IMG/VR virus record: IMGVR_UViG_3300036791_001093
Coordinates: 1 to 59,212 of that record
DNA length: 59,212 nucleotides
From: a virus
Direction: 5' to 3' (one strand)
A program made the translations under genes and the position numbers. Positions 1 through 59,212 of this stretch are shown piece after piece (position 1 is the stretch's first letter; each line of letters opens with the position of its first letter). Below the pieces are notes generated by a model. That model was not told the DNA's origin and did no database searches. It worked only from the letters and a program-made list of their open reading frames with translations.

Positions 1-13
1 AAGTTATATATTC

Positions 14-30
14 TGTTACACGATATAACA
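14..30. promoter_or_regulatory. 17-bp palindrome, copy 1 (imperfect)
   Basis: TGTTACACGATATAACA: two 7-bp arms around a 3-bp centre, with one base changed in the right arm compared with the six perfect copies elsewhere in the window. It lies at the left edge in non-coding DNA. It is probably a degenerate member of the operator-like family; no promoter is clear beside it. Confidence 0.5.
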
Positions 31-146
31 ACTTTTGTATGGCTTAGGTCACAGCTTAACATGATTTTTGGCCTACCAGTGTGTTGGTGTATTGTATTCG
101 TGATTTTCGGCACAGTACCGGCACAAAAGTGCGGGATTGTGTCGGC

Positions 147-466
147 GTTGTGTCAGTGGGTCACACAATAAAGGTCCTTCTCTCCCAGGGATATCCATCG
201 CTTTGTGTCGAAATGTGCAAAATCAGACAATAGAAGCGTTATAAATAGGGGTGTGCTGTGACTCAATCTAAAACGTCTTATATAAACCCCATGTGGATTA
301 AGCTATATATATATATATAGAACAACACATGGTATACGAGTAACATATATAACTGTATATATAACGCTTCTATTGTCTGATGACTGACACACGGCACAAA
401 CCCGCCCAAGCCCTTGGTACAGCACACAAATTCCTTGTGTGAGTCACAACCTTTGCCTGACACAAC
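147..466. repeat. Long imperfect dyad in AT-rich non-coding DNA
   Basis: Several inverted pairs share nearly one centre (about 301-311). They are GTTGTGTCAG at 147-156 with CTGACACAAC at 457-466, TCACACAA at 161-168 with TTGTGTGA at 435-442, a perfect 21-bp pair at 223-243 and 360-380, and CCATGTG at 289-295 with CACATGG at 326-332. In the middle is an 18-bp TA-repeat palindrome at 303-320. No convincing gene overlaps it. Such nested dyads with an AT core are typical of replication origins or large regulatory cruciforms; which applies here is inference. Confidence 0.75.
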
Positions 467-493
467 CCGTCATGCCTCGCACAACGTAATAAT

Positions 494-625
494 ATCAATG
501 ACTTAGGTTTCAGCTTGTGCCACAACCTAATACTATCAATGACTTAGGCTCAGCTTGCGCCTAACTCAGGTCTCAGTTTGCGTTAAAACCCGATAAACAT
601 CAATGACTTAGGTTTCAGCTTGCGC
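494..625 (+). repeat. Iteron-like direct repeats
   Basis: Three near-identical 26-27 bp copies with core ATCAATGACTTAGGTTTCAG followed by CTTGCGC start at 494, 535 and 599. The second lacks one base and the first has one substitution. A degenerate fourth copy sits at about 562-582 and a partial one (CTTAGGT..CAGCTT) at about 43-58. Same-strand repeats in AT-rich DNA beside a large dyad resemble initiator-binding iterons. They are too few and too close for a CRISPR array. The rest of 1-721 shows no supportable gene. Confidence 0.7.
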
Positions 626-655
626 GAAACACATGACGCGTGCTAAAAAAACAGC

Positions 656-691
656 GAGCCTGGGTCGGCGCGGGCGCGCCGACCCAGGCTC
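656..691 (-). terminator. 17-bp perfect hairpin with T-run on the minus strand
   Basis: The arms GAGCCTGGGTCGGCGCG and CGCGCCGACCCAGGCTC pair perfectly across two bases. Read on the minus strand the hairpin is followed within a few bases by a run of seven T (the A-run at about 645-651), the form of a Rho-independent terminator for leftward transcription. It sits between the repeat region and the first + strand gene and would keep antisense transcripts out of the putative origin. Confidence 0.65.
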
Positions 692-721
692 TGACCCTGA
701 CCAGCATCTGAGGTACCGGCC

Positions 722-1435
<714 letters not shown>

Positions 1436-1443
1436 CAACAAAC

Positions 1444-1716
1444 ATGAAACAGCCAGACCCATTGACCTTCGCTGAACTGCGGCTAGCCACTTTGCTGCGC
1501 ACCCGTAACACACCGCAACAAAAGCTCGGCGAGGCGCTTGCCACCGTGGCCATTTATGCCGACGCGGTTGCCGATACCATCAGCGGCGGCAAACCGCCGG
1601 ACCTCGTGCAGACTCTCCCCACCATGGTAATTATGATCGACCGCATCGCCGCCCACGAAGGCATCGACCTTGCCGCCGCCATCCGTATCGCGATAGATCA
1701 TGAGAACTTCAGATGA
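1444..1716 (+). CDS. Small hypothetical protein
   Basis: This 90-residue, mostly helical protein is unrecognised. The segment GIDLAAAIRIAIDHEN near the C-terminus faintly resembles the last helices of MazG-like nucleotide pyrophosphohydrolases, but the acidic catalytic residues of that family are not visible, so no function is assigned. The start is set by the only suitable ATG after the GA tract. Its stop overlaps the ATG of the next gene (ATGA), so the two are probably translationally coupled. Confidence 0.65.
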   Translation: MKQPDPLTFAELRLATLLRTRNTPQQKLGEALATVAIYADAVADTISGGKPPDLVQTLPTMVIMIDRIAAHEGIDLAAAIRIAIDHENFR

Positions 1717-1844
1717 CTTTGAGCACCGTCCCAGTAATCTTCATCGCGGCACTGTGTTTCTTTGCCGGCTACATCCTCGGCCGCGCCGACGAGATTTCCA
1801 ACCCGCACCGCCGCGACCTCGACCATGACAGGGAGCTCGAATGA
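1713..1844 (+). CDS. Small single-pass membrane protein
   Basis: A 43-residue protein with an N-terminal hydrophobic helix (about residues 5-20, including VIFIAALCFFAGYILG) and a charged tail rich in D, R and H. It begins at an ATGA overlap with the gene before and ends at an ATGA overlap at 1841. Function unknown; probably an inner-membrane peptide with the tail in the cytoplasm. Confidence 0.55.
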   Translation: MTLSTVPVIFIAALCFFAGYILGRADEISNPHRRDLDHDRELE

Positions 1845-2017
1845 CCACCTTTGATCCGGAGAGTCAGGAGCTCGCCGCATCAGCGAAACGCATGATGTTG
1901 GCGGTGTTCCCGACACGATCGGCGGCCGTGGCGTGCGCAAGCACCCCAGTGGAGCCTCGCGGCGCAAGTTCGGGATGCGGGCCTTCACCAAAGAAGGCCT
2001 CCAGGACCTTGGCATGA
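1841..2017 (+). CDS. Possible small protein (frame uncertain)
   Basis: A 58-codon reading frame opens with an ATGA overlap and MTTFDPESQELAASAKRMM, then becomes an unconvincing Ser/Pro-rich stretch. A second frame over the same DNA, ending TGA just before 2067, reads as a more natural basic peptide (RRKFGMRAFTKEGLQDLG) but lacks a clear start codon. This could be one gene broken by a frameshift, or two overlapping small genes. Low certainty. Confidence 0.3.
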   Translation: MTTFDPESQELAASAKRMMLAVFPTRSAAVACASTPVEPRGASSGCGPSPKKASRTLA

Positions 2018-2134
2018 GTCGCTGTGCATCCGATGCCAGGGAGCAGCTGGAGCCGCAGGCCTGAAGACGCAACGCCCGGACGTGGCTCAGCTGTCCGGGC
2101 GTCACCTGGCAAGCAACCTGCACAAGAGGTCACC

Positions 2135-2551
2135 ATGCCCGCCCTGAAGATACCATCACGAGACGCCTGGACCCAGGCGAAAGAGCTCCCCGCCCGTACA
2201 ATTCTCACAGAGAAATCCCCTTACGGGGTGGATGGTGGGCAGACCATGGGCCGGGACCCCCGGCAAATTGGCGCTACTGAATTTCAGAACGCTGGAATAG
2301 CTCCGACCCCCATCCTTGACGTCATCCGCGCCAGGTGCCTCGATTGCTGCGTCGAGCAGGTCGAGGAGGTACGCAAGTGTGTCGCGATCGCTTGCCCGAA
2401 CTGGCCCTACCGGATGGGGACCAACCCGTTCCGGGCCGCCAGGGAGCTTTCCGGGGAGCAGCGCCGCGCACTTGCTGCACGGCTGCAAGCTGCCAGAGCG
2501 GCGCGCGCGAGCCGGGGAGCAGCTGTGGATGAGACGCCGGAGGACCCTTGA
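2135..2551 (+). CDS. Conserved phage protein with Cys4 knuckle
   Basis: 138 residues when started at the ATG preceded by AAGAGGTCACC; an earlier in-frame ATG gives an implausible Arg/Pro-rich extension. The core IRARCLDCC ... CVAIACPNWPYRMGTNPF holds paired cysteines likely to bind zinc. From general knowledge, this C-x2-C ... C-x4-C-PxWPYRxGxNPF pattern recurs in small proteins of alphaproteobacterial phages, usually unnamed. The C-terminus is Ala/Arg-rich. A role in DNA or RNA binding is likely but unproven. Confidence 0.75.
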   Translation: MPALKIPSRDAWTQAKELPARTILTEKSPYGVDGGQTMGRDPRQIGATEFQNAGIAPTPILDVIRARCLDCCVEQVEEVRKCVAIACPNWPYRMGTNPFRAARELSGEQRRALAARLQAARAARASRGAAVDETPEDP

Positions 2552-2700
2552 CCTGGATGGAACTCGGACCGATCTTACAAGGCGAGCGCGCTGCATGGAT
2601 GGCCGGCTTCCTTTCCTGTCCCCCATCCCCCCCAGCCAGGAACCCTGCTGCCTCGCACGCGCGCTCGCCCCCCACATCCCCACATCCCCGCTGTCCCCCA

Positions 2701-2718
2701 TGCCGCCGCAAGGCGGCA
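2701..2718 (+). terminator. Short GC hairpin with GCAA loop
   Basis: TGCCGCC and GGCGGCA pair across a GCAA tetraloop. It lies between the Cys4 gene and the next membrane peptide. No T-run follows, so it may be a pause or mRNA-stability element rather than a full terminator. Confidence 0.4.
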
Positions 2719-2734
2719 GAAATCAGGCAACTCA

Positions 2735-2833
2735 ATGCTCTGGTGGAACGGCAAGCGTGCGCTGATCGTGCTCTACCTGGCAGTGGCGGCAATGGCCGTG
2801 CTGGTCATGCTCGTTATCCTGCTTGGGAGGTAG
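2735..2833 (+). CDS. 32-residue membrane peptide
   Basis: It opens MLWWNGKRALIVLYLAVAAM and continues with a further hydrophobic stretch before ending GR. Almost the whole peptide after residue 8 forms one transmembrane helix. Its stop lies five bases before the ATG at 2839. Small early phage membrane peptides often act on host envelope proteins, but nothing here shows the target. Confidence 0.5.
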   Translation: MLWWNGKRALIVLYLAVAAMAVLVMLVILLGR

Positions 2834-2838
2834 CCAAC

Positions 2839-3021
2839 ATGAACGATCCGAGTCAGCAGCTGGTAGACGTCACCGCGCAAATCCGCCACGAGACCGACAA
2901 AGCCTATTTGCTGTTCGACGGCACTCGTGAGGCGTGGGTGCCCAAGAGCCAGGTCGAGAACAACGAAGACGGTACGTTCACAATGCCGGTATGGCTCGCT
3001 GAGGACAAGGAATTTATTTAG
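2839..3021 (+). CDS. Small conserved phage protein
   Basis: 60 residues, acidic. The ATG is preceded by GGGAGG eight bases upstream, which decides this start over a longer open frame from 2548 whose extra part is Pro/Arg junk. The core DKAYLLFDGTREAWVPKSQV is a pattern I associate with small proteins widespread in phages of Gram-negative bacteria, some annotated as single-strand or replication accessory factors, but no firm role is known to me. Predicted fold: a small beta barrel followed by an acidic tail. Confidence 0.75.
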   Translation: MNDPSQQLVDVTAQIRHETDKAYLLFDGTREAWVPKSQVENNEDGTFTMPVWLAEDKEFI

Positions 3022-3038
3022 TAAACAGAGGGAAAAAC

Positions 3039-3224
3039 ATGGCAGACGAAAACATTCCCGATACACTGTGCCGGGAAATAATACCGCTGACTGGCAAGCA
3101 ATGCTGCAACAGACAATCCGTAATAAATGCAAGAAATATTACGCCGCGGGCTGAAACTCTGGCTGGAAGCCAATGGATACGAGTTTCCGCTGGAGACCGT
3201 CATACCCCAGGTAAAACCCATTAA
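3039..3224 (+). CDS. Possible small Cys-containing protein
   Basis: A 61-codon frame starting MADENIPDTLCREIIPLTGK after AGAGGGAAAAAC, a plausible ribosome-binding site. The later half looks less natural and overlaps a better small frame starting at 3127. Either the true protein is short or this frame is fortuitous. Confidence 0.3.
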   Translation: MADENIPDTLCREIIPLTGKQCCNRQSVINARNITPRAETLAGSQWIRVSAGDRHTPGKTH

Positions 3225-3252
3225 AAAGGGCAGTTGGCGGCCTAGAAAATAG
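3127..3252 (+). CDS. 41-residue basic protein
   Basis: Reads MQEILRRGLKLWLEANGYEF and ends with a Lys/Arg/Trp-rich tail (KKGSWRPRK). The composition is more protein-like than the two other frames here. It ends 23 bases before the -35 element of the strong promoter at 3276. Unknown function. Confidence 0.45.
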   Translation: MQEILRRGLKLWLEANGYEFPLETVIPQVKPIKKGSWRPRK

Positions 3253-3275
3253 TTCAACTAAATACGAGAAACCCC

Positions 3276-3304
3276 TTGACAACTAGCAGGTATTATGGTA
3301 TAAT
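3276..3304 (+). promoter_or_regulatory. Consensus sigma70 promoter
   Basis: TTGACA at 3276-3281 and TATAAT at 3299-3304 are separated by exactly 17 bp, a full match to the sigma70 consensus. It drives the MoxR-type ATPase gene at 3393 and probably the early operon beyond. The 17-bp palindrome at 3343 lies about 40 bp downstream of the -10, in the expected 5' leader, so a bound repressor or RNA hairpin could control it. Confidence 0.9.
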
Positions 3305-3342
3305 GCTTATTCATGGTGGATAAGATTTGGTTTACCGAAATC

Positions 3343-3359
3343 TGTTACACGATGTAACA
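3343..3359. promoter_or_regulatory. 17-bp palindrome, copy 2
   Basis: TGTTACACGATGTAACA is a perfect inverted repeat with 7-bp arms and a 3-bp centre. It sits between the strong promoter (3276-3304) and the start codon at 3393, 33 bases upstream of the ATG. Likely an operator or leader hairpin. Confidence 0.75.
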
Positions 3360-3392
3360 GAAACTCACTGAGCATGAAGAAGGAACAGTAAA

Positions 3393-4475
3393 ATGCGAAA
3401 ATTGAGCATCTCCCAGATCAAGACCACCATCAAGGAAATCGTGGTCCGGCTCGACAAGCCGGTCATTATCAAGGGCGGGTTTGGTATTGGCAAATCCCAG
3501 GGGGCCGAGCAGGCCGTCGAGGAGCTGGACAATCCCAAAGCGCTGCAATCCCTCCTGGGTAAAGACTGCCCCTACACTGGCGCGCTCATGGTGGATATCC
3601 GCCTGAGCCAGTACGACTCCGTCGATATGCGGGGCTTCCCGCAGGCCGACAAGAAGACCGGGACAGCGGTCTGGTATCCACCGGGCACCATGCCGTTCAT
3701 CGGCAACGACGCGTTCCCCGACGACAAGCTGATCGTGGTCTTTTTCGACGAGGCGCCCGATGCCAAGAACGACGTCTTTGCGGTGATGCAGCAGATACTC
3801 CTCAACCGCTGCTGCGGTGAGCACGTGCTCAAGCCCAACGTGCGCATGCTGCTGGCGGGCAACCGCGACGCCGATCAGGGACTGGCCAAGAAATTCCCCA
3901 TGCCGCTCAACAACCGTCTCACCCACGTCGAGGCGGTTAACCCTGTCGATGAGTTCTGCGTCTACGCCCAGAGCCAGGGTGTGCCTAGCGTGTTCATTGC
4001 CTTCTGGCAGTTCCGCCAGGAGCTCGTCAACACTTATGATCCCAAGAAAACCACTCCCGTGGTTGCGACTCCCAGAACCTGGTTTACCGCAGTAGAGTTC
4101 TGGCAGGACCGGCGCCTTACACCGGACATCAAGGAAGCCGCCATTATCGGCACTATCGGCGAAGGCCCGGCGATGGAGTTCCTGGCCTACGTCGATGTCT
4201 GGCAGAATCTGCCCTCCATCGACAAGATACTGGCAAACCCCAAGGGGATTCCCGTGCCGGAGGAACTATCGATCAAGTACGCCACCGCCATGCACGTCTC
4301 AGAAAAGATGACGCTCGGCAACGTCGATCGGCTCCATGTCTACCTGCGGCGCTTCACGGCGGAATTCGTGGTCATGGCATGGCAGCTTGCCGTGGCCAGG
4401 GATGCGACGCTGCCTGACTCCGATGCGTATCTTGAGTACGTAAAGGAATATCGCGTTGTATACATAAGTTCATAA
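3393..4475 (+). CDS. MoxR-type AAA+ ATPase
   Basis: 360 residues. Walker A is GGFGIGKSQ at 28-36 and Walker [10 protein letters not shown] at about 113-121, followed by a sensor-like LLAGNRDAD. The arrangement and the later partner genes fit MoxR-family AAA+ chaperone ATPases, which remodel partner proteins together with a VWA-domain protein. Here the likely partners are the VWA-like metallopeptidase at 6907 and the DUF3150 protein at 8293. It is the first gene after the consensus promoter. The final residues (YRVVYISS) look like a short tail just before the HNH gene at 4480, so the insertion of that endonuclease may have altered the C-terminus. The substrate is unknown. Confidence 0.85.
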
Positions 4476-4479
4476 CGCC

Positions 4480-5058
4480 ATGCCCCCTCTGATTGACATC
4501 ACCGGACAACGCTTCGGTCGGTACCTCGCCGTCAGAATTGCCGGCGAAGACAATCATGGCAAGCCGCTTTGGCTGTGCCATTGTGATTGTGGCAACAAGC
4601 GGCTCGTGCAGAGCGGTAATCTTCGCAGCGGTAAATCTCGATCATGCGGCTGTCGGAAAATTCGGCACGGACAAGCTCTTACTGACAAACGTACGCCGGA
4701 GTATGTCCTATGGAGGAACATGCTTAGTAGATGTGCTAACCCCAATCTCCCTAACTATAAAAACTACGGCGGACGCGGCATCAGAGTATGCAAACGTTGG
4801 CAATCGTTCGAGCAATTTTTTGCCGACATGGGGCCGCGGCCGTCCCCCGATCACTCGATCGATCGTATCGACAACGAAGGAAACTACCAACCAAGTAACT
4901 GCAAATGGAGTACGCGAAGCGAACAAATGTACAATAGGCGGCCGGCATCTGAGGCAACAAGGCAAAAGCGGCGCCGGCCGCATACCGAAGCGACAAAGCA
5001 GAAGATGCGGCTTGCCAAGCTCAAATATTGGCAGCTGAAAAACTGTTACATCGTGTAA
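4480..5058 (+). CDS. HNH homing-type endonuclease
   Basis: 192 residues. The N-terminal part has [10 protein letters not shown] and paired Cys (CHCDCGN ... SCGC) likely to bind zinc. The nuclease core contains [13 protein letters not shown] and [18 protein letters not shown], a pattern typical of phage HNH endonucleases. The C-terminal [12 protein letters not shown] matches the NUMOD3-type DNA-binding repeat, probably present twice. It starts four bases after the ATPase gene and its last codons and stop lie inside the 17-bp palindrome at 5044. It is probably a free-standing selfish gene inserted in the early operon; it belongs to the same HNH subfamily as the one nested in the polymerase intein. 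Confidence 0.88.
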
Positions 5059-5060
5059 CA
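5044..5060. promoter_or_regulatory. 17-bp palindrome, copy 3
   Basis: TGTTACATCGTGTAACA, perfect arms. It encodes the last residues (CYIV) and the stop of the HNH gene and lies 23 bases upstream of the next start codon at 5084. Confidence 0.75.
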
Positions 5061-5083
5061 CAAACAAAGTGGAGTAACTGAAC

Positions 5084-5323
5084 ATGCCGAGTAAACACGA
5101 ACTAACTCATATCGACCGCGCACATGAGCGGTTTCTGAGTCGGCAAGTCAACAGCGCCGAAAAATTTCCCGACGCCGCAAACAGCGTAGCGCGTCAGCTG
5201 ATGGCCTTTACGTACAGATGGTACGGCGAGCGCTGCGACGAGTACGAACCGGAACCGGAATGCGCGTGCTGTAAAGCCTGGCGCATCGTCGATGCGTTTT
5301 GTGATCTGAACAAGATAAGGTGA
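5084..5323 (+). CDS. Hypothetical early protein
   Basis: 79 residues, charged, with a Cys pair CACCKAW in an acidic stretch (residues about 55-66) that could bind a metal. Preceded by GGAGTAACTGAAC, the ribosome-binding cassette shared by many genes in this block. The 17-bp palindrome lies just upstream, so the gene may be separately regulated. No recognised family. Confidence 0.7.
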   Translation: MPSKHELTHIDRAHERFLSRQVNSAEKFPDAANSVARQLMAFTYRWYGERCDEYEPEPECACCKAWRIVDAFCDLNKIR

Positions 5324-5329
5324 CTGAAC

Positions 5330-5665
5330 ATGGCAAGGATCATCGAGTTCAAAATCGCAACACGCAACAACGCTGCAGACACAGCCCGCGGCATGCCCGT
5401 CATATTGCAGATCGGCGAACGAAGCATCAAGTTCGTGCTCCAGCGCGACGACTCTGGCAAAGCCAGCTGGCTGACACATTATGCCAGCGGCTACAAGTTC
5501 GGCTCGCTGAACGACGCCGCGGTCGAGCTCATGTGCGTGCAGTCGCCGTACCATCGTTACACCGGGCGCCAGCTGGCTGAGTTCCTGGTTGACAAGATGG
5601 TCGCCAAGCTTGGCGCGGACAAAGTACTGGCGTCGATCGACTCGGTGCCGGTGATCAATAACTGA
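5330..5665 (+). CDS. Hypothetical early protein
   Basis: 111 residues with an alternating beta pattern in the first half (IIEFKIATR, PVILQIGERSIKFVLQ) and a helical second half (GRQLAEFLVDKMVAKLGADK). Starts at the shared GGTGACTGAAC cassette, which overlaps the stop of the gene before. Unrecognised; probably a small soluble alpha/beta protein. Confidence 0.7.
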   Translation: MARIIEFKIATRNNAADTARGMPVILQIGERSIKFVLQRDDSGKASWLTHYASGYKFGSLNDAAVELMCVQSPYHRYTGRQLAEFLVDKMVAKLGADKVLASIDSVPVINN

Positions 5666-5679
5666 ACGGAGTAGTGAAC

Positions 5680-5859
5680 ATGGACCTCTATCTCAAAGAA
5701 CGTGGCTGGACATGGCGCTTCGCTCCATCGAACGAGATGGAGCGATTGCATTCGCAGTCATGGCGGGAGCTCCGGCAGTTGATCAAGCTGCATGGAGCAA
5801 AGGCGCTGATTCGCGCGATCCAGTACATCGAAACCGAGAAGACTCAACGGAGTGACTGA
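5680..5859 (+). CDS. Small hypothetical early protein
   Basis: 59 residues, Trp/Arg-rich helices (SWRELRQLIKLHGAKALIRA). The ATG at 5680 is chosen over an upstream GTG because it sits at the usual distance from the CGGAG motif. Its last codons (RSD and stop) are themselves the ribosome-binding cassette of the next gene. Confidence 0.65.
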   Translation: MDLYLKERGWTWRFAPSNEMERLHSQSWRELRQLIKLHGAKALIRAIQYIETEKTQRSD

Positions 5860-5861
5860 CC

Positions 5862-6272
5862 ATGAAAAAGAAACTAACGAAGCGGCCGGTTGGCCGTCCG
5901 CCAACAGGCATAAACGAAATGATCGCAATACGCTGGTCGCCAACATTAATAGGAGCCATCGACCTCTATGCAAAACAACGAGGACTTAACCGTGGCCAGG
6001 CACTGCGTCAGATCGTCAGCGAGTACATGGTTAAATATCTGTCGCAGCCAAAGAAAAAGCCAACAAAATGCGCAACAATCAGGGCAATGCTGTTACGGCC
6101 GGAAGGAACGACCGTAGCGCAAGTGCTCAAAGTTACGGGTTGGCTGGCTGTCAGCATGCCAGCACAAGCAAAGGCAGCTGATCTCTATCTTACCAAAGAG
6201 AGAACCAATGGCGAGACGATCTATAGAGGGTATGAATTACCCTATGTATTGCCGCAAGGCTGGGCGTCATAA
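5862..6272 (+). CDS. Probable ribbon-helix-helix DNA-binding regulator
   Basis: 136 residues. The N-terminal half has a basic arm (KKKLTKRPVGRPPTG) with an AT-hook-like GRP, then a short strand and two helices (IAIRWSPTLIGAIDLYAKQR, GQALRQIVSEYM) as in ribbon-helix-helix repressors. The C-terminal part (IRAMLLRPEGTTVAQVLKVTGW) resembles the DUF3489 winged-helix-like domain that contains a Ggt-TGW pattern. This two-domain protein is the best candidate in the window for a small transcription regulator, and could in principle bind the 17-bp palindromes; that link is inference. Confidence 0.65.
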   Translation: MKKKLTKRPVGRPPTGINEMIAIRWSPTLIGAIDLYAKQRGLNRGQALRQIVSEYMVKYLSQPKKKPTKCATIRAMLLRPEGTTVAQVLKVTGWLAVSMPAQAKAADLYLTKERTNGETIYRGYELPYVLPQGWAS

Positions 6273-6298
6273 CTAAATCAATGAAGGAGTGACTAACC

Positions 6299-6688
6299 AT
6301 GTTCATAACCAGAGTGGGTACCCACTCACACGGTACCGAGCAGCGCACGAGCCGCGGCAGGTTTCTCCTGCTTCTCCAGCGCGAGGACGGGCCTTGTAAT
6401 GCCGCGGGTACGTTCGCCGTGGTGCGCAGAGTCGCGCTCAGGCAGATAGGTCATTTCATGATGGGCCGGGCGAACCTTAATGGCCGGTGGTGCAGCGTCT
6501 CCGGCGCCTACGGCAATGACGGCCTGCCCCTGGCGGTCGAGCGCATGCCGCCCGATGCCAAGCCGCTGCCGCCCGAGCTTTACGATGCCTGGAATAAAGG
6601 CAATGGGTGGAACGGCGCGGGCAGCGAGGCGCAAGCCATGCGGACATGGGCGACAGAGACTTTCGTGAACGGAAAAAGGAGTGACTGA
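6299..6688 (+). CDS. Hypothetical early protein
   Basis: 129 residues with no recognised family. It has a beta-rich first half (RFLLLLQREDGPCNAAGTFAVV is the region at about residues 21-42) and a C-terminal helix, ending in RSD encoded by the next gene's ribosome-binding cassette. The start follows AAGGAGTGACTAACC. Soluble; function unknown. Confidence 0.7.
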   Translation: MFITRVGTHSHGTEQRTSRGRFLLLLQREDGPCNAAGTFAVVRRVALRQIGHFMMGRANLNGRWCSVSGAYGNDGLPLAVERMPPDAKPLPPELYDAWNKGNGWNGAGSEAQAMRTWATETFVNGKRSD

Positions 6689-6690
6689 CC

Positions 6691-6900
6691 ATGCATACGA
6701 TTACCGCAATATGCCGCGAGGACGGCTATCCTGACGTGCTGATCTACACTGTGACGGTTGCTCATCCCGGCGACTATGCACAGGTGCAGCAGGCAATCCA
6801 GCACGAGCGTAAAGCCGATCTCGGCGATGTGGCTGGCGAAATAGAAGTTCTGTTCTGCTTCATGGGTGATATCTCGCCTTGTGTCGATTTCAGGGAGTGA
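6691..6900 (+). CDS. Small hypothetical early protein
   Basis: 69 residues, acidic, with an N-terminal strand-rich part (HTITAICREDGYPDVLIYTV) and a helix around 30-45. It starts after AAGGAGTGACTGACC and ends at the same cassette of the next gene. Unrecognised. Confidence 0.65.
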   Translation: MHTITAICREDGYPDVLIYTVTVAHPGDYAQVQQAIQHERKADLGDVAGEIEVLFCFMGDISPCVDFRE

Positions 6901-6906
6901 CTGACC

Positions 6907-8058
6907 ATGAAGCTTACCATCTTCGAGACGGCGCGCACCGGGCTCGTTAAGGTCAAGGCACTGATGTTCTTTGCGTCGGCCTTGCTGCAGACTCGATTCA
7001 TCGAAGACCTGACTTGCCCAACAGCTTGGACCGACATGACGGTCATCGGCTACAACCCGGTTTTCATCGAGGGCCTAGACGTGCCAACCGCCAAGTTCGT
7101 AGTTATCCACGAACTTATGCACATCCTGCTTAAGCACGGATTGCGGCGCGGTAGCCGCGACCACGATGCATGGAACGAGGCTTGCGACTTCGCTATTAAC
7201 ATCATGCTGTACGATCTGGGCTTCAAGATTTGGAGATGGGCGCTCATCGATCCGAAATATCGTGGTATGACCGCGGAGCAGATTTATGCTGCGCGCGAAC
7301 AACAGCAACAAAAGGGACAAGGCGGCAAGCCGAGTCAACAGAATCAGCAGAGTCAGCAGTCCACCCAGAGCGGCCAAGGGGGATTGAGTGGCGACCTGCG
7401 GCCTGTGCCTGCGGCGACGCCCGCGCAGGCAGCGGCGATCGAGCACGAGATCAACAAGACTTTGGCGCGTGCCAGCGCCATCGCCCGTGCGCATGGCGTC
7501 ATGCCCGGTGAACTCGCGGCGATCATCGGCGCGACCTATGATGAACCCGTGCCGTGGGAATTGGTGCTGCAGGATTTCCTGACTGCGTGCATTGCGCAGG
7601 ACGAGAACTGGTCTAAGCGCAATCGCCGGTACTCCGACGTCATCCTACCCTCGCACAAAGGTTCGGGCATGGACGAGCTCACCATCATCGCGGATAGTTC
7701 TGGGTCGATGTTCAGTAAGGCGATCTTCGAACGCATCGCGGTTGCGGTCAATCACATCGTCACTGTCATCAAGCCGATGGTGGTGCGCGTGGTGTGGGCC
7801 GACGATGCAGAGTGCTCCAACATCGACATCTTCGAAGAGGGCAATGAGGTCGTGCTGCATCCCAGAGGAGGCGGCGGTACGGACATGAGGAAGCCTCTTG
7901 CGTTCGTCGAGTCGTACGACCCGGAGGTCGTCCTGCTGTTGACTGATGCCTATACCCCGTGGCCTGAAGTGGACACGCCCTACCCGCTGATCATCGGGTG
8001 CACGACCGACGCGCCATGTCCTGAGTGGGCGCGCACGGTGCGAATCCAGGTGCAATAA
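6907..8058 (+). CDS. VWA-like putative metallopeptidase (MoxR partner)
   Basis: 383 residues. HELMHILLKHG at about 68-78 is a zincin HExxH motif. A Gln/Ser-rich linker (about 130-160) separates it from a C-terminal domain with IIADSSGSM at about 259-267, a DxSxS-type metal-ion-dependent adhesion motif of VWA domains. This order matches the DUF2201 group of putative metallopeptidases with VWA-like domains, which are encoded beside MoxR ATPases in bacteria and phages. With the ATPase at 3393 and the DUF3150 protein at 8293 it forms a three-part module. The HELMH residues are intact, so proteolysis is possible; the target is unknown. Confidence 0.85.
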   Translation: MKLTIFETARTGLVKVKALMFFASALLQTRFIEDLTCPTAWTDMTVIGYNPVFIEGLDVPTAKFVVIHELMHILLKHGLRRGSRDHDAWNEACDFAINIMLYDLGFKIWRWALIDPKYRGMTAEQIYAAREQQQQKGQGGKPSQQNQQSQQSTQSGQGGLSGDLRPVPAATPAQAAAIEHEINKTLARASAIARAHGVMPGELAAIIGATYDEPVPWELVLQDFLTACIAQDENWSKRNRRYSDVILPSHKGSGMDELTIIADSSGSMFSKAIFERIAVAVNHIVTVIKPMVVRVVWADDAECSNIDIFEEGNEVVLHPRGGGGTDMRKPLAFVESYDPEVVLLLTDAYTPWPEVDTPYPLIIGCTTDAPCPEWARTVRIQVQ

Positions 8059-8062
8059 AAGG

Positions 8063-8079
8063 TGTTACATGATGTAACA
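8063..8079. promoter_or_regulatory. 17-bp palindrome, copy 4
   Basis: TGTTACATGATGTAACA, perfect arms. It lies four bases after the stop of the metallopeptidase gene and 24 bases upstream of the start codon at 8104, so it probably controls or insulates the next transcript. Confidence 0.75.
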
Positions 8080-8103
8080 CAAACCGCGAAGGAGTGACTG
8101 AAC

Positions 8104-8253
8104 ATGTTAGCAGGTGTAATCATCGGCATTGTTGCCATGTTTGTTCTGTGTATGGCTGGCTTCGAACGGACAGCGCTGTCTATAATGTTTCCGTTTGTTG
8201 CGCCCATCTTACTGTACGATTGGTACAAGCGAGGAGGACGCTTGACTGATTGA
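8104..8253 (+). CDS. Small two-helix membrane protein
   Basis: 49 residues. Two hydrophobic stretches (about 3-18 and 26-40, the second containing IMFPFVAPILLY) flank a short polar loop, and the tail is basic (WYKRGGRLTD). It starts after AAGGAGTGACTGAAC. Its place between the VWA-like and DUF3150 genes hints at a membrane link to that module, but that is only by position. Confidence 0.6.
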   Translation: MLAGVIIGIVAMFVLCMAGFERTALSIMFPFVAPILLYDWYKRGGRLTD

Positions 8254-8292
8254 TAACTCAACACTAAACTAAAACTAAAGGAGTAACTGAAC

Positions 8293-9138
8293 ATGGGTCT
8301 CTCGCAAAAGTGCATGCTAGTAAACCTCCACATATCCAGGTGGAATGGCTACAAGATTGATCAGCGCGCAAGTAGTGCCCTGATCAGGGAAGCCAGCGCC
8401 CAGGCCGGCTCGGCGATCGTCTCTAAACGAGTCGTGCCTAAAGAGGCGTTCGCGGATATCGTCACCGCGTACAATGCGCTCAAAGCACATCGCGACCAGC
8501 ATACGCTGCCCTGGTCGGACAAGGGACCTCGTATTATGACCCGGAACATCTTCGAACTGTTCATGTCGGGGTATGGCGATCTGGAACGTCAGTTCAATGC
8601 TGCCGTAAAAGAGTTCATCGAGGTCAGGTATCCGCAGGCGCGCGACCAGGCGTCGTTCCGTTTGGGGACTCTGTTCCAGCCGGCGGACTATCCGGCGGCC
8701 GAGGACTTGCGTCAGAAATTCCGGGTCGACCTGGACATCGACGGCATAACCGAGCCGGATGATTTCCGCGTGACTCTCCCCGAGAAAGAGCTCAATGCGC
8801 TCAGAGTCAACATGGAAGAGAGTATCAAGCGCCGACTCGGTGAGGCCATGAAAGATGTGTGGCTGCGCATCGTGGACTTGCTTGAGCACTACATAGAGAA
8901 GATGGCTGACAGCGAAGCGATCTTCCGGGACTCCACGGTGAACAACCTGGTCAACCTGATGGGGATACTCCCCGGATTGAACGTGACAGGCGATCCGAAA
9001 CTCAGGGAAATCCGTCAGCGGATCATGACGACAATCGGCAGTTATGAGGCCGATGATCTGCGCAAACAGGACGATCTGCGTGCCGCTGCGGCACAAGAGG
9101 CAAAAGAAATCTTGCAAACCGTGAAAGAGGAATTGTAA
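8293..9138 (+). CDS. DUF3150-like protein
   Basis: 281 residues, largely helical. The opening (LVNLHISRWNGYKIDQRAS) and the following pattern of conserved Trp/Tyr and long helices (RVNMEESIKRRLGEAMKDVW) fit the DUF3150 family, found in phages and plasmids next to MoxR ATPases and VWA-like proteins. Its biochemical role is not known. It starts after AAGGAGTAACTGAAC and is followed by a stable hairpin at 9148, so it may end a transcription unit. Confidence 0.75.
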   Translation: MGLSQKCMLVNLHISRWNGYKIDQRASSALIREASAQAGSAIVSKRVVPKEAFADIVTAYNALKAHRDQHTLPWSDKGPRIMTRNIFELFMSGYGDLERQFNAAVKEFIEVRYPQARDQASFRLGTLFQPADYPAAEDLRQKFRVDLDIDGITEPDDFRVTLPEKELNALRVNMEESIKRRLGEAMKDVWLRIVDLLEHYIEKMADSEAIFRDSTVNNLVNLMGILPGLNVTGDPKLREIRQRIMTTIGSYEADDLRKQDDLRAAAAQEAKEILQTVKEEL

Positions 9139-9147
9139 CTGCTTGCG

Positions 9148-9168
9148 CCAGCGCATTCGGTGCGCTGG
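9148..9168 (+). terminator. UUCG-type hairpin
   Basis: CCAGCGCA and TGCGCTGG pair perfectly around TTCGG, ten bases after the DUF3150 stop. There is no downstream T-run; it may be a processing, attenuation or partial termination signal. Confidence 0.55.
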
Positions 9169-9195
9169 TACTAACCTACAAAGGAGTTACCTACC

Positions 9196-9516
9196 ATGTC
9201 TTTGAAAGAGAAACTGATCACGCAGCCGATCCTCTCGGGAGGACCGTCGTTTGCGTCCAGCGATCGGGCAAACCTATTAGAGGTTCTCCAGCGCGCACGC
9301 CGCATCGAAACCAGGCTGACACGTCTTCTGGAGACAGAGGGCATCCAGACAGGCATCCAGCGCCCGTGGTGGATGGACGGCCAAGTGATGATCCCGTCGC
9401 CGACGGTCACGGTAGACGCTATTCTCAAAGCTATTCCCGAGGGCTGGTCGAACCCGGTAGAGATTGTCCTCAAGGAGGATCAGAGGCTCACGGTCATGTG
9501 CCGCATCGTGCCGTAG
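9196..9516 (+). CDS. Hypothetical protein
   Basis: 106 residues, starting after AAGGAGTTACCTACC. An N-terminal helical part (ANLLEVLQRARRIETRLTRL) is followed by a beta-rich part with NPVEIVLKEDQRLTVMCRIV at the end. Soluble and unrecognised. It lies before a second unknown protein and the DNA polymerase, so a replication-accessory role is possible only by position. Confidence 0.65.
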   Translation: MSLKEKLITQPILSGGPSFASSDRANLLEVLQRARRIETRLTRLLETEGIQTGIQRPWWMDGQVMIPSPTVTVDAILKAIPEGWSNPVEIVLKEDQRLTVMCRIVP

Positions 9517-9558
9517 CCTCACGTCTTTAGTAATTTACTTAAACAGGAGTGACTTACC

Positions 9559-10272
9559 ATGGCCTTCCATGTTCGCTGCAACTTCAATCGTATCCAGTCT
9601 TATGCCCAGGCCTTGACGGCCTGGGAATATGGCGTGATCTTCCGCAACGCGCCAGCGCTGCGCGGGCTGGTCAATAAACGCAAGAAACATCTTACGGTTA
9701 GACAAACAGAGTCAGGGGATATCGTCCTGCAGCTGTACGGTCATGACACCGTGACCTGGCACAAAGACAACTCGGTGACTATTCGCGCACATCCTACACG
9801 ATCGACAATCGTGTTTGCTAACCATTGTACGCCCATGAGTATGTTCGTGGGGATGTGCGGCGGATACTTCTCCGTTACAGTTGACGGACGTACTTACAAA
9901 GTGGAGGACTGGATTAGATTCCGGCAGCGCGATAATACCTGGAAGGCAGATCAGATCACGCCATGGTCTATCCCTGCCGTCAACCGCGAGCGCGCCCGGC
10001 AAGCGCTCGACGAAACGGGTTACAAAGAGTTCCGAGTTTGGTTCCAGGTTTATGTGCAGATGGCTGTAGTATCGCAGGATGTTAATCCACTCATCAGGTA
10101 CAGGACTGGTACTGAAGTTGTTGATCTGTTGCGTCAGCGTAAATGGCGCGAGTTGGCCATGTGTTTCCAGAACTCCTGGGGACGCCCCGATCAGGCGTTG
10201 GACGCCGTACGACAGGCGATCTACCACGAATATAATTGCATGGAGCACAAGTCTGTGCCGTTCCTGGGGTGA
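9559..10272 (+). CDS. Hypothetical protein next to DNA polymerase
   Basis: 237 residues, aromatic-rich, not recognised. The first half alternates strands (IVLQLYGHDTVTWH, FSVTVDGRTYKVEDWIRF) and the second is helical. It starts after CAGGAGTGACTTACC, and its end overlaps the ribosome-binding region of the polymerase gene (stop TGA six bases before the ATG), so the two are probably co-translated. Confidence 0.7.
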   Translation: MAFHVRCNFNRIQSYAQALTAWEYGVIFRNAPALRGLVNKRKKHLTVRQTESGDIVLQLYGHDTVTWHKDNSVTIRAHPTRSTIVFANHCTPMSMFVGMCGGYFSVTVDGRTYKVEDWIRFRQRDNTWKADQITPWSIPAVNRERARQALDETGYKEFRVWFQVYVQMAVVSQDVNPLIRYRTGTEVVDLLRQRKWRELAMCFQNSWGRPDQALDAVRQAIYHEYNCMEHKSVPFLG

Positions 10273-10277
10273 TCGAA

Positions 10278-12974
10278 ATGAGAATCGCGGCCTTCGATAT
10301 AGAAACTAGCGGCGAGCTCCATGAGCATGCCCTTCAGCCTTGGCGCGTGCGTCAGGGCAAAGCCTGGTTGACGAGCTTGGCCTGGGTGTGGCGCCAGGAC
10401 GGTAAGACCCTCCATGATGGGGGGTTATTGTCCTCCCCATTGGAAACGACTCAGATGATCCGCGCCATGCTGGCGTGGGCGATCGAGAATGAGTCCATAC
10501 TGGTGGGGTGGAACGTCGTTTTCGACATTGCATGGCTCTATGCCTACGGCGAAAAGGACGCTGCCATCCTTGGGCTTCTTGACAAGGTCCGTTTTCTCGA
10601 TGCGATGCTGCTGTGGCGGCATTTAGATATCGAACCGGACTATGACCACAACCAGCACAGCTACAGCCTCAAGACGGCGGTGCCATTGTTCTTTCCGCAA
10701 TATGCCGGGTACGAAGCTGATATCGACTACCACGGAACGGACCCCGAGCAGCTTGCAAGACTCCATGAGTACAACATCAAGGACTGCGTCTTCACGCTGC
10801 GGCTGGCCTGGAAGTTCTGGAAGGGGTTAACTCACTCTCAACAGATCGTAGCCATAACCGAGGCCGCTTCGTTCAAGATGATCGCCCGCGCCAATCTGGA
10901 GGGGCTCACCGTAGACACGCTGGAGGCCGGCAATCTTTCCGCGTGCCTCAAGCAGGTCGCGGCCGCCAGGCTGGAAAGCCTGGCGCCACATGGCATCACC
11001 GAGAAGATCGTACGCTCGCCCAAGCAACTGGGTGAAGTTCTTTATGACCAGTGGAAACTCCCTGTGCACAACCTCACTCCTTCCGGCGCTCGATCTACTG
11101 ACAAGGTCAGTCTGCACCGGCTGGCGCTCAGGGACATCCGCGTCAAGCAGATCAAGGAATACCGCGAGGCGCTGAACAACGATACCAAGTTCGCACAGGC
11201 CCCTCTCAAATCATGCGCCTACAACGGCGACAGCCGTTCGCATCCGCAGATGAAGGTGTTCGGTACGTACAGCGGACGATGCACCTACGGTTCCAAGCAG
11301 GGCAAGAACAAAGGCACGCGGCAAATCGGATTCGCGCTGCATCAAGAGAAGCGTGATCCGGTGTTCCGCCGGATCATCGTGCCGCCGCCGGGGTTCACCT
11401 TGATGGAGTTCGACGCCGCCGGCCAGGAGTATCGCTGGATGGCAATCGCTTCTCGCGATGGGACCATGCTCAAGTTGTGCCAGCCAGGTCAGGACCCACA
11501 TGCCTACATGGGCTCAAGGATCGACCGCACACTTACTTACAAGCAGATTCAGGAGAATGCCAAGGTCATCGGATCGCCGGAGGCCAACGCACGTCAATGC
11601 GGTAAGGTTGTGAATTTGTGCGTCGCTAGAGATACCAAGATATTGACCGATCGTGGGTATGTCGCTATACAGAATGTCAAGTGCGATGATCTGGTTTGGG
11701 ATGGTGTCGAGTTTGTTACCCATAGTGGTGTTGTCTGTAGTGGCTATCGACCAGTTATCTCCTATCAAGGATTAACAGCAACACCAGAACATGGAGTGTT
11801 AGTTGATGGCGAGTGGGTCTCGCTTGAGGAAGCCGCCGCGCATGGTTGGACCATCTCATCCGAATTGGGCGCGGGATGGGCGGGTAAAGCGTGGGCAGCG
11901 TTTTGGATCGTGGATGGTGTTATCCAGCGTACCGTTCGAGAAAAGTGGCGCGCTCTATGTACGAGCACGTTGTGCCTGTGGCATCGAGCGAGAAGCCAAT
12001 CTTCGTTTCATGGAGACTGGACGATCAACGCAATGCAAAGCATGCGCTTCACGACAAGTGAATGCACGACGGGGGCGGTTTATTGTCCGCAGCGTAACAG
12101 ACAAGCGTTTACAAAAACGGGTCAACGCTTGGTTTCAGAGATGCAACAATCCGAAGGATCAAAGCTATCACAACTACGGCGGACGTGGGATCGAATGTCG
12201 ATTTGGTTCGGTTCGCGAAGCTATAGAGTGGGTCAAGAAACATCTACCGCATCCGACATATTTGAGACTCGACATCGGCCGGATCAACAACGATGGGTAT
12301 TACGAGCCCGGCAACCTGCGCTTAGAGACACGCTCGCAAAACCTACTAAACAGACGCAAGCGTATGTCTATGACATCGTGAACTGTGGACCACGATCCAG
12401 GTTCGCCGCCAATGGACTTATCGTACACAACTCTAGCCAATACCGAGTTGGTTCCAAGAAGCTTCAGCAGATTGCTGAGGTTGACTACGGCATTCGGCTG
12501 TCGCTTGAAGAGGCGCAGCGCATTCAGAAAGTTTACCTGGCGGCTTATCCAGGGCTTCAGCGATATTGGGCCAACCAAATTCAGTCGGCAGAAGCCAATG
12601 GATACGTTGAGACTATCGCTGGCCGCCGGGTCAAGCTGACTGGTTGGCGGGATGGTCATTGGAGTTGGCAGGTAGAAAGTACGGCGATCAACTATCGCAT
12701 CCAGGGAACAGGGGCTGACCAGAAATATCTCGCCCTGCGCTGTGTGCGGGAGTATCTCAATACGATCGGCGCAAGATTTGCGTGGGACCTGCACGATGGG
12801 CTCTATTTCTATGTGCCTACACCAAGGGTGGAAGAGGCGGCGCACGAGATCAAAGACATCTTCGATAACCTCCCTTACGAGGCTGTCTGGCGTTTCAAGC
12901 CGCCGATCCCGATGCCATGGGACTGCAAGGTAGGCCCCAGCTGGGGCGGTCTGAGACCATTCGAGTTTAGTTGA
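10278..12974 (+). CDS. Family A DNA polymerase with 3'-5' exonuclease, intein-containing
   Basis: 898 codons, of which 271 are an intein, leaving about 627 residues, usual for a phage family A polymerase. The exonuclease motifs are AAFDIETSG at the start, NVVFDIAWLY and YNIKDCVF (Exo I-III). Polymerase motif A is LMEFDAAGQEYRW, motif B is RQCGKVVNL/SSQYRVG split by the intein, and motif C is DLHDGLYFYV. The last has Gly where most family members have Glu after HD; the catalytic Asp is present. The start at 10278 (MRIAAFDIE) is chosen over an upstream in-frame codon because the GGGGTGA motif lies at the right distance. It copies the phage genome with the downstream primase-helicase. Confidence 0.93.
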   Translation: MRIAAFDIETSGELHEHALQPWRVRQGKAWLTSLAWVWRQDGKTLHDGGLLSSPLETTQMIRAMLAWAIENESILVGWNVVFDIAWLYAYGEKDAAILGLLDKVRFLDAMLLWRHLDIEPDYDHNQHSYSLKTAVPLFFPQYAGYEADIDYHGTDPEQLARLHEYNIKDCVFTLRLAWKFWKGLTHSQQIVAITEAASFKMIARANLEGLTVDTLEAGNLSACLKQVAAARLESLAPHGITEKIVRSPKQLGEVLYDQWKLPVHNLTPSGARSTDKVSLHRLALRDIRVKQIKEYREALNNDTKFAQAPLKSCAYNGDSRSHPQMKVFGTYSGRCTYGSKQGKNKGTRQIGFALHQEKRDPVFRRIIVPPPGFTLMEFDAAGQEYRWMAIASRDGTMLKLCQPGQDPHAYMGSRIDRTLTYKQIQENAKVIGSPEANARQCGKVVNLCVARDTKILTDRGYVAIQNVKCDDLVWDGVEFVTHSGVVCSGYRPVISYQGLTATPEHGVLVDGEWVSLEEAAAHGWTISSELGAGWAGKAWAAFWIVDGVIQRTVREKWRALCTSTLCLWHRARSQSSFHGDWTINAMQSMRFTTSECTTGAVYCPQRNRQAFTKTGQRLVSEMQQSEGSKLSQLRRTWDRMSIWFGSRSYRVGQETSTASDIFETRHRPDQQRWVLRARQPALRDTLAKPTKQTQAYVYDIVNCGPRSRFAANGLIVHNSSQYRVGSKKLQQIAEVDYGIRLSLEEAQRIQKVYLAAYPGLQRYWANQIQSAEANGYVETIAGRRVKLTGWRDGHWSWQVESTAINYRIQGTGADQKYLALRCVREYLNTIGARFAWDLHDGLYFYVPTPRVEEAAHEIKDIFDNLPYEAVWRFKPPIPMPWDCKVGPSWGGLRPFEFS
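11619..12431 (+). other. Intein in polymerase motif B
   Basis: 271 codons in frame with the polymerase. It begins with Cys (CVARDTKILTDRGYV, block A), has TATPEHGVLV (block B, TxxH) and ends VYDIVNCGPRSRF..NGLIVHN, followed by Ser, the usual block F/G and +1 nucleophile. Removing it restores motif B of the O-helix. The roughly 180 codons between the splicing blocks translate into an unnatural Trp/Ser/Arg-rich sequence in this frame because an HNH endonuclease gene occupies the same DNA in the +1 frame. The intein frame nevertheless has no stop. Confidence 0.92.
11842..12381 (+). CDS. HNH endonuclease nested in the intein in another frame
   Basis: 179 residues from ATG 11842, preceded by GAGGAAG at about nine bases; the open frame reaches back to 11803. 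It has GQRFGSWMVL, paired Cys (CACG, CKAC), NYGGRGIECRFGS and LDIGRINNDGYYEPGNLRLE, the same HNH subfamily as the gene at 4480. It is read in the +1 frame relative to the polymerase and intein. Its stop falls inside the codons for intein block F. It is probably translated as a separate protein and could promote homing of the intein. It is encoded wholly within an essential gene. Confidence 0.85.
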   Translation: MVGPSHPNWARDGRVKRGQRFGSWMVLSSVPFEKSGALYVRARCACGIEREANLRFMETGRSTQCKACASRQVNARRGRFIVRSVTDKRLQKRVNAWFQRCNNPKDQSYHNYGGRGIECRFGSVREAIEWVKKHLPHPTYLRLDIGRINNDGYYEPGNLRLETRSQNLLNRRKRMSMTS

Positions 12975-13026
12975 CCGCGAAAGGAAGGTGATGCCTATTG
13001 GACACGGCCCGACCGATTTTAATAGA

Positions 13027-13056
13027 TCGCCCCCACCACCATGGTGGTGGGGGCGA
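13027..13056. terminator. 30-bp perfect palindrome after polymerase gene
   Basis: The sequence from TCGCCCCCACCACC to its exact reverse complement meets at a central ATGGT-like core (CCATGG) with no unpaired base. It lies 52 bases after the polymerase stop and 20 before the methyltransferase start. It is likely a transcript-end or mRNA-stabilising hairpin; no T-run follows. Confidence 0.65.
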
Positions 13057-13075
13057 CGCAAAGGGACTAACCATC

Positions 13076-13612
13076 ATGCGCTATCATGCAATTTATGCCG
13101 ACCCGCCGTGGTCGTTCCGCACCTGGAGCGCGCGGGGCCGCGGCCGGGCAGCGGAGCGTCACTACAGGTCACACTCCACACTCGACACGATCAAGAGGCT
13201 GCCGATCCAAAACCTCGCTGCCAAGGACTGCGCGTTATTCCTGTGGGCAACCTGGCCCAACCTTGACGATGCCCGCGAGGTTATCGCATCGTGGGGATTC
13301 ACCTACAAGACCTGCGCGTTCCTGTGGGTAAAACAAACCAAGCGCGGTAACGGGTTGCACTTTGGTTTGGGGTACTGGACTCGTGCTAACTCCGAGCCGT
13401 GCCTGCTTGCGACTTGCGGCAAGCCCAAACGGCTTCATGCTGATGTCCCGCAGATTATTCTTGAGCCTGTGCGCGAGCATAGCCGCAAGCCTGACTGCGT
13501 ACGTCAGCGGATCGAGAGACTTGTTGCTGGGCCGCGTATCGAATTATATGCCCGCAATTCCGATCATCTTGGGTGGGATTTCTGGGGAGACGAGATAGAG
13601 AGGTTCCAATGA
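13076..13612 (+). CDS. MT-A70 family adenine methyltransferase
   Basis: 178 residues. DPPW at residues 9-12 is the catalytic motif of MT-A70-type N6-adenine methyltransferases, followed by LFLWATWPNLDDA, WGFTYKTCAFLWVK, and a C-terminal RVELYAR-like segment (RIELYARNS). The start at 13076 has AAGGGA upstream; the longer open frame would include the palindrome and a His/Gly-rich artefact. It probably methylates adenine in phage DNA, protecting it from host restriction, or changes host regulation. No matching restriction enzyme is present. The stop overlaps the next start (ATGA). Confidence 0.88.
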   Translation: MRYHAIYADPPWSFRTWSARGRGRAAERHYRSHSTLDTIKRLPIQNLAAKDCALFLWATWPNLDDAREVIASWGFTYKTCAFLWVKQTKRGNGLHFGLGYWTRANSEPCLLATCGKPKRLHADVPQIILEPVREHSRKPDCVRQRIERLVAGPRIELYARNSDHLGWDFWGDEIERFQ

Positions 13613-14004
13613 CTAAGCAAATATGTAGACCCTACGGAGCAATGTATTCCGATGGAGCTTATGACAGGTTCATCGCTCAAGGCTGGAAATATATCTCGAC
13701 TGCTTATTGTCTGCACTGGATCAGTACAGGGCGTCGTTGTCGCTGCCTTGGCGGCGATCGGGCCTTTTCATGGATGGATCATGTTTCAGGTTATACCCGT
13801 GAAGGCAAGGACGGGATGGAGCGGCTTCTTCTATGTCAACCATATTTTCTCAACGATCCTGAGACGCTGATCGCAGCGGCTGAAGAATTCAATCTGGAAG
13901 TCGCTATCAGTGGTCGTGGATGGTATGGCCACGGCACCGTGACCATTGAACTGCGACCTCGTGAGGTTCCCAATGACCAGCTATCTGATCAACACCAGGA
14001 CTGA
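13609..14004 (+). CDS. Hypothetical protein
   Basis: 131 residues when started at the ATGA overlap with the methyltransferase gene. It has several Cys (CLHWISTGRRCRCLG) and ends with a Gly/Trp segment (SGRGWYGHGTVTIEL). I do not recognise it. Tight coupling to the methyltransferase gene suggests co-expression; it overlaps the next gene by 32 bases. Confidence 0.65.
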   Translation: MTKQICRPYGAMYSDGAYDRFIAQGWKYISTAYCLHWISTGRRCRCLGGDRAFSWMDHVSGYTREGKDGMERLLLCQPYFLNDPETLIAAAEEFNLEVAISGRGWYGHGTVTIELRPREVPNDQLSDQHQD

Positions 14005-14161
14005 CCGCAAGTTCGAGATCATCGCGATCGACCGCAAGAAGAACGTGCTCACGCTGCGTGGCGAGACCGGCGGCGTGTTCGAGGAACCTTACGACAAACA
14101 GCACCTGAAAGAACTGGGTTACACTTACGTGCAGAAAGACGAGTCACAAGATGCCGAATAG
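13973..14161 (+). CDS. Small hypothetical protein
   Basis: 62 residues, highly charged. The start MTSYLINTRTDRKFEIIAID is preceded by GAGGTTCCCA. It is probably a small beta-barrel-like protein (IIAIDRKKNVLTLRGE) with an acidic tail. Unknown function. It overlaps both neighbours. Confidence 0.6.
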   Translation: MTSYLINTRTDRKFEIIAIDRKKNVLTLRGETGGVFEEPYDKQHLKELGYTYVQKDESQDAE

Positions 14162-14429
14162 CCCGGCCGTGCCAGGATCAAAACTGTTACACGATGTAAC
14201 ACCCCGGCCAAATGGAAAGGACGAGGGACTCGATCCGAAGATTACCAGGATGGTCGAGTTCCTCGATCGGGCGATCCGGACCCAGGACCCGACTGTTGGC
14301 GTTGTCGTGGCCGCTTTTGGCGTTTTGCTTGGAACTAAAGTCCTGAGCCATGAGCACCTCGAACGCATGGTCAACGATCTATCGATGGCAACCCGCGTCG
14401 GTTTCTATCTCAGCCGCAAGGACAAATGA
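14151..14429 (+). CDS. Small helical protein with embedded palindrome
   Basis: 92 residues. The N-terminal GSKLLHDVTPR is encoded by one of the 17-bp palindromes; a nearly identical peptide (GPKVLHDVTPS) occurs in the primase at the same repeat. The remainder is helical (MVEFLDRAIRTQD, VGVVVAAFGVLLG). The ATG overlaps the stop of the previous gene. No recognised family. Confidence 0.6.
   Translation: MPNSPAVPGSKLLHDVTPRPNGKDEGLDPKITRMVEFLDRAIRTQDPTVGVVVAAFGVLLGTKVLSHEHLERMVNDLSMATRVGFYLSRKDK
14185..14201. promoter_or_regulatory. 17-bp palindrome, copy 5 (inside a gene)
   Basis: TGTTACACGATGTAACA lies within codons 12-17 of the gene starting at 14151. The 15 bases upstream also resemble those of the copy at 21016 (CCAGG..CAAAA), as if a short module had been inserted in both genes. 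Confidence 0.7.
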
Positions 14430-14430
14430 A

Positions 14431-15000
14431 ATGTCGTTGAAGCATATCATGTTGGATATCGAAACATGGGGGACATCTCCCTACTCGGTCATCATCATGA
14501 TCGGGGCATGCGTGTTCGACCCATATGCTTCCCAGCCGGACGAGATCATCGCGGACCGCTTCGAGGTCGCGATTGACCCAGCCAGCTCTGCTGGCTTGCG
14601 TACTGATGCCAAGGCTGTGCTGTGGTGGATGGACGGCGCGCGCGACGAGGCCCGGCGTATCTGGCTGGGCAAACCCAAACTATCGCTGTACGCGGCGCTG
14701 GATGGCTTTACCGACTGGCTGCTGTCGCACTCTGTCGGTGACGTTCAATGCGGCAACCTGCGCATCTGGGGCAATGGCAGCGACTTCGATAATGTCCTTT
14801 TGCAGCACGCCTATGAAGTCGCCTCGCGCGAAGTGCCATGGAGCTTCCGGCATAACCGGTGCTTTCGCACCTTGCGCAACCTATTAACGTTCGAGGAAGG
14901 TCACTACCTGGGCACGGCGCATACCGCCTTGGCTGATGCCGAGAACCAGGCGATCCGCGCCAACCAGATCGTCCGCCTTCTTGGAATGAGACTGACATGA
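14431..15000 (+). CDS. DEDDh-type 3'-5' exonuclease
   Basis: 189 residues. HIMLDIETWG gives the first acidic pair (D9, E11), WGNGSDFDNVLL the middle Asp, and HTALADAENQA the final His...Asp, as in RNase T / DnaQ-like DEDDh exonucleases, especially the phage group with DIETWGT. It probably trims DNA or RNA ends during replication or host DNA turnover. The start MSLKHIM is chosen because the longer frame runs through the previous gene. It ends with an ATGA overlap into the Cas4-like gene. Confidence 0.85.
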   Translation: MSLKHIMLDIETWGTSPYSVIIMIGACVFDPYASQPDEIIADRFEVAIDPASSAGLRTDAKAVLWWMDGARDEARRIWLGKPKLSLYAALDGFTDWLLSHSVGDVQCGNLRIWGNGSDFDNVLLQHAYEVASREVPWSFRHNRCFRTLRNLLTFEEGHYLGTAHTALADAENQAIRANQIVRLLGMRLT

Positions 15001-15674
15001 AACCTCTGCCTTGGAGCCCGAGCGCGCTGGATACGTTCCGGAACTGCCCCGAGCAGTACCATCACCGTTACGTGCTCAAGGACTTACCGCCCGAGGAAAA
15101 GTCTGCGGAACAGATTTATGGGGAGTCGGTGCATGAGGCCTTTGCCGATCGGCAAAGGCCGAAGCGTACAAGGCTGCCAAGCAACCTGTATGAGGCGCAT
15201 GAACCATTCATGCGCATCCTGGATGTCCAGCCAGGAAGGTTGTTCGTCGAGCATAAGGTAGCGCTTGCAAAGGATTTAGCGCCCTGTGATTGGGACGACG
15301 AGGCCGTGTGGTGCCGCATGATCATCGACTACCTGCGAGTCGACGCAAGGAGTCGCTATGCGTGGATCGTGGATTACAAAACCGGAAGACCCCATAGAAA
15401 ATTCAACCAGCTGGTTATCTACGCGCTGTGGACATTCCAGGAATTCGGTTATGTCGACTCGATCGAGGTCACGTTTTACTGGACGAAGAGTGGCCTGACA
15501 ACCAATAAGACCTGGTCCCGCGACCAGGTGCCTGAGCTTTGGAACGAACTGGTTGGCGACCTGCGCCAGTACAAGGAAGCGTATCGTTCCGATACGTGGC
15601 AGATGCGCCCCTCGGGTCTTTGCAATGGATGGTGCCCAGTTATTGGATGTAAATATTGGAGGCCTAAAAGATGA
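14997..15674 (+). CDS. Cas4/RecB-like PD-(D/E)XK nuclease with Fe-S Cys set
   Basis: 225 residues. WSPSALDTFRNCPEQYHHRY at the start is the typical entry of RecB/AddB/Cas4-like nucleases. The nuclease motif is IVDYKTG with an earlier Asp in MIIDYLRV. Cys17 with Cys209, Cys213 and Cys218 (CNGWCPVIGC) form the spacing expected of a 4Fe-4S cluster. It probably acts as a 5'-3' end-processing nuclease in recombination, with the adjacent exonuclease, VRR-NUC protein and helicase. No CRISPR array is present, so an adaptation role is not indicated. Confidence 0.85.
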   Translation: MKPLPWSPSALDTFRNCPEQYHHRYVLKDLPPEEKSAEQIYGESVHEAFADRQRPKRTRLPSNLYEAHEPFMRILDVQPGRLFVEHKVALAKDLAPCDWDDEAVWCRMIIDYLRVDARSRYAWIVDYKTGRPHRKFNQLVIYALWTFQEFGYVDSIEVTFYWTKSGLTTNKTWSRDQVPELWNELVGDLRQYKEAYRSDTWQMRPSGLCNGWCPVIGCKYWRPKR

Positions 15675-16141
15675 ACCTGCGCATGTACGCGATCTGGATT
15701 TTCACCGGCCGCGACTGCGCACGGCGGGAGATCAGAATGATGAGAAAACCAAAGCCCAGCGACCAGACTGAAGCCTACATCAAGAAGCAAGTCCGAGAAA
15801 TCCTTAAGGATACCGGCTGGAAATTCTGGATGCCGAGCGCTGGCATCTATGGCCGCAATGGTGTGAGTGATTTTCTCGCTGTAAAAAAGCCGTGGCTGTT
15901 CATGGCGATCGAAACCAAGTACGACGATGTGCCGACCGTACCTCAGCTTGAGTTCCTTGGAGACATTCACGATGCAGGACACTATGCGTTCCTGGTGGAC
16001 GAGACCAATGTCGAGGTATTACGTGAGGTGCTTCTATCCAACTTTCTCGATCCACGGCGGCATCCAAACTATAATCTTCTCATGACATGGAGAATCGCGA
16101 ACACTCCCATCGACATTCGAATACGCAAGCCCAGCATATAA
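15671..16141 (+). CDS. VRR-NUC domain nuclease
   Basis: 156 residues. YIKKQVREILKDTGWKFW, GRNGVSDFLAV and FMAIETKYDD follow the VRR-NUC (PD-(D/E)XK) pattern of small phage nucleases that act as junction or structure-specific enzymes. The ATG at 15671 overlaps the previous stop and has GGAGG eight bases before; a second start at 15737 with GGGAG is possible and would remove 22 N-terminal residues. Likely part of the recombination or repair set. Confidence 0.82.
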   Translation: MNLRMYAIWIFTGRDCARREIRMMRKPKPSDQTEAYIKKQVREILKDTGWKFWMPSAGIYGRNGVSDFLAVKKPWLFMAIETKYDDVPTVPQLEFLGDIHDAGHYAFLVDETNVEVLREVLLSNFLDPRRHPNYNLLMTWRIANTPIDIRIRKPSI

Positions 16142-16156
16142 ACAAAGGAAACCAGC

Positions 16157-16303
16157 ATGGTGATCACTACGTGGCTATGTGATTTCTGTGGTTGGCTCAA
16201 CGACAATAACCCCGGACCGTGCCGGAAATGCGGCGGTCGAAAGAAAGTGACTGACCATGCTGATCCATCAACCAACCAGAAGCGTCGTATTAAAAGTACG
16301 TGA
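16157..16303 (+). CDS. Small zinc-ribbon protein
   Basis: 48 residues: CDFCGWLNDNNPGPCRKCGG gives two CxxC pairs, a RanBP2-like or rubredoxin-knuckle zinc finger, followed by a basic tail. The start follows AAAGGAAACCAGC. Its last third overlaps the helicase start in another frame. It is possibly an RNA- or protein-binding adaptor; function unknown. Confidence 0.6.
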   Translation: MVITTWLCDFCGWLNDNNPGPCRKCGGRKKVTDHADPSTNQKRRIKST

Positions 16304-17813
16304 TCCAGCAAAGGTGCTGGCAGCGTTCCCGGGACTAAGCCGCCCGATCGATGCCGACGAAGGCAACGTTCAGATCAAGCACACGTTGGAGACGACGTTC
16401 AAACTTAACGAGTTTGGAATCAACGTGCCTTCGCCGATCCTTTACCAGTATAACTGGCCTGGCAAGTACACACCCTTTGAGCATCAAAGGCCAATGGCGG
16501 ACTTTCATATCCGTAATCCCAAGAACCTGAATCTCTCGGAGATGGGCGTCGGCAAAAGCTTCGCAGTGTTGTGGGCAGCCGACTATCTCATGCAGCTCAA
16601 ACAAGTAACCAAGGCACTTATTCTTGCTCCGCTCTCCATCCTGGAGACCGTCTGGCAGCAGGACATTTTCGACGTGCTGATGCATCGCTCATGCGTGATC
16701 ACTCATGGCGACCGCGAGTATCGACTTAAGGCGATGTCAATGGATGTGGATTTCTACATCGCCAACCATAATATGATTGCTCATAAAGAAGTCGCGACGG
16801 CGGTACGCCGGCGTAAGGACATCGACCTTATCATCCTCGACGAGGCGTCTTTCTTTCGCAACAGCCGGAATTTAACTTACAAGTTCTTTGCTTGGGCGAC
16901 TGAGAACAAGAAGCGGGTGTGGCTGCTGACTGGTACGCCGTGTCCCAATGCGCCGACCGATGCCTGGGCGCTTGCCCGCTTGGTGTGCCCGGCGCGCGTG
17001 CCCAGGTTCTTTGGTGCGTTCCAGCGCATGACCATGCGGCAGGTGAGTGAGTACAAATGGCGGCCCGTAAACGGTTCCGACAAAATCGTCTTCGACGCCT
17101 TGCAGCCGGCATGGCGCATCCGCAAGAAGGACTGTCTGAGCCTGCCGCCTCTGACTGTCACCAACCGCCGGACCCAGCTCACGGCGGATCAGAAATCAGC
17201 CTACAAGATCATGCAGGATCATATGATCCTGCAGCGTAAGACGACAAAGATTACCGCAGTGAATGCTGCGGATGCCATCAACAAGCTCAGGCAGATTTGC
17301 TGCGGTGCTGTGAAGATATCCGAGGGTCTCTACGAGACCCTCGATCATTCGATCAGGTTGAAGGAGCTGATTTCCGTAATCAATCAGGCCGCAGCCAAGG
17401 TGATCGTGGTGGTTCCTTTCAAGGGGATCATTCGTGCATTGGAAAGTGAGTTACAAAAGCTTTTCACGCTTGCCGTCCTCAACGGCGACGTGCCCATCAG
17501 GCAGCGCAACCGGATCATTCGTGAATTCAAATCCGGACCTGATCCTCGTCTGTTGCTGTGCCATCCCAAAGTCATGAGTCATGGATTGAATCTGACAGAG
17601 GCTGACACGACGGTTTTCTATGCGCCGATCTACAGTCACGATGATTACGCACAAGTAATCGAACGGTTCAATCGTGCAGGGCAGACCAACAAAATGACGG
17701 TGGTTCGCATATTTGCAAACTCACTGGAGTCTGATATATATGCACTATTGGATAATCGTGCGTTGAACCAGGATAGTATATTACGACTCTACGAGAAGGT
17801 GTGTGGTAACTAA
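16257..17813 (+). CDS. SNF2-type superfamily 2 helicase
   Basis: 518 residues. SEMGVGKSF (motif I, about 94-102), LIILDEASFF (motif II as DEAS), LLTGTPCP (motif III) and QVIERFNRAGQTN (motif VI) are all present, with VLNGD and SHGLNLTEA in the second RecA lobe. The QxxxRxxRxGQ form is typical of SNF2-like DNA translocases seen in many phages. It probably remodels replication forks or helps recombination together with the three nucleases before it. It starts at the shared AAGTGACTGACC cassette, overlapping the zinc-ribbon gene. Confidence 0.9.
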   Translation: MLIHQPTRSVVLKVRDPAKVLAAFPGLSRPIDADEGNVQIKHTLETTFKLNEFGINVPSPILYQYNWPGKYTPFEHQRPMADFHIRNPKNLNLSEMGVGKSFAVLWAADYLMQLKQVTKALILAPLSILETVWQQDIFDVLMHRSCVITHGDREYRLKAMSMDVDFYIANHNMIAHKEVATAVRRRKDIDLIILDEASFFRNSRNLTYKFFAWATENKKRVWLLTGTPCPNAPTDAWALARLVCPARVPRFFGAFQRMTMRQVSEYKWRPVNGSDKIVFDALQPAWRIRKKDCLSLPPLTVTNRRTQLTADQKSAYKIMQDHMILQRKTTKITAVNAADAINKLRQICCGAVKISEGLYETLDHSIRLKELISVINQAAAKVIVVVPFKGIIRALESELQKLFTLAVLNGDVPIRQRNRIIREFKSGPDPRLLLCHPKVMSHGLNLTEADTTVFYAPIYSHDDYAQVIERFNRAGQTNKMTVVRIFANSLESDIYALLDNRALNQDSILRLYEKVCGN

Positions 17814-17848
17814 CTGAACCAAAGGAAGAAAGAAGGAAAGGTAAGCAC

Positions 17849-18247
17849 ATGACTGACCAACCGAAGCTTGACAAGATAACGGCAACGTACATCAAGATCA
17901 GAGACAAGCGCACAGCTTTGAAGCGGGAATACGAGGCCGAAGACCAGAAGCTGAAAGATCAGCTTGAAACTCTTGATGGTTTCTTGCTGGGAACGCTGCG
18001 CGATCTAGGTGTCGAAAGCCTGAAAACAAAACACGGAACAGTGTACCAATCTGTCTCGGTCAAACCGAGCTGTGGAGACTGGAACGGCTTCTATGCCTGG
18101 ATAGCGGAGCACGAGGCATTCGACGCGCTCGAACGCCGCGTCAAGAAATCCTTCATTGTAAATTATATGGAGGATAACTCCGGCGAATTACCGCCGGGGA
18201 TAACTGTGCTGCAAGAATACACGATCACAGTTCGACGTAGTTCCTAA
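17849..18247 (+). CDS. Conserved phage protein, coiled-coil plus C-terminal domain
   Basis: 132 residues. The first half is a charged helix (IRDKRTALKREYEAEDQKLK), and the second includes KHGTVYQSVSVKPSCGDW, a repeated helical part and the closing PPGITVLQEYTITVRR. This architecture is common in phages beside the ssDNA-binding protein, usually without a named function. It is likely a replication or recombination accessory, inferred from context. Confidence 0.75.
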   Translation: MTDQPKLDKITATYIKIRDKRTALKREYEAEDQKLKDQLETLDGFLLGTLRDLGVESLKTKHGTVYQSVSVKPSCGDWNGFYAWIAEHEAFDALERRVKKSFIVNYMEDNSGELPPGITVLQEYTITVRRSS

Positions 18248-18258
18248 GATATACTCAT

Positions 18259-18291
18259 AGGGTCCTTGGAAAGGTTCCAGCCAGGGACCCT
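18259..18291 (+). terminator. Imperfect GC-rich hairpin
   Basis: AGGGTCC with GGACCCT, extended by TTGG with CCAG-type pairs, forms a stem 12 bases after the preceding stop. No T-run follows. It could lessen read-through or protect the mRNA upstream of the ssDNA-binding gene. Confidence 0.5.
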
Positions 18292-18326
18292 CATTCGATC
18301 ATGGAACAAGCAAGAAGGAACTTAGC

Positions 18327-19514
18327 ATGGCTACTACCAACAACTCCATGACTCTCTTCGACCCGGCGCAATTGCCGGCACATGTCAAGGCGGCACAGGC
18401 GGCCGGGACCACCAACATTGTGACCCGCGGTCAGGTCAACAGCCTGACATTTCCAGGTAAAGTCTGGACCGTCACCATTGACGGCACGGAGCGGCCGCTA
18501 ATGCGGGTAAATCGTGATGGCGAGGAGGAGCTCGTCCAGGTCTTCGACGCAGTGGTCATTGCCTACAACGAGAACCGTGGGCGTGCCTACTACGGCGGCG
18601 CCGCCTATGATCAGGCACAGAAGCGCGCGCCGGTCTGCTGGTCCAATGACGGGATCACATCGAGCCCCAACGCGACCGAGCGGCAATCGGAAAAGTGCAA
18701 CGTCTGTCCGCAGTCCGTCAAGGGTTCGCGACAAACAGACCAAGGAAAAGCGGCCATGGCGTGCGCCCAGCACCGCAACCTCGCGGTCATTCCAAGGAGC
18801 CGCGACCTCGCCACGGCCCCGGTGCTGCGGTTGAAGATTCCGCAGACCAGCGACTTCGACGGTCTGAACAAGGAGGCTCAGGCCAAGCAGATGTTCGCCT
18901 TCACGAACTATCTGAACTTTCTCAAGTCGAAGCAGGTGCCCTTCACTTACAGCCTGACCACCAAGATCAGGTTCGACAACACCAAGCCCTTCCCCAAGCT
19001 GTGGTTCTCGCCCGGCCGGTGGCTGAGTGAGGAAGAGACGGCGGCCTGCGCAGAAATAGCTGCGTCGGATAATCTCGAAGACATGCTCAAGACCGACTTC
19101 AGCGGCTTCGGCAATGCACCGCGGCCGCCGGGAGTCACCGAAGAGGATGAAGCGGAGACTACGGAAATCGCAGAGCCTGCTGGCGAAGAGGAAGACACCA
19201 TAGAGCTGACGCCGCCCACATCATCCAAGCCAGCACCCGTTGCGGCGCTCGCCAAGCCTGCGCCTGCACCGGCGACGCCGGCGCTGGTACCTGCTGCGGC
19301 TATACCTATTTCTGCCAAGGCCAGGGCGGCCCAGAAGAAAGCCGAGGCCGCAGCTGCTGCCGCCGCGGCGCGCAAAGCTGCCGCTCTGGCGGACGAAGAC
19401 GAGGAAGAAGAGCCCGCTGTCGCTATTACATCGGGCCGGTCTTCTGCTTCTGTTCCTGCCGCTGTCGCACCACCGCAGCTCGATACTATCCTGACGGACT
19501 GGGACGACGAGTGA
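18327..19514 (+). CDS. Probable ssDNA-binding protein
   Basis: 395 residues. The N-terminal half is a beta-rich domain with GKVWTVTIDG, VVIAYNENRGRAYY, Cys pairs (CNVCPQS) and aromatic residues. A long Ala/Pro/Glu-rich linker (about 270-370, low complexity) follows, then an acidic end (DTILTDWDDE) like the protein-recruiting tail of single-strand binding proteins. The gene stands between helicase and primase. No standard OB signature can be proved by eye, so the role is inferred from layout and context. Confidence 0.6.
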   Translation: MATTNNSMTLFDPAQLPAHVKAAQAAGTTNIVTRGQVNSLTFPGKVWTVTIDGTERPLMRVNRDGEEELVQVFDAVVIAYNENRGRAYYGGAAYDQAQKRAPVCWSNDGITSSPNATERQSEKCNVCPQSVKGSRQTDQGKAAMACAQHRNLAVIPRSRDLATAPVLRLKIPQTSDFDGLNKEAQAKQMFAFTNYLNFLKSKQVPFTYSLTTKIRFDNTKPFPKLWFSPGRWLSEEETAACAEIAASDNLEDMLKTDFSGFGNAPRPPGVTEEDEAETTEIAEPAGEEEDTIELTPPTSSKPAPVAALAKPAPAPATPALVPAAAIPISAKARAAQKKAEAAAAAAAARKAAALADEDEEEEPAVAITSGRSSASVPAAVAPPQLDTILTDWDDE

Positions 19515-19544
19515 ACTGACTCTCTTCTCGTTTTTCCGTTTTCC

Positions 19545-19578
19545 ACACCCTCGACTCGCACAAGGAGTCGGGGGTGTT
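19545..19578 (+). terminator. Hairpin after ssDNA-binding gene
   Basis: ACACCCTCGACTC pairs with GAGTCGGGGGTGTT (one G-U type position) around a seven-base loop, about 30 bases after the stop. A T-rich stretch precedes rather than follows it. Possible weak or bidirectional terminator. Confidence 0.55.
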
Positions 19579-19620
19579 GTAGCCTCTGGCCCCATCAGAC
19601 CTACGAAGGGCAATGCCACC

Positions 19621-19944
19621 ATGACTGACCAGGATACTTATGACAAGCTCGTCGCCGAAACATGGGAAACCATCACCGAGCTCGGCAAGAAAAAAGGCGG
19701 CGAATATTCCGGTGACCGCGATCGCTTGGAGAATTTCCGCCGCAACGGCGAGCGCTTGGGCCTGCCGATGGAGGTCATCTGGGCGATCTACGCCACCAAG
19801 CATTGGGATGCCATCACCCAGTATTGCGCTGATGTCCTCGCCGGCAAAAATCGTCCTCGCATGGAGAGTCTCAGCGGTCGGTGCGATGATCTTATCGTAT
19901 ATCTTATGCTTTTTAAAGCTATGCTGCAGGAGCGTGACCTATGA
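19621..19944 (+). CDS. DUF1599-like small protein
   Basis: 107 residues. KKGGEYSGDRDRLENFRRNG, IWAIYATKHWDAI and the closing ESLSGRCDDLIVYLMLFKAM follow the order seen in the DUF1599/nucleotide-modification-associated group of phage proteins (KxxxY..., K-W, E...D..YL). If correct it may act in nucleotide or DNA base modification, but no partner modifying enzyme other than the MT-A70 methyltransferase is seen. Its stop overlaps the primase start (ATGA). Confidence 0.6.
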   Translation: MTDQDTYDKLVAETWETITELGKKKGGEYSGDRDRLENFRRNGERLGLPMEVIWAIYATKHWDAITQYCADVLAGKNRPRMESLSGRCDDLIVYLMLFKAMLQERDL

Positions 19945-22829
19945 ACACGCGCAGATTCCTGAGTATCGTATGGCCGCAGCGCGGTCCCTACTGCATCGCC
20001 ACTCCGTGGGTGCGCCCTGATGGCAAGAAAGTCTACGCGCATCGTGGGTGTGACACCCTAGATGATGCGATAATCCATATTTTAAAAAACAAACGATCTA
20101 AAGACTTATATTTTGCACCGCATACGCTGAAAGTGGCACGTGAAGAAAATCCCCAAACTGGAAAGCTCCAGACTTTCCGGACACACGCAAACATGAAGGA
20201 AGCCAGCACCTTCTTTTTTGATATCGACCCAGGTGAGCATTATCCGACCCAAGATGATATCCTTAATGTATTAGAACAATTTTTGTTTGAGACCTGCCTG
20301 CCGGCTCCGTTCGTTGTGAGCTCAGGTTACGGTATACACGTTTACTGGGTCATTGATGTGCCCATTGAGTCCTTGGCCTGGCGCGAGCCCGCAACTCGTC
20401 TCTTTTGGTTGGCCCAGCAGCACGAGCTGCACGTCGACCCCTCCCGCACCACAGACCAGAGTAGCGTGCTGCGTGTCCCTGGCACGCTCAATTTCAAGGA
20501 CCCGGATCACCCGCGCGAAGTCACACTTCTCGCCGAGGGCGTGGTGACTACAGAGTTCCTGGCTCAGCTCGATCGGCTGACCGAGGACTACACCCCCGAC
20601 ACCACAGCGCCCGGTGCGAGGACACGTACGCTGGAGCTACACCCTGTTGCCTGGGACGGCCGCCGGCCGCCGGCCGACGAGGTCGCCACCGTGTGCGAGC
20701 ACATGAGGACCTTCCGGGACAGCCAGGGGAACGTGCGTGAGCCGCTCTGGCACGTCGGCATCGGCACGATTAAGCATTGCGACGACGGTGCTACTGCAGC
20801 GCAAGAATGGTCGAGTGGCTACCCTGGCTACACCGAAAGCGAGACTCAGGCCAAGCTCGACGCCTGGACTCTACCTCCGCCGGGGTGCGAAAAAATCAGC
20901 CATAACAGCAACGATCCGACGGTCTGCGAGCGCTGTCCGTACAGGGACCTCGCCAAGAACCCCGTCCTCATAGCCAATCTGGTCTATGAAAAGACGCACC
21001 AGCCAGGCCCAAAAGTGTTACATGATGTAACACCATCAGTGGAGCCGCTATGCCTTCCACCGGCACCCTACACACTGGACATGACCTACGGGATTATAGC
21101 AAAGAAAGAAGGTTTGATCTGCGAGTTGCCTATGTTCCCAATACAGTGGGTTACAGCAACTTCCAACGAGAACTGTCTTTCGCACTGGTACGTCAAGTCT
21201 CCACGCGATGGCTGGAGAATAATCGAAATCCTGAATGAGGGTTTGGAGCTGAGAAATCTCGCATCAACTCTTCGCAACAAAAACATCATCGTCCTTCCAA
21301 AGCAGATCAAGCATATGCATACGTTTATGCAAGCGTATCTTAAAGAGTTGCGAAGATATACGAACGATCTCCGCCAGTATGATTACGTTGGGTGGGAAGC
21401 CCCTGTTCAAGAACCAACTAAAATCGAGACGCCAGTAGAACTTAGGAACCCAGAGTACTTTATCTTATACGGTCGAAAAATCTCCGTCGCAGATGGCTCG
21501 ATCACACCCTGCGTAATGACAAAGAATACGCAGTTGGATAACATGAGCCGTGTAGGTAGCCTGAGCCAACAAGTCCAGCTCATGAATTTTTACAATGCTC
21601 CAGAGTACATGGCGCAACAGTTTGCCATTTGCGCTTCACTGGCGACTCCATTTTTCTACAACTCAACTCTGCATGGCATGCTGGTTTGTCTGACCGGAGA
21701 AACTGGCTCATCGAAGAGCACTGGCGTGTACTTTGCCGCCAGCCTGTGGGGGCATCCCAAGTACTATCCTATTAGCGGGCTGCGATCGAACAGCACTGAC
21801 AAAGGGCGTTATGAACGCGGCGCAATTGCTCGTAACCTGCCCTTTATTGTTGACGAGATTACACTGTTCGAAGATGCGGTAGCGCACGAGATCGCTCTTT
21901 CGGCCAGCCAACCAGGATCATATATCAGCCTGACATCCAAGCGGGATTTCCGTAATTCTCGTGGGGGGTACAAATCAAATCTGACCATTTGCACTAGTAA
22001 CAAGTCATTGGTGCAAATGGTTAACGCCAACAGTTCCGGCGGACAAGCTGGCATCATGCGTGTCTTTGAGATCAAGGTAAACAGGAATGCGATTCGCACA
22101 AAGGCCGAAGCGGACGATGCCATGCGGCGGCTCATTATGAACTATGGTTGGATCGGTGAAGATTTCCTATGTCGTTGCTTGCCCCACGTTAAAGGCGTGG
22201 GCGACAAGTTCCTCGAAATTCAGCAGCAATTCGAGACTGACATCAACGCCAGCCAGGAAGAGCGCTTCGCGACCGGCTGTGCCGCTACTGGCCTGCTGGG
22301 AGCAAAGCTGGGCTACAAGCTAGGGTATTTCCCATTCAGCTATAAGCTTATGCGGGAATGGCTGATCGACGTACAGATACCTGCTATGCGAAACACAGCT
22401 AAAGCCGAACGCGAGCACATGTCGCCAGAAACTATTCTCAACGAGTACCTGGAGGAGATCAATCCGAATATCTGTCGCGTCGATAAGAACACCAGGAATG
22501 AACCTGAGATATTATACGCACCACCTCAGGTCCCGTTTTACGCACGGTACGAGATATCCAGGGCAATGCTGTATGTACGCACTGGGCCATTCAGAGATCA
22601 TTGCAACAAGCACAGCCACGATTATAACAACATACTCGATCACCTCGTGACGAACGGGCTTATCACGAAAACGAACGTCAGAAAGCGCATGCGGGCAGAA
22701 AATAAGAATTTCAGCAATCCGATCTCGTGCTTCATCGTTCCGGTAAAGTCAACGTCACCGATCGCCGTACCGAGCGCGCTGAAGCCTGACGACGACATGA
22801 AGATCGTCGAGTTCAAGAAAAAACCCTAA
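19941..22829 (+). CDS. Primase-helicase (AEP-like N-terminus, AAA/DUF927-like C-terminus)
   Basis: 962 residues. FFFDIDPGEHYP at about 91-102 provides the DxD of an archaeo-eukaryotic-type primase, and SSGYGIHVYW at about 128-137 the following GxH. DQSSVLRVPGTLNFKDP completes the core. The second half has GETGSSKST (Walker A, about residue 587) and LPFIVDEI (Walker B), as in DUF927/D5-type helicases. It should prime and unwind DNA for the family A polymerase. A 17-bp palindrome lies inside the gene at the linker between the domains. It ends facing the - strand virion genes, with stop codons overlapping. Confidence 0.85.
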   Translation: MNTRRFLSIVWPQRGPYCIATPWVRPDGKKVYAHRGCDTLDDAIIHILKNKRSKDLYFAPHTLKVAREENPQTGKLQTFRTHANMKEASTFFFDIDPGEHYPTQDDILNVLEQFLFETCLPAPFVVSSGYGIHVYWVIDVPIESLAWREPATRLFWLAQQHELHVDPSRTTDQSSVLRVPGTLNFKDPDHPREVTLLAEGVVTTEFLAQLDRLTEDYTPDTTAPGARTRTLELHPVAWDGRRPPADEVATVCEHMRTFRDSQGNVREPLWHVGIGTIKHCDDGATAAQEWSSGYPGYTESETQAKLDAWTLPPPGCEKISHNSNDPTVCERCPYRDLAKNPVLIANLVYEKTHQPGPKVLHDVTPSVEPLCLPPAPYTLDMTYGIIAKKEGLICELPMFPIQWVTATSNENCLSHWYVKSPRDGWRIIEILNEGLELRNLASTLRNKNIIVLPKQIKHMHTFMQAYLKELRRYTNDLRQYDYVGWEAPVQEPTKIETPVELRNPEYFILYGRKISVADGSITPCVMTKNTQLDNMSRVGSLSQQVQLMNFYNAPEYMAQQFAICASLATPFFYNSTLHGMLVCLTGETGSSKSTGVYFAASLWGHPKYYPISGLRSNSTDKGRYERGAIARNLPFIVDEITLFEDAVAHEIALSASQPGSYISLTSKRDFRNSRGGYKSNLTICTSNKSLVQMVNANSSGGQAGIMRVFEIKVNRNAIRTKAEADDAMRRLIMNYGWIGEDFLCRCLPHVKGVGDKFLEIQQQFETDINASQEERFATGCAATGLLGAKLGYKLGYFPFSYKLMREWLIDVQIPAMRNTAKAEREHMSPETILNEYLEEINPNICRVDKNTRNEPEILYAPPQVPFYARYEISRAMLYVRTGPFRDHCNKHSHDYNNILDHLVTNGLITKTNVRKRMRAENKNFSNPISCFIVPVKSTSPIAVPSALKPDDDMKIVEFKKKP
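21016..21032. promoter_or_regulatory. 17-bp palindrome, copy 6 (inside primase)
   Basis: TGTTACATGATGTAACA encodes part of GPKVLHDVTPS in the linker between the primase and helicase halves. Being in a tolerant linker suggests selection for the DNA or RNA site, not for the peptide. Confidence 0.7.
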
Positions 22830-24019
22830 CGGGCGCCACGCCTCAACCCCATCTGCTGCGCCCCCCGGGCGTTCAATGCCGCAATCTTGCCGCGGCCCAT
22901 CATGTCGGCCGCGGCCTTGTTGAGCACAGCCTCGTGCGGTGCCAGCATGGCCGGCACTTTGTCGACTGTCCCCGATCCCTGCCCTGGCACCGCGGTCGCA
23001 CCGAACAGGTAGCCGGCGCCGAACGGGTAGCCGGGCGCCGAGTGCGCATTACGGTCCATCACGCTTGCCGCGCCCCGGGCGAAGCCAGGAGAACCAGGAG
23101 GCGGCGCGGCTGGTGCCGCGGCTCCCGGCATCATGGGCGGGCCACCGTCGCCCGGAGCTGCCTGCGGACCCACAGCGCCGCCCCCCATCTGGCCGGCCTG
23201 TGATGCAGCCAGAAGCGCCGGCAGGATTGCTTCGAGCCCCTTAGGTGGACCACCGGCCTTGGCATTCTTGCCATTCTTGCCGCCCTTGCCTCCTTTGCCA
23301 GGGGGCGCCTTGACGTTGGCGGAGCCTTTTCGGAGCGGCATCACATCCTCGGTACCGGCTTGATAGGCGTTATCTTGATAGATAGGGACCCCATAGGTTG
23401 TCCCAGGATCATTGATACCCCTATGAATTGTGACTGGCCGTTGAGGACCTATCGGTAAGACTGGTTGGTTCGGGTCCAATGGCCGGTTTGATAAATTTGA
23501 CCGTGGTAAGCCCTGAAGCGGCCGGCTCGGGTTCAATAGTGGATCAACCGAAGGTCTGTACGTATAAGGGGTTATGGGTGCGGGCATAATTTGCCGTGAC
23601 GACGGAGCTGCGAGCGGGTTTGTGGGTGGTGACGGAGTTGTGGGTGCAGCCTGCTGTGACGGAGTTGTGGGTGCAGCATATTGCGCACCGCCCATAGACG
23701 GTGGTGTAACGGACGGCGCTCCTCCTCCTGGATACGCTTGCGGTAGTAGCTGTTTTGCCCGCAACTGGTCATATGTCGATCCCAACTCTTGATCGCTGGG
23801 TGCTCGAAATGCTTGTTCAGTAAGTCCCTCCTGGCGGGTTTTGAAAGCCATAGCTCCATGCAGCTCTCGCAGCGCCGCAGCATTTGTCGCAACCTGACCA
23901 CCTTCCTCCCTGGCTTTATAAGCTTCAGCGACATTTCGCTGGTACTCACCCTCAGCTTGCTTGCCTAAAATCGAATACTTCTGGCCAAGCCAATAAGCCA
24001 TATCCGGAGGCGGTGGCAT
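22826..24019 (-). CDS. Virion structural protein with Pro/Gly-rich middle
   Basis: 397 residues. An N-terminal helical part (GEYQRNVAEAYKAREEGGQV) precedes a long Pro/Gly/Thr-rich region. The end, TVDKVPAMLAPHEAVLN, matches a motif I know from phage virion or tail-associated proteins (DKVPAML.PGE.V.N). It is the last gene of the leftward virion block. Its stop overlaps the stop of the converging primase gene, with no terminator between them. It may be a minor tail or internal protein. Confidence 0.7.
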   Translation of the reverse strand: MPPPPDMAYWLGQKYSILGKQAEGEYQRNVAEAYKAREEGGQVATNAAALRELHGAMAFKTRQEGLTEQAFRAPSDQELGSTYDQLRAKQLLPQAYPGGGAPSVTPPSMGGAQYAAPTTPSQQAAPTTPSPPTNPLAAPSSRQIMPAPITPYTYRPSVDPLLNPSRPLQGLPRSNLSNRPLDPNQPVLPIGPQRPVTIHRGINDPGTTYGVPIYQDNAYQAGTEDVMPLRKGSANVKAPPGKGGKGGKNGKNAKAGGPPKGLEAILPALLAASQAGQMGGGAVGPQAAPGDGGPPMMPGAAAPAAPPPGSPGFARGAASVMDRNAHSAPGYPFGAGYLFGATAVPGQGSGTVDKVPAMLAPHEAVLNKAAADMMGRGKIAALNARGAQQMGLRRGAR

Positions 24020-24028
24020 GATGTGCTC

Positions 24029-26053
24029 CTACACATTTTGGTTATAGTTGGTATTGGTATTGTCAGATGTTGAGTTGATTATTTCATTCACGTTACTGGT
24101 TTGAGTAGTGGTATTGTTGCTGGTGCTGGTGCTGTCGCTGGTACTTGTATTAACAGTGTCACTGAAACTGTTGCTATTACTCGTACTGCGATTGGTATTG
24201 TCACTGGTGCTTTCGCTCTTGCTATAATTGGTGCTTTGGCTGGTGCTGAGATTAGTATTGAAACCTTCACTCGTACTCTCGCTCGACGACCACTGCGATG
24301 AGTTGTGCCAACTTATGGCGCCCAGCGCAGCAGCACCCAGCTGGGCACAGACCTGAGCTCCCACCTTCGAAGCATCGAGGCTCAAACCGCGCGCGGCAAT
24401 ATAAAGGTCGCCGTTGGCCTTAGCAGCCGATACTGCGATCTGAGTGATCTGCGCGTGCTCGTTCACCACTGCTTCCCATTGACTGGTCAGCACTTGATTA
24501 TAGCTTTGGATGGCCGCCACTTGGGCCTTGAAGACCTCTGCGGTTGCGGTGTTGAACAGAGATGCAGCCTGGGCCTGGCCAACCATCCCTTTGATGGCGC
24601 TGTCGTAACCGGCTAATTGAACTTGATAAGCTTGCACCTGGCTCTGAAAGACAGCTACCCGAGCGTTGATCTGGGCAACGTTGGCATTGACCTCGGCGGT
24701 ATATGCATCGACCGAAGTCTTAAACGCCTGCTCGATCGTCGCCTGGGCCTCGACACTCGCTTTGTAGCCCTCGACCTCGGCCGTGTAGGCATTGATCCGC
24801 CCGACGAATGCCTGGATTTCAGCGCCGTAGATGTCGACCTTGATCTTCTCGACATTGGCCTGAGTCTGAATGATCTCAACCTGAGTCTTATAGATTTGAA
24901 GAACAGCTTCGGCCGCCTGGACTTCGACCTCGTACTGTTTGACCAGCGCCGTGTTGATCTCAGCTTTGGTCCGCTCGTACTCGATCTGCGCCTGGGTTAC
25001 CTGAACCTGCGCCATGATCCCCTTGATCTGGGTATCGTAGACCAGCGCTTGGGTTTTGTACGCCTCCAGGGAAGCCGTGTACGCCTGCACCGCCGCATTG
25101 TAGAGAGCTATCCCCGCCTCGGTCGCATATTTCGCAGCCTCGAACGCACGCTGCGCCGTCTGGTTGGCATACTCGATCAGCCGTCCTTCGAGCGCTGTAG
25201 CAGCCTCACGCGCCTTGACGATGTTCTCCAGCTGGAGCTCAGCCTGCTTGGTCATGATCTCGCGTGACAGGCCGGCGATCGTATAATTTGTCTCGGTTTG
25301 TATTTTGATCCTGGCATCAACGAACACGCCGGGCGGGAACGCATATCCCAGCACCTCCATACGATTGAGCTCGGCCAGCGCCGCGGCCTGCTGGCGGTAC
25401 TCGCGCTCGCGGCCAGCATCCCAAAGGGCTTGCTGGACCTGCTTGTTAAGCGTTGTGTACTCGCCGGTGGTGATCGCCAGGTCGAGGTCAGCCTCAAGGT
25501 CTGTTAGAAGCTGCGACGTATAGAGCGCGCCCGGTGTGTAGTTGAACGGTCCCGGCACCGCAGCAGTAAGCGCAGGCACGGTCGCATTGAACGGCGGGAT
25601 CACGATCGTCGGGAAATTCACCGTGTCGAGACTCATCAACGACGGCGGGCTCGGAAGCGTGACTGCGACGGTCGGATAGGTGAAGTCCAGGTTGGTAACG
25701 GGCGCGTCGGGCGGGACGCCCGTGAACGGAGGTGGCGCGGTGCCGAACGACAGTGTTGGCGCGGTGCCGGTAAAGGGGCCGATGACCAGGCCCGACACAT
25801 CCACAGCTCCGGAAAAAGGCGGCGGCTGTCCTGGAACGGTCCAGGTCACCTGCTGCAGGGCGGGTCCCGGCACCTGAGCCGGTACTGGCGGCGTGGCAAC
25901 GGTCGGGAAGCTCACATTGATCGTCGGCGCCGCAAGCTGCCCGGCCTGCGCTTCGAGCTGGGCGATGTAGCTCTCGGCAAGCTGCACGAGCTGCGTCGAC
26001 TCCCGGAACATCTGGTACGGGTCACCCCAGACCTGCGGCGGTATGTACGGCAT
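24029..26053 (-). CDS. Long coiled-coil virion protein with Ser/Thr/Asn tail
   Basis: 674 residues. Residues 1-190 are Pro-rich strands, about 190-590 an almost unbroken series of helices with repeated Tyr/Ala/Gln patterns (AYTAEVEGYKASVEAQ, AYQVQLAGYDSAIKG), and the last 85 or so are nearly all Ser, Thr and Asn. This looks like a fibrous tail or needle component with a disordered end. Neighbouring genes encode lectin-like and tail proteins. The closest functional family is not clear. Confidence 0.7.
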   Translation of the reverse strand: MPYIPPQVWGDPYQMFRESTQLVQLAESYIAQLEAQAGQLAAPTINVSFPTVATPPVPAQVPGPALQQVTWTVPGQPPPFSGAVDVSGLVIGPFTGTAPTLSFGTAPPPFTGVPPDAPVTNLDFTYPTVAVTLPSPPSLMSLDTVNFPTIVIPPFNATVPALTAAVPGPFNYTPGALYTSQLLTDLEADLDLAITTGEYTTLNKQVQQALWDAGREREYRQQAAALAELNRMEVLGYAFPPGVFVDARIKIQTETNYTIAGLSREIMTKQAELQLENIVKAREAATALEGRLIEYANQTAQRAFEAAKYATEAGIALYNAAVQAYTASLEAYKTQALVYDTQIKGIMAQVQVTQAQIEYERTKAEINTALVKQYEVEVQAAEAVLQIYKTQVEIIQTQANVEKIKVDIYGAEIQAFVGRINAYTAEVEGYKASVEAQATIEQAFKTSVDAYTAEVNANVAQINARVAVFQSQVQAYQVQLAGYDSAIKGMVGQAQAASLFNTATAEVFKAQVAAIQSYNQVLTSQWEAVVNEHAQITQIAVSAAKANGDLYIAARGLSLDASKVGAQVCAQLGAAALGAISWHNSSQWSSSESTSEGFNTNLSTSQSTNYSKSESTSDNTNRSTSNSNSFSDTVNTSTSDSTSTSNNTTTQTSNVNEIINSTSDNTNTNYNQNV

Positions 26054-26055
26054 GC

Positions 26056-27585
26056 CTAGCTCCCTTGAGGTCCACCCAGGTTAGGGTCCGGAAAGTATGC
26101 CTTGATCTTCCCGGTCTTGACAAACTTGCCTTTGAGGCTCCCCAGGTTCCGTCCCAGCATCCAGTTCAGGCTGGCCTTCGTAAGGTCAACAGCGGGCTTA
26201 CCCAGAACTTTGTTCACGCTGCCGACAGTAGTGAGATCGAACACCCCTGCCGGAGGAGCATAAGCCGGCGTATCAGCGCCAGTCTCCCAGGTCGGCGGAT
26301 CGCCAGCAGCCGTCTTGGCGACGGGGATCATGATCGGTGTCGGGTTGACCGGCCGCTGGACACCGGTCTTGCCCGGAGCGGTAATGAACAAGCGGCGGTT
26401 CGTCTCTATGCCGGTGTCGAGCGTGACACCAGTCCACATCATGAACTCAGCCATCTCGGCTTTGAATATATTATCAACATATTTACTGTGGGCCGGCATC
26501 CCCATGGTGCCAGAAGGCACGCTTGGATTATCTAGCGAGTATGTGGGTATAGGCAAAGTATTATCATTTTGAGACGTACCTGCGACCAGATACGCACTAT
26601 CGGTAATCACATCATTGTCACCATTACCTGTCCAGTTTTCAGATAGCTCGTTCTTGATATAATTCTTGTCGTCAAGAGCGATCCAGAGCTTCACCGCGCT
26701 ATCGACGTAGTTTCCCACCGGCGGAACAAATTCCCCAATAGTACCATGTGACGCGATCGAACCAGTAAGATCGACGGAGATCAACACATGATGCCATTGG
26801 TCTGGAGTAACGTTGATGATACTACTTTTGATCGAACCAGTTCGATCCAGTTGTCCTGGAACTTCTGTGGTAATAGTCTGTGGCGCAGTGCCGCCTGTAC
26901 CAGGGCTTTGTGGCGGCGATGGTGTTGTATTATCGAATCCGTGACCGTTATCGACGTCATTGCTGCATTCGATAATTAGGCATACACAACACAAAACATC
27001 ACAACCGAACGCCTTCTGCCCATCTATGCAGCCTCCACTGATTACTCCAGTAGCACCCTGTCCTGGCGTGATGCTACTTGGCTCAAATACCCAGTTTGAT
27101 ACTGCTGGCGTCTTATTGGATTCAAAATTCACGTACAACGTACCATCACTATTCACCCCAATGACTGTAGGATTAGTAGGTTTTCCAGGTCCAGTTATAG
27201 TCGTCTTTCTAGTATGGCCGTTGTATATAGGAGAAGAGGTGAAAGGCGTTCCGACACACTCATAGGTAAATGTAATAAGAGAGGTCGTACAACAGAATGG
27301 TCCTATTGTACCCGTACATTCCGCGTCGATATTAACGAGCCCACCCTGATAGTTCGTCCCACTGCTTCCAGTAAATGTCAAGACGTGATCATCTATTTCA
27401 GTATTAGTTTCACTATCTCCATGCCCTTCTTGCCCCATGACCACAAGCGGCACGATCCCAGCTAATGGCGTGTCATCGCCAGAAGTAGCGTTTGCTTTGT
27501 CAAGTGACTCTTGTGGCACCCGAAACCAGAATGAGATTACTGCCTTATCAAATCCAGCAATATTTTCCATGGATAGGTAGCTCAT
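26056..27585 (-). CDS. Tail protein with concanavalin/LamG-like domain
   Basis: 509 residues. The start MENIAGFDKAVISFWFRVP and the later segment DQWHHVLISVDLTG ... VKLWIALDD are typical of LamG/concanavalin-like lectin folds, which in phages sit in adsorption proteins. A Cys-rich insert (CCTTS, CDVLCCVCLIIEC) could be disulfide-bonded outside the cell. It probably binds a surface carbohydrate. The gene runs leftward in the tail block. Confidence 0.72.
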   Translation of the reverse strand: MSYLSMENIAGFDKAVISFWFRVPQESLDKANATSGDDTPLAGIVPLVVMGQEGHGDSETNTEIDDHVLTFTGSSGTNYQGGLVNIDAECTGTIGPFCCTTSLITFTYECVGTPFTSSPIYNGHTRKTTITGPGKPTNPTVIGVNSDGTLYVNFESNKTPAVSNWVFEPSSITPGQGATGVISGGCIDGQKAFGCDVLCCVCLIIECSNDVDNGHGFDNTTPSPPQSPGTGGTAPQTITTEVPGQLDRTGSIKSSIINVTPDQWHHVLISVDLTGSIASHGTIGEFVPPVGNYVDSAVKLWIALDDKNYIKNELSENWTGNGDNDVITDSAYLVAGTSQNDNTLPIPTYSLDNPSVPSGTMGMPAHSKYVDNIFKAEMAEFMMWTGVTLDTGIETNRRLFITAPGKTGVQRPVNPTPIMIPVAKTAAGDPPTWETGADTPAYAPPAGVFDLTTVGSVNKVLGKPAVDLTKASLNWMLGRNLGSLKGKFVKTGKIKAYFPDPNLGGPQGS

Positions 27586-27590
27586 GGTAC

Positions 27591-27842
27591 TTATTCATCT
27601 CTCATGATGAACTGCACCATCTCCGCGGATGCAATACTCTCGGGTTGCGGGCTAATAGGTGGGTTAGTAACTGCACCAACTTTTGTTTTGAATGTGATTG
27701 ATTTTAATTTCGAAAAATCTGTGACAACAGTCCCGAATAATTCTTTCATGATACGCATCTGACATTGACGATCGCCGCTATCAAACGCGTCTTTGAGTTC
27801 CTTCAGTAACCTGGCGCGGTCTTCACAACTGAGACAAGTCAT
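27591..27842 (-). CDS. Small Cys-containing protein of the tail block
   Basis: 83 residues from ATG 27842, preceded by GGAG at about ten bases; a TTG two codons earlier is possible. MTCLSCEDRARLLKELKDAF begins with a CxxC pair followed by helices. It may be a chaperone or assembly factor for adjacent tail proteins. No recognised family. Confidence 0.6.
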   Translation of the reverse strand: MTCLSCEDRARLLKELKDAFDSGDRQCQMRIMKELFGTVVTDFSKLKSITFKTKVGAVTNPPISPQPESIASAEMVQFIMRDE

Positions 27843-27844
27843 GA

Positions 27845-28324
27845 TCAAGATGCTCCATCAAAGAACTCAACTGCCAAGCCCATTGGTATATCTAGGGTCA
27901 GGAAGTCAGGCTGCCCAGGTTCTGGCTTCTTCTTCTCTTCTTCTGGCAGTGCCGGTATTTCTGCCTCTGGTACTGCCGGCGGTATTGGTACTTTTAACTC
28001 TTCCAGTGCCTCTAGAGGCGGCTGCGCCTCAGGCTGAACGTGGTAATGCAGCCGCTCAAGGTCCTGCACGTGCGTATAATAAACATCCACACCATCCAGC
28101 GGAAGCCTGGCCGTGTGAACGTCCTTGTCTCCAAGCTCGATCTGCTGTCGCTGTACCGCTACGAACCGGTTGATGGCTGTCTGCTGCGATCGGACCATCT
28201 GCTCGGCGAGCGCGTAGGCGTTAATTCCAGCCCCCACCTTGGACGTGTCGATATCTCGGCTGAGCATCAGTGGCACCTGACCCGCTTGACCGAATCGCAC
28301 CCAGGCAGGGGGCTTCTGGGGCAT
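27845..28324 (-). CDS. Tail-block protein with acidic Pro-rich end
   Basis: 159 residues. A mixed N-terminal part (VPLMLSRDIDTSKVGAGINA) and a helical middle are followed by a Pro/Glu/Lys-rich tail (PALPEEEKKKPEPG). It starts two bases after the previous coding unit. Probably a minor tail or assembly protein; not recognised. Confidence 0.6.
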   Translation of the reverse strand: MPQKPPAWVRFGQAGQVPLMLSRDIDTSKVGAGINAYALAEQMVRSQQTAINRFVAVQRQQIELGDKDVHTARLPLDGVDVYYTHVQDLERLHYHVQPEAQPPLEALEELKVPIPPAVPEAEIPALPEEEKKKPEPGQPDFLTLDIPMGLAVEFFDGAS

Positions 28325-28326
28325 AG

Positions 28327-30093
28327 CTACACCCGCCGGCCGCTCGTCATCGGGATGAACTCGATCGAGTCGAGGTCCCAGTCCTGGCCCTCGGTCACGA
28401 GGTCGAACGCCATGTAAGTCGTGCGTATACCCTTGCCGATCCGGACCTTGGTCGTCATCAGGTTAGGCTGCGCCTTGAGCTCGTAGACATATTCACGCCC
28501 GTCCCCAGAAAGCAGCTTCAGATAGAATCTCCCGCCGCCGCGGATCGCGACATATGCGCCCTTGATGCCGAATAGCTTCTTCTCGTTAAGCTGAAGATAC
28601 CCACTCATCAGCTCGGAAACGATCGAGGCACCATTGTCAGTATCGCCAACCAGCTCATAGAGCCCGCCGGAGCCAGCCGCGATGTACCGATCGCCCAACA
28701 ATGCAAATGACCTAAAATTATAGTTCATATACTCAGTAACCGCATTGGTCCTGGTATTCACCGCCCAGGCCGTCGTCGTCCCGGAAGGGCTTATATAGAG
28801 CGCAGTAATCGTTACGTCATCAAGCAGCGGGTCACCCTTGTAGAGCATGTTTACCAGCTGGCTCGGGCTCAGCTGGAGGTTCCCTATAATCTTTAAAACC
28901 AACTTGTTGGTGAAAGCCGGATGAACAGTAAGCAGCTGTGCCAAAGCGTTGCTGGTGATGAACTGATGGCCCGGACCAACAGGATGTATATTGAATAGCT
29001 GCGTTAATACCTGAGCGGTGACCCGTGCGAGAATATCCTTAACGATTATCTGGCCAACAAGTCCGAAGTGATACGTGAGCACTGGCGATGATGTTGATGC
29101 CACCAAGAATCTCTGCAGCAGCTTCAAGCCAAACGCACCGAGCTGCGATGGATGCAGGGTGAGGTTCTGCTGCAGCGTCAATGCACGAGTAATGCTGAAC
29201 CCATCAGCAAACTTAAACAACTGCGTCAGCACCGTAGCATACTTTGCCAACACAGACGCGGCGGCATGAACGCTAAACGCTTGCACCAGCGCCCGCCCCC
29301 AGGTGAACTTCTCCAGCGCGGAAAATGCCACCGTCAAATTCTGCACTAGGACCTTAATTACGTTATGACCTGGAACCGGCGAGGGATGAATGAAAATCGG
29401 ATTAGTGGCAACCCAGTGATACCGCGTTATCTCCCCGCTGCTGTGAGATGCAACAACACGATCTCTAAGTATAAACCCAAATTTAGTACTCGTAAGCGTC
29501 GGTGTTAGGCTCAGAATAAAATTCTGCAACGCACTAATATGATAAACATTCGAATGTACCATGGCGCTGCTGCTGGTCATATTTTGCAGCAGGCCAATAT
29601 GAGAAGTACCCGTCGTTGTCATGGCTTCGCTGCTACGAATATTTTGCAGCATGCCCATGACGTGAACACCTGGCGCGTCGCTGGCCCCGACCGCAATCAT
29701 CGAAGCGGCGCCGTCCATCTGACCACGAGCAACCGGCAGCAAAGGTACGAGCATCGACGCGGCGCCATCCATCGCGGCCGTGCCGCTAGCATGAGTCATG
29801 CCGGTGAATGCTACGTGAGCTTGGCCATCCATCTCGGCCATGCCCACGCCCCTGATGGCACCGGCGAAGGCTACCTGAGCCTGACCGTCCATCTGCGCTG
29901 CGCCAGGATGTAGAACGTCGCCAGCGAATGACACCTGGGCCTGGCCATCCATCCGGCCGGCAGCCAGAGGCAACGCCGTTTCCTGGATGACCGCAGTGTT
30001 GGTAACGTAAGTTTTTTGTGATGTCGTCTCAGCGATAATTACCGAGCCAACACCAGCACGCTGCGAGGAGATGGCATAAGTGGTCTTGGCCAC
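28327..30093 (-). CDS. Repetitive tail protein with MDGQA repeats
   Basis: 588 residues. After an N-terminal motif (SSQRAGVGSVIIAET) there are five imperfect repeats built on xMDGxA.x (MDGQAQVSFAG, MDGQAQVAFAG, MDGQAHVAFTG, MDGAASMLV, MDGAASMIA). Then come LQN.xSSxAM repeats and a long run of Leu/Phe/His-rich units. The last 150 residues look globular (SGRRV end). It is likely a fibrous tail or surface component. The N-terminal motif recurs in the 63-residue protein at 47609. Confidence 0.7.
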   Translation of the reverse strand: MAKTTYAISSQRAGVGSVIIAETTSQKTYVTNTAVIQETALPLAAGRMDGQAQVSFAGDVLHPGAAQMDGQAQVAFAGAIRGVGMAEMDGQAHVAFTGMTHASGTAAMDGAASMLVPLLPVARGQMDGAASMIAVGASDAPGVHVMGMLQNIRSSEAMTTTGTSHIGLLQNMTSSSAMVHSNVYHISALQNFILSLTPTLTSTKFGFILRDRVVASHSSGEITRYHWVATNPIFIHPSPVPGHNVIKVLVQNLTVAFSALEKFTWGRALVQAFSVHAAASVLAKYATVLTQLFKFADGFSITRALTLQQNLTLHPSQLGAFGLKLLQRFLVASTSSPVLTYHFGLVGQIIVKDILARVTAQVLTQLFNIHPVGPGHQFITSNALAQLLTVHPAFTNKLVLKIIGNLQLSPSQLVNMLYKGDPLLDDVTITALYISPSGTTTAWAVNTRTNAVTEYMNYNFRSFALLGDRYIAAGSGGLYELVGDTDNGASIVSELMSGYLQLNEKKLFGIKGAYVAIRGGGRFYLKLLSGDGREYVYELKAQPNLMTTKVRIGKGIRTTYMAFDLVTEGQDWDLDSIEFIPMTSGRRV

Positions 30094-30097
30094 GGCT

Positions 30098-32185
30098 TTA
30101 CGTCACCGTGATCTGGGGATTGCACCAGGTCATGATCGATGGCTTGCCTAACCGAACGAGGCCGCGCACACGACCAGCAACTTGCGGGGTGAAGGTGACC
30201 TGAAGCTTCTGTGCGTTAGCGGGCACGACGCTTGGTAATCCCGCGGTAAAACCTGACGGTACCGTACCTATAAACGCGCTACTGCCGATATTCAATGTAG
30301 CCTGAGAGTTGCTCGATACTCCATAAAAAAACGCGTAGAGCGAGCCTGTTAGAGAGCTAGTGCTGTATCCTCCGGTCCCCGTTCCTGGATCAGCGGTGCC
30401 GCTTCCGTTCCAGTTTCCACTCGGTGCGACTCGGAACCAAATCAAGGCGTTCGTCATGTCTAACGCCACGCCGATTACATCGGCGTTAGCGCGTGCGCCT
30501 AAACCACTTCCCTGGGTCACGCCGTTGATTACAATGGAGCCGGATTGAGCTAACTTGCCAACTTGTAAAGTTCCGCTTGTCGTCATGTTCGCCGTGGCGG
30601 ATGCAACACCCACCGCATTGCCGCCGGCGCCTGTCCAACTGTTCATCGTGAACTCAAAGTAATATTTTCCTGAGCCATATGAACTGTTGCTCCGAGTTGC
30701 TGCGGTGGCAGCACCTAAGCTGATCGCGGTTAGAAAATTATTGCTGAAGGTGAAAAAAGTACTAACGGCGCCCACTAAATCACTTGGATTCCAGAACGTT
30801 GGTACCAGGCCCCACGTCGCTGTTGATGTCGATAATGCCGATCCTGCTGTCAACACTGTTGCCGGCAGACTGGAGATGAAGCTCGCGACCGACGAACCTG
30901 ACGTGCTCATGTATTCCAGTAGCAGCGAGATATCATCGTTGTTGAGCGAAGCTGAGGACATAACCTCCACTGTGGCGGTGTGCGACGACCCGGTCAGCGT
31001 ATTCTCCACGTCGAGCCAGAAACTGCCCAGCGGGAACGCGAATTTGTCGTTGTTCGCGTTTGAGGCCAGCCTGAGGCTGTAGTTACCGATGTCGTCCTGT
31101 GCGCCGCTTGTCAGGTAGGTGGTGCGATCGGTCGTTATGTCTCCTGCTGCCGTGTGACGTTCGTTAAGGACGTTGGTGCCATCCCAGCAGTTGACTAATT
31201 CAATCTCATCATGGGCTGGCGAGGCTGTATTCGATGCCAAATTAAAGCGCGCGACAGAGCCATTAATTTTACAACTATCAAGCAAAACTTTTGAAAACAC
31301 AGCGGCACCAGCGCTATTAAGCAGGATTCCAGTGATAGCGCTCAAGTCAACACCACGACAAGTTGCAAGCATTCCGTAAGAAGCACTCGAATTAAACAAA
31401 TTACCAGGCAAAGTCCCCCCCACAATAGCCGATGGTGTATTAATCCAAAGCAAATCGAAGGAACCGCCCGAAGCTGTTATGCCCTGACTAGTATTACCGA
31501 ACTGAACAGTGCAATTATCCCAAATAACTTTAGCAACGTTACCCGCTGCAATTCTCGATGCGGAATTAGAACCCAACACAAAAGCACAATATTTGAAATA
31601 AGCCTCCTTAGTACCAGAAGAATTGAAATTGAGATTGCTCCCTGCTGAAAAAGTAACGCCCTGCCAAAACAAATTGCAGTAAGCGTCTATCGTGAGAACA
31701 TTGCCCGGAGTGCTGATCGACGCCCCATTTTGCAAATCAGCCGCAACCGGAGGTACGGAGCCAGCTCGGTTGACCGAGAGAAATTGCTGCAGCCCAAAAG
31801 CCGCCGATCCCGTGTTGGTTGATATGGCAAATGTAGCGTTTATAGAATCGCTGTGATCACTCGACAAAAATACCCGATCACCGACAACGGCACGGGTCCC
31901 TATGTTGGTGATACTGTAAAGCGACCCGGCTGCTGCCGCCCAACCATAGGCTGATTGTCCAGTCACATTGGTAAATGTTGCGCCCCCCGATGTAGAGGTG
32001 CCGTTGTTAGCCGTGTTCCATGATGGCTCGGTGCTGGACGTTCCTGCTGTTATACAACGAAAAACCCACGATGTATTAAACGTAGGCGCAGTCGGTTTTA
32101 CTAAATCCCCAATATTATAAGCATGGCTGGCAACGAAGGCTGCAACGCCAGCGTAGGCTGCAGATGAGACGTACCAGTCTGCCAT
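30098..32185 (-). CDS. Tail fibre/spike with C-terminal SPRY-like domain
   Basis: 695 residues, rich in Ser, Gly, Asn and Thr. The middle (about 150-330) has repeated short strands typical of a parallel beta helix. The segment SSYGSGKYYFEFTMNSW ... GVALDMTNALIWFRVAPSG at about 490-600 fits a SPRY/B30.2-like domain as found in phage tail proteins. The last residues may form an attachment region. Likely receptor recognition or depolymerase support; no catalytic residues can be named. Confidence 0.72.
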   Translation of the reverse strand: MADWYVSSAAYAGVAAFVASHAYNIGDLVKPTAPTFNTSWVFRCITAGTSSTEPSWNTANNGTSTSGGATFTNVTGQSAYGWAAAAGSLYSITNIGTRAVVGDRVFLSSDHSDSINATFAISTNTGSAAFGLQQFLSVNRAGSVPPVAADLQNGASISTPGNVLTIDAYCNLFWQGVTFSAGSNLNFNSSGTKEAYFKYCAFVLGSNSASRIAAGNVAKVIWDNCTVQFGNTSQGITASGGSFDLLWINTPSAIVGGTLPGNLFNSSASYGMLATCRGVDLSAITGILLNSAGAAVFSKVLLDSCKINGSVARFNLASNTASPAHDEIELVNCWDGTNVLNERHTAAGDITTDRTTYLTSGAQDDIGNYSLRLASNANNDKFAFPLGSFWLDVENTLTGSSHTATVEVMSSASLNNDDISLLLEYMSTSGSSVASFISSLPATVLTAGSALSTSTATWGLVPTFWNPSDLVGAVSTFFTFSNNFLTAISLGAATAATRSNSSYGSGKYYFEFTMNSWTGAGGNAVGVASATANMTTSGTLQVGKLAQSGSIVINGVTQGSGLGARANADVIGVALDMTNALIWFRVAPSGNWNGSGTADPGTGTGGYSTSSLTGSLYAFFYGVSSNSQATLNIGSSAFIGTVPSGFTAGLPSVVPANAQKLQVTFTPQVAGRVRGLVRLGKPSIMTWCNPQITVT

Positions 32186-32186
32186 G

Positions 32187-32621
32187 TCAGCTCTCGGTCA
32201 CCGTCGTACCCACGGTAAGCTGCGGCGCTGTACCGGTCGATACCGCAAGACTTGGCGTGATCGGCCCGCGATAGAGGATTTTCCCGGTTCCCGTCGACAC
32301 CGTACCGAACGCCGCAAAGGTCTCCGTCTCACTGCCACCAGTAGCGGTCGGGAAGACCACCGACGCCGTCAGCGTCACGCTCGACCCTGACACTGTAAAC
32401 CCGGCGGAAGTTCTGGCGACCGCTTGCCTGGCGTAGCTCGTGTAAGCCGCCTCGCTGGTGGTTTGATTGCCGCCCACACCAGGATCGGCAGTGTGGAGCG
32501 ACGCATAGAAATTCGTCAGCGGGCTCGACGCTGCATTGTCCGCGATATTGGCGATCGCGGTCCCGTTAAAAATCAGCTTGAGAAGATCATTGTCGAACGT
32601 ATTTGCCTTCCCGCCGGCCAT
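32187..32621 (-). CDS. Conserved phage tail-associated protein
   Basis: 144 residues. FDNDLLKLIFNGTAIANIAD, YASLHTADPG and YTSYARQAVAR form a pattern I know from a widespread phage family commonly labelled tail fibre protein. The fold is likely all beta. Together with the next gene it is part of the tail or baseplate region. Confidence 0.8.
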   Translation of the reverse strand: MAGGKANTFDNDLLKLIFNGTAIANIADNAASSPLTNFYASLHTADPGVGGNQTTSEAAYTSYARQAVARTSAGFTVSGSSVTLTASVVFPTATGGSETETFAAFGTVSTGTGKILYRGPITPSLAVSTGTAPQLTVGTTVTES

Positions 32622-32637
32622 CGCGCGCTCCTATCTC

Positions 32638-33204
32638 TTAGGCAGATGCCGCCGTGAAGGTATAAGTCAGCTGCAGAATATCTGAGCTAACCACCGACTT
32701 GGACGAGCCGAACTGCGCGCCCGAGAACAACGTGCCGCTCGTGCCATTGATCGTCGAGGACGAGATCAAGAAGGCACCGTAAACCGTCAAGGATGCGTTG
32801 AACGTGAACGATGCCTGAGTCGCCGAATTGGTAATCGACTGACTCGCAGGAGGAGCGGAGCTCCAGGCTTGCCGTACCCCGGCCGTGTACTGCGTCACCT
32901 CGCCGGAATTCGTCGCGATCGTCGCCGCCGTATCACTCGCCAGAATCGTATAGTTGTTGGAAAACAATGCGATGAACCACGCCGTTGTCACCGCTTGAGC
33001 ACCGAGCGCGGCTCCCAGGAGGTAGTTGAGCCCCTGGTTGACAACGATGTTGTCACACGCGAATTCGTCGATCACCCGCTTGTTCCGGATGATCTTGCCA
33101 AGAAAGCGCCCGCCGCCAATGATCTGTCCAGCTCTGGGCACCAGCAATTGCCGATCAGGAACCAGCAGCTGCACGCGAGGAACCATTGGCGACATTGCGA
33201 GCAT
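32638..33204 (-). CDS. Conserved phage tail-associated protein
   Basis: 188 residues from ATG 33204, nine bases after AAGGAG; a GTG at 33213 is too close to that motif. IVVNQGLNYLLGAALG, WFIALFSNNYTILASD and EVTQYTAGVRQAW are hallmarks of a common phage family of unknown detailed role found next to tail fibres. It is the last leftward gene before the + strand island begins. Confidence 0.78.
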   Translation of the reverse strand: MLAMSPMVPRVQLLVPDRQLLVPRAGQIIGGGRFLGKIIRNKRVIDEFACDNIVVNQGLNYLLGAALGAQAVTTAWFIALFSNNYTILASDTAATIATNSGEVTQYTAGVRQAWSSAPPASQSITNSATQASFTFNASLTVYGAFLISSSTINGTSGTLFSGAQFGSSKSVVSSDILQLTYTFTAASA

Positions 33205-33214
33205 TGAAGACACT

Positions 33215-33222
33215 CCTTAAGG
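33215..33222. promoter_or_regulatory. Palindromic double ribosome-binding site CCTTAAGG
   Basis: CCTTAAGG lies between two divergent start codons (minus 33204, plus 33230). Its AAGG half serves as Shine-Dalgarno on each strand. The region is too short for two promoters, so the + strand island must be transcribed from inside the neighbouring - strand gene or further away. Confidence 0.6.
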
Positions 33223-33229
33223 TTGCGTC

Positions 33230-33577
33230 ATGAGCATCTGGCAGAGCGGGACTTTTTACATCGGCGAGACCTGGATCATCTCCGGTCATGTCCGGGATGC
33301 CAACGGCATCATCGTCGACCTCACCGGCGCCACCATACAATTGCGCATCACACTGGGCAATTCGGTGATCTTCGACCTGACCGGCACGATCCTCCAACCG
33401 CCGACCGCGGGCGCCTACCTGTTCGAGATCGCCCCGAATCAGCAAACAGGACTAACCCTAACCACTTACCGGTACGAGGTCCGGTCCACCGTCGCCGACG
33501 GCACTGTCAGCGTTCAGAACGTCGGCGAGATCACAGTCGTCCCCTCCAAATTCGTGAATTTCCCGGTGCCCGCCTGA
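33230..33577 (+). CDS. All-beta phage protein, first gene of + strand island
   Basis: 115 residues. FYIGETWIISGHVRDANG, DLTGATIQLRITLGN and RYEVRSTVADG follow an Ig-like or BppU-like beta sandwich pattern seen in small phage proteins near tail or lysis genes. It ends with PVPA and is followed by GAAGGAGG for the next gene. Its role could be in the virion or at the envelope. Confidence 0.68.
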   Translation: MSIWQSGTFYIGETWIISGHVRDANGIIVDLTGATIQLRITLGNSVIFDLTGTILQPPTAGAYLFEIAPNQQTGLTLTTYRYEVRSTVADGTVSVQNVGEITVVPSKFVNFPVPA

Positions 33578-33587
33578 AGGAGGCATC

Positions 33588-33866
33588 GTGCCGGACCCAA
33601 ATGACGACAATGATGACGATGACGAACTAAAGCTGCCGGCGCAGCGCCGTGGTTTGAACGATCATGAGACGCTGATGCTGATGCTCACAAGGGTCCGCGA
33701 TCACACCAAGCGCATTCGGACGATCGAGAAGAAGCAGGGCGACATGGACGCGCTGCTGAACAAAGTGCTTGGCGGTGTTGCGATCGTAACCGGCGTTGCT
33801 GTGTTTCTTGGCTGGCTGCTATCCGTGTTCGGCGAACATATCGCGCACATCTTCGGCAGGGGGTGA
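33588..33866 (+). CDS. Small coiled-coil membrane protein, holin-like
   Basis: 92 residues, GTG start after GAAGGAGG. An acidic N-terminus (DDNDDDDELKLP) leads to a helix (LTRVRDHTKRIRTIEKKQGD) and a C-terminal membrane segment (GVAIVTGVAVFLGWLLSVFG). The order coiled-coil plus one C-terminal helix is like XhlA-type proteins of lysis cassettes. With the endolysin at 36537 it may serve lysis; an accessory to the glycosyltransferase is also possible. Confidence 0.6.
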   Translation: MPDPNDDNDDDDELKLPAQRRGLNDHETLMLMLTRVRDHTKRIRTIEKKQGDMDALLNKVLGGVAIVTGVAVFLGWLLSVFGEHIAHIFGRG

Positions 33867-33873
33867 ATGGCGC

Positions 33874-33972
33874 ATGGTAGGAGCGTATCGGGGCTTCTCT
33901 TCTAGTTGTCTTGTACAGCTGTTGATTATCCTCCTCCTGCTGCTTGTACTCCATCTCGTGGGCTGGTTTTGA
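33874..33972 (+). CDS. 32-residue membrane peptide before glycosyltransferase
   Basis: Begins MVGAYRGFSSS and then consists of one strongly hydrophobic helix (LVQLLIILLLLLVLHLVGWF). The stop TGA overlaps the TTG start of the glycosyltransferase gene, so translation is probably coupled. Single-pass micro-proteins are known beside bacterial polysaccharide synthases, and also as holins; which applies here is open. Confidence 0.55.
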   Translation: MVGAYRGFSSSCLVQLLIILLLLLVLHLVGWF

Positions 33973-35168
33973 ACCCGCTCGATCTTGTCTTTGCTCTAGG
34001 CAGCACCGAGCTGCTGATCTTCCTGTGGCTCTCGGTGCTGCTCGACGTACCGCGGTATCTGCTCGCCGCGATCGTGCTCGGGCTACTCGATCCCGGCGCC
34101 GAGCGCGGCGCACGGGGCGCGGTGACGGTAAGCGGGATCATCGCTTGTCACAACGACAGCCCCACACTGGCTGGCGCCATAGCCTCAATGCAGGCCAATG
34201 GCGTCGACGACATTGTGGTGGTCAATGACAGCTCGACCGACGCCACGCGCGCTGTGGCGGAAGCTGCTGGCGCGATTGTCGTTGACCTGCCCATCCGTAC
34301 TGGCAAGCCACTGGCTATCAACCATGGACTTCCCTACGCGCGCGGCGAAGCCATTCTGATCGGGGACGCCGATACGGTGTTCCTGCCGGGCTCAGTCGCA
34401 GCCGCACTGGCTTACCTGGAGCCTGACATTGGCGGTGTGGGGTTCCGGCTCTTTGTAGAGAACGAATCAGCAACCCTGACCTCCCGGTTCCAGGCGATCG
34501 AGTATGGCGTCACCTTTGCCGTCGGGCGCCGCATGGCCGATCTGTTTGGGCTGCTATCCAATGTGTCGGGCGCGGCGGGCTTGTTCCAGCGGGCGGCGCT
34601 CGACGAGGTCGGTGGGTTGGATTGCGAGGTCGCCGAGGACGCGGCGCTGGCCATGAAGCTTCGGGCCACGGGCTGGGGGCTGCGCTATGCCCACGACGCG
34701 CACGCGCTGACCACGGTGCCCGAAACGCCGGTCGGGCTGTTTTCGCAACGGCTACGCTGGGACGCATCCATCATCACGATCTGGTGGCGCAAATACGGCT
34801 GGATGCTCAATCCGTTCGATAGGCGGTTTACCGCGAGCAATCTTCTTACCAGCCTTGACGTACTGGTGTTCTCGGCGCTGCTGCCGATGATCTGGCTGCC
34901 CTATGTGTCGTGGCTGGCAATGCGGGCTGGCATGGAGGCGCTGACGCTGCTTGGCGCGGTGATGGCGGTTCTGATCGCGATTGATGTTGTCGTGCTATTG
35001 TTGGTGCAGACGCCGCTGCGACTGCTGCCTTACGTGCCATTTTACGCCGTCATGCAGATCGCAGTCATGCGTCCGTTGCGAGTATTTGCAATGGTGGCCG
35101 AGTTGGCATTCAGCATCTCGCACCGCGACGACTACATCCCGGAATCGGAACGGTGGAGGCTTACATGA
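33969..35168 (+). CDS. Processive family 2 glycosyltransferase (polysaccharide synthase-like)
   Basis: 399 residues from a TTG start. An N-terminal membrane helix (about 6-28) precedes a GT-A domain with VVNDSSTDA (Asp87), GDADT at 132-136 (DxD), AEDAALAMK (Glu223-Asp224) and QRLRW at 260-264. These are the D, DxD, ED and QxxRW motifs of processive synthases for cellulose, hyaluronan, chitin or poly-GlcNAc. Three to four C-terminal membrane helices follow (about 300-390). The gene overlaps the HlyD-like gene, the layout of bacterial synthase and export pairs. It probably polymerises a sugar at the host inner membrane; the sugar and product are unknown. Confidence 0.88.
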   Translation: MNPLDLVFALGSTELLIFLWLSVLLDVPRYLLAAIVLGLLDPGAERGARGAVTVSGIIACHNDSPTLAGAIASMQANGVDDIVVVNDSSTDATRAVAEAAGAIVVDLPIRTGKPLAINHGLPYARGEAILIGDADTVFLPGSVAAALAYLEPDIGGVGFRLFVENESATLTSRFQAIEYGVTFAVGRRMADLFGLLSNVSGAAGLFQRAALDEVGGLDCEVAEDAALAMKLRATGWGLRYAHDAHALTTVPETPVGLFSQRLRWDASIITIWWRKYGWMLNPFDRRFTASNLLTSLDVLVFSALLPMIWLPYVSWLAMRAGMEALTLLGAVMAVLIAIDVVVLLLVQTPLRLLPYVPFYAVMQIAVMRPLRVFAMVAELAFSISHRDDYIPESERWRLT

Positions 35169-36100
35169 ATTTCCGCCGCATCTTTGCGCGCTATGCGTAC
35201 TTCATGGGGCTTCTATCATTCCTGACCTGGATCGGCAACTCGATCGCAGGCGGTTTTGCCTACAGCCAGGCAGACGGGCTGGTGGTTGGCGACTCAGGTG
35301 CGATCTCGCCCGAGTACACGGTGACGGTGCTCGATATACCGGTGCAGAACGGACAAAAGGTCAAGAAGGGTGACATCGTCGCGCGCGTGTCCTCAAGCCG
35401 CGTGGCCGAGCTGACAGCCCGGCTGAGCGCCGACTCTTCCAGCCTCGTGAGCAAAATGGCGGAGATCAGGGCCAGGGCATCGATGATCGACCAGCTTGTA
35501 GGCTCGGCCGAGGAGCGCGACCGCATTCTCACCGATAATCGCAAGGAATTGGAATCCATTCAGGGCAAAGGCTATCTGCCGCTGCTGACGGCTAACGCGG
35601 TGATTGATCAAGTGTTCAAGGGCAAGGAAGAACTTGCGATCCTAATGGCCGAAAAGGATACGATGTCGCGGCAGGTGGCACAAGTCGTCGCCGCTTCGCG
35701 CTTCACCGATCAGGCGCTCGATGACCTCGCCACGCTCTACGACGCGGGTCGGATGAAGGCACCGATGGACGGCTACATCGCGGGCATCAACGCCAGCATC
35801 GGCTCGGTCATGAACCCCGGCGATATCATCGCCGACATGGTGGGTGAACGCGCTTACGTGCTAGCCTATTTCCCAATCTCTCGGCTATACGAGCTGCACG
35901 AGGGCGAACCGATGACAGTCGAGATTGGCATCAGTAAATGGCTGCACGGGACCGTTCGCCAGATCATGCCAATCGCGGCCAAGCTGCCGAAGGAATTTCA
36001 AGGCACGCTCTCGCCTGTTGACAGGCAGCAGCTCGTGCGCATCGACTTCGACGAGGGCGTGCGCCCTCCTCCATTTTTCACTAAAGTCACGGTGCGATGA
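35165..36100 (+). CDS. HlyD-like membrane fusion protein (synthase partner)
   Basis: 311 residues from the ATG overlapping the synthase stop, with GGTGGAGG before it. An N-terminal membrane helix (about 12-33) is followed by a half lipoyl-type strand set (VTVLDIPVQNGQKVKKGDIVARV), a long helical hairpin (about 80-185), the second half (MKAPMDGYIAGINASIGSVMN) and a barrel domain. This is the classic membrane fusion protein architecture, as in Alg44-like partners of alginate-type synthases. It should span the periplasm next to the glycosyltransferase. No ABC transporter or outer-membrane channel is encoded, so it would use host parts or act differently. Confidence 0.85.
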   Translation: MNFRRIFARYAYFMGLLSFLTWIGNSIAGGFAYSQADGLVVGDSGAISPEYTVTVLDIPVQNGQKVKKGDIVARVSSSRVAELTARLSADSSSLVSKMAEIRARASMIDQLVGSAEERDRILTDNRKELESIQGKGYLPLLTANAVIDQVFKGKEELAILMAEKDTMSRQVAQVVAASRFTDQALDDLATLYDAGRMKAPMDGYIAGINASIGSVMNPGDIIADMVGERAYVLAYFPISRLYELHEGEPMTVEIGISKWLHGTVRQIMPIAAKLPKEFQGTLSPVDRQQLVRIDFDEGVRPPPFFTKVTVR

Positions 36101-36180
36101 GTGAGTATGCGATCTGGATCAGCATAGCTATTACGACATTCGTCGTTATAGCTATTGCTACATATCTCATAGGGAAATAA
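36097..36180 (+). CDS. 27-residue membrane peptide
   Basis: Starts MSEYAIWISIAITTFVVIAI and ends YLIGK: one membrane helix. Its ATG overlaps the stop of the HlyD-like gene (ATGA), implying coupling. It may be a small subunit of the synthase complex or a lysis peptide. Confidence 0.55.
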   Translation: MSEYAIWISIAITTFVVIAIATYLIGK

Positions 36181-36196
36181 CGAGGAGTATCGAACC

Positions 36197-36364
36197 ATGC
36201 CATGGACAATAATTCTTTCGATCTTCACGCGGCTCATGCCGGCTGCACTCCTAGCAGTTGAGACTGTGTCGCAGGACAAAGGAAAGCCAGCCAATGAAGT
36301 GATTGACGACGTAATCGCCCATCTAACGCCGGGACAACCAAACGCTCCATCACTGTCACCATGA
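36197..36364 (+). CDS. Small hypothetical protein of the lysis/synthase island
   Basis: 55 residues, preceded by CGAGGAG. A hydrophobic N-terminal part (MPWTIILSIFTRLMPAALLA) and a polar acidic tail (NEVIDDVIAHLTPGQP). It could be exported or membrane-anchored. It overlaps the following gene at ATGA-like CCATGAG. Unknown function. Confidence 0.5.
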   Translation: MPWTIILSIFTRLMPAALLAVETVSQDKGKPANEVIDDVIAHLTPGQPNAPSLSP

Positions 36365-36534
36365 GCAATATCTTCGACGAAGTCGCCGTCGCCGAGCGCG
36401 TGACGGTCGCAATGCCCGCGATCCTTGCCGAAGCCAGGACCATAATCGCCGACCTGAAGCTCGTGCTCGATCACGCCGATCGGATCGTGACGATGATCGA
36501 GGCTGCCGTGCAACAGCCAAAGGCAGGAGAATAG
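36361..36534 (+). CDS. Small helical protein before endolysin
   Basis: 57 residues, acidic amphipathic helices (ILAEARTIIADLKLVLDHAD), no membrane segment. The stop is two bases before the endolysin start codon, with AGGAGA across the junction. It could be an endolysin partner or inhibitor. Not recognised. Confidence 0.5.
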   Translation: MSNIFDEVAVAERVTVAMPAILAEARTIIADLKLVLDHADRIVTMIEAAVQQPKAGE

Positions 36535-36536
36535 GA

Positions 36537-37358
36537 ATGCCGACGTTTGCAATCAGCAAGGCTGGCTACCGGAATATGTGGGACAAGTGCCAGATATTGC
36601 CTGCCAAGCTTACGGCTGTAAATGCGGCCGCCAAGAAGATCATGGACAAGAAATCAGTCTATGAAGCAGTCGGCATCTGTCCGTGGTTCATGATCGGGGC
36701 GATCCACTACCGGGAAGCCGATTTTGATTTCAATACCTATCTCGGCAATGGCGACCCCCTCAACATATCCACGATTCATGTCCCAAGAGGACATGGTCCG
36801 TTTCCAAATTGGGAGGCCGGAGCAAAGGACGCACTCGAATATGACGGCTTCAATGAAGTCAAATTCGACAGCATCGAGCAGGTCCTTTATTCGCTAGAAG
36901 CTTACAATGGCTGGGGTTACACCAGCAAAGGCGTAAACTCGCCGTATGTGTGGGGCGGGACCAATCTCCAGGAGCCCGGCAAGTATGTGGCCGATGGAAA
37001 GTGGGATGCCAGTGTGATGGATTCGCAGCTTGGCTGTGCCGCGATCATCAAGGCGATCGCCGCGGCTGACACCGAGGTAGCCGAGTTCTGCGGTGCTGGT
37101 GCGCCGCCTGTCGTAGCAGTTACCGTTCCAGCACACATTCCGGCAACCGTCGTGACCACGACGCCAGCAACCGTGCCCGCCCCGATCGAGACACCGATCA
37201 TCGAAGAGGCAATGCTAGCGCTGGCACAGGCCCAGGTGGCGATACGGAACGGCCAACCACCGCACACAGCAATCGCGGCTGGACTGCGGGCGATCGCCGA
37301 TGCGATCGAGGGCAAATCTCTCGTCTCTAGTTCCGGGGAAACCCAGACCCGCGGATGA
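36537..37358 (+). CDS. Endolysin (lysozyme-like)
   Basis: 273 residues. PWFMIGAIHYREADFDFNTY with Glu60, then HVPRGHGPFPNWEAGAKDAL, YSLEAYNGWGY and GKYVADGKWD form a pattern I know from peptidoglycan hydrolases of rhizobial phages and prophages; Glu60 is the likely catalytic acid. Residues about 190-230 are a Pro/Thr/Val linker, and the helical C-terminus may bind the cell wall or membrane. No signal peptide is seen, so release needs a holin. The coding end overlaps the converging tail gene by 32 bases. Confidence 0.8.
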   Translation: MPTFAISKAGYRNMWDKCQILPAKLTAVNAAAKKIMDKKSVYEAVGICPWFMIGAIHYREADFDFNTYLGNGDPLNISTIHVPRGHGPFPNWEAGAKDALEYDGFNEVKFDSIEQVLYSLEAYNGWGYTSKGVNSPYVWGGTNLQEPGKYVADGKWDASVMDSQLGCAAIIKAIAAADTEVAEFCGAGAPPVVAVTVPAHIPATVVTTTPATVPAPIETPIIEEAMLALAQAQVAIRNGQPPHTAIAAGLRAIADAIEGKSLVSSSGETQTRG

Positions 37359-38439
37359 TAGTCACATCCAAATAATCTCCTATCGCTGCCGACTGCATCG
37401 GCGAACCGCCGTTCTGCAGCGCAGCGATATATTGGTTCACACCATCTTGCCGGCGGTACATCACCGCGGCACTCACCGAATCCGGAAAGATGTACTTGGG
37501 CTCGGTTATGTTGAGCGTGCGGCCGCTGTCGAACGCAATGCAGACGCCCTTGGTCGTCATGAACATGATCGACACCTCAACCTGCGTCGTTGCCGTGATC
37601 GGCACCTGCGGCGGATTAGCGAGCTCACCGGGGATATCTACCATGGAGCCAGGAACCACCCCCGAGTCCATGACCCGCTGTCGCTTCATCTCGGCGAACG
37701 TCGGCCCAGTCAGAAACCAGACACCCTCCCTTGTCCCGACATAGACGCCATCAGTCACTGTCCCGATCATGGTGATGTCGGCTTCAAACAGCTTGTACCC
37801 AGCCGTCGCGTCAACGTAATTGTAGAGAAACAGCTCAGTCGCCCATAACGTCGGACCCTGACCGAGATACAGCCGGCCATTAAAATAGCTCATGCAGGTC
37901 GCATTCGGCGGCTGTTTCAAAAGTCTTCCGGCGATCGGTGGCAGCGTCACCGTTGGGTTGACCACTGGCGAGAGCCAGAGATCAGTCGGATCACCCCATG
38001 GGCTCCAGCTGCGCTCGGGAATGTTCACCACACCACGGTCGACCGTGCCCACATAATAAACCTGATCACCCACCTGCGAGTAAGCCAGCGGCGGCGTACC
38101 GCTTGCCGGGTCCGTACCAATAAAAGTCAGCGGCTGATGAGAGTAATCAGGATTGATGATACTGAGCTCTGAGTTAACAACACCCAGAACAACTCCCTGG
38201 TACGACGTGAACAGCGAATGCACATTACCTGGAAGCTTCAACGTGTAGCCGCGCCGCCGTGACGGCTGCCCGCTGTCATCCAGGACAACATTCCGCGCAC
38301 GCACCAAATCTTTATCGCCTAATCGCTCGGGCTGAAGGGTATTTTTCAAGCCGTCCCAACTAGTCAGAATCTTGCCGGTCTCGGCTATAGCCGGCAGCTG
38401 AGCGCTGGCTTGCGGATTATTGCTGCCCAATGTTGCCAT
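37327..38439 (-). CDS. Tail/neck protein, P22 gp10-like beta propeller candidate
   Basis: 370 residues. The N-terminal segment (GLKNTLQPERLGDKDLVRAR followed by a DDSGQPSRRRGY loop) and repeated strand units (VVLGVVNSELSIIN, VGDQVYYVGTVDRG, FNGRLYLGQG, GVYVGTREGVWFLTG) suggest a beta propeller. Similar openings and repeats occur in podovirus tail stabilisation proteins such as P22 gp10, so a place at the portal-tail junction is likely. It follows the 2230-residue protein with a 23-base overlap. Confidence 0.65.
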   Translation of the reverse strand: MATLGSNNPQASAQLPAIAETGKILTSWDGLKNTLQPERLGDKDLVRARNVVLDDSGQPSRRRGYTLKLPGNVHSLFTSYQGVVLGVVNSELSIINPDYSHQPLTFIGTDPASGTPPLAYSQVGDQVYYVGTVDRGVVNIPERSWSPWGDPTDLWLSPVVNPTVTLPPIAGRLLKQPPNATCMSYFNGRLYLGQGPTLWATELFLYNYVDATAGYKLFEADITMIGTVTDGVYVGTREGVWFLTGPTFAEMKRQRVMDSGVVPGSMVDIPGELANPPQVPITATTQVEVSIMFMTTKGVCIAFDSGRTLNITEPKYIFPDSVSAAVMYRRQDGVNQYIAALQNGGSPMQSAAIGDYLDVTIIRGSGFPRN

Positions 38440-41400
38440 AGCGCAACGCTCCCCGAGCGCCGATATCCCGCGGCGTCACTCCGATCGGCACACCCATGCC
38501 TTGCGCCTGCGCAGACTGGCGTATGTGATTTTCAAGTTCCCGCTGAAACCCAACCTGCGGGGGCACCATGCCAGGATGTTCTCTCTGCCAATTTTGCGCT
38601 TCACCCATCCAGGTGTTGAGCATCCCTCGATTGCCGCTCATATACGCCTGTTCTAGGTGCCGAACGATATTCGACGAATTGAGCTCGCGCATGGTTCGCA
38701 GCCCGGCTGCGTCCCGGCTGACCTCCTGGTACTCAGCCTGCTTCCCTGGGTCGATCCCAAGCGCCGTCATCGCGACATCGAACGCGCTTGGTCCAGAGAT
38801 CGGCAACTTCTGCCCCGTCAGGTTATTGACAAATCCCCGCTGGCTAAGCCGGTAAGCCTCCGCTGGTGCTTTCAAGATTTCCGGCGACATCTTGATCAGC
38901 CCGTTAAGATAATCCCCATTCGATACATCACGCACCGCAGCAGCAAAATTGAACAAATCGCCAGCCCCGGCGCCACCCATGGATTTGAGCCAGTCACGAT
39001 AAGCGTCCTCAAGCTTACGTTTCTCGAATGCGAAATTTATGGTCGACGATCCAGGTACGATCGTCGCCTCACCGAAATGCGCAAAATCCATTCCAGCCGC
39101 GCGCGGCAATCCACGAGCAATAACCTCGCCCATGTCCTTGCCAAAGGTGCCTGCCAGGAAATTCCGGTATGACGCCGTCAGATCATGGTCGTCCCGGTTA
39201 GTAACCCAGTCCATCAGCTTGTCGTAGACTGAAGCCCCCACCGATAGCAGCGGCAATCCAAGCGTGCCTGCCAACATTGCGGTCGCCGCACCATGACCAA
39301 GCAGCCACGAGGTTGCTTCGGGGCGCGTCTTTGCATCGAACAGATCACGGACCTCATTGTAGATTTTACCAGTCATCCGGATTTGCCAACCCATGAACTG
39401 GTTAACGAAAGGTGCCGCAGCGCCGAGCGTACCTCCACGCGAGGTCTGCCGCGCATTGAGGCTAGCATCCCAGTTTCCTTGGCTGTCGTTAATCGCCCGG
39501 TCGATGAACTGCTCACGTGACATTAACTGACCAGAGCGCGGTTCGATATACGGTTTGGCGTTGTAGAGATCGTGTGCAGCAAGGCCGGTAATAAGTCGCG
39601 GCATAAGCTCGGCATAGAGCCCCATGGCGTTCGCTGCCTTGAGCACTGTGCCGGTTGGCCCGCGCGCCAACGGCGAATGCTGGGTCATCTGCGTCGAGTA
39701 CATGGCCGTCCCCATGACTCCGCGCGACACCATCCCCATGACCTTATCGACCAGGTCAGGTCGAAGTCCGGCCTTCTCCAAAGCGTCACGCGTGATCCCA
39801 GCCGTGTTCCAATCCGGACCCTGAGCGATCGCCTTGATGACAGCTAGAGTATCGGGCAGTGCCCTGAACATGGCCTGCGATGCCTGACCATAACCGTGTG
39901 TCTTGCCAAGCTCCGGCAAGCTGGTCGTCATCAACTGCGACATCAGAGTCAGGAAATATGCCGGCGACGAACCAACATGGATGGTGTGCGAAACATGTCG
40001 CAACGCATCAAGTACTGTTGGCGGCACGTAGGTCGTTCTAAGCCGATCTCGCAACATCAGCTCCCCTACAGCCTGCGATGCTGCCAGCTTCGTATTCACA
40101 TCAACTGCGGGATCGTGATTGGCCGTCCTGACTTCATCCGCCATATTCCCGATTAACGCACCAGTCTCCGGCGCTGTCGTCATGCGTGCCAAACTGCGGC
40201 TCATGACCTGGGAGGCATATTGCGAACTTTCCGACATATCTTTGCTGAAACCCTGGACATTGGCTCGCCGCGCCAGTACGCGGCCGATCGAGTTTTCAGC
40301 CATCATGTTCAGCAACGTACGCTGCATGTCTGCAACCTGCTCGCCGAACGCCGCATCAACCCTAGCAGCATCTTTATCACTAAGCCCTTCAGGAGCATCC
40401 GGACGCTGTATCGCCTCAACAGCTTTTCGCATAGCCTCCGGCGCAATCGACCTGAACACCGTGGTTGCTTCGCCGGCCCCAGTACTTCCAGCTTCTGACG
40501 ACAAAAGCCCCTGCTTCTGCGCTTTTAGTACCGACTGGTACAATGCGTTCATTTCGGAAGGATTCTTCACACGTGCGTAAAGCGTATCATGCTGACCGCC
40601 TTGCATAACGGCTACATTATTGTGACCCTCACTATCTAAAAACTCAGCAAACTTAGCGAGCTTCTCCGGGTCCACGTTCCCTTCAAAATCAGTAGCCAGC
40701 TTGGCGGTGACAAAAAAATTACCGTCTCGTCCGAGATGAAAGTACGGCGCCTTCGCTGCAGCATCACGCCGTGTTGCCACTTCTTTAAGAACTGCGTTGA
40801 TACTACCAATATCAGTCTTCAACGCATTACTTCGCCTTACCAGCTCCTTCATGGTATCATCTGACATCCCGCCAGCCTTGATCGCAGCATTTGCCGTTGT
40901 CTGCTCGCCGGCCAACTGATCACGATATTTGGTCAAGCCATCGACTTTATCAGCCACCGCCTGCTTGAAGAACTTTTCAGTCTCGCGCGGATTAGTATGT
41001 ATGTCAGTACGTCGATCAAACGTGTCGAACACATTCGATGCATTTAATCCCGGGATCGTGCGCTCCAGCGTCTGTAATCTATCTGTCAGGACAGCATGGT
41101 AATCCGCCGACGATTTCGCCCGCAGTGCCTCGTAAGCAACCTTACCGGCGTTACTAAGCTGGTTCCAATTAGCAACGAGTTCTTGATACAGCTGCACCCG
41201 ACCAGGAGTATCCTGGATATCGAGAGGCGCAGGCTTCTGCGGGTCCAACCCATAGAAAGTCGCATCCAACATGACCGCGTGCAGCCGCTCTTGTTCCTCT
41301 GTCGGGAGAGCCCGCACCATATTATAACCAACTTGACTGGCCTTCAATAATGCACCTTCTCGAGCCTCCACTTTCGATAATGTATCAACATACGGCCGCA

Positions 41401-44400
41401 TTGATGGAATGACATCACCATAGAGCCGAGCAAGGCGATAACCGTCCATCCAGCCAAACGCACCATTACGAATGACATTCCGCATATTAAGACCAATGCC
41501 GGTCTTAAGCCGTTGAAACGTCGTCTCACGTATCTGATCGCCACCTGCCGCCGTGGCACCAGTCCCGTCATCCGCCCGGCGCGCGTAGCTGTCAGGTCCT
41601 ACCCAAGCATCGTTCGGATACTGCTGCTGCTCCTTCATCAAGTCATCGCCATGCGACATGATACGATCGAACGCATTATAAAGACGTGGAGAAAGCCCAA
41701 TGATACCGCGCGCCGCGTCAATAAACCGGTCCCAGAGGCTGGTGCCTTGCACAAATTGCGACTTCAAGAAATCGCGGTAAACCGAATTAGCAAACGCCTC
41801 CGCCACCATTTCATGCGCGTCGGTTATGCCGGCATGATCGCCCTTACCTTTAAGCTGGTCGTAAATACCGCGAACGGCCTGCGCCGCGGAACTATCGCCC
41901 TCAAGCGCCCGGGATAGTACCGCATGTACCATCTCGTGGACAGAAGTCGTTGTCGCATCCGCTGCATTGTAGAGTGCCGAAGTCTGCTGCTTAGGAAAGT
42001 ACTCACCTTCCTTGTCGGTAACACCATCTCTGAAAACCGACTTCGCATTCTCTGGCAAGAACGGCTTAAGCTGTGCCACGATCGCTGCTTGTTCTGGATC
42101 GACGCTATGCTCGATGATGTGATCGGCAATATCAGTCAACTTGACACCACGCTGATGCATATCCGTCACATCGGCGTCGAGCTGCGACACCGGCAAGCCG
42201 TCACGCGAAGTAATGACCCGGGCCCGTGAGTCTTCAGGTACACCCAGAGCCTCCACCTCCTGAAGTACTGCCCCCTGCCGCGTCAGATATTGACCGACCT
42301 CTTTTGGCGGCTTCCGCAAACCTCCCAAGTTATCCGCCTCAAGATCAGCCTCAGGGTTTGCTGCCAGGGCCTTGCGATAATCCTCCGGCCCATCTGCATC
42401 ACTGACAGCTTTCAGCCAGGCTTCGTGCTGCGCGATCATTGGATCATCCGGACCCAGTACTTTTTTCAATCCCTCCAACGCCCTTCGCGCCTTGGCCACA
42501 CGTTCATCGAGATCGCCTTCCGGCGCCGGCACAGCAGCCGCGCGCGGTGATGGCGTTAGGTCAGGAGATGCCGCCTCACCTTTCGGGTACGCCGCCCATT
42601 CGACTTTCGAACGTAAGTCCGTCAAATTCTTATTGACTGCATCAACGAGACCAGGATTATTTTGAGCTAGCGATGATTTCTTTATTACTTGTTCCGTCTC
42701 CGCCGAAAGCTGGCGCTTGATCGGAGAATCCGGAAGCGTACTTAGCTGCTTCACAATATCGTTGAGCACCGGTATGTGATCATCTACGGTTTTGATCGGA
42801 GCATCGGGTGCGATCTTATTTTGAAATCTCGCATTACGTAGGTCGAACTGCTGAATTTGTTTCAACAGATCGCCTTTGGTTTTACCTATTAGTGGCTCGC
42901 CGGTGTAATCCGTAACATGCGTCTTTAATTCTGCAAGCGTCATATCTGCAGGAGCTTTAACAGCAGGTTCGGTAACTCGCCGCCTGAGAAACTCTGGAAT
43001 GCCACCTGTCTCGGTTACGTCGATGGCCGTCGTAGGTGCAACTGCTGGTTCCGCAGCAGGAGGCTCGACAGCAGGAGGCGCACTTGCACGATCCTTAAAC
43101 TCATTTCTAATTGCCTTAATTGCTGCAGACTTGGATTTGAAATCCGTATCATCACCAGTATACTGACGCGCAATCTCAGCCACCTCGGGCGTCTTGACAT
43201 CGGTATCGCGCATCAATCTAGTTAGCGCATTATTAAATGCGCCTTCATCGGTACCAGCATTATTCAAAATGCGCGTATGCTCAGTAATAGCATTCTCGCC
43301 TTCAGTAGCAACCGGAGCCACTGCCGCTACCGGTGCAGTTGGAGCTACTCTACGAGCTAATTCTTCAGGTGTTTTAAAGTGGACATTAACATACGACTGA
43401 GGATCATTCGGCAACCTAATCGCGTTCTCCAACGTGCCCGGAGGAAGCGTCGCTTCCTCGGCAGTCGTTGGATGGATCGTCACCCGACCAGCTTTGGCTT
43501 CAGCCATCAAATAATCATGCATATCCTCCCTGGATGCACCGGTTGCATCCATAAGGTCCTTTATAGAAACAATATCTGTAGCTTTTGGAATTTGGTCATA
43601 AGCCGCCTTTACGACTTCCGGGGTTAGTGGGACTGCAGGTTCTGGCGGTTCTATGACGGGTACAGCGGGGACCCCACCTGCTGGAAGCTCACCAGGAGCA
43701 CCACCCACAGTAAGAGGCTCACCAGGACCCAGAACAGGAGCCGGTGCAGGTTCACGAGGTACTCCCGGTGCAGAAAGTTCAGCAGCGGGAACCGCAACAG
43801 GCTGCGCCTCTGCCGCTCGCCGCTGGAATTCTTCCCCCAACAACTCGGAAGCTCGCCGCGCTATAGGGTCTTGCGGATTAAGCTCCAAATGCGCTTGCAC
43901 ATTATTCAGGCGCATCCACAACTCGGCAGGCGGCATTTCCTGCAGCGGCGGACCTTCCCGGGTCGGAGGTGGCGGCAACAGTCTTTGCGGTGGCGGAACC
44001 GCGGCCTGCGTAGCTGCCGCCTCGGCCGCACGCCGTTGCTGCTCTTGCAAAAGCTGTCGGAGCTCTTCAACACCCGCCTGCGTCTGCGGCGGTTGTCGTT
44101 GCAAGGTATCTATGCGCCCAGCCAGCTCACCATCCGGCACACCCTGCAGCGGCGCTCCCATGGCGGGCTGATACGTCAGCTGCTTTGGCGCAAGCGCGGG
44201 GTCGATCGCCTTGGGAAGGTCCTCAGTCGGAATATCTGACGCCCGTTTACCGGCGAGCGCGCGCATGCCGCCAAACGCTCCACCCACAATCCCACCAAGC
44301 ACTCCACCGCTCAAAGCCTGCCGCGTAATGTCGGACGCCCGATCCGCAAAATCACGGTTTGGGTCGCCCATCATCTGGGTTAATGCTTCGGTGCCACCGG

Positions 44401-45109
44401 CAACAGCACCTTGCGCCGCAACAGAATGAGCAACTCCCGATAAAATCCCCTTTCCGAAATATCTCTCCAATCGCCCAGGCAACCATCCCTGCAAAACCGC
44501 TTCCGGCACTCCAAGCGCCAAAGCCTTGCCAGGAGACGTCAGCTCGCCCGTCTCGCTGATCTGCCGCTGAACGTTCTCACCGGCGGCAAAAGGAAACATC
44601 GTCGTCGCGGCACCCGCCGTAGCACGAAACACCGCAGTCCTGGCCGCAGCCGCAAGAGCCGCAGTCCTGGCCGCACCCACAAGAGCCGTAGCCCCTACCC
44701 CAACCGCGGCTTCTGGCGCCGTCGCCGCCGCAAGTGCTCCCACACTGAGAGCCGCAGCGGTCGTCGGCACCATCTGCGTAAGGCGATACGCAAGTCCAGA
44801 AGGCGAATACCAAGGCTCGGCCTCCAGATCGGCGCGAGCATATGATTGAGCGCGCGCATGCGCCTCGTCGGCAAAGTCAGAAAGCGACTGCGCGGTATCC
44901 GTGGCGCCCGCCAGCTGAGCACCGGCCTGAAGCGCCCGCGCACCTTGAGCTACGCCCTCATGCCAGGCTGATCCCAAAGCCGCAGTAAACAAATTACCCT
45001 CACCAGTCGCCGGAACATCCTGCGGCACCGGTGGTCTACTGGGCGGCGGCAAGAATGTTTGAAACGGCGTAAAATCCGCCAGCGGGAATTCAGCAGATGG
45101 ATCAGGCAT
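38417..45109 (-). CDS. 2230-residue polyvalent/ejection protein with zincin motif
   Basis: A hydrophobic Ala/Gly region (about 110-180) and a membrane-active GG-rich segment (about 275-290) are followed by Pro-rich linkers to about 600. Near residue 1057 there is TTSVHEMVHAVL, an HExxH zincin site, with another DAHEMVAEAFAN about 30 residues later. The last 500 residues include FVNQFMGWQIRMTGKIYNEV and PAEAYRLSQRGFVN, resembling the LPD38-type domain of large polyvalent phage proteins. Such proteins are carried in the head and injected to form a trans-envelope channel or modify host targets. It is the largest gene of the window and sits with the neck proteins. Confidence 0.8.
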   Translation of the reverse strand: MPDPSAEFPLADFTPFQTFLPPPSRPPVPQDVPATGEGNLFTAALGSAWHEGVAQGARALQAGAQLAGATDTAQSLSDFADEAHARAQSYARADLEAEPWYSPSGLAYRLTQMVPTTAAALSVGALAAATAPEAAVGVGATALVGAARTAALAAAARTAVFRATAGAATTMFPFAAGENVQRQISETGELTSPGKALALGVPEAVLQGWLPGRLERYFGKGILSGVAHSVAAQGAVAGGTEALTQMMGDPNRDFADRASDITRQALSGGVLGGIVGGAFGGMRALAGKRASDIPTEDLPKAIDPALAPKQLTYQPAMGAPLQGVPDGELAGRIDTLQRQPPQTQAGVEELRQLLQEQQRRAAEAAATQAAVPPPQRLLPPPPTREGPPLQEMPPAELWMRLNNVQAHLELNPQDPIARRASELLGEEFQRRAAEAQPVAVPAAELSAPGVPREPAPAPVLGPGEPLTVGGAPGELPAGGVPAVPVIEPPEPAVPLTPEVVKAAYDQIPKATDIVSIKDLMDATGASREDMHDYLMAEAKAGRVTIHPTTAEEATLPPGTLENAIRLPNDPQSYVNVHFKTPEELARRVAPTAPVAAVAPVATEGENAITEHTRILNNAGTDEGAFNNALTRLMRDTDVKTPEVAEIARQYTGDDTDFKSKSAAIKAIRNEFKDRASAPPAVEPPAAEPAVAPTTAIDVTETGGIPEFLRRRVTEPAVKAPADMTLAELKTHVTDYTGEPLIGKTKGDLLKQIQQFDLRNARFQNKIAPDAPIKTVDDHIPVLNDIVKQLSTLPDSPIKRQLSAETEQVIKKSSLAQNNPGLVDAVNKNLTDLRSKVEWAAYPKGEAASPDLTPSPRAAAVPAPEGDLDERVAKARRALEGLKKVLGPDDPMIAQHEAWLKAVSDADGPEDYRKALAANPEADLEADNLGGLRKPPKEVGQYLTRQGAVLQEVEALGVPEDSRARVITSRDGLPVSQLDADVTDMHQRGVKLTDIADHIIEHSVDPEQAAIVAQLKPFLPENAKSVFRDGVTDKEGEYFPKQQTSALYNAADATTTSVHEMVHAVLSRALEGDSSAAQAVRGIYDQLKGKGDHAGITDAHEMVAEAFANSVYRDFLKSQFVQGTSLWDRFIDAARGIIGLSPRLYNAFDRIMSHGDDLMKEQQQYPNDAWVGPDSYARRADDGTGATAAGGDQIRETTFQRLKTGIGLNMRNVIRNGAFGWMDGYRLARLYGDVIPSMRPYVDTLSKVEAREGALLKASQVGYNMVRALPTEEQERLHAVMLDATFYGLDPQKPAPLDIQDTPGRVQLYQELVANWNQLSNAGKVAYEALRAKSSADYHAVLTDRLQTLERTIPGLNASNVFDTFDRRTDIHTNPRETEKFFKQAVADKVDGLTKYRDQLAGEQTTANAAIKAGGMSDDTMKELVRRSNALKTDIGSINAVLKEVATRRDAAAKAPYFHLGRDGNFFVTAKLATDFEGNVDPEKLAKFAEFLDSEGHNNVAVMQGGQHDTLYARVKNPSEMNALYQSVLKAQKQGLLSSEAGSTGAGEATTVFRSIAPEAMRKAVEAIQRPDAPEGLSDKDAARVDAAFGEQVADMQRTLLNMMAENSIGRVLARRANVQGFSKDMSESSQYASQVMSRSLARMTTAPETGALIGNMADEVRTANHDPAVDVNTKLAASQAVGELMLRDRLRTTYVPPTVLDALRHVSHTIHVGSSPAYFLTLMSQLMTTSLPELGKTHGYGQASQAMFRALPDTLAVIKAIAQGPDWNTAGITRDALEKAGLRPDLVDKVMGMVSRGVMGTAMYSTQMTQHSPLARGPTGTVLKAANAMGLYAELMPRLITGLAAHDLYNAKPYIEPRSGQLMSREQFIDRAINDSQGNWDASLNARQTSRGGTLGAAAPFVNQFMGWQIRMTGKIYNEVRDLFDAKTRPEATSWLLGHGAATAMLAGTLGLPLLSVGASVYDKLMDWVTNRDDHDLTASYRNFLAGTFGKDMGEVIARGLPRAAGMDFAHFGEATIVPGSSTINFAFEKRKLEDAYRDWLKSMGGAGAGDLFNFAAAVRDVSNGDYLNGLIKMSPEILKAPAEAYRLSQRGFVNNLTGQKLPISGPSAFDVAMTALGIDPGKQAEYQEVSRDAAGLRTMRELNSSNIVRHLEQAYMSGNRGMLNTWMGEAQNWQREHPGMVPPQVGFQRELENHIRQSAQAQGMGVPIGVTPRDIGARGALRYGNIGQQ

Positions 45110-45118
45110 CGCTCTCGC

Positions 45119-46180
45119 CTATTCTTCTGGCTGAGACGGGATTGGGTATGGTTTCCCGGTTGCTCCAACATATGCAGCCTGTGGACCCATAAGAGCATTC
45201 CACTTTTGCTGTGTCTCTTTTGTCTTCGCAGCAATTGCTGCCTTATTTTGCGCCTTCTGACCTTGGTCAGTCCGCTTTTTATCCTCATCAATTAACGCCT
45301 GAAGCTCACTGGTCGATTTATTATAATCACCCTGCAACCTGCCAAAATAATCTTTAGCCAACTGTTCCTGCGGGGTCGGAATATGTGCAAGCGCTGGACC
45401 AAAAATCATCTGTGCGGCTTTCATCGATATACCAGAGTTGGCACGAATGAATTCATCGCGTGTATACTGATGCGGCTCAAGAGCAGCATGCGCTTGCGCT
45501 GGTGAAGCACCGGTCGTAACTGCCAGTCTCGTAACTGCAGCAGGACTTTCTGCCATTTTAGGGCCAATCGTCCCCTGACCATCTGTATGCGAAATACCGT
45601 TTAATACATTTGCATGAGTTTGTGCTGCCGCCAACATGTAATTCCTAAAATTTGGGTCTTGAACTGTTTGCGAATACTTAATTGGATCAGTCTCAGCTGC
45701 AGCCAACGCATCGGGATGCGTCATCATATGCTGTTGCACCACCGGATCACTTAGCGCTTGCGATACTGCGTCACGCTGCGCAATAGCTGCAGTTGAGGCT
45801 TGATTGCCGGCAAAAAGATTTATAAACCTTTCAATATTCGATGGCGGCGCAGCAACCGTACTTACCCTAGAAAGTTTATCTTGATGCTCCGCAAATCTTG
45901 AATATGCATCGGATATTGCGCTACCAGCCTGGGCCAAGGCAACAGTGGCTGGCGACGATTGAGGATTTGCAATAGCTTCAGCGTACCGACCACCCATTAA
46001 CGCGCTATAACCAGGGCGGTCACTCTGCTGTACTACCGATGGCAGTGTCGCAAACGCTGGCGTCGGTGCACCAACGGGTCGAGGTTGTGGTAAAGGCACT
46101 GGTGCTGAAGTTAGCGGCACCGGCCCCGTATCATCCGTGCCATTAGCATAACCTGTTATGCCGCGTCTGAGCGCTACCAT
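45119..46180 (-). CDS. Virion protein before the large ejection protein
   Basis: 353 residues from ATG 46180, which has GAGGT upstream; a longer frame extends into the previous gene. The N-terminus is Pro/Thr-rich (GPVPLTSAPVPLPQPRPV), followed by helical repeats with His/Met/Gln-rich parts (QQHMMTHPDALAAAETDPIK) and a charged coiled end. It could be an internal virion protein or a scaffold for the 2230-residue protein. Not recognised. Confidence 0.65.
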   Translation of the reverse strand: MVALRRGITGYANGTDDTGPVPLTSAPVPLPQPRPVGAPTPAFATLPSVVQQSDRPGYSALMGGRYAEAIANPQSSPATVALAQAGSAISDAYSRFAEHQDKLSRVSTVAAPPSNIERFINLFAGNQASTAAIAQRDAVSQALSDPVVQQHMMTHPDALAAAETDPIKYSQTVQDPNFRNYMLAAAQTHANVLNGISHTDGQGTIGPKMAESPAAVTRLAVTTGASPAQAHAALEPHQYTRDEFIRANSGISMKAAQMIFGPALAHIPTPQEQLAKDYFGRLQGDYNKSTSELQALIDEDKKRTDQGQKAQNKAAIAAKTKETQQKWNALMGPQAAYVGATGKPYPIPSQPEE

Positions 46181-46182
46181 GG

Positions 46183-46962
46183 TCAGTACCTCTCGTACGA
46201 ATAGCCATTCCTGCCGAACGCCCATTGCAGAGGTTTGAACATCTTCGACTGAGCGTCCTTCTTCATGTCGTTGACCGCATCGTCGAACGCCGCCCGGAAC
46301 TCCTTGGCACGATCCCAGGCGCCACCGCCAGCAACATCGAGGTCGACCCCGCGCAGCGCCAGGTAAGCTGCCCAGTTCAGGAAATCCATGTGATGCTCTT
46401 CCGGAACCTCAGGAACACCATCCGGCACACTGAGGCTCAGCGGCACGAGCGGCAGCCGCGCTACCCGCATATTGACAACAATCCCTGAATAAGGCGCCAG
46501 CGGCACAGGATAAAGCCTCAATTGAGCCGCTGTGTAAGAACCAGTAACATCCTGAATCACACCTTCATCTGTTGTCCACGCCACCGGCTTACCCGGCGGC
46601 ATGCTCGAAAGCTGACTCGGATCAAAAAAGTAAGTATCTGGCTGGCGGTAAGTATCGAGGTCGCTATGCCCAGCGCGGGCCAGATCAGCCTGATCTCCAG
46701 CCATCCGTGCCGACAGCACGCTGATGATGTGAGGATCGAGCGTGTAGAATGCCTGATTGGCCACAGTCGTAAACTGGCACACCGTAGGTGTGCTCGCATC
46801 ACGGATGCACTTGGTTTGCCGGGCAAACCGGGTCTGCCCCTCGTTGATGTATCTGATCAGCCCGGTGTCCGACCACAGATAATCCGAGCTGCCCGCGACC
46901 TGATCGGAAACATCACGGAGCATATGATCGCGTAATTCGGCCAGGAGCTCGCCCGTCTGCAT
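46183..46962 (-). CDS. Head-tail adaptor protein
   Basis: 259 residues. MQTGELLAELRDHMLRDVSD, DTGLIRYINEGQTRFARQT, a CQFTTVANQAFYTLDP strand and the terminal FRAAFDDAVNDMKKDAQ fit the adaptor-type proteins of podoviruses (DUF6682-like), which ring the portal below the head. It stands between the small capsid-region genes and the tail proteins, as expected for an adaptor. Confidence 0.75.
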   Translation of the reverse strand: MQTGELLAELRDHMLRDVSDQVAGSSDYLWSDTGLIRYINEGQTRFARQTKCIRDASTPTVCQFTTVANQAFYTLDPHIISVLSARMAGDQADLARAGHSDLDTYRQPDTYFFDPSQLSSMPPGKPVAWTTDEGVIQDVTGSYTAAQLRLYPVPLAPYSGIVVNMRVARLPLVPLSLSVPDGVPEVPEEHHMDFLNWAAYLALRGVDLDVAGGGAWDRAKEFRAAFDDAVNDMKKDAQSKMFKPLQWAFGRNGYSYERY

Positions 46963-46965
46963 GGA

Positions 46966-47298
46966 TCACCCATCACCGACACGCCTATAAGGAAATCTCA
47001 GCCTGTTTCGAAACCCGGTGACCCGCTGCGTCTGCGGGTCGATGACCGGCACCGAGCTGACTGCGTCGTTCAAGACGCTCACCACCTCCTGCGGCACCTC
47101 CGCCTCGACACCGGCCATCAGCAAATACGGTCTGCCGTTGGCCGAGATGAAAAGCCCGGTCGGCGGGATCGCGGCGTCTTCTTCCAGGATAATTCTAACC
47201 CGCTTCTGGATCACTGGAGATGGCGGATCGGATAATTTAGAACGCGCATTGCGCGCCGAGCTTATTGGTTCGTTGTCTTCAGAAAGCGTTGGGCTCAT
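46966..47298 (-). CDS. Small capsid-region protein
   Basis: 110 residues. A disordered charged N-terminus is followed by RVRIILEEDAAIPPTGLFIS, NGRPYLLMAGVEAEVPQEVV and a C-terminal RFPYRRVG. From context this is a conserved small head or neck protein of phages with N4-gp56-type capsids. It overlaps the previous gene's stop by one codon (ATGA). Confidence 0.68.
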   Translation of the reverse strand: MSPTLSEDNEPISSARNARSKLSDPPSPVIQKRVRIILEEDAAIPPTGLFISANGRPYLLMAGVEAEVPQEVVSVLNDAVSSVPVIDPQTQRVTGFRNRLRFPYRRVGDG

Positions 47299-47567
47299 TT
47301 TTCCTCGTCCTCTTCTTCCTCATCCTCCTCGTCACTCTCTTTGACCGCCGTGTCGAAACTGGTCTCGTAGTCGTCTTTCTTGTCCGGTATGATCTTGTCG
47401 AGATTCTTGGTGATGAATGCAATCACACCGGCCTCGTCGTCGAAAACGAACTGCCGCTCTGGAGTCTCATAGGGTCCATCAGATTTACGGTTCTTGGCAA
47501 TGATCGCCGGATCGTCCATGCAGACAACAAACCCGTTCTGCGCCCGCTCGATGCGTATGCTGTTCAT
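47295..47567 (-). CDS. Small acidic-tailed protein
   Basis: 90 residues: SIRIERAQNGFVVCMDDP, then FVFDDEAGVIAFITKNL and a run of Glu/Asp at the end (ESDEEDEEEEDEEK). It resembles small proteins frequently present in the head region of phages with this capsid type. The acidic tail may bind basic partners or DNA-mimic surfaces. Function unknown. Confidence 0.68.
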   Translation of the reverse strand: MNSIRIERAQNGFVVCMDDPAIIAKNRKSDGPYETPERQFVFDDEAGVIAFITKNLDKIIPDKKDDYETSFDTAVKESDEEDEEEEDEEK

Positions 47568-47608
47568 TGCTCAAATCCTCGTTTACCCCGAATGTACCAG
47601 ACACCAGG

Positions 47609-47800
47609 CTACGAGGCACTCCCCTGAAGCCTCATACCGCTCGGACGCCCATACAGGGACATGACCGCCAAGATCGGTGACGGCGAGGATGTGACGGCCC
47701 CTACGTTCGAAATAAGCTGCGTTCGCCCGGAACCAGGATCAGTGACAATAACCGATCCTAGACCGGCCCGGCTTGCGCTGAGTGCCTGTGCTCCGCTCAT
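47609..47800 (-). CDS. 63-residue protein with SRAGxGSVI motif
   Basis: Contains SASRAGLGSVIVTDPGSGRT, which matches in order and spacing the N-terminus of the repetitive tail protein at 28327 (SSQRAGVGSVIIAETTSQKT). It starts at an ATGA overlap with the previous gene. It may be a small virion component related to that tail protein's attachment domain. Confidence 0.65.
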   Translation of the reverse strand: MSGAQALSASRAGLGSVIVTDPGSGRTQLISNVGAVTSSPSPILAVMSLYGRPSGMRLQGSAS

Positions 47801-48090
47801 TTAATGACGTGCGGATAGAGCCGTACTGCCTTCGGCTTCATCCAGTCCGGCAAGGAAGACGGTAATCCGCGCTCGCACAGCCACGAATGCGAATAGCAAC
47901 GCAGCCTGACCGGAATCGATCCTGCCTGCGTGCGCGCATAGTGCAGCGAAATCAACGCTTCTTCGTTATTCTTAGGCTGCGGCAAATGCGGTGCGGCATG
48001 AAACCATAGATCGCATATCCCGACAACGTCGAGCTCGATCAGACAGCGCCGGAATGCATCAGCATCAACGGTCGGCTCACCCCTGAACAT
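47797..48090 (-). CDS. Small hypothetical head-region protein
   Basis: 97 residues if started at ATG 48090 (FRGEPTVDADAFRRCLIELD); a GTG at 48117 would add nine residues, and both starts overlap the previous gene. It has a conserved-looking WFHAAPHLPQPKNNEEALIS segment, several Trp and Cys, and a basic end. Function unknown. Confidence 0.6.
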   Translation of the reverse strand: MFRGEPTVDADAFRRCLIELDVVGICDLWFHAAPHLPQPKNNEEALISLHYARTQAGSIPVRLRCYSHSWLCERGLPSSLPDWMKPKAVRLYPHVIK

Positions 48091-48478
48091 GGAAGCAGAT
48101 ATTCTTGGCGTTACCACACACCGTGGTTGACAGGGTCACGTTGGTATTGCCGGCCGGATCGGAGCTTACCGTGATGGCGCCAGAAGTATCGAGCACCCCG
48201 GCAACCGTCCCCAGCGTGATCTTAACGCTGTTGGTCGCCGGCATGCCGTACTGCCAATGCCACGTTATCGCCCCGGTGACATCAACGATGTCAACCTGCA
48301 GCGCCTGGAACCCGCAATTGATCTGCGCAGTGTTGCCAGTGCTCGACGTGAAATTCCCATAGACATCGCACGCCTCGCCGCCAGACTGCACGCAGTTGCC
48401 GATCAGGTTGCCCGGCCCGGTATAGGTCGCCGGGAAAGCAGCGCCATGTAATGAGGTATCGATAATCTGCGTGGCCAT
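48077..48478 (-). CDS. All-beta head-region protein
   Basis: 133 residues, Thr/Gly/Asn-rich strands (NCGFQALQVDIVDVTGAITW, VKITLGTVAGVLDTSGAITV), three or more Cys, starting after AATAGGAGTTCTCA. Its size and position after the Ig-like gene suggest capsid decoration or neck protein. No named family recognised. Confidence 0.65.
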   Translation of the reverse strand: MATQIIDTSLHGAAFPATYTGPGNLIGNCVQSGGEACDVYGNFTSSTGNTAQINCGFQALQVDIVDVTGAITWHWQYGMPATNSVKITLGTVAGVLDTSGAITVSSDPAGNTNVTLSTTVCGNAKNICFHVQG

Positions 48479-48511
48479 TGAGAACTCCTATTGATCGTGC
48501 AACGCGAGATG

Positions 48512-48847
48512 CTACGTCGCCTTGGCCGGTGCGGGCTGAAGCGAAAGCTCAATCTTACCTTCGACAGGCGTGCCCTTCTCGATCACCTGCACCTCAGCCG
48601 TCGCTTCTGCCGGCAAGCCACTCTCGCTCGTCACGCTGGCCTTGATTGTTGCATGCCCATGGTAAGCTGCTTCCAGCTTGGCACTCGTCGGGTCCATATC
48701 GTCCGCCGTCACCGTCACAGGACCTGTGGATGTCCATGTGGAAGACGCGATCTTAACATCGGCGCCAAGCACATCCTTAAAGCTTACCTTCGCAGTTCCA
48801 GTGCCACCCACCTCCATCTGCGGGCGAGTAGGTACAGGATCGGCCAT
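48512..48847 (-). CDS. Ig-like small protein, probable capsid decoration
   Basis: 111 residues from ATG 48847 with AAGAGGAGATTTCAA before it; the longer frame overlaps the capsid gene and looks artificial. KVSFKDVLGADVKIASSTWT ... VTVTADD ... ATIKASVTSESG ... TAEVQVIEKG has the strand order of BIG-type Ig domains. Immediately downstream of the major capsid gene, such domains commonly decorate phage heads. Confidence 0.68.
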   Translation of the reverse strand: MADPVPTRPQMEVGGTGTAKVSFKDVLGADVKIASSTWTSTGPVTVTADDMDPTSAKLEAAYHGHATIKASVTSESGLPAEATAEVQVIEKGTPVEGKIELSLQPAPAKAT

Positions 48848-48878
48848 TTGAAATCTCCTCTTACCGTCGCTGGCATTT

Positions 48879-49946
48879 TTACGCTGTTGCACAGACCTCA
48901 AGGCGGGCCATGAACGCATCCTGCAGGATCACAGTGCCTGTGTATAGCTTCCATCCACATGTGCCGCGCTGCGCCAGCGGGTCGCCCGGCGCCGGCTTAG
49001 GATTAACAATCATTGGGGTCATCGACGACTTGCCCTTGAGCGGCACGATGCCAAAAGCGTCGCGGCCGAAGTACAGAATAGGGTACACATCCCAATTGAC
49101 ACCACCCGTCGAACGGTATGTCGTCGCACCGCTGGTAGCGGCGCCCGAGTTGATGAACGGCGCGATCACCGTCGAAGTCAGATACCGGCACTGCTCGATC
49201 GCACCAACCTCACCTTCAAACGGGCTGGTATGAGGGCCGTAGCTCGCCACCGGCACGAAGCCGGTCACGCTGCGGATATCACTCTCAAGATCAGGATGGC
49301 ATAGCGCAAAGTACGCAGCTTCCACCGACCTGGTGTTGAAGTCGGGATTGCTCGCCACGACCTGGGAAATCTTCCTGGAATTCTGCCGGTTGAGCCCGGT
49401 CGTCACCCGGCGCTGATCGGTGAGCCCGAGAGCACCGGTGACATTCGCCCTGGCCGCGACCAGGTTCTGATACCAGACGTTGGTGCCTGCTTTGAGTGTG
49501 TTGAATCGCAAGGTCTCCACCGTCACCGCTGCCTGCTCACCCAGGATATCCGTGGATTGCTGCAGCACCGGGTCGGTGTGGGTATCCTCGATCACATCGG
49601 TAATGGTGATATAGTCACCATACTGGTATAATTGAACCGTGTAATCCTGATTCGCCAGCATCGAGCCCGCGGGCGTCACACCCTCAACCAGAGGCGTCAG
49701 CGCCAGCGGAATGTAAAACGGTTGCCCAGCACCGTTCGTACCTCCAGCATCCGGACCGGCAGCGCCAGTCGCACCCTGCAGGAAGTAACGCCGGAACTTG
49801 GCAGTCTGCGTCGAGTTCGTCGGCAGCGGGTATGTTTGACCGAACTTTTCAATATGCAGATAGGGCATCGCCCGCTTGAGCATCCGCACGACGGAATAAG
49901 CCGCAACCGCGGGGGATATATCTCCGTAGGAAGTTATTGCTACCAT
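48879..49946 (-). CDS. Major capsid protein, N4-gp56 family
   Basis: 355 residues. VVRMLKRAMPYLHIEKFGQ, NSTQTAKFRRYFL, YGDYITITDVIEDTHTDPVL and ILGEQAAVTVETLRF are the pattern of the N4-gp56 family of HK97-fold capsid proteins. The C-terminal part with YFGRDAFGIVPLKGKSS also fits. It forms the icosahedral head. There is no long delta domain, so the separate scaffold upstream is needed. An HNH gene lies between it and the scaffold. Confidence 0.92.
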   Translation of the reverse strand: MVAITSYGDISPAVAAYSVVRMLKRAMPYLHIEKFGQTYPLPTNSTQTAKFRRYFLQGATGAAGPDAGGTNGAGQPFYIPLALTPLVEGVTPAGSMLANQDYTVQLYQYGDYITITDVIEDTHTDPVLQQSTDILGEQAAVTVETLRFNTLKAGTNVWYQNLVAARANVTGALGLTDQRRVTTGLNRQNSRKISQVVASNPDFNTRSVEAAYFALCHPDLESDIRSVTGFVPVASYGPHTSPFEGEVGAIEQCRYLTSTVIAPFINSGAATSGATTYRSTGGVNWDVYPILYFGRDAFGIVPLKGKSSMTPMIVNPKPAPGDPLAQRGTCGWKLYTGTVILQDAFMARLEVCATA

Positions 49947-49961
49947 AGTCCTATCCCCTAT

Positions 49962-50444
49962 TTACACGCACGCAAACTCAGCGTGCAGTTGTTCGGCTGC
50001 GTGTTTGTACGCCATACCTGCTTCTTCAGGTAAATCAAAGAACCCAAGATGTTTTTGCCGACGTTGATAGCCAATCTTAGCCTGCCACTTCTGCTGCTGC
50101 TTATTCCAAAAAACGCCCTTAAATCCAGACTTGTTGTTGCCCTGTATCGGACGATTATACTGGTTCTGCGATCGCGTACACACTCGCAAGTTCGCCCACC
50201 GATCATCCGCCCGGTCACGGTTCACATGATCCACAGACCCAGGCATCTCCCCAGTCATATACAACACCGCCAGTCGCGAACACCGGTACATCTTATCAAA
50301 CAACCTGATTTTGATGTAACCGTCTTGATGCAGGCATCCTGCTCGGCGCCACGTCTTGATCTTACCGACTGAATTCTGCGCCCACGTAAAAACCCCGGTC
50401 TCCGGGTCATACGACAACCACTCCTTGAGCGTTGCCTGGTCCAT
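49962..50444 (-). CDS. HNH-AP2 homing-type endonuclease between scaffold and capsid genes
   Basis: 160 residues. The HNH core is MPGSVDHVNRDRADDRWANL with RVCTRSQNQYNR, and the C-terminal part GFKGVFWNKQQQKWQAKIGY ... HLGFFDLPEEAGMAYKHAA is an AP2 DNA-binding domain. This is a typical selfish phage endonuclease of a different subgroup from the two YGGRGI enzymes. Its start shares a base with the scaffold stop (TGATG), so it is a neat insertion that keeps expression of the capsid gene. Confidence 0.9.
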   Translation of the reverse strand: MDQATLKEWLSYDPETGVFTWAQNSVGKIKTWRRAGCLHQDGYIKIRLFDKMYRCSRLAVLYMTGEMPGSVDHVNRDRADDRWANLRVCTRSQNQYNRPIQGNNKSGFKGVFWNKQQQKWQAKIGYQRRQKHLGFFDLPEEAGMAYKHAAEQLHAEFACV

Positions 50445-51436
50445 CACTGCAGCCTGGCGAACTCAGCAAAGGCAGTGTCGAAATCAGCTGGAGGCGCGAC
50501 CACATTGGTCCGCTTGGTGCTCACCGGCGCAAGGCGCGCGGCCGCCTGGGCCAATGCAGGGTTCACAGGTGGTGGTGAAGGAGTCGAAGTAGCGGCTGCC
50601 GGGGCAGCGGCTGCTGGCGGCGCCTGAGCTGGCGCTGGCATGGTGTCCTGCTTGTACCGGTTGATCAAATCAACAACCTCGGCAGCCGTTCCCGATTTGA
50701 TAACATGCTCATAAGCTCCGCGCAAATACGCAGGTTGCCGGGCAGCCCAGGAAGACAGCTGGTTGGACACGGCATCATAGTCAGTAACCTGGCTCTGGAG
50801 TTCAGTAAGCTGTGACCGGTCCGCCAAGGTATCGATGGTCTGCAAATAAGGCGCCAATGATGCAGCCATGTCCTGGTACATGCGCCTCGCGGTTTGCGAC
50901 AGCATGCCCCTGATCATCGTCTCGGTGGCACGGGCTACATCAGGCCAGTCGCTGTAAAAAGTCTGCAGCTGAGTTGCTTCCTCGGCGCTAAAAAGCGGCG
51001 GTTCAGCCGGCGGCTGCTGCAACTGAGGCGGCGGCTGCGGTGGAGGTTGCGGCTGCGGAGGCGGCTGCGGCTGCTGCGGTGCTGGCTGGACCGGTGCCGG
51101 CGGCGGCTCGACCGGTTCTAGAAGCTCGGCTGGCTCGGGAGGCTCGGGAGGCTCAGCTGGTTCAGCTGGCTCGGCCACCGGTTCGGCCGGCGGCGGAGGG
51201 GAAGCGATCGGGGCAGTCTTAGGAGGTGCCGGAGCCGGCTTCTTGGGTGCCGCCGAAGGTTCTGCCTCCGCGGCCGCGGCCTCGGCGAATGCCGCATTGA
51301 ACAGGTCAGCAACAGCCGACTCTGTCGGCGGCGGCACAACAGGCGCGGGAACGGCGAGCGCGGGCGCCGGCAGCGCCGGTGACTCGGCAGCAGAGGCGGG
51401 GGGCGCAGCAGCGCTCGCGCGCGCAGGACGTGCCAT
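50444..51436 (-). CDS. Probable scaffolding protein
   Basis: 330 residues. Long Pro/Ala/Glu-rich low-complexity regions (about 1-145 and 270-305) flank a helical core (SAEEATQLQTFYSDWPDVAR, DYDAVSNQLSSWAARQPAYL). Position between portal and capsid genes, helical core and lack of conserved fold fit a scaffolding protein that is removed during head maturation. No protease gene was recognised nearby. Confidence 0.7.
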   Translation of the reverse strand: MARPARASAAAPPASAAESPALPAPALAVPAPVVPPPTESAVADLFNAAFAEAAAAEAEPSAAPKKPAPAPPKTAPIASPPPPAEPVAEPAEPAEPPEPPEPAELLEPVEPPPAPVQPAPQQPQPPPQPQPPPQPPPQLQQPPAEPPLFSAEEATQLQTFYSDWPDVARATETMIRGMLSQTARRMYQDMAASLAPYLQTIDTLADRSQLTELQSQVTDYDAVSNQLSSWAARQPAYLRGAYEHVIKSGTAAEVVDLINRYKQDTMPAPAQAPPAAAAPAAATSTPSPPPVNPALAQAAARLAPVSTKRTNVVAPPADFDTAFAEFARLQ

Positions 51437-51446
51437 GAGGTGTCTC

Positions 51447-51755
51447 CTACTCGATCATCGTGACACGGTCGCCGGAGAGCTCGGACAGAAGCCGCTCAAG
51501 CGTGCGTGCCTCGCCTTGCAGCGAAGGTACATCATTGAGGGAAGCCTTGACCAGGCGGCCCAGGCACAGCTGCAGGCGCACCACCAGGAGCTGGCGCAGC
51601 ACCATTAGCTCCGGCGCTAGCCGCGCTTGCTGCAAGCGCCGCAGCAAGTCCGCCTCCTGCTGGCGGGGCGCCGTTCCCGCTGGATGAAGCGGTTGGAGCC
51701 GCTCCGGCGCCGCCAACGTTCCCGGCGGGCGGTAGCCCGGGTCCTGCGAGCTCAT
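51447..51755 (-). CDS. Small protein overlapping the portal gene end
   Basis: 102 residues from ATG 51755 in a frame different from the portal; more than 220 bases overlap the portal's Ala/Gly/Pro-rich end. After a Pro-rich start the protein is a strong Leu-rich coiled coil (LLRRLQQARLAPELMVLRQLL ... ARTLERLLSELSGD), not the random look of a shadow frame, and it continues 85 bases beyond the portal stop. Likely a small head or assembly protein. Confidence 0.6.
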   Translation of the reverse strand: MSSQDPGYRPPGTLAAPERLQPLHPAGTAPRQQEADLLRRLQQARLAPELMVLRQLLVVRLQLCLGRLVKASLNDVPSLQGEARTLERLLSELSGDRVTMIE

Positions 51756-54111
51756 TCTGCATGCCTTTCTCCAGAATGCCCAGCGCCGTATCCACCAGTT
51801 GAGCGTCGGCATTGGCGGTGTTCTTCTGACCCTGGGCGATATTCTTGAACGCGTCAGAGAGTATTTTACGCAGGTTGGCTTCCATGAGTTTGTCTTGCTG
51901 GTCCTGCTGAGTCTGCTGGACCTGGGCCTGGGCCTGCTGACGCCGTGACGCCTCGTCCTCCGTCACCAGAATATCGTCCATGTCCCTGGCCTTGATCTGG
52001 GCCTCGACGAGCTTGCGCTCGTCGACATGGATCATCTGCTCAGGCTTTAACGTTTGCACCAATGAGTCCGCCTGCATGCCGCGAAGTTCCTTGGCCATGA
52101 GAGAAGTTGCACCACGGGCAATAACATCATAGTCGCCATCGGGCGCCTGAGTCGGATTAAACACCCGGTTGAACAGCACCATGGAGTTGATCACGCTCTG
52201 GGTGAACGTATCAAATGAGCGGATAATGTCCTTAAACGGTAAGGCTGCCTCACCCCGCAGCATAGAGGCGCCCGCCGCGGTACGCAGCGGCTCGCTTGCA
52301 ACTTTCTCCATATCGCCGCCAGTTGCCGGGCCAACGAACGTCTCGCTATCGGCGAAACGAAGCCCAAGCTCGACGATCTTGAGAAGACTGTCCAGGTGCG
52401 CATCCACGGAGACGTTGCGCACCGCCGGCCATTGCGCCTCGGGCCCGGAACCTTCGCGATACCAGACTTTGTACGCAGAGATGGCAGTCAGGTCCTGATC
52501 GAGGCGCAGGAGATCAGTGTTGAGCTCGATATTGGGCCCACAGACAACACTCCCATTATCGAGCAGCATGCGCGTCGCGGCGGAAACCATCATCTGGCTG
52601 TCCCTGACAGCCTGAGGTAGTCCAAAGCCGATGGGACTCGTATCGTCCTCGTCAAAGAGAAACGTGTGGATCATCGGCGGGATAGGCACCGACGGCATCT
52701 GGTTGGAAAGTTCTTCCCACGGGTTAAGCCGCGCGCAGATGACATTGGCATCGATCATCCACACCTCTGCGTCGATGAAATCAGAGAGCTTGTCCGCAGG
52801 GACTTCCACGCCAACCTCCTGCAGGAGGCGGCCATCCACCGGGCCGTGCCACACCATGACCTCGTACTTCATCGTCTCACTTTTCATCTCGTTGACGTTG
52901 ACTTTCACGCCCATTGACCGCAGCTCCATCTCGAACTGCTGGGCGCGGTAGTTACCCAGTGCGTAACGCTGGAGATACGAGTCGATCACGTCAGGGAAAA
53001 AATCCGGCTTGGCACCTAGTTCCTTGACCTGAGTCCGACTCATGACATGGCGCACGAAATAGCCGTCCATGCCCTGCAGCGTCTTGGCGGACATGTCGGG
53101 GTAGAAATCCCAGACCGGCAAAAACTCGAAGTAGGGCTTGAAGACGGTTTGCTTGATCGGCTTGACCACTGGTGTCGGCGGCGCCTGGGGTGCAGCCGGC
53201 GGCGCCTGGGGTGCAGCCGGCGGCGGTCCTCCAGGCCCTGGCGGGGCCCCAGGCCCTGGCGTACCACCGTTCATCTGTGGTGGTGGCGCGCCCCCGTTCA
53301 TTTGCGGCATTGGTACACCACCATTCATCTGCGGACCGGGCGGCGGTAGAACCGCCGGAGGCGGCTTAAGCACCTTCCATGTCACGGTTTCCGACTTGCG
53401 CACGAAGGGTCCTCGGAGCACGCCGAGCCCATACATAATACCGCTGCGGATCACCGCGCGGTTCAAGGCCACATAGTCCAGTGCTTGATGTCCGCCAAGC
53501 TCCTGAAGCTGGTCGTCGATGAGCTTGGACAGCTTCTCCGCACGTAAGTCAGCGTAGCGGTCAAGCGCATCCATCACATAGTCGGTAAAGGCAAACGAAT
53601 CAGTCGGGTCGGGTGTGGACACACCGGCTTGTTGATCCTTTTCCTGAGCCAGTGCGATCGCATCCCGGACTTCCTGCGTGGTGATGTCCGGCCATGGCGC
53701 AGCGTGAATTTCCCAGTTGCGCTCATTGCCCTGAAACATCAGGTTCATGATGCGCGCGAGCACGCTGATGCACTTGGTCCGGGTGATCTTAGGGTAAGCC
53801 TTGGACCGGTTAGGCGACATCGCTTTTTCGACCTCGGGATCGTAAATCCCGAGATACTGGCGCTGGTTGGCCAGCCATCTCAATTCCGCAATTCGGCGAT
53901 CGCCGACATATTGCTGGAATATCTGGTTGAAGCGCTGGCCCAGAGTCCGCAGCGACTCAGAAGAGATTTTCCGGACCGGAGGGTCGTTTTCCGGGTCGGG
54001 TGCGCTCTTGGCAGGCGCGGGCGTCGGGATAGAAACCGCCGGCGGCTTGAGCGCCGGGTCGGGGTACGCCTTGGCCGTGTTCAGCGGCGGTTCTGACGTG
54101 AGAAGGGCCAT
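51532..54111 (-). CDS. Portal protein
   Basis: 859 residues. AELRWLANQRQYLGIYDPEV, ITRTKCISVLARIMNLMFQG and LFDEDDTSPIGFGLPQAVRD are typical of portals from phages with N4-gp56-type capsids. A Pro/Gly-rich insert with three PQMNGG units (about 255-315) splits the N-terminal domain. The C-terminus is a Gln-rich helix followed by an Ala/Gly/Pro tail. It forms the dodecameric ring through which DNA is packaged; the terminase gene precedes it. Confidence 0.88.
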   Translation of the reverse strand: MALLTSEPPLNTAKAYPDPALKPPAVSIPTPAPAKSAPDPENDPPVRKISSESLRTLGQRFNQIFQQYVGDRRIAELRWLANQRQYLGIYDPEVEKAMSPNRSKAYPKITRTKCISVLARIMNLMFQGNERNWEIHAAPWPDITTQEVRDAIALAQEKDQQAGVSTPDPTDSFAFTDYVMDALDRYADLRAEKLSKLIDDQLQELGGHQALDYVALNRAVIRSGIMYGLGVLRGPFVRKSETVTWKVLKPPPAVLPPPGPQMNGGVPMPQMNGGAPPPQMNGGTPGPGAPPGPGGPPPAAPQAPPAAPQAPPTPVVKPIKQTVFKPYFEFLPVWDFYPDMSAKTLQGMDGYFVRHVMSRTQVKELGAKPDFFPDVIDSYLQRYALGNYRAQQFEMELRSMGVKVNVNEMKSETMKYEVMVWHGPVDGRLLQEVGVEVPADKLSDFIDAEVWMIDANVICARLNPWEELSNQMPSVPIPPMIHTFLFDEDDTSPIGFGLPQAVRDSQMMVSAATRMLLDNGSVVCGPNIELNTDLLRLDQDLTAISAYKVWYREGSGPEAQWPAVRNVSVDAHLDSLLKIVELGLRFADSETFVGPATGGDMEKVASEPLRTAAGASMLRGEAALPFKDIIRSFDTFTQSVINSMVLFNRVFNPTQAPDGDYDVIARGATSLMAKELRGMQADSLVQTLKPEQMIHVDERKLVEAQIKARDMDDILVTEDEASRRQQAQAQVQQTQQDQQDKLMEANLRKILSDAFKNIAQGQKNTANADAQLVDTALGILEKGMQNELAGPGLPPAGNVGGAGAAPTASSSGNGAPPAGGGLAAALAASAASAGANGAAPAPGGAPAAVPGPPGQGFPQ

Positions 54112-54131
54112 AATATTACCGATAGTTGCAC

Positions 54132-55712
54132 TTACCGAATATGATACGAATTACGCTCAGGTTGACGTTGCCATGGCGCGCCTTGACGCTTGGCTGCCAA
54201 AAAACCTTGTGGCAAGCCATAACGACGTTCTCTACTATTATCACGTGCAAAATAACGGCACATGTACCCGAACGCGTCGCCCGGATGGGAGTAGGCATTC
54301 TTCTCGGGATCATGCCCGCGAAGTGTCTCGCGCCTGAGATCAGCGGCGTAGCGCCAGCCACCCTTGAGCGCGCGGATCAGAATCTGGCAGCTCGGGTCAA
54401 TTTGAAGGGCTGCCCGCCCCTCGATGAGCGTGTTAGTGTAGTGATCGATGGCGTCAAGACGCAGGGGAAGACGGTTGTTGGACTCAACGTCTACTTCATA
54501 ATGCCGGCGAAACACCTTCACGACTGTCCGCTCATCGGTCTGGGTGCGGGAAGCAGCCGCCGGGTCGGCGGCAACGATGACGCGCTGGACCTGGGGAAAG
54601 CGATTGCGCAGGAGTGGCTGAAGTCGTTCCAGGACAAGACGCTCTGCACCCATGCCCTCCTGAATCAGCTCTGCGAAGACTCTTATGCGGCCGTCATAAT
54701 CCTGCTGGCCGACGATCATGGCGGAGCCGGTGATCCCCGGATCGAGGCCCACAACGAGAGGAAAGTAAGGGTTGGGCGTGAGCGTGTTAGGGAGAGCCAC
54801 GTGCAGGTCGGCACGAAAGCCGGGAACCACGGCCTTGCCAGCGATTGAGAATCCCCACTCGGCATCGACGAATTGCCGAACCCAGACTTCACTCTTGCCC
54901 GTGATGGCATCCAGGTAATACTGCTTCCCGCCGGGGAGATTCTCAAGGTTTTCAGCATCGAGTGAGAGCCCGCCCGGCTGGTGGTAGTAGGACGCGATAG
55001 GCTCCAGAGTGGGCTGAGCCCCGATGGCAACGCCTGACGCGCCCGCCCATGCCGCGACGTCTCCCTGCGTATCGGGGACCCGGGATGGTGTGGCGGCGCC
55101 CGGCAGGCGCTTGTAGCGCCGCACCGCGGGACCGTGCAGGTAGTCGTGCCACCACACATCTTCGGTGCCGGGGTTAGATGACCCCCACATCCCCCAGATG
55201 GTGACCGGTGTGCCATCGGGCTGACGGTAGCGGCCTAATCGCGCGGATAAGGCATCAACAATCGCCTTGGGGAGCTCGACGAACTCGTCGATAATCGCAA
55301 AGTTGATCTCAAGGCTCAGGACGCGGCGGACGTCGTCGGGGGTGTCGAGGGGGCGGAAGAGGACCTGGCACTCGACCATGTCGCCAGGCTGGCCGAAGCG
55401 CAGCGTGAATATCTTGTCGGTGGCGCTCCAGGTGCCGGCCACGCCGTCCTTGAACCAGTAATCCCAGGAAGCAAGAGTCGTGTCCTTGAGCATCGGCAGG
55501 GTGTTGCGGACGATGACAGCTTTCGTCCGGCGGACTCCGTCCGGAGACGGGGTCTGTTTCATCGCCATGTAGACGAGCTTGAAAAAGAGTGCCGTGGTCT
55601 TGGCGCTGCCGACCGGCCCCACGATCCAGGTGTAGAAGAGCGCCTGGTAGCGAAAGTCCTTGATGAACGCTTTGATGGTAGGCGCTGGCTTGTAATCGAG
55701 GATGCTGGTCAT
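54132..55712 (-). CDS. Terminase large subunit
   Basis: 526 residues. GPVGSAKTT at 32-40 is Walker A and INFAIIDEF at 136-144 Walker B. LVVGLDPGITGSAMIVG at about 317 is the first acidic motif of the RNase H-like nuclease, followed by VIVAADPAAAS and HPGDAFGYMCRY near the end. It pumps and cuts DNA at packaging. The small subunit lies at 58026, separated by a tail fibre gene and small proteins. Confidence 0.93.
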   Translation of the reverse strand: MTSILDYKPAPTIKAFIKDFRYQALFYTWIVGPVGSAKTTALFFKLVYMAMKQTPSPDGVRRTKAVIVRNTLPMLKDTTLASWDYWFKDGVAGTWSATDKIFTLRFGQPGDMVECQVLFRPLDTPDDVRRVLSLEINFAIIDEFVELPKAIVDALSARLGRYRQPDGTPVTIWGMWGSSNPGTEDVWWHDYLHGPAVRRYKRLPGAATPSRVPDTQGDVAAWAGASGVAIGAQPTLEPIASYYHQPGGLSLDAENLENLPGGKQYYLDAITGKSEVWVRQFVDAEWGFSIAGKAVVPGFRADLHVALPNTLTPNPYFPLVVGLDPGITGSAMIVGQQDYDGRIRVFAELIQEGMGAERLVLERLQPLLRNRFPQVQRVIVAADPAAASRTQTDERTVVKVFRRHYEVDVESNNRLPLRLDAIDHYTNTLIEGRAALQIDPSCQILIRALKGGWRYAADLRRETLRGHDPEKNAYSHPGDAFGYMCRYFARDNSRERRYGLPQGFLAAKRQGAPWQRQPERNSYHIR

Positions 55713-55765
55713 TCCATATATCGAAGATGGTTGGCTCCGGGTGTAACCCGGGGCTGGCCATCTAC

Positions 55766-55954
55766 CTACTTCTTGGCGGCCGGTGGGGGTTCGTCAGTTT
55801 GAGTTTTATGAAACTCAGCGCGCGTTGCGTCCACTCGCGAGTCTTGCTCCAGATATTCCTGCTCGTTGCCCTTGTTGAGGTCACCGCAATACCCGTCGCC
55901 ATATTCCCCTGATTGGGAGTTATAGTAGTCCTGCCACGGTTCTCTGACGGCCAT
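55766..55954 (-). CDS. Small hydrophilic protein
   Basis: 62 residues, acidic, Tyr-rich (WQDYYNSQSGEYGDGYCGDL), Lys/Pro end. It stands before the terminase. Likely a head or packaging accessory; no recognised family. Confidence 0.6.
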   Translation of the reverse strand: MAVREPWQDYYNSQSGEYGDGYCGDLNKGNEQEYLEQDSRVDATRAEFHKTQTDEPPPAAKK

Positions 55955-55963
55955 GTTCGCCTC

Positions 55964-56152
55964 CTATTGCTTTCTATCTGACTTTGCCTTTAGCGCCCCT
56001 TTACGCAGCGGAAGTTTGCTGAGGTCGCGACCCTTGTCAGCCTTGCTGAAGTCCTTACCCACTTTCCGGGAAATACCCACCCGTCTGGCAGCCTCAGGGT
56101 CGTGGGCAACCATCTCCATCAGATTGTGCTGCTTCTTGCTCGTTGAAGGCAT
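55964..56152 (-). CDS. Small basic conserved phage protein
   Basis: 62 residues beginning PSTSKKQHNLMEMVAHDPEA and ending Lys/Arg-rich. The S-K-K-Q-H opening is widespread among small phage proteins near terminase genes. It may bind DNA. Its start overlaps the end of the next upstream gene by 59 bases. Confidence 0.7.
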   Translation of the reverse strand: MPSTSKKQHNLMEMVAHDPEAARRVGISRKVGKDFSKADKGRDLSKLPLRKGALKAKSDRKQ

Positions 56153-56381
56153 TGCGGAACCCTCTCATTGGCGTGGGGGGCGCGGTCGTGGATCGAGACG
56201 GGTCTGGTGGCGGTGCTTGCACACTCACTTGCATGCTCGCTTGCTCGGCCATGTTGAGCTTATTATGCCAATGCACCGCGGCCTCGGCCGCCTGCATGCC
56301 CGAGTGCAGCACGGCGCGGTGCAGCAGCTGGCGCAGCGCCAGCAGTTCCTCCTGTGTGGCCTGGATGGTGACAGTGATCAT
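56094..56381 (-). CDS. Small helical protein
   Basis: 95 residues from ATG 56381 (ITVTIQATQEELLALRQLLH). An N-terminal strand and Leu-rich helix are followed by a Pro/Ser/Thr-rich linker. It overlaps the next gene by 59 bases. Unknown; probably a packaging-region accessory. Confidence 0.58.
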   Translation of the reverse strand: MITVTIQATQEELLALRQLLHRAVLHSGMQAAEAAVHWHNKLNMAEQASMQVSVQAPPPDPSRSTTAPPTPMRGFRNAFNEQEAAQSDGDGCPRP

Positions 56382-56422
56382 CAGCCCACTCTCGCTCCCC
56401 AGCACTCGTTCAAGGCGCGTCC

Positions 56423-57823
56423 TCAGACGATCGCCGTTGTTGTGCCGCCATGGCGGAAGTTAAGATGCGTGCCGTCGTACCACATGTCGCCATCGGCCGG
56501 CGTGGCCGGCGTGGCACCCGCCGCCATGTTGAGATGCGCCGCTGCTGTCGTGCTGGCCCGGATAGACAGCACAGCGCCCGGCGCTTGCACACCAATACCG
56601 ATCAGGCCGGCCGAGACGGTGTTGCCGGTGCTGGTGTTGCCCGTGCCGTAGATGATATTGGCGATGTTGAGCTGACCGCTGGCGGTTGCCGAAGGGGCGC
56701 TCGAGTTGTAGCCAATGACGACATTGTTGGTACCGGTGGTGATGTTGTTTGCGGCAGCATAGCCAAGAGCGACGTTGTTGGAGCCGTTATTGTTCAGCAG
56801 AGCTTGATAGCCAACCGCTGTTGAATTACCCGGCGCGGTGGCTCCGACGCCCTGCATGGCATTGGCGCCGATGGCCACGTTGGTGCCACCGGTTGTGTTG
56901 GCGGTGAGAGCACCTGCACCGATCGCGACATTGTTAACCCCTGTCGTGTTCGCCGTCAGGGCCACGTTCCCCACTGCGACATTGCCCGCAGCACTGCTGT
57001 TCAGCAGGGTGCCTTGTCCGACCCCCACCGAGTTGCGCGGTGTGGTGGCCGAGGCGCCGCTCATCGAGTTGTAGCCGATCGCGACATTGCCACCCTGCGT
57101 GTAGTTATAGTTTGCCAGGGCCGCGTATCCGATGGCGACGTTCTGGCCTATCGTGGTCGCGGTTTGCAGCGCATTGGTGCCGATGGCGACGCTATAGTTG
57201 CCCGTCGTGTTGGCGGCGAGAGCGTTGGGTCCGATGGCGATGTTATCCGTTCCAGTCATCGTCAGATTGCCAGATCGCCCCAGGAACAAATCGTTGGATG
57301 CAGTGATCATCTGCAGGGCGTTGACACCGTTGTACTGATAGGCGCCGCTAGCGGCGACGTTGGGATTGCCTGATGCGATTGTAAAATTGGCAGCTTCGCC
57401 AAAAACTCCAGCATTGTCGTAAGCAACCTGCCCTGACGTGCCGCCAGTGATGGGTGTGGTACCAACAGCAATCGTTGTTGTGCCGCCAGTGCCCCCAGAT
57501 GTTTGCGAATAAATCCAGCGGGTTTGTTCACGCGGCGCGAACGGTAAGGCGAGCGCCAGGTTCCAGCCGCCGGCGGCGATGGTGTTGAGCTCGTTTTCAA
57601 GACCCTGCGGATCGTTGGCGTACCACAGCTGGTCAAGCACTTTGTACGATGCGGTCACGCCAGTTGCTCCTTGAACAAATATCCAGCGGGTCTGTTCACG
57701 TGACGCACGCGGCAGGGCGATCTGCAGGTTCAAACCGGTGGCACCAAGGCTGTTGAGCTCGGCCTCAAGCCCCGCGGGGTCGTTGGCATACCACAGCCTG
57801 TCGAGCACTTTGTAGGTGGACAT
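56423..57823 (-). CDS. Tail fibre with trimeric-autotransporter-like head repeats
   Basis: 466 residues. Two N-terminal copies (about 5-58 and 61-112) of KVLDxLWYANDPxGLExELN ... REQTRWI are followed by about ten units of the NxAIGxxAL type (NVAIGYAALANYN, NNVAIGAGALTANTTG), the left-handed parallel head repeats of YadA/Hia-like adhesins. The end DGDMWYDGTHLNFRHGG is common in phage fibre tips. The gene lies between the two terminase subunits, an unusual place for a fibre. It may bind the host surface. Confidence 0.8.
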   Translation of the reverse strand: MSTYKVLDRLWYANDPAGLEAELNSLGATGLNLQIALPRASREQTRWIFVQGATGVTASYKVLDQLWYANDPQGLENELNTIAAGGWNLALALPFAPREQTRWIYSQTSGGTGGTTTIAVGTTPITGGTSGQVAYDNAGVFGEAANFTIASGNPNVAASGAYQYNGVNALQMITASNDLFLGRSGNLTMTGTDNIAIGPNALAANTTGNYSVAIGTNALQTATTIGQNVAIGYAALANYNYTQGGNVAIGYNSMSGASATTPRNSVGVGQGTLLNSSAAGNVAVGNVALTANTTGVNNVAIGAGALTANTTGGTNVAIGANAMQGVGATAPGNSTAVGYQALLNNNGSNNVALGYAAANNITTGTNNVVIGYNSSAPSATASGQLNIANIIYGTGNTSTGNTVSAGLIGIGVQAPGAVLSIRASTTAAAHLNMAAGATPATPADGDMWYDGTHLNFRHGGTTTAIV

Positions 57824-57832
57824 CCTGGTTCC

Positions 57833-58024
57833 CTACCCTTGCGGCCGGCACGTCTTCGCCAGCAACTCAACGACTCTAGCCCATTGTGCCCGCTCGCTCA
57901 CGGTAACGTAAGCCAGAAATCCGATGAAGACCAAATTGAACACCAGCAGCGCCAGTACCATGGGCGCTGCTTTGAGTGCATCGATCGCCGACCTGGCTGT
58001 GTCGGAGACGGGGCCGGGGTTCAC
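57833..58024 (-). CDS. Small membrane protein beside terminase small subunit
   Basis: 63 residues from a GTG two bases after the terminase small subunit stop, with GGGGA before it. A helical start, one hydrophobic helix (PMVLALLVFNLVFIGFLAYV) and a basic end (KTCRPQG). Possibly a holin or spanin-like protein of the late operon, though the endolysin lies elsewhere. Confidence 0.6.
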   Translation of the reverse strand: MNPGPVSDTARSAIDALKAAPMVLALLVFNLVFIGFLAYVTVSERAQWARVVELLAKTCRPQG

Positions 58025-58025
58025 T

Positions 58026-58481
58026 TCAGTCCCCGAGGTGAAGGTTGATCGTGAGGCCGACCGCGGCCAGTGCGGCGGCTCTGGTGCTGGCAGTTGCCTT
58101 CTGTTCGACACTGGCGTCAAGCCCAGCGGCGCGGACCGTAAATTTTATGAGGTCGGCTTTCACTGCGGCGGGCACTTGATCCAGGGGCTTGTGAATCAAG
58201 GCCCAGCTCGTTTTCAGTAATTCCTCGCTCTGAGCGCGCGCTTTCAATTTGAATGAGGCGCCTTCCTCCTGAAGTGTCTCGGTTGCCTGAGTGACTGCCC
58301 GCCGGAAAGCTGAGTCATTGCGAAGACGCTCGTACTCGAAGCGGCCGATGCCGTAGGCGGCGCAGATGTCCTTGACGGGCTGCTGACGCAGCGCGAGCTC
58401 CAGCGGGAGACTGGGAGGCCAGCCCAGAGTCGCCGGATCAGCAACTAAATCCATGTATTGTATAGGGCCGTTGCTATTCAT
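58026..58481 (-). CDS. Terminase small subunit
   Basis: 151 residues from ATG 58481; an upstream TTG extends it to 58517. DPATLGWPPSLPLELALRQQ ... IGRFEYERLRNDSAFRRAV has a helix-turn-helix-like start and a long helical middle (ATETLQEEGASFKLKARAQS), as in small terminase subunits of related podoviruses. It recognises the packaging site on concatemeric DNA. It is the first gene of the leftward late block. Confidence 0.78.
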   Translation of the reverse strand: MNSNGPIQYMDLVADPATLGWPPSLPLELALRQQPVKDICAAYGIGRFEYERLRNDSAFRRAVTQATETLQEEGASFKLKARAQSEELLKTSWALIHKPLDQVPAAVKADLIKFTVRAAGLDASVEQKATASTRAAALAAVGLTINLHLGD

Positions 58482-58494
58482 GCGTGGGACTCTA

Positions 58495-58515
58495 GCACGC
58501 GGGTTGCGTGTGCTC
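58495..58515. other. Hairpin in the leader of the late block
   Basis: AGCACGCG and CGTGTGCT pair with one mismatch around GGTTG, just before the terminase small subunit start on the minus strand. Possibly a leader structure; no function can be assigned. Confidence 0.4.
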
Positions 58516-58562
58516 AACTATGACATAATTTGTAGTGGTTTATTTTTTAGTAAAAAAATTTT

Positions 58563-58645
58563 TTGTACGTAATTTGTTTGGTTGGTCAGAAAACAGGAAA
58601 ATCCTTGTACGTAATTTGTTTGGTTGGCCAGAAAACAGGAAAATT
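58563..58645. repeat. Two 42-bp tandem direct repeats between divergent operons
   Basis: The unit begins TTGTACGTAATTTGTTTGG and runs 42 bases; the second copy starts at 58605 and differs by one base within the shared part. They lie in the AT-rich gap 58518-58735 between the leftward late genes and the rightward gene at 58826. The same gap shows an A/T run near 58546-58564 but no clear consensus promoter for the late genes. The repeats could be a packaging site, an origin element or regulator sites. Confidence 0.8.
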
Positions 58646-58735
58646 CTACGTTGGACCAGCAAGTTAGCAGCAGACCTCGCGCGCTGCCCCCTTCTACCGG
58701 CCGGGGTAGATGGGTAAGAATTCCTATTCCGGACC

Positions 58736-58752
58736 TGTTACATCGTGTAACA
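58736..58752. promoter_or_regulatory. 17-bp palindrome, copy 7
   Basis: TGTTACATCGTGTAACA, perfect arms, ends nine bases before the -35 element at 58762. A protein bound here could block or activate this promoter. Confidence 0.75.
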
Positions 58753-58761
58753 CAAGCCGAT

Positions 58762-58792
58762 TTGACAAATCAATCAAATGGTGTACTATGAT
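58762..58792 (+). promoter_or_regulatory. Sigma70-like promoter of the right-end gene
   Basis: TTGACA at 58762-58767 with TATGAT at 58787-58792 (19-bp spacing) or TACTAT at 58784-58789 (16 bp). Less perfect than the promoter at 3276. It precedes the gene starting at 58826. Confidence 0.65.
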
Positions 58793-58825
58793 GGCAGTTA
58801 AATGACTGAACAAAGGACCCATCCA

Positions 58826-59212
58826 ATGACTAACAACGTGACCAAACTCCAGGTACTGCCAAAGGCAAAGACGCCATCGCCACGCCGCAAGACGAAGACA
58901 GCGCTACGCCATACCATGATGACGTCGTGCGCCATTGGCGCGGTCGCCGTCACACTGACAGGCTTAAGCCTGTCTCACTTGGCCCATGGCATTGAGCTCG
59001 TTACGAGCTCGCCTAGCTGGCAAGCGTGGGCAATGGCCTGCGGCATAGACCTGGGGTTTGTCGCCCTAGAATTGGCAATGGTTACCGCAGGGGACAAGCT
59101 TCGGAAGCAAATCGCAAGATTGGCGAACCCGACAATCATCGGCACGCTGGCCGGATCGGCAACGCTCAACGCCTTCGCCTTTGCCGCTGGGGCAAGCGGC
59201 TTAGGGCAACAG
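58826..59212 (+). CDS. Membrane protein, cut by window end
   Basis: 129 codons are visible and the frame stays open to the edge. A basic Lys/Pro N-terminus (about 1-30) leads to a hydrophobic segment (CAIGAVAVTLTGLSLSHLAH), a second one (CGIDLGFVALELAMVTAG), a basic loop (DKLRKQIARLAN) and a third (IIGTLAGSATLNAFAFAAG). The gene has its own promoter and palindrome and opens a rightward unit. A multi-pass inner-membrane protein of unknown function; it may continue into an early operon outside this window. Confidence 0.75.
   Translation, partial: MTNNVTKLQVLPKAKTPSPRRKTKTALRHTMMTSCAIGAVAVTLTGLSLSHLAHGIELVTSSPSWQAWAMACGIDLGFVALELAMVTAGDKLRKQIARLANPTIIGTLAGSATLNAFAFAAGASGLGQQ

Follow-up and report, generated by a model that had tools for sequence, protein, structure and literature searches.

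A family-A DNA polymerase intein of a virus, probably mobile, with an HNH endonuclease gene read out of frame over its middle

The 59,212 nucleotides of IMG/VR virus record IMGVR_UViG_3300036791_001093 analysed here (positions 1 to 59,212, referred to as the window) contain a DNA polymerase gene interrupted by an in-frame intein, and an HNH endonuclease gene lies entirely inside the intein coding sequence in a different reading frame. The element is very likely a mobile intein with a homing endonuclease that is dual-coded over the middle of the intein and translated separately. The evidence is computational and comprises the frames and their conservation, the avoidance of stop codons, codon periodicity, a predicted Hint fold and the patchy occurrence of the element, with some sites empty. 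A wider proposal, on which we are evenly divided, is that this is a widespread, old and undescribed class of mobile inteins whose endonuclease is without exception dual-coded, in one of two registers, with the ribosome binding site and start codon inside conserved Hint motifs, and that transitions to mini- and split inteins have occurred repeatedly.

The polymerase open reading frame spans 10236-12974 on the + strand, with a probable ATG start at 10278 and an alternative opening at TTG 10236. The gene (10278-12974) encodes exteins and intein in one frame and was assigned to family A by Pfam (DNA_pol_A, E=1.7e-40) and NCBIfam (DNA polymerase I, E=4e-38). The intein of 271 aa (11619-12431, + strand) is inserted between ARQCGKVVNL and SSQYR, in motif B (the O-helix) of the polymerase, as the first-pass annotation had claimed. 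It has the residues of a class 1 intein: Cys1 at 11619, block B TxxH in the form TPEH at ~11781-11792, VYDIVNCGPRSRFAANGLIVHN at its end with the C-terminal HN (VHN) and the last Asn at 12429-12431, and Ser+1 at 12432. T55, H58 and N271 are invariant in the 32 aligned inteins. The empty site is clean in seven intein-less polymerases (L004-L010) that are 73-82 % identical to the window polymerase. Judged from these residues and the model described below, 11619-12431 is an in-frame intein in motif B that is predicted to splice in cis. Just downstream of the polymerase gene, at 12998-13612, there is an ORF with a DPPWSF motif, probably of the MT-A70-type methyltransferases.

In the AlphaFold model of the intein frame two confident parts, residues 1-80 and ~243-272 (pLDDT ~95), form a predicted Hint fold interrupted by a disordered loop of ~150 residues. 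The N-terminal splicing half with blocks A and B (~residues 1-80, 11619-11858, + strand, pLDDT ~95) was matched by the N-block HMM at E=1.9e-36, the window intein itself being among the training sequences, and the C-terminal half with blocks F and G (~residues 243-271, 12345-12431, + strand, pLDDT ~94) by the C-block HMM at E=3.7e-18. Pfam and NCBIfam searches did not name the HNH and gave the Hint halves at most sub-threshold matches. The model resembles inteins and related Hint proteins only, with Z 16.2-16.8 to mini-inteins (Ssp DnaB, Mtu RecA); the Mtu RecA splicing domain (3ifj) superimposed with Z 16.8 and an rmsd of 2.0 over 118 residues. The linker between the halves (residues 86-238, 11874-12332, + strand) is open, with 0 stops against ~7 expected, poorly conserved as a protein and predicted to be disordered (pLDDT <50). 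The stretch is thus not a spliced linker of the mature polymerase, as the first reading had it; it is a predicted disordered loop leaving with the excised intein.

The HNH gene (11842-12381, + strand, 179 aa) is read in the +1 frame relative to the intein, in agreement with the first-pass annotation. It lies wholly within the intein, an overlap of 540 nt or 180 codons over which the intein frame has no stop codon, and the window thus differs from inteins with an in-frame HNH domain, its nuclease not being in the intein reading frame. Homology was found to PHROG 374 (HNH endonuclease, E=4.6e-26) and PHROG 3377 (E=2e-15), and close relatives found in tblastn and pattern scans are L001 (72 % identity), L002 (66 %) and L003 (~65 %). 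The HNH frame carries CxC...CxxC pairs (11971-12045, + strand), a probable zinc site present in >90 % of the aligned members, and the motif NYGGRGI (12172-12192, + strand), in which Tyr112 and Arg115 are invariant in the HNH family alignment. The HNH frame modelled for L001 gave a confident fold (pLDDT 86) for which no PDB match was found by sequence, nor by Foldseek at E<=0.001; its similarity to PacI (3ldy) is weak, at Z 5.8 over 81 residues, and an unrelated chain scored equally. A second, free-standing HNH gene of 192 aa was noticed at 4480-5058, directly after a 360-aa ORF resembling an AAA ATPase; it is 35 % identical to the nested HNH and has IDRIDN intact.

The same arrangement was encountered in many other genomes. 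In all relatives collected by tblastn and pattern scans, close and distant, the intein is open and the HNH within it is out of frame. With intein N-block, C-block and HNH HMMs, and after removal of two doubly fetched contigs, 141 distinct loci that combine an open intein with an HNH in another frame were counted, 122 in the +1 and 19 in the +2 register. They come from IMG/VR contigs, GenBank phages and Firmicutes prophages; the GenBank phages, in which the gene is annotated merely as 'DNA polymerase', include EBPR siphovirus 2, Pseudomonas MR14, Vibrio 97.13, Streptococcus and Gardnerella phages and Salmonella jerseyviruses, and 163 records contain DNA similar to the intein of Salmonella phage SE2. 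The homologues also keep the +1 frame, so the condition that the first-pass annotation had set for its own refutation did not occur. The out-of-frame HNH of that annotation is real and is no single case; it represents a widespread, old class in two registers. A sequencing frameshift artefact was rejected, the arrangement being identical in independently sequenced phages and in prophages of assembled bacterial genomes.

A census that started from the intein N-block and ignored the HNH, with Hint HMM seeds taken mostly from HNH-bearing inteins, gave 108 open inteins with an out-of-frame HNH, 25 mini-inteins without HNH and 2 disrupted copies; intact copies with the HNH in the intein frame numbered 0 in this census. 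The sole member with the HNH in frame with the N-block, L255 from Eubacterium plexicaudatum ASF492, has its N and C blocks mutually out of frame and was seemingly broken by a frameshift. Judged by flanking motifs only, the host genes are mostly PolA at motif B, with others such as helicase-like genes in L041, L042 and L046. The inteins of L037, L039 and L046 end in LVAN or LVSN and not LVHN, a non-standard penultimate residue. The intein frame of the jerseyviruses (L031, Salmonella phage SE2) matches PHROG 93, named 'endonuclease', though the nuclease is in the other frame, and it seems to be mislabelled in the database.

To see how often an intein frame would be closed, the HNH protein was kept fixed, synonymous codons were resampled and intein-frame stops were counted. 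In 34 overlap loci (5,772 codons) 0 stops were present against ~208 expected, a pooled figure that is descriptive as the loci are phylogenetically non-independent. The third frame contained 300 stops against 239 expected in the same test, and nine split-intein relatives had 105 stops in frame against 81 expected. As the overlap class was defined by zero stops, the argument rests on the distance that separates 0 from 7-23 stops and on the third-frame control; the classes are discrete, with either 0 stops or 7 and more. For the window alone 0 stops were found against 7.0 expected (P = 2.5e-4, 154 codons outside the Hint blocks). Chance is excluded because the relatives agree, both in the absence of stops from the 34 loci and in the arrangement shared by the 141. 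These data also bear on the idea that the HNH region is removed as RNA, an intron nested in the intein, and is therefore never read in the intein frame. Phage group I introns often carry HNH genes, which gives the idea some appeal, but such an intron would not require a stop-free intein frame in 34/34 loci, and it was rejected as extremely unlikely when no group I or group II intron was matched in Rfam at E<=1.

Codon-position patterns, which the first reading had proposed to compare in both frames, follow the HNH gene in the overlap. Over 22 close pairs, differences at HNH codon positions 1/2/3 were 0.026/0.015/0.100 for the +1 class and 0.037/0.032/0.106 for the +2 class. In intein coordinates the fast position of the overlap is 1 or 2, and the Hint N-block and extein of the same genes change fastest at position 3. 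Comparison of homologous sequences thus shows that both readings, the open intein frame and the HNH frame, are kept by natural selection, and the suggestion that selection holds the intein frame free of stops was borne out. Similarity of the intein frame in the overlap was slightly higher than in HNH-fixed simulations (by a BLOSUM z of 1.4-4.6 for distant pairs; for HNH wobble z was 0.1-2.6). Strong protein-level selection on the linker was rejected, such selection being at most weak, since the similarity barely exceeds the simulation. This says that the linker sequence is of little importance beyond staying open, because its similarity is near that of the simulation and two registers exist.

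The window copy departs from its family at one place. The HNH motif quoted in the first-pass annotation is present, but it reads IGRINNDG and deviates from the family consensus IDRIDNDG: a Gly codon at 12277-12279 (+ strand; D146G) replaces an Asp found in 138/142 aligned members, and the set of family-conserved, probable active-site residues is incomplete in this protein, the other motifs being intact. The window HNH may be nuclease-dead through D146G, because the lost Asp is presumably a metal ligand of HNH enzymes. An inactive window copy fits the known homing cycle and leaves the class as a whole unaffected. The substitution is the first of three points in favour of decay, according to which the HNH is a dead passenger, the overlap a leftover and only the open intein frame matters; the others are the HNH of L025, truncated by a nonsense change, and the many mini-inteins without HNH. 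For the window copy alone decay is possible. As a general account it is very unlikely, in view of the purifying selection on the HNH frame in close pairs (wobble 0.10 versus 0.015-0.026; amino-acid change of 3.5 %) and the persistence of the HNH ORF in 141 loci. In Streptococcus phages PhiSdyV1524 (L025) and Javan113 (L033) the nested HNHs are 195 and 257 aa long owing to that nonsense change; the intein frame of L025 is untouched, so HNH decay is independent of splicing there.

How the HNH would be translated was approached through its start sites. In the window a possible Shine-Dalgarno sequence, GAGGA (11826-11830, + strand; duplex energy -6.2 kcal/mol), stands 11 nt before ATG 11842, and an ATG at this offset, the later start used by the subclade of the window, is also present in L001, L017 and L036. 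Alternative starts lie upstream at ATG 11806 and TTG 11803; the window start is ambiguous between 11842 and 11806, and the Shine-Dalgarno sequence is modest. The best HNH start of 65 loci is at intein offset 145, where the codons for the Hint motif (K/R)EVIxY(D/E)G read AAGGAGGT...TATGA and so yield a Shine-Dalgarno sequence and an HNH-frame ATG. Most mini-inteins retain the Shine-Dalgarno-like motif too, and it may be dictated by the amino acid sequence of the Hint domain rather than selected for initiation. Programmed frameshifting from the polymerase frame, producing an extein-IntN-HNH fusion and no free HNH, would be compatible with the location of the HNH on the same transcript and + strand and with the +2-class HNH ORF, whose open frame extends upstream into the Hint N half. 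It would, however, demand two kinds of slip for the +1 and +2 registers, and most members have a strong Shine-Dalgarno sequence and ATG at a fixed place, which makes it quite improbable.

Internal initiation is the route taken in the proposed mechanism, in which we infer splicing, HNH expression, cleavage and homing. Ribosomes in the polymerase frame would make a precursor polymerase, whose Hint halves would assemble into one fold, splice out the intein and join the flanking polymerase parts, with the out-of-frame reading of the HNH gene tolerated as a disordered loop. Other ribosomes would start at the Shine-Dalgarno sequence and ATG within the Hint coding sequence and produce the HNH as a free protein; this would cleave polymerase alleles that lack the intein and lead to homing. 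Selection on the polymerase would keep the intein frame stop-free and selection for homing would maintain the HNH frame.

On the HNH tree the +2 register forms one clade, and two changes each are required for the +1 register and for the split class; dual coding is stable over deep divergence because three changes explain all labels. The polymerases of the window and L001 are 49 % identical but their HNHs 72 % (linkers, 37 %), a difference that points to horizontal transfer of the intein/HNH element. Mini-inteins occupying the same site are spread over the Hint tree, with 21 changes for 24 rows (few columns and weak support), the pattern expected from repeated HNH loss. The invasion of a mini-intein by an HNH gene, favoured in the first-pass annotation, is a possible direction but only one, given that scatter, the existence of split relatives and the HNH remnant in L034. 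In this last locus (Streptococcus phage Javan422, 3347-3850) the mini-intein resembles an internal HNH deletion with the polymerase frame kept. In nine split relatives (L051, L071, L074, L081, L084, L090, L092, L101 and L103) IntN stops and is followed by an HNH ORF and then by IntC, mostly with its own plausible start. L081, L084, L090, L092, L071, L074 and L103, which lie in family-A polymerases, are predicted to be natural split inteins with short IntC pieces and may serve as new protein-ligation tools.

The textbook intein is a single polypeptide with an in-frame nuclease domain. Mini-inteins such as the Ssp DnaB mini-intein and the Mtu RecA splicing domain have the Hint fold seen here but lack a nuclease frame. 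Dassa et al. reportedly described, in 2009, 'fractured genes' whose split inteins have a free-standing endonuclease located between the two halves. The nine split relatives look like these, with a separate endonuclease ORF between the halves; the window and 140 other loci, unlike split inteins, have a continuous, dual-coded intein that is predicted to splice in cis. The HNH intein of Dalgaard et al. 1997, as cited in PMC5050341, has its nuclease as an in-frame domain of the intein polypeptide; such inteins likewise combine an intein with an HNH nuclease for homing, whereas the window nuclease has a separate reading frame. The ShiLan domain, the closest published case, according to PMC11855218 contains an out-of-frame HNH without a splicing domain and was judged not to be spliced. 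It shares with the window an HNH gene in another frame of an open host ORF and a sporadic distribution; it is without an intein splicing domain, whereas the window intein has a predicted Hint fold. ShiLan gp65 gave no match to the HNH family HMM up to E=10 and none to the intein-block models, and because both sets of models find nothing there its HNH is assigned to another family and the domain regarded as an analogue and not a homologue. An intein with an out-of-frame endonuclease was not found in the literature searched; a preprint (10.1101/2025.01.02.630785, 'Actinobacteriophage Inteins... Non-Canonical Architecture', cited in PMC11855218) might describe one, and the priority of the dual-coded intein finding is uncertain.

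The family offers a clean system for overlapping-gene evolution, with a single HNH family occurring in both registers, the third frame as a control and natural deletions, and it points to a path linking full, mini- and split inteins that is relevant to intein engineering. The dual-coded design is directly testable in jerseyviruses. Many annotated phage polymerases may hide an unannotated nuclease, the SE2-intein-like records alone numbering 163. For the phages themselves, splicing and mobility would be kept in two overlapping genes, a long stretch of dual coding conserved across distant phages.
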